This document shows positions 1 to 33,715 of a DNA stretch of 33,715 bases, piece by piece. Both the position numbers and the translations under genes were made by a program. Position 1 is the first letter of the stretch. Every line of letters begins with the position of its first letter. A model generated the notes under the pieces. That model had not been told where the DNA came from and did not search any database. It saw only the letters and a program-made list of their open reading frames with translations. The stretch spans positions 17,113 through 50,827 of the forward strand of contig NW_003129380.1 in NCBI RefSeq assembly GCF_000003605.2, in the 5' to 3' direction. The stretch comes from Saccoglossus kowalevskii (lineage: Eukaryota; Hemichordata; Enteropneusta; Harrimaniidae).

Positions 1-256
1 TGGGTTGTATACGCGTCATCCTAGGCAAACACAATCGGCGTACAGTGTGATCGGGGTCGCCAAGAAAACAGTGAAATAGGTCGAGTGAGAACAACATGGC
101 AAGAGAAAAAGTCTGGGAATTCAACTACAATAAAAGTTGTGCCGGTTTTTCTTGGAAAACGCAGCGAAATAGAATACACACTTGAATCGTCCATTGTTTG
201 GTAGTACTTTGAGTGAGATGACGTCATTCAGAACTCTTAGGAATGTACGCCGCAAA

Positions 257-795
257 GTATTTAGACCGGAAAATCTAAATATCACCTAGAGCTAGAACGG
301 GCAGCTACATGTGGAGGGGGTCGTATTAAAAAATATTTCGAGACGCAATTGCCGCTATATATCGCGATATTTAGACAATCTAAATATCATCTAGAGCTAG
401 AACAGGCAGCTACATGTGAACGGGGGTCTTATTAAAAATATTTTGTGACGCAATTGCCGCTATATATCGCGATATTTAGACAATCTATATATCATCGAGA
501 GCTAGAACAGGCAGCTACATGTGGGGGAGGGGTTAAAATATTTCGGGACACTATTGCCGCTATAAATCGCGATATTTAAAAATCTAAATATCATCTAGAG
601 CTAGAACAGGCAGCTACATGTGGACGGGGGTCTTGTTGAAATATTTCGTGACGCAATTGCCGCTATATATCGCGATATTTAGACAATCTAAATGTCATCT
701 AGAGCTAGAACAGGCAGCTACATGTGGAAGGGGTCTTGTTAAAAATATTTCGTAACGTAATTGCCGCTATAAATCGCGATATTTAAAAAAAATAT
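257..795. repeat. Tandem array, five ~105-bp units
   Basis: Five head-to-tail copies are anchored by the word GCAGCTACATGTG at 301, 406, 511, 610 and 714, giving spacings of 105, 105, 99 and 104 bp. Each unit runs from a TTTAGA-AATCTAAAT segment through CTAGAGCTAGAAC, the anchor, a G-rich stretch, and TTGCCGCTATA into a TCGCGATAT core. In the better-preserved units the core is the perfect 12-bp palindrome ATATCGCGATAT (for example 359-370). Units differ by point changes and short indels, so the array is old enough to have diverged. No reading frame crosses it. It resembles a short satellite or the internal repeats of a DNA transposon; nothing seen decides between these. Confidence 0.9.
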
Positions 796-857
796 AAAGT
801 AAGCCGTTGTGAGGGTGACATCATATATTATAACATGATTTTATTAGTACTAACTAT

Positions 858-945
858 TGCCCTTCAAGTTATAATTTCAGCTGGTGTGCAAACAAGTTCT
901 GGTTATCCGTCATACTCTTTACTATCGTTTAACAACATGTGGCAG
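858..945 (+). repeat. 88-bp direct repeat, copy 1
   Basis: Runs from TGCCCTTCAAGTT to CATGTGGCAG and is repeated in the same orientation at 1241-1328 with the same length and scattered substitutions. Copy 1 begins 63 bp after the end of the 105-bp array. It is not obviously coding. Confidence 0.85.
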
Positions 946-1240
946 TGTAACATGCAATTTACAGCTTTTTCATATCACTTTACATTCTCTAGATATTTAA
1001 CTTTTCATTAATTTATGTAGTCCACCATCTTGATTCTTCAACAAAGGATTATGAGTAAAATATGACATCATAGCCACTGTTGTCAAATATTGAGAAAATG
1101 ATTTCTTCTATAACGTGAGAAATACTGGTGCATTGTTTTTCAAATCTTCAGTGTGCATATTACTCACGTAACTGTAAATTGCATTCTTCTACATTTGTGT
1201 AGGTCTTTCTCTAGGGAGCATTAGGTTGTTTGGTTTGACT

Positions 1241-1328
1241 TGCCCTTCAAGTTGTAATTTCAGCTGCTGTGCAAACAAGTTCGGGTTATCCGTCATATTC
1301 TTTAATATTACTTAAAAACATGTGGCAG
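1241..1328 (+). repeat. 88-bp direct repeat, copy 2
   Basis: Second copy of the 858-945 sequence, 383 bp downstream. The 295-bp spacer between copies shows no gene and no terminal inverted repeats. The pair could be terminal direct repeats of a small element or a segmental duplication. Confidence 0.85.
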
Positions 1329-1860
1329 CATATGGTCTATACCACACTAATACACTGAATTACTTAACATAGCAGTTATCAATGGGAAAACAATCCCTGA
1401 ACGCATGATACGCACTGTGCTGGCTCTTTTTTGTTGACAACGAATATTCGGCGTTGTGATTAAAACTGGTCTTATGTTGATTAAAAACAACCTGCCACAA
1501 CACAAAAGTAAACGATTTCTGTAACTGTTTGTGCTAGCTTTAATTGGGGTTAAGCGCTAAAGATTTCTAGATCTTTGAAGTGTCGAATGTTTAATCCAAA
1601 ATGCTTTTACAAATATATTTGCGGGGAAGAATTCGGTCTTATTTTGATAAAACAATGTACAAAATTACATAATTTCATACTTTTACCATAACTAGAACAG
1701 TACTGATCAACCACTATCAGGCGCTCTTCATTTAGTACTATGTGAACAATTATAACCTATCGTACTATAATTGTATTTCTATTCAACAGTGTATAAAGTT
1801 TGTGATTTACGTCTGATTAATCACTTTTTATCTCATTTATATTCAATTAAAATTATTATA

Positions 1861-2075
1861 ACTTTATTTTAATGAAATACGTCGTATATCTATAATAATA
1901 CGCTTAACATATGCACTGTATATCATGCTTAATGTTACGGTTGGAGTTGTTTTAAGAATTGGCAGTTTTTCAATTTTAATTTTTTTTATCCCAAATGTTG
2001 TTTTTAAACCTAAATCTATTTCTTTAGAGAAGAGACCCGCAGTAGGTTCATCTATGCATCCATGCTTTGGATGTG
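1861..2075. repeat. Diverged dispersed repeat, copy A
   Basis: Resembles 25375-25550 in the same orientation. Shared blocks are ATCTATAAT followed by TTAACATAT and CACTG near the left, and CTTTAGAGAAGAGA then CGCAGT and TCATCT at the right, with poorly aligned sequence between. This is an old interspersed repeat of unknown class. A minus-strand frame of 77 codons inside it matches nothing I recognise. Confidence 0.5.
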
Positions 2076-3261
2076 AACAGCAAACTTTACATACCAAATT
2101 TCATGCTTTTATCATGATTTGAATATTTCCTTAGGTTGTTATGGCTTAACCACGAGACTACAAGTAAATCAATAACATGATAACAACGTGCGTGATAACA
2201 GTGTCATAATGGTTTTAGATTATTAAAAGCAATATCATTTGTTCTTGGTCTAGAAACATAGATTGAAAAGTATTATACTGGTGAAACAGATCATACTGGA
2301 AAAATCATGATCGGGAATAAAACTTTTACAATTTCAGTGGCAGTGATCGAATAATGTGAGTTATATCCCATTTTATACAATGGCAGGTGTCGCTATAGCA
2401 TAGAGATTTGAACCGTTTTGTGTGAATGCTTTAGTGCACATTGAATAATTATACTAATGTGGGAATTCCTTACGTTATATTTGTTCTAAACAAATATATT
2501 TGATCAACCACTACGTAACTGTTCTGTTGCTAAATGCATATATCATTATGTAAAGTGTTGCACATTTTGGCCAATGTATGATATGAAATATATATTTGTT
2601 ATCTTTGTACGTACTTTTTAGTTGTGAAGTTGTCCAACACAGTCACGTACGCTTGCAGAAAATGCTCATATTACCGGATGTGTTACAGCAGAACAGAAGA
2701 TAATTTGAGAAAAGCGATTATAACCAGCTGTAGTGGAACATTAAATTCACATTTCACACACACATATGTTGCAATGTGGTCATGATATCAAATAAAATTA
2801 ATGACTTAATGAGTATGCGGCCATCTTTTTCTCGCATTTCTATTTTTACAGCCTATACATATTCATTGCAAATTCACGGGATTTTTTTCGACGTATTATC
2901 CACGAACACAGAGTGTCAATATGTCACTAGGGCATATTTTTTATTGTTTTCCGAGTAATGGCTAGAACTCAACTGGAACTGAATTACATTACTTCCCGAC
3001 ATAGAAAGCCAGACTCTGCAGCAAACTAATAAATGCTTTGCATTTACATTAAGATCAACCCCACAATTCTTGCATTGTCAATGTTTTGCCATTTCAGCCA
3101 CTTTTGTAGCATTTATAGTTGTGCCCAACCTCTGCCTTCAAGGAATACTATAACAACCAGTTATTGTTGCACGATAAATAATACCTTATCTCAGGAAAAA
3201 AAACACACATTTACGTTTATCAACTATATACACTCATGCACTCATCTAAAACACACTTTAA

Positions 3262-4162
3262 GGTAGAGATGCAGTTTACTTGACAGGTATTTTAATTAGT
3301 TAATTAGGAAACCAAGATTACCTTCCTTGTCCACAAAACTATATATTTTCGGAAAGCTTATTGTATGAATTTTAAGATTTGGTTAGTATTTTTTTTATGG
3401 TCACTGTAGTTTGAGTTTTATAGTTTTGGTCAATAGTGATTTAAACAAAAAATAGCTCCTAAACCATGCTGCTGTTTACTGTCAAAATTGGTTTATGGGT
3501 ACATCTGTTTACTATGAAGAAAGTGCCGTCTTGAAAACTGTCTACCAGTTGTCAATTTTGCAGGGCAGCAGCCCAAATTTCACTATTTCAAGTTTATTCA
3601 TAAATCAACACCAAGGCTAGTTGTCTGTACGATTGTTGTAACACTGTTCAACCAAAAACAATGCCCCAACGGCGTTTTGAAGATGAACACATTGTCAATC
3701 ATTTGTGAAAATTTCAAAACAAAAGGTCAAAGCGTCTAGGAGCTAGTCCTGGGATGTGCACTAAAAAGAAGCTGAGATAATAGCTAATTTGCATAACAAT
3801 TCACTCAGTAAGAAGTTTGCTAATGCTCATAATAAAAATGGCTATAACAGTTCTAAATTTAAATGTATTATCGTTTTGTTAAAAGTTAAATATCGTGCAT
3901 ATTATGGAGATCCCGCCATTTCGTTTTTTCACCATGTTTCTTTTTTATTATTTATGTACAGCCTTGCTAAATCTTGCTAAGCATTCAAAAGAAAAAATGT
4001 TTGCACCTGTTATCTATATTATAAAATCGTTTTTTTTGAGTATGTTCCACTATTCACAATTCTACAAAATTTTAACAGTCTATAGCCAAGACTGTTTGGA
4101 TAATAAAAAGCAAAAAAAAAAAAAAAATCACTTCCAAGTGCCCACGAACCTGCATCTCTACC
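3262..4162. mobile_element. TTAA-flanked MITE-like element, 13-bp TIRs
   Basis: The left end reads TTAA (3258-3261) then GGTAGAGATGCAG (3262-3274). The right end reads CTGCATCTCTACC (4150-4162) then TTAA (4163-4166). The 13-bp inverted repeats are identical and both flanks are TTAA, as expected for a TTAA-specific (piggyBac-type) target duplication. The body is about 901 bp and AT-rich, with a 13-15-bp A run near 4114-4128. Its longest frame (3895-4203) runs out through the right terminus and shows no transposase motif, so this is a non-autonomous element mobilised in trans. The superfamily is inferred only from the TTAA target. Confidence 0.8.
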
Positions 4163-4166
4163 TTAA

Positions 4167-5224
4167 ATGCGCGGGTTTATGTGGTTTAATTATACTGCTG
4201 TGAAAGCAGCAGTTTACATGGCTGTTTTATGGTGCTCTTCAGGTTGATATACTATTTATTCCATGCATCTAATTCGCAGCTTCTGTAACACAGTGATCGT
4301 GAGCGCGCATTCAAGACATCTTAAATCGTTCTGGCTCATTTGCATAACATATCGCTGTTCATGAATACCGTTTACCGATCAGTTTACCTTGTTGCGATTA
4401 AGGAATTATATTGTGATAACTCGTTGAATGCACCTAGGCCATAAATGCTGAAAGCTAACTTTCGGATTCGTGGGGTTAGTAGCTATGTTAGTGGTATATT
4501 GAAATATTTTAATGCTAAGTAGCTTTATCTGCTGTACTTGAGTGTTGTTCATAATCTATAAATAATGTGTACAACACTCATTGCATATCGCCTCCGTGAA
4601 CAAGATTGACTTGATCTTTTCGAACACGGCCTGACATTTCTCTTCTGCAGATCCCCCATTCGATAAAGCGTGGCATAATATTATCATTCCTTATGTTTCT
4701 AGCTTAAGTGCGTGCGTCCACACGGGGCACTGTCACACACTTTAACATTGGACTGTAGCAATAACTTTAGATGCGGGGGGGGGGGTGTAGTGTGTTCGTT
4801 ATGAGAAACACGAGAAGCTTAGCTAAACGGCTCATAACATTTTGAGTTTCATCGACACTATCCTCACACAAAATTAGGAGAGGCGCATCATTTCCATTTA
4901 GAAATCGATTGCTGCCTCTTTTGTTTCCGTTCTTATTTACTTTTGTAAAAGCGCTTTCTTTGCTCAGCTCAGCGTTTTAGTAATTTCACACAGAGTGTGC
5001 ACGATAGTTATTACTGAGTATAGTAGTGTGCTGCATGGTGAGTTTAATTCAAATTGTTCACAGACTTTTCTCTGGACTTATTGTACATTTTCTGTTTTCT
5101 GTTTTATATGGGCACACCATATAAAAAGGGGCCTCCCCTACCCCTGGTCATTTTTGCATTGGCTTTGTTTTTGTCATATTGTCTCTGTGATATAAGTTGT
5201 CTCTTCGCTGGTGATCTCTGGAAT
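4167..5224. other. No gene seen; intergenic
   Basis: Contains a G homopolymer at about 4773-4781 and a TATA-like word (CATATAAAAAGG) near 5120 followed by a GC-rich stretch. Neither is tied to a recognisable transcript. An open frame at 5054-5365 has a hydrophobic stretch but runs into the repeat block at 5225 and is probably chance. Confidence 0.45.
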
Positions 5225-5720
5225 GGCGAGCAGTGTCCAGGAAGCCCTATATATACCCCTGCACCGACGCGGGCGCCACTGACGCGCAGTAGTCATGAAC
5301 TGCTCGTGAACTCGTCGCAAACTGCTCGTGTCATGAACAAACTGTTAATGAAGTGCGTAAACTAGTCACGAACTGCTCGTGCCATCAATGCGTGAAGTAC
5401 ACGCGAGAAGGCACCAATTCGTGAACTCGACGTGAGCTGTTCGTGAACTATTCGTGGCTGTTAGTGATAGTCGTGGCATGACGCGCACCGCAACGCACTG
5501 GCACGCATCGTCCCGACGAGTTCACGAACAGTTTGCCCATAGTTCACAACCCGGTCGCTAAATTTTGTCGTGACCAAAATTTTGAACATTTCAGAATTCT
5601 CGTCCCGACATGGCACGCAGTCACGACGGGTTTACGCACACTTCACGCCAGTTTATGACTAGTTTGCAAGCTGGAACGACTCGAATCGTACCAATGCGTG
5701 CCACAGAATCGTGCAAGTGT
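5225..5720. repeat. GC-richer quasi-palindromic block built on CGTGAACT-like words
   Basis: This ~500-bp segment is much richer in CpG than its surroundings and is made of short degenerate words such as ACTGCTCGTG, TCGTGAACT and GTTCACGAAC. Words of one orientation dominate the left half and their complements the right. For example GTGAACTCGTC (5306-5316) is the exact complement of GACGAGTTCAC (5515-5525). The single strand could fold back imperfectly. It may be the core of a foldback transposon or a decayed satellite. No clean terminal repeat or target duplication was found. Confidence 0.6.
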
Positions 5721-6021
5721 CAGCCTTGCTTTATTTTACGTCCGCAATATTCTGAGGCGTTTCAAACTTGGTGATGCGTGGTTTCATGTCGATACATCTT
5801 CTAAACAATAAATTTAGTCGGGTAATGACAGTCAATAATATTATTCTTTTTTGAGCGGTTATTTGGCGGATATTGCTGTCATTCTTTACTGCCTGTCTCT
5901 TCCCTGTATTAGTCATCAGTTCGAGCGTCCGTGATCATGACAGCTGGAGTTCGTGCGGTCGTATTTGTTTTGAATGAGTGACTGGGTTGGTATCAGGTTG
6001 AGCGATTGTATTGAGATCAGT

Positions 6022-6246
6022 TCAAATGATTATTAAGTGATTATATTGGCACCGGGTTGCGAGCGTGATGTAAACATACTGAGAAGTCTCGTATTTTGTC
6101 CCCGTCTGTAAAATGCATAGATATGTTTGAAGACACATGAGCAAAATCATAGTTGGTGTAACATGAGACAACTGGTCATAAACAAAATGTAGCGTTGTTT
6201 TGCCGATCGTGAAGAATCGCCGATGCATTTTTTGCGGCCTTTCCAC
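6022..6246 (-). pseudogene. Possible PIF/Harbinger transposase fragment
   Basis: The 74-codon minus frame contains RRFFTIGKTTLHFVYDQLS and, after a garbled linker, TLATRCQYNHLII. These resemble the start of the DDE_Tnp_4 (Harbinger) transposase, where an 'FRM(S/G)K-TF-Y-LS' segment is followed by 'VA-L-LATGCxYRTIG'. The spacer between the blocks is abnormal, the catalytic DDE region is not visible downstream, and no terminal repeats were found. It is best read as a small decayed scrap; a chance resemblance remains possible. Confidence 0.4.
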
Positions 6247-9039
6247 AGTTCCAAATTGCCAGATTGTCTTCCGTATGTGGCTGAGTATTGAAAAAAATAC
6301 AGTTGGTCGTACTATTTATGTAGCTTATCACTTTATTCAGTTACAATGTGTATTTGACGCAGGCACCTCAGCCGATTCACACCCGTTCTTTCGACGTACA
6401 GCGCGGAGCCGACACGGAGCCTCCACCTCAAGCATGGGTTGGTCTGTGCAAAATATTGAAATCATTATTTTAAGTCCTACAGTCTTATCAATTTAGTTTT
6501 AAGCCCAGACACGTACCGCAAATACAGTTACTATGTTTTCAAACGTGTGACGGTTGGAAATCTATGTTTATATTATACTGAGAGCACAGCTTGCATCATA
6601 CACACGGATATTACCGCGCATTTCACTGTGGCCGTATTTTATATCTGTTTCTTCAGTGTGGTACAATAAGAAAATGGGAAAACAAATTAATGGATTGAAA
6701 TTATCTAATTAGCCATGTTCAGCCATCAAGTTACAGATTGTAAAATGTCAGCTCAATCTCTGGCTGGGAAGAACGTCTTTTACTGTACAATTTTGTCCGT
6801 GATGCAGCTATGACGAGCAGTTTTACTGGACAGAAGATTGACGAATACATCCCTAGTATTTCCAGAGAAGGCACTTAAAGAAACGTTCACTATATAACAT
6901 CTGCCAAGGTGTAGTGGTGAGACGATAGTCAAATAAACAAACATTGGCTGGCGATGGTATGGGAGCTGTTGTTTTTTACAACCCAAAGGAATTAAGTGAC
7001 CACTTACCATAACATTTGAGTTTGTACTCCAGTACGTCATTGAGAATAATTAGGACCCCTGAAAGTACAACTTGTGTAGCCGGTTTGACCGGAAGCTTTA
7101 TATAAATATAGATGTGTATATTGATAGCAAGATTGCCAACATAAACTTCTGCAACTGATTTAACGTAATACTAAACTAAATTGAAACTGTACATATACAT
7201 ACCACTATCGTGCATACTAAGCCTAAGGGGCGTTGATTTGTGTCATATATATCTGACCAAGGATTGTAGATTTAAATAGCTCAACTTCCTGTATCTACTT
7301 TACGTCGAAAACAAAAACGTGCAGTCAGTCCTTCCATCAAGACTTAGTTATAAGCCACATTAGTCTTTTAGTACATGACAGTGGGTAACTAGTAGATACA
7401 TTTCTCCTACGCTATGGGATGTTTTTAATAATAAACGAATATCATGTGTAATAAGGATTCAGTAAATGTATCTTCCCAATGTCAGTATGATGAGTGAAAT
7501 AATGGTCAGATTATTCCTTCTTAGATTTGTGTGACGTGACTAACTTTAGTGTTTTTCAGACAAAAAGGCTTGTGATAAATTCAATAAAGATGAACTAAAT
7601 TGAAACTTAGTTATTTTGTAGTACGAATACATGACTAAACATGGTCTGTATTATGATAACGTGCTTAATAACCCTTAAACAACAGATAACACGCGCGTGC
7701 AACCTGTTCAATCTATTTTGTAAACACGGAATGTGAATAAAAATAATACAATTCATGTTTCTACTTCACATTGTAATGTGATACTTGGGTATTTAGGGTT
7801 CAAAGAGATTTATTTCTGAATTACTCAAATGACGCCAACAAATGATATTCGTTGATAGTTTGTCGCTCGTGAATCGGGAAGTTTTGTCGACCCTCATGAT
7901 GATGATTATTTGGCCACATACTGAAATCACAGTTTCAGAGATATTAAGGAAAGCTAAGGTGAAAATTATTTTGAACAGCAATAATACAATTTTATTTTTC
8001 TACTCGACGTACTGGACAAACAATCGCGATGAATTTCCTGCAATTAGACCAAATTACAATTTAGTTAGATGTTTTTGGTATAAAGAATATTTATATTTAC
8101 AGCGGAAATCCTTTCAGCTTAACACTTCAACACGAGCAGTTTGTTTAGCGACTCACTGAAACAATCATAAGGTCTCAGTGGTACAGCTGGTATAGTACTG
8201 TACAGGTCGCACGTTTTTATCCATGCAGTGCGATGACTAGTATGACCCCGAACACTCGAATTGAATGGCTTTTTAACAAAATCATTCAAATGCGTACACA
8301 TATTCGCAAAAGAAGAAAAAGAACATTCCGAGTACAAAAACATCAAAAGATTTGCCCGGAGATTCGCCAGCATGATCGACGGGGGACTCTCAAAAGAAGT
8401 TAAAACATTTTGCGTTTATCTTTTGACTTTTTAAACAATATGCTCTAATATTTTCGATTTTATAAAGCCTAAACACCGTAAGTGTAAACACGTGACTATC
8501 TGTCAATTATAACGTTTTATGCTGCAGCATGTGTAGCTAATTTCAATTCAAGAGCCCCTTTGGAAGTGCGAGTTGTTGCATTTAAAGAAATTGACATCAA
8601 CAATGTTTATAATTGAAGCTGCAAGGTGGTTTGTAAATCTAAATTGTCATTATGCTGATAAACTATAACTGATATACCTACTGTGATATGATCACTTCAG
8701 AGAATTGCACATGTGCAATAAATATTAATCAAGTAATCAAAATGTTGATATGTAAATTATCATAGCCAATTTGTCTTCACTTAGCCATTACCCGAGTCTC
8801 GTTGATATTTCTTCACATATGGCCGGTATATGCTAACGTTACATTTCGATGTGAATGTGTTCTTCCGACTCTTACATCCAGCAAACTCTAGAGAATCTTT
8901 CCAAAGGGAATCTCATGTTGTTGAGTTCGTTATTTATTCCGTTCAGAAAAAAACGGTTTCATTAGTTTCCGAACTAGTGTGTGCTTAGAACTGAAAACGG
9001 CGCTATGCTGACTGTGTCAAACATTTATTTTATTTTTAA
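6247..9039. other. No gene seen; AT-rich intergenic
   Basis: Several open frames of 62-105 codons (for example 7842-8159 plus, 8119-8373 minus) carry no recognisable motif and overlap each other on opposite strands. A short direct repeat, ACTAAATTGAAACT, occurs near 7172 and 7592. I see no RNA gene, tandem array or terminal inverted repeat. Confidence 0.45.
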
Positions 9040-9055
9040 AGTACAATATGGCGAA

Positions 9056-9065
9056 GTCACGTGAC
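9056..9065. promoter_or_regulatory. Palindromic E-box GTCACGTGAC
   Basis: A perfect 10-bp palindrome matching the CLEAR/E-box consensus bound by MiT/TFE bHLH-zip factors. It lies about 4 kb beyond the 3' end of the nearest gene and inside a repeat, so function is unproven. Confidence 0.2.
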
Positions 9066-9352
9066 CGAAACGGCAATGAGCAACATATCTTTACGCAAAA
9101 TCCAAGATGGCAGCCAAACCAGGTGACTGGTCAATATTATTTTATTTCCTATAACAAACTTTGGCCATTAATACTACATGTATAATTTCAAGTCGATTGG
9201 TGACAACGCTTACGAAAAACAACAAAATGCTAATTTTTTGGCCATTTTGCCGGAGACCTAAGAAAATGGCCCAACCACAAAACTGGTGAATATTATTTTA
9301 GTTTTCTAATGTCATAGGTTACTACAAGCACAATTTCAAGTCGATTGATTAA

Positions 9353-9494
9353 AGCGGGAGGGTCGTCACCTGCGCACGCGCGGGAATTGAGTCCCAAGCG
9401 ACGATAACACACGCTAAAACGGAAAGGCTCATGGGTAGATAATGACCATGACAACAATGGCACGCTATGGCTATGTGACGACTCCCCCCCGCTT
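9353..9494. mobile_element. 142-bp TTAA MITE nested in tandem repeat
   Basis: The left end is TTAA (9349-9352) then AGCGGGAGGGTCGTCAC. The right end is GTGACGACTCCCCCCCGCTT then TTAA (9495-9498). The ends are imperfect inverted repeats of about 17-19 bp. The neighbouring copy of the host tandem repeat supplies an empty site: its sequence runs from TCAAGTCGATTG straight to the GCTTACGAAAAACAAC counterpart without the insert. It is GC-rich, non-coding and clearly non-autonomous. Its termini differ from those of the 3262-4162 element, so at least two TTAA families have been active. Confidence 0.8.
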
Positions 9495-10206
9495 TTAAGC
9501 ACTCATGAACAACAAAGATAAACATGTTCGCCATTTCGCCGGAAATTCAAGATGGCGGTCAAATTGCGAATTCATTTTCTTTCTGGAGAGTTTCAACATA
9601 GCAAAAGTACTCTCGGTTCAGGAGAAATCTAAGATGACGGCTAGTCTACGTGTTCAATCATAAAGAGGTTTGTAAACAGTAATGCCCTCTAAGCCATATC
9701 AAGGCTTACGCACTGTGATATTGTATGCAGCATGAACATTCACGGATGTTGTTCCCTTACACTAGTTTGATAATAATTAAGGGTTAAAATAAATACTGTA
9801 TACCCAGTAATTATATTCAGATTAATCTATTGTTATTGAGTAACCTGTGGAGAATTTTTCTCTGCAAAAAGACAGTACCAGTTACTGTAATACAATATGA
9901 CTCGTAGTTGGCTAAGCCACATATTGTATTCATTGGCAGTAATATAATAGTAATATCATGCAATTGTTAAAGAGAAACAAATTTAAATGTAAGACAAATT
10001 ACTTGAATTCATCAATTACCCTATTGCTTGCGTAACTCATTGTTGTCACATTTTGAATAATGATCATATACTAGAAAATCGATTATTTGATGAATGCGAA
10101 TATATGAATCGAGTTTCTGATAGTAATATCCAACAATTAAAAATGTTCAATGTCACACATTGGTATTTTTATTTCATAATGAGCACTTTGACCAGATGAT
10201 CATCTT

Positions 10207-10212
10207 TTTATT
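10207..10212 (-). promoter_or_regulatory. Candidate poly(A) signal of METTL24-like gene
   Basis: AATAAA on the minus strand about 43 bases past the TAG stop of the methyltransferase gene. A second AATAAA lies at 10168-10173. Either could direct 3' processing. Confidence 0.5.
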
Positions 10213-10254
10213 GGCTTACAATTAATCGTATTTGTCGATAATACATGCAATACA

Positions 10255-13104
10255 CTATTTCATGAACTTCGAATTCACAAAAAACACTTCAATGCAGCCT
10301 GAGTGTCTGCCCAGGTCATCGAAATCGAACTGACCACACGAATAGGGAACTTCGTGAACATTCCATAGGTAAAAACCATGATCATTGAAAGCCATTAAAA
10401 TGTTTTTATTTATGTCTTGAAATTTGTGTTCTTGGTCCTCTGGTGCAATTCCAAATATGTGAAACTCGAATGCTAGTTGTTTCACATTATTAAGTGTTCC
10501 AGTTTGCAACATCTGTGGGATTGCGGCGTACTCCGATTTCTCGATGTCAAACTTCAAGTACTCAATGATTCTCTGGAAATAATTGTCACAATAACGACGT
10601 AATTTGTATTTTCAGTGTTAAATATCTAATAGTGAAATTATGTGTGTTATTATATAAGCAGTGCGCGACTAACGTATAGTGACCATTTGTAAATGAATAT
10701 GATTTGGACAGCCGTTATGTGTATATACTTACATCAGTGTGACCATTCTCCTCAAATATTTTATCAAGCGAACGCATTTTCCAATGTTGTTTCTGACCTT
10801 TCACAGTTCTGACAACATCATCTGAGTTATATGCGTCGAGGCCAGTATTGAAGAACCATACTCTTTCAGAATGTTTATGGTCAGGTAAACCTATCCTGGA
10901 ATATACATATGAATCAATAAAATGATTCTTTTTAGGTAAACTTGTTTTGACTGAAATGAATGTTTAGTTTCTGAGCAGAGGGCCGACGAATAATGTGTTT
11001 CATGTGTGACCGTCTGTTCTTTCACACGCATCTTCGGTCAGTTATATTGTATGACGACATGTTAGTTTAGTATAATAATAATGATCAAGAATGAGTATTG
11101 GTACGAGTACATGTTGAACAGCTATTTGTAAACAATAGATAACTTTGGTACTCAAACATCTGTATCTAGAATGAAATATGTACACATACATCAGAAAGCA
11201 TTTGACTTTACTGAAGACCATCCATCATAAATCCTCATTTATTAAATTAAGATTGAGTTCAGTCAAGTAGATACAGCAATGAAAACGTCCAAACTTGGTG
11301 GATACATTATAGAAATTGTGAGATCTTATGGAATTTTATTTCCCAGATCAGAGTCTAATTGCCTAACTGGCGATCATTTTGTTTGAATGAATCTCTGACA
11401 TGACCAATCATGTTCATTCTTTATATATTGTCGCGGAAAGGTGGTTGGCATACCCCTTGAAGGTGACATACTCAAGTGAACTAGCTACCGTAGTTTGATA
11501 TCCATTGTAACTAGGTCATGATGCTTTTCTGAAACTGAATCTTAAAGATTGTAACTTCCTGTCTTGATTAATCGCCTGATGTAATTTATTACTTGACATG
11601 TATATCCTATTTTGGCGGATCAGTGACCCCACTGCCAATCAAATTGCTTTTATTTATATACGACCCAATGGAATCCCCGAACATTTTTGATTTATTTAGC
11701 CTCATTTTGTCTTCAGTCACACCCATAAAAATGCAAATGAATATAAATTGCTATAAATAAATGCTATAAACTGGCACACAAACCAGCACTCCTCGGTAGT
11801 TCTTGTAACTCACCCACAAGACCTCAAGATCAAGCCGACCCCTGAAGAACTAAAGGCCTTGCACTCCACAGAGCTTGGACAAAGAATATAGAAATAACTT
11901 TGGCTCTATACCAAGATAATTGTGCATTGGTTTGAGCAAAACGTTACAATATACATCATAAAAAATGTCACACATATTTAATTTACTTTGTTCGACAACC
12001 CGACTCAAAATGGCCAAATGGTGGTAATTCTTTTGTTTTGTTAAAAATGTATAAACATAAACAGTTACTATTGAGCGGCAGTGGGGATTTTTTTAAATAT
12101 ATAATAATAAATAATTCTCGAATGTGGTGTGCGCTTTCTATTGTGGCTTACATTCTACAGTATTTAGTGAGGGATTACAGGTGGCAGCCGAGCAAGCACC
12201 ATACACAAACTGGTAATATGACTGAGGTTTAGGCTAGAACTGTTCCCTCAAAAAAACTATAACTAATTGCATATTGCCGTTGTTGTGAAAAAGAGGGTGC
12301 AAGATTGTTAATTTATGTATGAGAAATTCCAGAGTGTTTCCGTCTCCCACCAACGCTATTCCATACTTACGATGGGTCATGTGAATACACGTTACATCCA
12401 GACTTTGACATCTCCTCGTCGAAGGTCCAGTCTGTTCTGATTCTAATAAATACATAGATAAGTATGAGTGTTATTAGTTTTAAAGATGCTAATGTAATTT
12501 GCTTTAGCAAACATTTCACAAACGTCTCTTTCTTCTGATTGCTGGTTATACATACTTTATATTACATACATTGGCACAGTCAGTAAACTAATTTAAAAAC
12601 TATGAGGTTATTGTCATGACATAGATATGACTGTATCGTTTTCATTATGTCAATATGTAACGTTACATAAATCGAAACAGTTCTAACGTCATTTTGTACT
12701 GACAGTTTGTTTCAAGTCTGAGAGGTATTTGGTAACAAATGCAATTTTTGGTTTGGCGGGGTATTTTACATTGTACATATGATAAAAAAGATGTGTTTCA
12801 AATATATAGGACGTTAGTAATCATACCCAAAAGAATACACAACACAGTCGTCGAAATTTGGCTTAATCTTATCATCAAAACACACAAACCACCCGCCATC
12901 TTCAGGTAGTTGAGTTCCAACTCGCCGAAAATTGTTGCAGTAAAAACGTGGCTTTTGGAAAACATTCAAATTATATATGAAACGTAGAAATTCTTTTCCT
13001 GCATCTGGTGCCGAGTTGTGTACATGCAGCGTAGCTGATGGTTTTTCCTCCGATACGTTACTTTGTTTCTTCAAGACGTTTGTTTCAAATACATGTCTCT
13101 CCAT
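10255..13104 (-). CDS. METTL24-like: METTL24-like methyltransferase, four coding exons
   Basis: Exons on the minus strand are 13104-12827, 12436-12371, 10895-10733 and 10572-10255 (TAG). All junctions fit GT-AG and phases agree (2, 2, 0), giving 825 nt and 274 residues. Exon 1 carries the family signature C-N-F-R-R-V-G, then PEDGGWFVC, then CVVYSFG. Exon 2 continues with TDWTFDEEM and NVYSHDPS, which I read as the SAM-binding loop and the following acidic strand. Exon 3 has HWKMRSLDKIF. Exon 4 opens with IEYLKFDIEKSEYAAIPQML and later has FHIFG and LWNVHEV. This order matches the METTL24/Methyltransf_22 family; the substrate is unknown. The start is uncertain. ATG at 13104 has a perfect ACCATGG context, but CAG at 13110-13108 could instead be a splice acceptor joining an upstream exon. 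Human METTL24 is longer at the N-terminus. No stop or frameshift interrupts the model, so the gene is plausibly functional. Confidence 0.88.
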
Positions 13105-13107
13105 GGT

Positions 13108-14470
13108 CTGTAATGACAAATCATCACTTAAGTGTTATACTCTGATGGACCGCCCAGTATACAGGAATCAGTAACAATATCTCAATTTGATATTGATATC
13201 AATGTCTGCATTGCAAAAATCACGATTTCGTCACAAATAAAGTTGTAATCAACGACTCATAAAGTTCAGTAACCAAACATTTAATCGTGGACAACAGAAA
13301 AAATAAACAAGCAGTCAATTTGATTGAAGGTGCGAAACGGTGGAATCAATTCCCGATTTATATTTATATATGCTACGTTCAACTTTCTTATTATTGATTT
13401 GTCAGATCTATTATAAGCCTCTTGTATTTATATTATTCAGATTGCCGTGGAGTTTTATCATATGCTCTATCTTTCACCTTTACACCAACTATATAGCACT
13501 TTGGACCGAATCAAATGTCCATTATATTTTAACAACTCTGAACAAATGGCTAATAAGGTATGTGCTAAAATTAAACCTCATGCTTTATGAATGTTCATGT
13601 CAGACAGCACGATATACACGGAGTATAATAACTATATTTACCGAGGCACCATTTGTTGGTATAGATTTTTTCTCCGGCTGAGTGGCTTCACAATGGCACG
13701 TCACGTTTCTACTTCTGAGATCTATTAATTTGATTGAAAGACTTACTGGTTAGACCTTATTCATCAGCTCCCATTCCTCAGCTCCTAAGATCGAGGTTAT
13801 TTGTTATGTTGGCGATCGCCGCTGTGCCTGCGGAAGTACTATGGGAGATTGCATGATGGGAGTGAAAAGCCTTTTGATCAGAAAAATAATTTTTCGAAAA
13901 GTGAAAACTAGAGTGACTGTGAAAGGTTGGTTTTAAATATTAAATATCGTGTGAATCTGGATGTAATAATGAAAGAAAATTGAACTGGTATGAAAAGGTA
14001 GTAAATGTATCCAGAATGCAATCCGGGGGTCAAAATACGTCACAATAAATCCAACAAGGCGGTTGCAAATTGTCAACAACTATGGATGCGGTAAAATACT
14101 TGATTTGCAGTTACGTGAATGGCCATGGACAAAATCATGCAAATTCTGTGCTTCAGTTACAGTATTTGCTGCTTTTTTGTGCAATGGAAACTAATACAAG
14201 AAATGCTGCCAAAAGACATGTCCCTCTAGTAAACAAAACAACCTTGGAACGTTTATCTTGAGAAATTGAGAAGACGAAAATATCTTGGGACAGTCGTTGT
14301 AAAATAATAGACATGTTTCTCCAGGTTATCATGGGTATTTTGATTATTTGAAGATGGAAACTGCCACTTTATGGAGAGCCAAGTTCAAAGTCATTGGCCA
14401 CAGTAATGACGTTTTAGTGGGGTGACTCGCTAGAAGTATTCGCCGTGACTCCGGACTTTTCATTCGGGTT
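13108..14470. other. No gene seen upstream of the METTL24-like gene
   Basis: May hold the promoter or first intron of the methyltransferase gene. There is an ACCATGG start context at its edge and a GCGATCGC palindrome near 13813. Frames at 13340-13681 and 14070-14261 (plus) have no recognisable motifs. No tandem repeat or terminal inverted repeat was found. Confidence 0.4.
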
Positions 14471-14633
14471 TATAATAATAATAACTTTATTACGCTCCTA
14501 AAAACCTTCAGAGGGGTTGTGTATGGTAAGGAATGTAAATACACAGAAATACAAAAAACATAAAATTTAAAAAAGAGAAAATAAAATAAAATGTTAGTCA
14601 AAAACAAGAAGAAATTAATTACTTTCTGTGGTT

Positions 14634-17600
14634 TTAAAAATTGTGCTCTTCAATTATTTTGATAATCTTTTTAAATATGGAATTCACATCCATTGTGTAA
14701 ATATTTATTGAACACTCGTCAAACATTTTTTTTATTTGTTCTATATGGCCAGTACAAAATAGCAGGAAATGTTTTTCATCTCCTAATACTTCAGTGTTAC
14801 ACTTTTTACAATGTGTATTTTCTAATTTTATTTTGGGCTTTGTTCTTCTACCTAATTCTATTTCTAAGTTGTGGTCACTTAGACGGAATTTTGAAAGCAT
14901 TTTCCTGAGGCGGGAATTTGAAATGTTTTGCAAATAATTTTCCATATTATAACTTACTTATAACTTTTCCATATTATAACTTACATAGATGAGTTGCTTT
15001 TAAATTTTCCATTTGGAGTATATATTGCCCCTAAATAGCAAAACTCACTAACAGCTGTTATGTCTTGGTTGCTGATTTAAAAAATCATGTTTTTAATCAG
15101 TCTGTTACTGCAATTAAATACATAACCATAACTATAAATTGCTTAATTCCGCAGGTGGACTGAAATCCGTCAGTTATACCCTTTGGCAATATAGCTTTAT
15201 ATTTAATATCCTTATACATATATTTGATTATTTCATAAAAGCCAATGCCAATGTTTTTGTAACTTGCTGTCGAAAGATTTTCTAAACTCAACAAAACAAG
15301 TGTATAAGCAATTGTCAGAACTGCTGCTTTATTTTTATTATAAATTGTTTTTTCAACTGCTGTTTTTAAAAGGAAAATTAAAATTGCAAAGGAAATTTGT
15401 CGCCTGATTTGTGTGGTGGAACAAGAATTGTAGATTTCCAGATTGCAGGAAATTTTCAACTGTCTAGAATACTTTTGAAAAGTTTCTGTAAACATCTCAT
15501 CATTAACTTATTTTTGGTTTTCAACATTTCATTGGCAATGCTGTCATCAGCAGCTGACTTATATTATTTTTTAGTTTGCTGTCATGAATTTGTTTTTGCG
15601 TATCTGTTAACCGACTTAATTAGCTGATTATTAGCGAATTGCTGTGTTATGTCTGTCATCGTTTAGGTCTATTTGAAGTTTTGGACGGAACTTGGCTCAG
15701 TGGTTTGGAACTAATTACAAGATACCGTCGCTATTCTGACATCCGTAGTTATTAATGTAGTGAACGATTAATCAAAAGATATGACGTATTCAGTACTTAG
15801 TTTGATTGGCTTTATGATTGAAGGTTACGCCCTAGAGTCTTTTTACTGTTTTGTAATTGGTTAGAGTTTTGGAAATGAATAAAGAGAGTTTGAGTTGGTC
15901 TTGGCGAATACTCCACGATAGACGCAGTCGAGTGCAGTCCTGGGCAGTCGAGTCCAGTCCGAGAGAGTCCAGTCCAGGGGCGAGCCTTGAGGCAGTCCAG
16001 TCTTGGTCTTGGGGATTTTTTCCCCAGGGCGCTGTGTCTGATAGAGTGCTCGATTGACCGACTAAGACGAGAGCTGAAACGTATTTCGTTGTGTGTGTCT
16101 TATTTGACTGTAAAGTTAAAGTGACTTTCCCGATCCCGTACCTCAAGGGGACGAGATAGAGAGACGAGACGAGATTCCCCCCTGACAAGTGTGGAGAACC
16201 CCCGAGAGAAAAGAATTTTACCCCTGATATTGCTAACAGCGCTAAGAATTTCTTCCTATGTGATATTTGAGTTTAGATATTGGTTAGGAACTTGTTGCAT
16301 TTCGTTTTCTATAAGATTATTGTTTAACTCATGATTGTTATTGTTTGTTTTATTAAATGATCAATCCATTTTTTTTCCTGATATTGTTGTGTCTTGACTT
16401 TTGGTCTTTTGATTACGTAGGATTTTCAGCACAGATCAGTACTCATTTTGGTTGGCACTGTCCATATATTCAAGTTTGGACACGAACATGTTTTTATATT
16501 CTCTTTTTTTATATTTTATTAGTTTTGCATAATGCTTTTTAAGAGTATATTGGTGATATACGGGTTGGTTGGTTGATTTGTTAGCAACTTAGAGGTACTA
16601 ATTAATTCCCTTTTACTGCAGAACACGACTTATCAAACCATTGTTGTTTTGGAAGTTCATATTTTATTGTTCTTTTATTGGTTAATTTTTAAGGCAGTTA
16701 TCCGCTGCATCAATTGATATTTTGTTGAACTGATCTGTTGGTTCATTGACATCACTGTCTATGAAATCATTGACCGGGTAGTTTTTGAACATTGTTTCAA
16801 AATTTGAGTTTTGTAACATGACTTTGTATTTTTGCTTTGCCTCAACGTCCCAAATAATTTTTTTACAGCGCGGTTTCAATTTATCCAAAAGATTTGTGTT
16901 CTTGGTGTGATTGTAATTTACAGTCAGTGAGAAACCAATAGGAAATGATCTGACAAGTAATTAATATCATGAATTTTAAGATATTATATATGTCTATGTA
17001 AATCCTGTGTGATAATGCAGTACTTCAACTGTACTTGAACCAGCCGGATTATGACAGGTAAAGTTGCCATTTAAATCACCTATATTCCTACTATTTGCTA
17101 TTAAAAGATTATTTATAATTCAAAGTTCGACTAATTGTTTGCCAAACTTATTGTTAGTTTTATCTTGGGTGTGCTTTTTCAAAATTTTCTAAATTATTTG
17201 GAATGTGTACATGAATGTTATCTTCAAATGCAATGTAATCAATTATATTTCCAATGCGACTATTGAAATCACCTGTTATAATTACCTGGCTCTGATTGGA
17301 AAAAAAATGTTATTTCTTTTTCTAAAATGCCAAAGTAGTCAACATCTATGTATATACAACCCAAAGAAATATCATTTTCTAATGAGAACAATTCCTTGTC
17401 CAATTTACACCAAAGGAAGTCATTAATTTCAGATGTTATTTCACTCAGCCCTCCCCTCAACCCTGATTTAAACAAAATTGCCACTCCCCATAGTTCCTTC
17501 TACTTCTAGCTGATTTGCATTTTCTGTCTCTTTTAAAATAACTATAACTATCTAATACATCTAATGAACTACTACCTAGAATACCTAACCAAATCTCTTG

Positions 17601-17753
17601 TAAGCATGAAATATCAAATTTCTCTAAAATAGAAATATAGTCAGACTCTACACACGTGGCACCATGGCCGTGAATGTTCCAACTACCTACATTAAGATTA
17701 GTCTGCCTAATACTGTTGACAGTTGTTCTTTTCATCATTATTCTATTCTCCAC
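14634..17753 (-). pseudogene. LINE ORF2 pseudogene (AP endonuclease + reverse transcriptase)
   Basis: The endonuclease starts near 17753 with LNVGSWNIHGHG, DISCLQEIWLG (catalytic Glu box) and, after a frameshift, TGDFNSRIG near 17260 (catalytic Asp-Asn box). GDLNGNFTCHNPAGSSTVE follows near 17050, where the 'SxVDY' block is expected. A linker at 16888-16430 contains LKPRCKKIIWD and KKREYKNMFVSKLEY. The RT fingers are at 15540-15097 with NEMLKTKNKLMMRCLQKLF and GIGFYEIIKYMYKDIKY, followed by QSTCGIKQ. The C-terminal part (14945-14634) has RLRKMLSKFRLSDHNLEIE and a CKKC-x(11)-HFLLFC zinc-knuckle-like end. The YxDD-containing palm between 15097 and 14945 is missing, so there is an internal deletion besides many stops. 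The protein would cut target DNA and copy the element's own RNA. Confidence 0.85.
15640..16245 (+). mobile_element. Foreign segment inside LINE ORF2, LTR-like (uncertain)
   Basis: Recognisable ORF2 sequence stops near 15600 and resumes near 16400, and the DNA between has a different character. On the plus strand it shows inverted CCAAT words (GATTGGC near 15806, AATTGG near 15855), AATAAA at 15878-15883, a run of CAGTCC/GAGTCC words (about 15926-16005), then a GC-rich GACGAGA stretch and GTGGAGAACCCCCGAGAG near 16190. This order resembles a solo LTR with polyadenylation signal and R/U5 region. I could not fix TG...CA ends, and the only candidate duplication is GAATT at both edges, so the class is tentative and the boundaries are approximate. 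Confidence 0.35.
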
Positions 17754-17828
17754 GATACGGGGTTGTTTTTCAATGAAATGAAATTATATCAAAAAAGCTA
17801 AGAAGTTAAATATTAGTAGTTATAGTAG

Positions 17829-19581
17829 TCATGGTTTATGGTTGTAGCTATTGTTTGTCTGCCACTTTGAACGTTGACTGTATTTGTTGCCTGTGTGGTG
17901 ATAGTTCCTGTTTGCATGGTCATCTTCATAACCTGCACTGTGATATTCATATTGATTAGTAGCTGCAGGACTGTAGTAAGAATCATGATGGTCATTATTA
18001 TATCGTCGATGTGAATGATGTTTCTGGGAATTATCATAGTAATATGCATTGTCGTAATGGTTATTATGGTCATAGTAGTTTTCACGATTGTTGTATCTGC
18101 TATAGTACTGACTGAAATGATTGTATTGTTCATCACGGTGATTTTGGTTTCTGGAATTATTATCCAATCTGAACTTGGATGATAAGACTTGTGTTTGTCT
18201 GATTTGTGGTACTGCTGTTGATCATGACTACCAGAATTTCTCCTTTTCTGGTAATGAGAGTGAGTATTCCTCTGAACATGAGCAGTTGTGTGTTTGATGT
18301 CAGCTACTAGTAGACTGGTGCCTCTAATGTTAATATGGATTCCATCACTGGAATACATATTTTTAGCACTGCTTTGCTTTCTATGTTCCACAAATAAACA
18401 GTTTATAGTGTTATTGTTTTTAAGTCTGGTTAAATTGTTTATATCATCTATCACTATCTTGAACTGTGGTAGAATACATGGTTGATGTGCGAATTTTCTT
18501 CACCTTTTTATATTTATACATGTGATTAGTGTTGTTTTGTCATGGAATCTCCAATATTTAATATGTCAACACCCTCTAAATTATGATGCATATGTTGTTT
18601 CATGTTATCAAACTTGGCCTCTTTATTTTGTTTGTCCTCGATAACAATTGGTTCTGAAGTAGTAGGGACAAAATGTTTTATTTCAGCTTGTAGGTCAGTA
18701 AAGGAAGTGTTTTCGTCACTAGCACTCTGTAAGCAGGATTACCGATTTCGAGTTTCAATTGGCTATGTTTGAATATTCTTAATATCCTATTTTACCTTAT
18801 CCATTTCTTGCTTCCATTCCTTAGAAAGTGCAACTTGTCGACTTTTTGCTTCTATTTCCAATCCAGTTTGAGCTTTCACTAGATCGTCACGCCACTTTTC
18901 ACTAATATTAAGAAATTGTTGTTTAAGCTCCTTAAATCTCTGTCGCCATGGCTCTGTTTTTGACTCTGAGTGTGCTTATCTCTGTTTGTTTTCCTTAACC
19001 TTTGTTACGTTCTGGAATTTCTCGAAATCGCTGATTTTTGCTTTAGATTAAGCTCCAACTCGGCAAATCTATTTGATAAAGTGGTGTGTTTATCCTCAAT
19101 ACTGTGGATCAAACTGTGGATTTCAAACTGTGACATTTCTTGATTCCTTCGATGAGAAATGAGAGTACTTGTCGCCCTGTTCACTGTTTCCGTCTTTTCA
19201 AGATGGCGGCTTGTTGTTTATCTACTGCAAGTAGTCGATTGTTGGTAGTTAGTTGTCTTTGGCGTGATTTTTGTTGTCTTCATAACCACATTCATTATTA
19301 TTATTATTATTATTATTTAAATTCAATAGCGACTTGATCATGGTGATAGAATTGTCTTCATCGGATTTTACGTAACTTAAGTTTGACGTGATTTCCGCTC
19401 TGTTCCCATTAATGATGCCATCGTTGTCTGTTCCGTACATTTGAATATACTGTTTTGCGTCTTCTAAAGTATCGTAGCCCTTAAAACAGTTGCCTAGATA
19501 ACCATTCGCCAGTCGATGACATTCTTTCTAAGTAGTCATGATCCCCGTCTTCTGTTCAATTACAACTGCAAAGAACTTCAT
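17829..19581 (-). pseudogene. LINE ORF1 pseudogene: RNase H1 hybrid-binding domain, coiled coil, SGNH esterase remnant, YHN-rich tail
   Basis: ATG at 19581 opens MKFFAVVIEQKTGIMTT, an in-frame TAG, then KECHRLANGYLGNCFKGYDT and LEDAKQYI. This is the RNase H1 N-terminal hybrid-binding fold (Cauli_VI/viroplasmin family), with a stop at the position normally held by Trp. A poly-Asn run follows (about 19292-19315). Frames at about 19140-18780 give charged, heptad-like stretches such as LIHSIEDKHTTLSNRFAELE and WRDDLVKAQTGLEIEAK, consistent with a coiled coil. An SGNH-esterase trace follows: ILNIGDSMTK (GDS at 18552-18544) and SSDGIHINIRGTSLL (DxxH at 18346-18335). They are only about 70 codons apart, so the middle of the esterase is probably deleted. 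The tail (18260-17829) is rich in Tyr, His and Asn. Frameshifts and stops are throughout. ORF1 proteins of this group are thought to bind element RNA and lipid or protein surfaces. Confidence 0.75.
19438..19581 (-). other. RNase H1 N-terminal (hybrid-binding/viroplasmin) domain
   Basis: About 48 residues match the family pattern K-F-A-V, T-G-I-T-T-(W)-E-C, N-G-Y-G-F-K-G-Y, T-L-E-A-Y in order and spacing. In cellular RNase H1 this domain grips RNA/DNA hybrids. Here it heads a retrotransposon ORF1 rather than an RNase H catalytic domain: none of the expected downstream catalytic residues are visible. One TAG interrupts it. Confidence 0.8.
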
Positions 19582-19700
19582 TATCTTCCCTTTCGACCAT
19601 TTATATGTCGGCACATAATTGATGCAACTCGTTGGAGATGTAAGCAAAACGTTTGGTTCTGTTGTTCCGTACAGATCTCCCAGTCATGACTAACGTTCTC

Positions 19701-20136
19701 CGAGCTTTTTTTATATGTTTAGTGGTTGATCTACGTTGATTTGAAAAAGGTAATGAACCTGCAACCGCCGTATCGATTTGATTTTGAAGAGCTCACTCAC
19801 ACACGTGTTGACAGTACAACGCCATTAGCATTATTTATACAAGACATACACATTACTCTCAAGAAGGTTTAATGTCTTGTTTGTATTTACACAATGTGAA
19901 TGAGGGGATTATTGTCAAAATATATACGGGTGCTTGAAATTATACAAAATTCTGTTTCATGTGTTAAAAGAACATTACAATGTTCTAATGAAATTTTTAA
20001 ATATTGGTATCATTCCCAACTGTCACCAAACTATACGTTTTGAAGACTTGTATGCAATTGTAAGATTATATTTCAGTTATACTCGAATTAAATCTCAGCA
20101 CTGTGCCATTTATTAATGTCGTGGTTTTGTTATAAG
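19701..20136. other. No gene seen; possible LINE 5' flank
   Basis: Contains no recognised motif. Part of it may be the 5' untranslated leader of the LINE. A 60-codon plus frame at 19934-20116 is unremarkable. Confidence 0.4.
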
Positions 20137-20591
20137 CAAGTCTCAGAAGTAATGGGGTAGCCAATTTGCAAACTGGCTAGCGAATTGGCTAACTGCCTGG
20201 GTTTTGACTAAAAAGTTGACTTTCGAATCTCGCTGATGCCAACTTGTGGTTGCGTCTACTCTGGTCTATATTGTTTTAGGTGACATAGAATGCTTTCACT
20301 TGGCCTGGTACGTGTTTGGATTCATCTGGACGATTTGCTTTGTTATGTGAGGCGTGATAATGCAAAATTAGTGCGAGTAATTTATAATTTATATAGGGGG
20401 GTAGCCATCTTAAACACGGCTTGAAACCAAATAAAGAGACAAGTTGAGAAACAGTTTCCTACAACTCAGGGAGAAAATAACATTTTCACATCCAAACGAT
20501 CTGTTTTGGGTAACATTGAGTCAAAACCCAAACAGTTAGCCAATTCGCTAGCGACTTTGCAAATTGGCTGCCCCAATACGTCTGAGACTTG
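20137..20591. mobile_element. Foldback/MITE-like element with 73-bp inverted arms
   Basis: The left arm 20137-20209 (starting CAAGTCTCAGAAGTA) and right arm 20519-20591 (ending TCTGAGACTTG) are inverted copies over 73 bp with roughly ten mismatches. Each arm is itself partly self-complementary: TAGCCAATTTGC and GCGAATTGGCTA occur in the same arm around GCTAG. The 309-bp interior is non-coding, with AATAAA and a G run near 20395. Flanks read TTATAAG on the left and TAATAA on the right, compatible with a TA target duplication but not decisive. Non-autonomous; the superfamily is not determined. Confidence 0.85.
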
Positions 20592-21527
20592 TAATAATTT
20601 TCTGGAAACTGTACAGCAAATCACATATTTTCATTATTTATTGTTCATAGTTTTTCTAAATTTCAGTTTTTATTGTTAATTATTATTTACAGTAATAAAA
20701 CATTTTATTATATATGTGTGAGTATGTTTCATGAATTAATAGGCCACTCCTTTGCTTCAATTCCAACTATATCTTTGGGAATACCACTTGCTGTTTATCA
20801 TCCATATTTTGATATCCCACAATGTCTGGTAATTCGAACTAACTACTCTTTCGCAAAATTTGCCCAGGCTTTCTTCTACTCCCATATTTTCCTTAACAAT
20901 GAATGTTAATGCAGATATACAGTACAGTTAACTACAATGCATTTCCCTTACACTCCCTTGTATTACACAACGGTCTTTGTGCTGAGGCAGTTATGACCCA
21001 CATCCATCACCAGCCCTCTTGTGTACGTTTGATATTTACATTTGTAGGGATACAGCGAAATGATTCTTCCACAGACAGCTCCACATGTGATTCTATCATA
21101 TATATAGATTAGTCACGGCTGAGGTCAGAAATTAATTCCTCTGTATATGTTTTAGTCACGTTACCATTGTTTACCACTGGCGCGTTTTCATAATAGAACA
21201 AAACAAGAAAGCATTGGTTATCGGACAAAAGGCCACACGTTTGACCAGAAGCTAAAACTCGTGCGAGTTCTATAACCAATACTTTCGAGTAAATTTTATT
21301 TTGATTATACAACGAAAACACGATCAAATTGAAGGAGTCGTAAATCCAACAATTCATAGCACAACATATTTATATTCTAATTTTGTAGAGTCGAACTCAC
21401 CATTTAAATACATACAGAAAGTGTTCCAAAATTTGAGAAAGCGAGCAGGAGACACAGTCTACTTTTTCACTAGCGTAATTTAAAAACACACATTCATAGT
21501 TATGTGCTGGTATTGGCACCCACTCAA
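20592..21527. other. No gene recognised
   Basis: Holds plus frames 20673-20909 and 20903-21112 and a minus frame 21109-21357 of 82 codons (contains KVLVIELARVLASGQTCG). I recognise no family in these and see no splice or repeat structure that supports them. Confidence 0.4.
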
Positions 21528-21543
21528 ACCTAAACATTGTTTT

Positions 21544-21817
21544 CTTTAATTTTTTTTAAAATATTTTTTGTGCCAGGCGACAGTTCCGGACATTTAGTGT
21601 CACTGTTGTCTCTCCTGACTTTTTTTTCTGTATTCCAAAGACGCATTTGTCAGTGAATGAATCTCGGCCAGCGGAATTGGCCTTCCCATTGAGTCTGTGG
21701 CACACTCACCCAGGGTAGGGGTCGACCCTTTGATGTTCAACCTAAGGTAGGTTTGAATTTGGGTCTACCGATCATGCGTCTGATACGGCAACCACTATGC
21801 TACCAGTGACCGGTGCA
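21544..21817 (-). mobile_element. tRNA-derived SINE with target-site duplications
   Basis: On the minus strand the 5' part (about 21817-21740) has a box-A-like GGTAGCATAGTGGTTGCCG and a decayed box-B-like AATTCAAACC about 40 bp later, as in tRNA-derived RNA polymerase III promoters. The body continues for about 200 bp and ends in an A-rich tail with TTTTAAAAAAAATTAAAG. The flanks ACCTAAACATTGTTTT (21528-21543) and ACCTAAGCGTTGTTTA (21818-21833) match at 13 of 16 positions, as expected for an aged LINE-type target duplication. It has no coding capacity and depends on a partner LINE. Confidence 0.8.
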
Positions 21818-21833
21818 ACCTAAGCGTTGTTTA

Positions 21834-23510
21834 AGAATTTGATAGTGACTGTAGCCATGCGAAGCCTGGTCGTAGCATACCTCTACTAGTCTTAGATTTT
21901 TGGCATCTATACTAAAATGGATTGAATATTCGGGCCGGTGGGGATTACCTTGAGTTTAGCAGGAGGAAGTCCTATATGTGGCACTCTCACATATCCCGTG
22001 GAGCATGTTTAAACATGCACGGCACTGACCAATTCTCACTTCTATACATCGGGTATGTAAAATGAAAAACAATATCTTACCAGTTATAAGTAGTAGACAA
22101 ACACCTGCAAGTAGTATTGCAGATAAAGCCGCTGCAGAATTGGTTCGAATACTCATGACTATGTCAGCACACTACAAACGTTATAAACTCAATGACAAAT
22201 AGTACGTATACTTTAGGCATATATGGTGAAACGTGGATATGCTAATCACATCAAAAAGTCAGTGGGTGTGTTCAGTAGTGCTTTCAAACATTCGATTATA
22301 TTGATGCTAATTTATAACGAATGATTTGTTGGTCATTGGGGGCGCTAGCATTGACTAGAAACACATTTAAACAGTAGAGGCACAACAAAAAGTACAAATG
22401 AAGAAATTGAAAGGTACAAGGTTTACTTATTAACTAGCCATGGTTGATCAATTACATTTTACACACTGTGAAACATCAACATGTTTTGTTTTCTTTTGAG
22501 CAAATGGGAATTGATCGAATATATTTTGCACAGTGTCGTTCTTCAACTTGTCTATAACCAGCATTCTTGCCATTTGAAAGACAACTTAGTTCTCTATTGC
22601 ATTGATAAATAAGATACGTGGATTGTGCAGTAGACCTTTAAATGAAACACATTCACATTCCATGCATAGATACAGTAATATTGTCATACATAGCGTCCTA
22701 CGAACATAGAGATGTACACTATATGATTTCTTCAATCTGCCACACTGTGTGCATGCAAGACAATAGAAATAATTAAAATATCACCTATTTTTAAGAAAAT
22801 TTAAAATATTTGCAGTAGAGAAAACTTGTGAAGTAACGCAGTGAAACAAGATCACTGATGAAACAGTTGATCAATTATTTTAATACTGTTACATCCAGTA
22901 AACACATCCCATCGGAACATAAATAAATAAAGAATGTTCCTAAGACGGATTGATTTATTTATGTTGTCAAAATAAGGACTGAAACTATCATTATTTGAAA
23001 AGAAATATTTGCACCACAAGAATAACAAACAAACCAAACAATACAGGGAGTGCAGTTTATACTGCCACTTGCTTACCATTCAGTCAGAAAAATGTGCCAT
23101 CGTATCTTTTGAAATACACAGTAATTTAAACCAGACAAATAAGAACTCCCAACAAAATATGAATATCATCTCAAAATGGTTCAAGTAATAAATAATTAAG
23201 TTCGCTTAAACTGGTATTACTTTCCAAGCCAAAGTGACAGGATACCTTGTCATGTGGTATAGATCAATGGTTACGTCATGGCACAAGATATACTGGTTTC
23301 TCAAAACCTGAACACGTGTTTGATGTCGTGACATTTAACATTGTAAAAGAGCGTGTCCAGATATCTTGTAGACATTAAGTATATATTTAAGTCAGGAGGT
23401 GACTGTAAACGAAAACTTTAATCTTGTGACAACATTGAATTTTCTATTCCAGGAAGAAACATGGACAACATGCAACCTTAATTGGGTGGTGCGATTGAAA
23501 TTTATCTTAC
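21834..23510. other. No further gene seen
   Basis: Apart from the anchor-like exon at 22081-22156 this stretch shows no supported feature. A minus frame at 22852-23079 begins beside a donor-like GGTAAGCAAG, but the sequence before it is closed by a stop. Confidence 0.4.
22081..22156 (-). CDS. Possible first exon: N-terminal membrane anchor
   Basis: ATG at 22156 opens MSIRTNSAAALSAILLAGVC, continuing hydrophobic to LLLIT, followed by a good donor G|GTAAGAT at 22081/22080. This looks like a signal anchor with a short charged cytosolic start, as expected for a type II Golgi-type protein such as METTL24 relatives. It ends in phase 1, whereas the possible acceptor at 13107 would need phase 0. It therefore cannot splice directly to the METTL24-like exon, and a linking exon or a different partner gene is required. 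The SINE lies inside the following presumptive intron. Confidence 0.4.
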
Positions 23511-23631
23511 CTCCATCTGTCCTAATAAAAATACAATACACACAATCTTGACGCGAATTCAGAAAGTTGCGCTCATTTCCGCCATTTCTAATACACTGAG
23601 TTATTATATGTTTGAAGCGTTTAACATTCAC
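23511..23631 (-). CDS. METTL24-like exon, orphan
   Basis: Bounded by an acceptor CTGCCCAG (ending 23632) and donor GGAG|GTAAGAT (23511/23510). It is open through 40 codons plus one base, including RFKHIITQCIRNGGNERNFL and a QDC...FIRTDG end. The spacing of a Leu-Asn, Gln-x-Cys and DGG resembles the N-terminal part of METTL24-like exon 1 just before DGGW, although here an intron would interrupt after DGG. The rearranged copy at 23914-23985 physically joins this sequence to true METTL24-like sequence, which supports the family link. No downstream exons of this copy were found before 22156. Confidence 0.45.
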
Positions 23632-23820
23632 CTGGGCAGATGAACTGTGATTGTTTAAACATCACTGTCCTATGTGGAAGATACATATTGTACATTAATT
23701 TTATTCTACTGTACACATTGACCTATGCATGTATGTGTGTAAATGTAAATCGTTATAAGTTCACTAGTTGGCCATTTTGAATCAATTCATGAAACAACGC
23801 TAGAATGCACTTGCAAGCAA

Positions 23821-23985
23821 AATACACAAAACAGTCGTCAAAATTTGGCTTAATCTTATCATGAAAACACACACACCACCTGCCATCTTCAGGTAGTTGA
23901 GTTCCAATACACAAATTCAGAAAGTTGCGCTCATTTTCGCCATATCTAATACAGTCAGGTATGATATGTTTGAAGCGTTTAATAT
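23821..23985 (-). pseudogene. Chimeric METTL24-like pseudo-exon
   Basis: Two duplicated blocks are fused. 23821-23907 matches 12834-12920 of the METTL24-like gene (5 differences in 87 bp), preserving GTQLPEDG, CVCF and KIKPNFDDC. 23914-23985 matches 23556-23627 of the orphan exon (about 7 differences in 73 bp). On the minus strand the frame stays open across the joint (ERNFLN then LCIGTQLPEDG). The first G of DGGW has survived, but the second is changed to R, and the YSFG motif is broken to YFACK. The junction lies at a shared TGTGTATTG-like word, suggesting microhomology-mediated rearrangement rather than splicing. Confidence 0.75.
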
Positions 23986-25374
23986 TATGAGTCTCGTAAT
24001 ATATGTAGTAAATAAATAAACAGTAAAATAGTTACTTCGGACTACTATATATCACGTAATATATGCCCTGTAATAAAAATGACCATGCTCAGCAAGCACA
24101 AGATATCTATATAAGTTCGGTATACACTTAAATCCTTTGTTTCGAAGAAAAAACATCATGTGCCCTTCTCCCAACCGTAGTCACGTAGTATTTTGTTCAC
24201 AGTAAACGCGATCACGACTTCGCGGGCGAATTCATTTCCAATGAGCTTCTTTGCTCTGCCCCCGTTTCTCGTTTTAGTGCATTAGGTGTAATATTTATAC
24301 TACTATTGTAAAGTAGTAATATAATGAATGTTTCGTCGATCAGCACTGCACGAAGTTTGCAATAGTGCAACAATGTTTCTGATTATTTGACAAACTAGTG
24401 TTCGAATTCAACGATTATTGCTGCCACATTACCTGCAACTAGCATAGTAAAATAAAAACAAATCAGGGCAAATCAAATCCCAATCGTGGAAGAGCGGGTG
24501 AAAGAGTGTGCTTGGCAGAGAATTTTTAAGAAAACCCTACCCCTCGAAACCAAAATTTACCAAAATACACCCTATAACATACTAAATATAACACAAGCTC
24601 ATTTTCACTATTTCAAATTCACGGTATAAGGCAAGCCACTCTGTCTAAGAAGAAACACAATTTATAGACTCGTTGGGTGCCTCGCACACCCATTGGTAAG
24701 TTCCTACTCGTGCCCCGATCAGTAAAACGGGGTGACAAGCTCAGTCTGTATATTACTAGATGACAGGTACATCGCACTTTTCACTTCTCAAGAAGCACAT
24801 TAAAAAAAACTCACCTGCGACATCCATTCACATCTTGTTCACTCAGTATCATGGCAGAAATTCACACCATAGTGTGTGCATGACCAAGTTAAGGTAAATT
24901 TGTAATCTCATACGTTTTTTTTTGTTTTTCGATACCATAGCTGTAACTTTACACCGAAACTCGACCGAACATGCAGGGCCCGTGTCTGGCTGACACATGG
25001 CGTCGGTATTCGAAATGCAAATTCGTTATTGAACTATTGTAAACATCACGCTGTACTTATTGAGTAATAATAACATTTCTGTGCACTCTCACTAAAACTG
25101 TCATTGATGACTATGTCGAGTGGTCGTTTTGCTCCGCTCAGGTGTTACCTGTGGTATATGTTTATAGGACACATTAAAGTGTACGACTGTACCCAATTTT
25201 CATTCCATTATAATAACATATACCACCAGAGGGCGCCTTTACTTATATATCAGAAAATGATTGATGATGCGAGTGACTCAATTTTGCGACGTTTAAAGTT
25301 TCTAGTTAAACGTGCATAATGTTTGTGGGATATAACAGAGTAATCACTGTATATCTCATATTCAATTTTTGCTT
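23986..25374. other. No gene seen; intergenic
   Basis: Contains two neighbouring small hairpins near 24675-24740 (GGGTG...CACACCC and CCCCG...CGGGG) that do not form a tRNA, and the CTCF-like motif at 25223. Otherwise AT-rich without recognisable coding sequence. Confidence 0.4.
25223..25236 (+). promoter_or_regulatory. CTCF-consensus-like site
   Basis: CCACCAGAGGGCGC fits the degenerate vertebrate/insect CTCF core CCASYAGRKGGCRS at all 14 positions. A weaker 12-of-14 match, TTAGTAGAGGGCGC, occurs near 32370. Single motif matches occur by chance or inside repeats, so occupancy is unproven. Confidence 0.3.
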
Positions 25375-25550
25375 TCATTTTTTTTAATGAAGTGTGTATA
25401 TACGTATAGATCTATAATATCATGATTAACATATCCACTGCATTTTATGCATATATTAAGGTGTATTAGTTTTTCTCAGGTTTTGAATGTAAAAAAACGA
25501 ATAACCCAAATATCGGTCTTTAGAGAAGAGATTCGCAGTGGGGGGTCATC
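25375..25550. repeat. Diverged dispersed repeat, copy B
   Basis: Counterpart of 1861-2075 in the same orientation; the shared right-hand block is CTTTAGAGAAGAGA followed by CGCAGT and TCATCT. An AGATCTATAATAT word recurs again near 26079, next to an AT microsatellite, hinting at a third fragment. Confidence 0.5.
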
Positions 25551-26088
25551 TGTTTTTTTTTTAAATATGTAAGTTTACGCTTCTATCATATAAAAAAAAC
25601 ACCTCATCATCGCAACTACGAAGCAGCCTCTCTTAATGAATTAATCAACCCACAACAGTTATGCGCTCATAATTATTCAGGCAAAAAACATCAATTATCT
25701 TTCTATTATATATCTATTTGAACTTGAAATCAAAGAAACCAGAACCAATTTCTTCTATCTCTCATATCCTCGACATGTCCTCCTTGAATTTGATTGAGTA
25801 TAAGGGCAAGGTAACCTTTTACTATCCTGTATGATACACGAGATGACTTAGATTTTACCATCACAAATTTCCCCATCTTTGTAGTAATATCCCTCTTTCT
25901 CCTGAATATGGTACACACATTACCCAGCTTTTTGGATATGCTGGATATATTGGGACTTTGAGAAACTTCACACAGAACGCCTGCCTACACAGAGTTCTTT
26001 GCAATTTGTATGAATATACCAAAATTCACTGCATTGTGGCCCTAGTGAAATGTTAATTCATGGGATCGAGTTTATTTATAGATCTATA

Positions 26089-26109
26089 ATATATATATAT
26101 ATATATATA
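26089..26109. repeat. (AT)n microsatellite
   Basis: About ten uninterrupted AT dinucleotides within the AGATCTATAAT context noted for the dispersed repeat. Confidence 0.9.
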
Positions 26110-26411
26110 GGTCTACGTCGTATTAACATGTCTATTTCGTGTTTTCAAAATTTGTTACCCGAACGTTTTAGCCAGTATTATTAAGTATTATGGACTTATT
26201 AAGTTTGGGTTGACAAATTTTTGGCGATTTTTGGTCTACTACTGCTTCACTTTTTTTAAATACGGCTGAAGCGACTTCTTTAGCTCAGCAACATGGGTCC
26301 CCCAAAAAGTACGTTTAGAAGTTCATTTTATTTTTTATATGTTTTACACATAAAACATTTTTTCGAGGTACTATGTAGTTTCTAGAACTTTGCAACAATA
26401 GATCGTCGAAT

Positions 26412-26510
26412 ATTATAAGGTTATTACGAAGATACCTCAAAGTATGCACGAAGACAGTACATCGGCAGTATCGACCGACGCGCAGCGTACTGTCTGAGGT
26501 ATCTTCGTAA
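26412..26510. repeat. Inverted duplication of a Penelope-like fragment
   Basis: TTACGAAGATACCTCA (26424-26439) recurs inverted as TGAGGTATCTTCGTAA (26495-26510). An inner pair, GACAGTAC (26453-26460) and GTACTGTC (26487-26494), extends the right arm. The left half, through AAGTATGCAC, is also shared with 30860-30890, the start of the Penelope-like RT region. This is therefore a head-to-head scrap of that element able to fold into a hairpin. Confidence 0.75.
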
Positions 26511-26707
26511 CACAACTTAACACAATCGATTAATGTCCGAAAAATTATATTTGACGTATGCATGAAACCTAATTTCTCAAAAAACAAACAATATTAACAA
26601 TTTTAAATTTCATCTATATACTTAATTAAAATATAATATAATGCTACTTGTGTTACAATTATTTGTTTGAATTAGTATCTTATGCGTAGCATAGAAGATA
26701 CAATACT

Positions 26708-26839
26708 AATCAAAGAAAGCTTAGAAAGAACACCCGTGTGCTGAAGGTATTGGAGCCATTAAGTTAGCTTTTATTAGACCAAATACAGCATTTAATCAAA
26801 GAAAACTAAGAAAGAACTTCTGTATGCTGAAGGTATTGA
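26708..26839. repeat. Two direct copies, period ~86 bp
   Basis: AATCAAAGAAAGCTTAGAAAG...GTGTGCTGAAGGTATTG at 26708 is repeated at 26794 with a few changes. It lies immediately upstream of the larger array starting near 26880. Confidence 0.75.
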
Positions 26840-26879
26840 AAACACATTACAAATTAATATTGAAATATTGATGAAAAGC

Positions 26880-27900
26880 TGAAAACTAATTATACAAATC
26901 AGGTAATTAATATGAACAGATTTGAGTGTAAAACTAATGTCAGACCATCTATGCGCCAATTTTCATTGAAATGTAATTAGAACCCAAAAATATGAATTAT
27001 TAGGTAATTAATATGAACAGATTTTAACCCAAAATTAATCAGGCAGGTCTATTGTCCTAGAGCATTTATGTTTTATTGAAATGTGATGATCAGTATTTGA
27101 GATATCAGTGTGAAAGTTGAAAATTGACAAATTATGCAAATTAGTTAATTAAGATGCAAAAATGTTTACCCTCAAACAATCAATCTCTTCATAGTCCTAG
27201 AATACCTATGTACCACGTTTCATTGAAATGTGATTACTACTTGAAATACCAAAAGCTGAACATTTATTAATTATGCAAATTAGGTAATTATTATGTACTG
27301 ACATTACCCTAACAACTTTCAGGTTTATGCAGTGTCCTATGACATCTATGTACCAGGTTTCATTGAAATGTGATGATTAGCAGTTGAGATATCAGTGAAA
27401 AAGCTGAAAATTAACTAACTATGGAAATTGGGTGATTAATATGCACAAATATTTACCCCAAAACTAATCAGGTCTCTGCATATTCTAAAAGATATATGTA
27501 CCAAGTATCATTGTAATGTAAAGATTAGTACTTGAGATATCAGTGTAAAAGCCGAAAATTAACTAATCATTATGGAAATAAGGTAATATATGTACACATG
27601 TTTACCCAAAACTAATCAAATCTGCATATTAGTGTAGAGCATCAATGTTCCAAGTTTCATCAAAATCCAATGAGTTGTTCTTTAGATATCAGTGGAAAAG
27701 TCATGGAACAGCTAACAATTAGCGAATTTTCATGCAAACTAGGTAATTAATAAGCGTGGATTTTTACCAAATCAAATCTGCGCATTGGCCCAGAGCATCT
27801 ATGCTTCAAATTTCATAAAAAACAACATATGGTTCTTGAGATATCAGTGGAACAGACGGACACATACACACATATACAGACAGGCTAACTGCAAAGAATC
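26880..27900. repeat. Diverged tandem array, ~100-160-bp units
   Basis: About seven units are marked by AGGTAATTAATATG-like words at 26901, 27002, 27143, 27282, 27430, 27582 and 27741. Other recurring blocks are TTTCATTGAAATGTGAT, TTGAGATATCAGTG and AAAAGCTGAAAATTAACTAAT. The array ends in an ACACAT/ACAGAC-rich tail near 27855-27885. Later units are longer and more diverged. Such arrays with GAGATATC-type words and ACAGAC tails are common in marine invertebrate genomes; no coding capacity is apparent. Confidence 0.8.
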
Positions 27901-28450
27901 TCATTGTGTGTTTCGCACATGGGAGTCAAAAACTGTAAATACAACAACATTTTAAAATTTCATCAACAAACTCAAAGTTTATAAATGAAACTTAACTACC
28001 TATACATCTGCTTTGTCACTCTATTGTTTAAACTTGAATAGTATAAATCATTAGCAATGTCTCCGTCATGCTTTTAGTGACAAACAATAAAAAGTCAGAT
28101 TATGTTTAGATATTGGGATAATATTTAGCATATTAACTACAAATGTTGATAACATTTTGTTTTGTTAAAATTTTGCAATTTTATTCCTTTTTCATAAAAA
28201 TGCCCGCGATTTCACTAAATTTCACTGAAATCCAAAATAAATGATAAACAATATTTAACCAGTTATATCTTGCCTTTGTACAAAATGTAACCCAAATCTG
28301 AACAGTCATCTCTGTAAAATGAGCAGAACACTCACAAAAACCAATGGCCACCAGTCCGCCATTTTAAATCACATCACCAAAAACAATGACGTGCATCAGT
28401 ATGCCAATTTTGAAAGATATCGGTCAAGGCATGTCCAAGAAACAGTTGAT
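27901..28450. other. No gene seen
   Basis: AT-rich sequence. Near 28385-28411 the phrase GTGCATCAGTATGCCAATTTTG resembles the unit of the adjacent 50-bp minisatellite and may be its origin. Confidence 0.4.
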
Positions 28451-28846
28451 AGCAGTAACATCTCTACTCTATCAGACATGCAGCATGCCAATTCTGTCAG
28501 GCCTGTAACAGGTCTGCTCTATCAGACATGCACCATGCCAATTCTGTCTGGCCTGTAATAGGTCTGCTCCACCAGACATGTAGCATGCCAATTCTGTCAG
28601 GCCTGTAACAGGTCAGCTCCACCAGACATGTAGCATGCCAATTCTGTCAGTCCTGTAACAGGTCTGTTCCATCAGACATGCAGCATGCCAATTCTGCCAG
28701 GTCTGTAACGGGTTTGCTCTATCAGACATGCACCATGTCAATTCTGTCAGGTCTGTAACAGGTCTGCTCTATCAGACAAGCACCATGCCAATTCTGTCAG
28801 GCCTGTATCAGGTCTTCCCCATCACACATGCATCATGCCAATTCTG
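28451..28846. repeat. 50-bp-period minisatellite, about eight units
   Basis: Units begin (A/C)(T/C)CAGACATG at 28471, 28521, 28571, 28621, 28671, 28721, 28771 and 28821, with no indel over 350 bp. Each holds GCATGCCAATTCTGTCAG and the near-palindrome CCTGTAACAGG. A degraded half unit precedes (28451-28470) and the last copy is truncated. Because 50 is not a multiple of three, no repeated peptide is maintained; the plus frame over it is fortuitous. The regular period without unique spacers excludes a CRISPR array. Confidence 0.95.
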
Positions 28847-30848
28847 AATATTGGATAATTTAAAAACATTTCAGTATCCCCTAATCGCATACCACATGTA
28901 ACTTTTCATATTTTATATTCAAAGATATAAAAACCAAAAATATCACCTTACAACGCGTTTTTGAAATTTTGTGTTCTATCAACCATTATAAATCAACAGT
29001 ATCAGAATTGAAAGCTTTATATTATCACAACTTTACATTATCACAAAATAATGTTAAACCTCTATTTGCTAGTGAGTTCATTTCAACAAAACATCCAAAT
29101 TTGTTTAATAATGGTGGTGATGCCCCACAGCGCCATATTCAGTGAAGAGAATGGTCTAAGACACGTTATCATTTTAATGAAAAAGTCCTCTGGCTAGTAT
29201 ATTTTTTGGAGTCGTGTGGTAAGCCAATAGTCCACTATTGTGCAAAATAAATGTTGTAAACTAAACTCTAGTGAGTACACAATTCAGTAGTTTGATTTAT
29301 TCAGTTTGATCAATTGAGGTTACTGACAGACACTGAAAGTACACCAAGAACATATTGACCATCACATGATATGGAATTTTTAAAATGATAAAATATTAAT
29401 AAAACACCTCTCCTTCAATGTCATGGTAAGCATTATAAGCACCCCGTATTGACAATGCCACTTGCTGTATCAACCGATCCATACATTTCTACCATGTCCC
29501 CTGTTTGTTTCTCGCATTCAATGGCTCAACATCTCATTCTCCTAGAAAACAAGACATAATGTCATCATGCCAATGTGGTTGCTGAAGTGAATCATTTAAA
29601 TTATAGTGTATATTAGAATCAAATCATGTAAAGCAAAACATAGCATTCACAGTCTACTACAGATATTAATTAAAAAAAATATAACCCCTTTATAAGTTAT
29701 ATTTTTGAAAAAAAAGTCAGTTGAGATTATTACGAATTAATCAATTTAAGTGTTATACAGTCAAAAACAATGTTTTGTAGTCATAGTCAATGACAAAAAC
29801 TTATTTAGTCCCTATTCAGTTTTAGTAACAGTGTAAATTATAACATTATCAATACCAGTGAATTGCTGCAGATTATTCACAATAATATATTCTGTTTTTG
29901 AGCATCAAGGCTTGTACCATGAATATGAATACAATATTGTTTTCAACAACGAATGAAGGAGAGGGTATATAAAAAGAAGAGAAAATATTGGGTAACACAT
30001 TTTTAATCATAAAGTTGACATTAAAAAAGTACCATTGGCAATAACAATGGATTTCATTATTAAAATTGATGATATTTTCGGGACATCGTCATCTGCTCCA
30101 TGACTTGATTCTTGTCCAAATGTGGCGTTCCATCCAGTATACCGTGCTTGTAGATCCCTGCTGGTGTCATTGTGGTCATTTGAACGTGTTATTATTGATT
30201 AACAATTTTTCACCAGTTGAACTATGAAACACATTGTGACACAAATTGAATGTTCGAATAAAATGAACAAAATCAATCAAGGCCATTTGAGAAATTATGT
30301 CTGATGGACACACAAATGTACAGAACCCAGAACATTCCAGTCGCTTATTCAACAGGACAAATGATGTTCCAGGGATTGTTTTGGTTCTTCTATTTACTGC
30401 CTTAACAAATAACAAATATTAACTTGATAGAATCAAATAAAGACTTAATTCTTACATGTTTACATTGCTGGCGTCTACTTCAGAAGGTTTTAACTTCTTG
30501 CAACTATATTTATTAAAAAATATATGTGTGAGACATATCGTATTAAATACAAGTCATTACACCATACAAACGGAATAATAAACACATTATTATACACCTG
30601 TCACCATAACGTCATAAGTTACAGCGTACAGTAATTTTGCGGTGTTTTACAGGGTATTTTCATCCTACCATACAAGGAAATTCGAATTCCAAATATTGGA
30701 TGATTACGGACATAAGCGACCTCTAATAATAAAAAAAAAACATTGCTGCCACCAAAGTTTGACGGGACTCAACACAAAGTAGTTCGCTAATTCTGTTCTA
30801 AACGTTTTTGATTTCGGAATTTCCATGATGTATCCTTGAACGAAAAAG
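28847..30848. other. No gene recognised; AT-rich
   Basis: A minus frame at 30176-30415 (contains RLECSGFCTFVCPSD) is preceded by a TTGTTAAGGCAG acceptor-like word and could be a stray exon, but I recognise no family and the frame closes at TGA/TAA without a donor. Nothing else stands out. Confidence 0.35.
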
Positions 30849-32046
30849 ATGTATAATAATAAGGTCATTACGAAGATACCTCAAAGTATGCACTCAGACA
30901 TATATGATTTTTCCACATTTTATACCACTATACCACATTCCCAACTTAAAAGCAGGCTTAAAGATTTAATTTTTCATTTTTTCTTGTACAAAAATGGCAA
31001 ACGTCGATATTATTTAGTATTTAGTATTGAATCGTATATCTTGCCACTTTGTTCAAAATCATACAAATTCAAGACGAAGTATACTGTGGTTGGGTTCGGT
31101 TGGCCACATTCCAATTTGAGTAGGATTTCAGAGGAACTTGAACTTGAACTCTCACGAATCAATTGATAACATTAACTGCATTTATTTGCGAATGAAACTC
31201 TTTAACGAACTGATAAATACATAAACTTGTAGAACTGACCTACAGTTGAGCACGAACAAAAAACTGGAACACAACTACCGTTTAACTTTAAAAAGGGAAA
31301 TAGAACATTACGGCGTTTTCTACGCATACGGAGATTAACCAATCAGTGACTGCGTACTTAACCAATAATGGAATGTCAGTCAACACCTATGGCTTATTAT
31401 GGTTTCAATGATATATACTGAAGACGATTTAGTGAAAATGGTTAATTTTCTTATTGACAACATATTTGTTCTTTGTGATGGGCAAGTCTTTCAGCAAACT
31501 GTTGGTATTCATACGGGCACTAATTGCGCCCCTTTGCTTGCTGATTTGTTTTTGTATTCTTATGAAGCGGAATTCATTGAATGTTCAATGAAAAATGAAG
31601 CCAAGACACAGGCTCGTTCCTTCAATTTCACATTTCGTTATATTGATGATATTGAACAATCACTGAACAATCCTCGGTTCAGTAGTTATTTACATGCCAT
31701 TTATCCTAACGAACTTCAAATTAAGGATACTACTGACACACTGACTTCTGCTTCATATCTTGATCTACTACTCGAATTTGACAGCAGTTGAAAACTGCAT
31801 ACTAAGCTGTGTGACAAGTGTGACGATTTTAATTTTTCTATTGTGAACATTCCATATATCGGTAGGAACATTCCTACATCACCAGCTTATGAAGTTTATA
31901 TTTCACGGCTTGTGCGTTACTCGAAAGCATGTTTTAGGTATTCAAATTTCCTGACCAGATCTCGGCTATTGACTGCCAAGTTGATAAGCCAAGGGTTTCT
32001 GATTCCTCGACTTAAACGTGCATTTAAGAAGCTTTTTGGTTCGTAA
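30849..32046 (+). pseudogene. Penelope-like reverse transcriptase pseudogene
   Basis: Two frames belong to one RT. The first (30849 to about 31085) has ITKIPQSMHSDIYDFSTFYT then TIPHSQLKSRLKDL and FLYKNGKRRY. The second resumes at YTEDDLVKMVNFLIDNIF and contains VGIHTGTNCAPLLADLFLYS (motif B region) and the catalytic box FRYIDD. It continues with IKDTTDTLTSASYLDLLLEF to a TGA near 31789. Sequence beyond the stop is still homologous (VNIPYIGRNIPTSPAYEVYI, KLISQGFLIPRLKRAFKKLF) up to a TAA at about 32044. The motif order and RYIDD box fit Penelope-like elements. The N-terminus is absent and no GIY-YIG endonuclease is recognised downstream. A ~327-bp insertion splits the RT. The copy is inactive. 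Confidence 0.8.
31087..31413. mobile_element. ~327-bp insertion splitting the Penelope-like RT
   Basis: Flanked by TATACTG at 31080-31086 and 31414-31420, exactly where the RT reading frame KYT|EDD should be continuous, so the 7-bp word is a likely target-site duplication. The insert has no terminal inverted repeats. On the minus strand it shows GATTGGTTAA near 31340 and AATAAATG near 31180, the order of an LTR-like promoter and polyadenylation signal, but it lacks TG...CA termini. Its class is unresolved. Confidence 0.65.
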
Positions 32047-32594
32047 TAAATTTCTGTCTGTAACATGATTGTAAATGTGTTTGTTGATTGATGTATGTGG
32101 TCGTGTTTGTCCTTGTGACTTGGTGTGGTTGTTTGTCCAATAAATTTGATATTTTTCCCTGGCATGACTTTGGAACATCACGGCGGGTGTGGCATGCCAG
32201 CAGCAGATGTTTACCCTTCACGTGCACTCGGTCTGACTTCCTTGTGAGGGTTTGTGATGTTCCGCTTCCATCGATTTTGTCAGTATATTTTTTCTAGACA
32301 ACTGATATTTGGCTTATTGGTACTACTATAATTATTGTATTATTCTCCACTGTAGGTCTCCTTCTCTTTTAGTAGAGGGCGCAGCATAGCAAACTTTGAA
32401 ATTAGACTTTATATCACCGCTGAGGCCCATTTTATTCCGCCACACTGAGTCAAGTCGATCCGGAAATTGCATAATGTATTATAGTTCTAATATGTACTTA
32501 TTGATGGCACCCTTCACAAATTTATAAAGCGGTTGGTTCAGGCTTTCATACTCGTGCAGCCTAAAGCTATACCTGAGAAGACATGGCAAGTCTG
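32047..32594 (+). other. Possible 3' region of the Penelope-like element
   Basis: The RT similarity trails a little past the stop (ISVCNMIVNVF). Beyond it, a frame containing WHDFGTSRRVWHASSRCLPF may be a degraded element tail. I see no gene. Confidence 0.35.
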
Positions 32595-33715
32595 TTTTTT
32601 TTATTTGTAATGTAAATATTTATAACTTGTTTCCACTTGTTAGTTATGGCATCAAGCAGTGCTTTTAGAAAGCGGAATTAGAGCCTCTTCAGCCGATTAT
32701 TAAGATTCACATGTAGCTGGTTACTAGTATACCAAGTCTTGTTTGTGTGGGCGATAAGGTCACCTATTTTGGTGATGCCTGAATTCACATAATTTTCAAA
32801 TAAAAACGGTGTATCTGTGTTTGATTGTAAAAGCACAGGATTATTAAAAAGTGGTTTATTAACAGTAAATTGTGGATTATAAAAAACATCTTTCCTAATT
32901 TTATTGAGCGTGTTCCAATATTAAGATTCCAGCATAAAATGAAGGAATGTGCAAAGACGTACAGTCAATATTGGTAACAAGGAGTTGTTTACCATAAGAC
33001 GGACACCCAACTGTTTTGAAGAAATAATCGATAAAAGAGAATGGTGTGTGGTCACAGTCTACATACAGGTAGCGTTAGATTAACTGCAATCTCATGGCCT
33101 TGATCCTAGATGTTAGGTAAATTAGATTTTGACCTCCTTTCTCTAGAGGTAGGTATACAATTTCATATGGAATCCAGTAGCGGCCTTGCCAAAAATAGTC
33201 AAGAAACAGTTTTTCCAAGTCTGTGATTACAGTGGGTAGTTGGGTGAAGCAGTATAGACGATGGTAGAGTTAAGTCGCTACAAGCTGAATTATAATTGAT
33301 CTAATTTTATGTATTGCATCATCCCAGTATTTTTCAGTGTGCTGAGTTGCCTATATACGTGCCAAGGACTGAGGCCTTCACTGTTCTACTGTATACCCAT
33401 GTAAAGTCAAAACGATATTTCCACTGCCCAACCCATAAACCTTTAGATTTGCCAAAGTTAACTCGCGCATTGCTTGCTCTCTCATACACTTCAAGCCATT
33501 GCGATAGTTTGTCAAAATCTTTATTTTTGGTGATGTAGAAATTAACATCATCTGCATAGGCGGTGATTTGGCATCGCCTGCTGTTTGTTTCTGGGATAGT
33601 GATACCTTCAATTTCGCTCTTTGTCCTTATTTTATGGAGAAGAGGCTCAATAGCCAGTGCATAAAGTTGGCCAGAGAAGACGCAACCCTGTCAGTAGTTT
33701 AGGATGGACTATAGG
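32595..33715 (-). mobile_element. 3' end of a Tx1/L1-like LINE (truncated by window edge)
   Basis: Read on the minus strand from the right edge: a TGA immediately before QGCVFSGQLYALAIEPLLHK (RT motif B, stop in place of the usual Arg/Lys), then ITAYADDVNFYITKNKDFDK (motif C, catalytic Asp pair intact). ARVNFGKSKGLWVGQWKYR follows. Downstream frames keep traces of the family's C-terminal region (LFLARPLL, then GQ and SR words) but with many stops. The 3' end at about 32595-32605 is AATAAA running into an A tail. The GLWVG-W pattern is typical of Tx1-like members of the L1 superfamily. The element is decayed and its 5' part lies outside the window. Confidence 0.75.

Follow-up and report, generated by a model that had tools for sequence, protein, structure and literature searches.

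Does the first open reading frame (ORF1) of a hemichordate LINE carry the hybrid-binding domain (HBD) of RNase H1 as a part of its own, and what might such a domain do there? This question is raised by a 33,715-nucleotide stretch of Saccoglossus kowalevskii DNA (contig NW_003129380.1, positions 17,113 to 50,827; hereafter the window), in which an earlier note had read an HBD, a coiled-coil region, an esterase remnant and a tail in this order on one strand, followed by an APE-RT ORF2. Translation and tblastn searches bore out this order. In the following, loci and contigs of the source genome are designated by L and C numbers, respectively, and statements on cited papers refer to excerpts of their text.

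A decayed LINE in the window

The minus strand of the window holds, from 19823 to about 14472, a decayed but apparently full-length LINE (Table 1). Its ORF2 has both an APE endonuclease and a reverse transcriptase (RT), as found by tblastn in the window and by Pfam in two other copies, with Exo_endo_phos over its cut-off in L015 (5.2e-06) and RVT_1 at 6.6e-29 in L039. By eye, the 5′ end of L015 is similar to the start of the window LINE, a simple 3′ end (AATAAAGTTATTATT) is visible, and the copies on C11 and C2459 seem to begin inside the element. The two ORF2 domains identify the element as a non-LTR retrotransposon, present here as a decayed copy. Its ORF1 is spread over three frames, one with the HBD, the coiled coil and the GDS box, one with the DGIH box (17813-18499) and one with the tail. 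Both repeat blocks within ORF2 also occur in L015, upstream of the LINE there.

Table 1. Features of the LINE copy in the window (positions in the window)
Feature	Position	Strand	Evidence
Whole LINE copy	14472..19823	-	5′ end and collinear homology common to L020 (another contig)
5′ untranslated region	19688..19823	-	within the 81% block common to L020
ORF1 leader, basic, in a frame different from the HBD (MTGRSVRNNRTKRF...)	19604..19687	-	translation
RNase H1 hybrid-binding domain (HBD, PF01693)	19438..19581	-	Pfam, PDB profile, tblastn
Coiled-coil-like region of ORF1	18811..19169	-	tblastn from L015, 2e-13; coil by eye
GDS box (SGNH block I)	18544..18552	-	translation
SGNH esterase, C-terminal part	18287..18451	-	tblastn: L014 2e-12, L048 6e-08, L045 4e-04
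DGIH box of SGNH esterase	18335-18346	-	
His/Tyr/Asn/Asp-rich ORF1 tail	17829..18221	-	open frame, 130 aa
ORF2 APE endonuclease domain	17229..17696	-	tblastn 3e-18 and 2e-22 (from L015)
Other repeat sequence within ORF2	15580..16229 (blocks 16006-16229, 15580-15886)	-	blastn 84-86%
ORF2 reverse transcriptase remnant	14984..15330	-	tblastn from L039, 1e-12 and 2e-07
LINE 3′ end	14491-14472	-	AATAAAGTTATTATTATTAT

The HBD belongs to ORF1

With the in-frame TAG set to X, the window copy matched PF01693 over positions 1-44 of 44 (E 3.7e-07; 30.7 bits, Pfam cut-off 21 bits), the match covering residues 2-45 of the frame that starts at 19581, so about 19447-19578. The TAG is the codon equivalent to Trp43 of RNase H1, and E improves to 1.9e-10 if it is read as W. 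The window HBD also matched the N-terminal domain of RNase HI in the PDB (1qhk_A, E 2.3e-4), and the profile of alignment A2, whose 12 HBD rows come from the host gene and 11 LINE loci, without L039 and its frame-shifted HBD, matched the RNase H1 structures 1qhk_A (1.1e-20) and 3bsu_A (6.7e-19). A chance match is ruled out, as Pfam is above its cut-off even with X at the stop and 11 non-host loci of the genome lie above it. The profile matches confirm the HBD reported by the earlier note, with the entire domain matched. Furthermore, the frame from the HBD to the GDS box (18541-19581) has 13 stops in 347 codons, compared to 20 and 36 per 346 in the other two frames, and letter shuffles gave a mean of 25.8 stops (P(≤13) 0.003).

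Comparison of the window with L020 gave a single gapped block of 935 columns and 81% identity, reaching from the 5′ end over leader and HBD into the coiled-coil region; eight more DNA blocks (77-92%) continue through ORF1 and ORF2. L015 matched the window in the HBD (2e-18), the coiled-coil region (2e-13) and the APE domain (3e-18 and 2e-22), and its 288-residue HBD-coiled-coil frame aligned with the window at query residues 2-280 (E 1.6e-30). Across copies, the order is leader, HBD, coiled-coil-like region and SGNH esterase, then the APE-RT ORF2. The earlier note had allowed for the HBD being a separately inserted host RNase H1 pseudogene; the collinear block of L020 and the window rejects this, the HBD lying within continuous DNA homology between independent insertions, and the domain order recurs in three families. 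These comparisons support the view that the HBD belongs to the LINE ORF1 itself.

The same note had placed the HBD at the very start of ORF1. Its near-N-terminal place holds, but a basic leader precedes it. The leader region is inside the DNA block common to the window and L020, and the leader of L015 matches those of L020 (6e-07) and L019 (7e-06) by search; as a query, it found no match in the window at E 1e-3.

Esterase, coiled coil and tail

Of the esterase remnant, the GDS and DGIH boxes are present in the window copy, but the GxND box was not seen there, and the window pieces stay below the cut-off of every Pfam esterase model. The region is called an esterase because it is homologous to better copies. 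All three SGNH boxes (GDS, GxND, DxxH) are present in L019, GDS and GAND in L015, and GTND and DGIH in L014. The esterase half of L014, which matched the window copy in the C-terminal part, reached 1.3e-04 with PF13472, under the cut-off; the esterase of L045 is over the cut-off (5.5e-08) and matches L014, L015, L019 and the window. The full set of boxes that defines a type IV ORF1 is seen across copies, but not within the window copy.

The putative coiled coil is a heptad-like charged region by eye, with weak Pfam matches under the cut-off. The low-complexity tail is indeed present as an open frame, but its likeness to the tails of L014 and L015 is in make-up only, and the L015 tail query had no window match at E 1e-3.

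HBD loci and families in the source genome

In the source genome (572 Mb, 4830 contigs), PF01693 gave at least 13 matches, namely two exons on C1 and 11 separate non-host loci including the window. The HBD-coiled-coil query of L015 added L039 on C2730, the frame-shifted HBD of which had been missed by the PF01693 scan, bringing the LINE HBD loci to at least 12. A downstream SGNH esterase on the same strand was detected in eight of the 12 (the window, L014, L015, L016, L017, L019, L020 and L022) by tblastn at E ≤ 0.01, with some queries from the same loci; queries from other loci matched each of the eight as well. No such esterase was detected at this threshold in L018, which is a fragment, in L021 and L023, which are mostly masked (7547 and 7769 of 9901 bases), or in L039, which has a degenerate SGNH remnant by eye. 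The copy on C11 begins inside the HBD, with the second half of the domain (25 residues, 80% to family C) followed by a coiled-coil-like frame and SGNH by eye. A fully open ORF1 was not seen among the unmasked copies. In terms of sequence, the earlier observation of an HBD in ORF1 holds and is wider than the window could show, extending over at least 12 loci and three families.

The three families were sorted by us from the sequences: family A comprises the window, L014, L015, L019, L020, L021 and L039, family B two loci (L017 and L023), and family C L016, L018, L022 and the C11 copy. In the RT, L039 (A) and L017 (B) share 49% identity over 153 residues, and L039 and L022 (C) share 38% over 74 residues. 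In an APE tree of 11 rows and about 120 columns, with frames joined by hand and L019 partial, family A stood alone with a support of 0.927 and A plus B were set against the rest with 0.656, while a long branch united family C and L062 (0.999). Among the SGNH elements without a detected HBD, L045 was placed with C (0.872) and L044 and L049 together apart (0.755). Judged from the APE tree and the RT identities, the HBD is associated with at least two ORF2 types, finer order aside; gain on two occasions, exchange of ORF1 and loss in between all fit as its history.

Some members of family C have further peculiarities. L022 (G000:C1704) shows two CCHC knuckles after SGNH at 2961-3410 (oriented), one matching zf-CCHC at 0.0014, just under the cut-off, and the other seen by eye; HBD, esterase and CCHC knuckles would then seem to share one protein. 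In L016 the first esterase box is GYS, not GDS, and at 1-520 (oriented) of this locus (G000:C4008), about 1 kb upstream of the HBD and on the same strand, lies by eye a fragment resembling a GIY-YIG domain of Penelope type, for which a 98-residue piece gave no Pfam match.

SGNH elements without the HBD

According to the earlier note, intact copies without the domain would speak against it. The esterase half of L014 as query gave 13 matches at 12 places. Five places (C4226, C602, C2459, C4341 and the window) have an esterase at least 39% identical to that of L014, and the HBD is present in four of them; the fifth, C2459 (L042), has neither an upstream coiled coil nor an HBD and looks 5′-truncated. 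At the seven more distant SGNH places (C1012, C4069, C655, C2715, C408, C1438 and C3460), HBD searches in loci of about 2.6-3.4 kb gave a best E of 0.38, with L045 and L052 partly masked and the frame of L050 running past the locus end, and no PF01693 match was found on those contigs by the genome scan, which had passed over at least the HBD of L039. Within the stretches covered, an APE-like ORF2 is present in three of the seven (L044, L045 and L049). No HBD was detected in the family-C-like L061 and L062, whether within the locus itself or in about 1.8-2.1 kb of additional upstream sequence. Hence, the HBD is present in four of the five close esterase places and was detected in none of the distant ones, so that it is not general to esterase ORF1s. 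As judged from these loci, the domain is a module of certain lineages and one choice among several for the ORF1 N-terminus. L050 (C408) has two long open frames: one of 323 residues, in which no Pfam domain exceeds its cut-off, followed by one of 289 residues with SGNH over the cut-off (PF00657, 5.7e-06).

Selection and key residues of the HBD

For family A, six rows (all but L039) were compared at 33 HBD codons, a small sample in which the pairs are not independent; pooled pS was 0.728 and pN 0.180. pN was lower than pS in 14 of the 15 pairs, with pS of 0.66-0.94 between subfamilies; the sole exception, the window versus L020 (pS 0.01, pN 0.12), is a pair of dead copies of one subfamily. This pattern indicates that the HBD was kept by purifying selection in active family-A lineages.

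Hybrid binding by human RNase H1 is impaired by the mutations W43A and KK59/60AA (PMC10639055), and a mutant with W43A/K59A/K60A/D210N is described as non-binding (PMC6868509). We located the equivalent residues in alignments to 3bsu_A and in A2, where L021 and L022 look frame-shifted around the lysine equivalents and their letters at these positions are unsure. Trp43 is kept in 10 of the 11 LINE rows of A2, the window having a stop; L039, outside A2, has Arg there in a shifted frame. The equivalent of Phe58 is Phe in seven of the 10 LINE rows with a letter, that of Lys59 is Lys in 7/10, and that of Lys60 is Lys in none of nine and Gly in six. With the Lys60 equivalent missing and Lys59 present in 7/10, hybrid binding could be weakened.

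Searches for an RNase H domain found none in the pieces of L015 ORF1, nor in the C-terminal parts of ORF2 that were tried, namely L015 in three frames, the last of them truncated, and L039 in a single frame out of three. On these pieces, the idea that the HBD belongs to an RNase H enzyme encoded by the element was rejected.

Comparison with known systems

Type IV (esterase) ORF1 proteins (ORF1ps) of CR1, L2 (ZfL2-1), RTEX and some Penelope-like elements likewise have a coiled-coil-like region followed by SGNH with GDS, GxND and DxxH boxes, which the LINE here shows across copies, before an APE-RT ORF2 (PMC3905857, PMC4120745). In the excerpts available, published type IV ORF1ps are described with a leucine zipper/zinc finger or an arginine-rich motif and without a defined RNA-binding domain, whereas the family found here has the HBD (PMC3905857, PMC4120745). 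Since the HBD is such a defined domain, we regard this protein as a variant of the type IV ORF1. The lack of defined RNA-binding domains in esterase ORF1ps is reported in the ZfL2-1 study (Schneider et al. 2013, PMC3905857). For 448 Jockey superfamily elements, PHD, RRM, CCHC, transposase 22, esterase, leucine zipper and zinc finger are given as ORF1 domains (Metcalfe and Casane 2014, PMC4120745), and Table 1 of this paper, as excerpted, has no RNase H1 domain. GDSL esterases are reported to be shared by different retroelement classes (Rodriguez et al. 2017, PMC5408684). Among the open-licence literature matches listed, in part as titles and abstract starts, there was no description of an HBD in a LINE ORF1, and HBD, coiled-coil-like region and esterase in one LINE ORF1 is a combination that we did not find described.

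With the N-terminal HBD of RNase H1 (1qhk, 3bsu), the LINE domains share the 44-position Pfam domain and the FYAVxxGRxxGIxxxWxEC pattern. They differ in that RNase H1 has a catalytic domain attached, which the LINE HBDs lack in the pieces tried, and in the Lys60 equivalent (0/9). PF01693 is also present in a protein of another reverse-transcribing element, the caulimovirus viroplasmin (TAV; PMC7102451). This, however, is a plant virus protein of an element class different from a LINE. Caulimovirus viroplasmin is not known to carry an esterase. A Pleurotus Helitron carries PF01693 inside a mobile element in the captured gene capE, but, unlike the LINE ORF1, this is a captured gene in a fungal DNA transposon (PMC4289320).

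Neither three scans of a viral contig collection nor an RT-alignment scan of a genome contig collection, both collections being without animal genomes, found a relative of the element. When HBD alignment A1 was used on genome contigs, again without animal genomes, 80 stretches matched the pattern and seven loci were obtained, bacterial by eye, in which the partner of the HBD is RNase H in six, a PIF1-like helicase in one and an esterase in none. In the bacterial locus L054, the HBD lies by eye ahead of the PIF1-like helicase, in place of RNase H.

A proposed role of the HBD in ORF1

How esterase ORF1ps hold nucleic acid is described as an open question (PMC3905857). The reading that we favour, and consider somewhat probable, is a modular type IV ORF1p with an added HBD, in which the multimeric protein would grip the RNA of the element or its RNA/cDNA hybrid. 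The putative coiled coil would join several ORF1 chains and so let several HBDs act together; the clustered HBDs might hold on to duplexes that contain an RNA strand, namely structured element RNA in a particle and the RNA/cDNA hybrid that arises in target-primed reverse transcription. The SGNH domain would deal with membranes or lipids. The HBD could thereby supply the defined nucleic-acid-binding domain said to be missing in published esterase ORF1ps. As the simplest account, a nucleic-acid-binding arm on a multimeric ORF1p is plausible, as is the role in holding the hybrid that the earlier note had proposed. A bolder version, which we put forward tentatively and with more doubt than confidence, is that the HBD was taken up and passed, with or within ORF1, between at least two ORF2 lineages and forms a many-handed clamp that, during target-primed reverse transcription, keeps host RNase H away from the RNA/cDNA hybrid, each chain also bearing an esterase that acts on membranes.

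The hybrid preference is not certain, since the human HBD was solved also with dsRNA (3BSU, PMC7102451). The domain may possibly bind dsRNA or structured RNA for the assembly of an RNA-protein particle and never an RNA/cDNA hybrid; we think this unlikely but give it real weight. ORF1ps are presumed to package element RNA (PMC3905857) and the second lysine occurs in no LINE row, both in agreement with this reading, whereas the retained Trp43 and Phe58 equivalents, and the binding of hybrids in cells by a tandem human HBD (PMC10639055), argue against it. A regulatory or decoy domain, which would block or compete with host RNase H1 on the hybrid of the element or target R-loops, is distinctly less probable: no RNase H domain accompanies the HBD in the pieces tried and R-loops in human cells are labelled by a sensor made of three HBDs in tandem, but a single HBD-GFP fusion gave merely diffuse staining (PMC10639055). 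Least of all do we credit an accidental insertion of a host RNase H1 exon or pseudogene beside the LINE ORF1, for although C1 bears a host-like RNase H1 gene with the same domain (identified from its HBD exons), an intron splits that HBD over two neighbouring exons (L012 and L013) while the LINE HBD has no intron, DNA homology of independent insertions crosses the LINE HBD in one block, three families have the same domain order, and the family-A HBD is under selection.

Returning to the arm on a multimeric ORF1p, these elements offer a natural family with a well-understood HBD in an esterase ORF1p, in which the question of nucleic-acid binding is testable by mutants of the residues equivalent to W43 and K59/K60. 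They also raise the possibility that ORF1p reads the RNA/cDNA hybrid itself, beyond RNA alone.

Other features near the LINE copies

Upstream of the LINE in the window, an inverted repeat with 76-base arms (20137-20212 and 20516-20591, 89% complementary, 303 bases between) lies close to the 5′ end of the element and is possibly a small DNA transposon. Downstream of the family-A copy in L039, open frames at 7329-8800 look, on visual inspection, like those of a PIF1-like helicase and may come from a Helitron. Tandem repeats are present in the window at 28405-28896 and 269-788, with units of 50 and about 104 bases, respectively.
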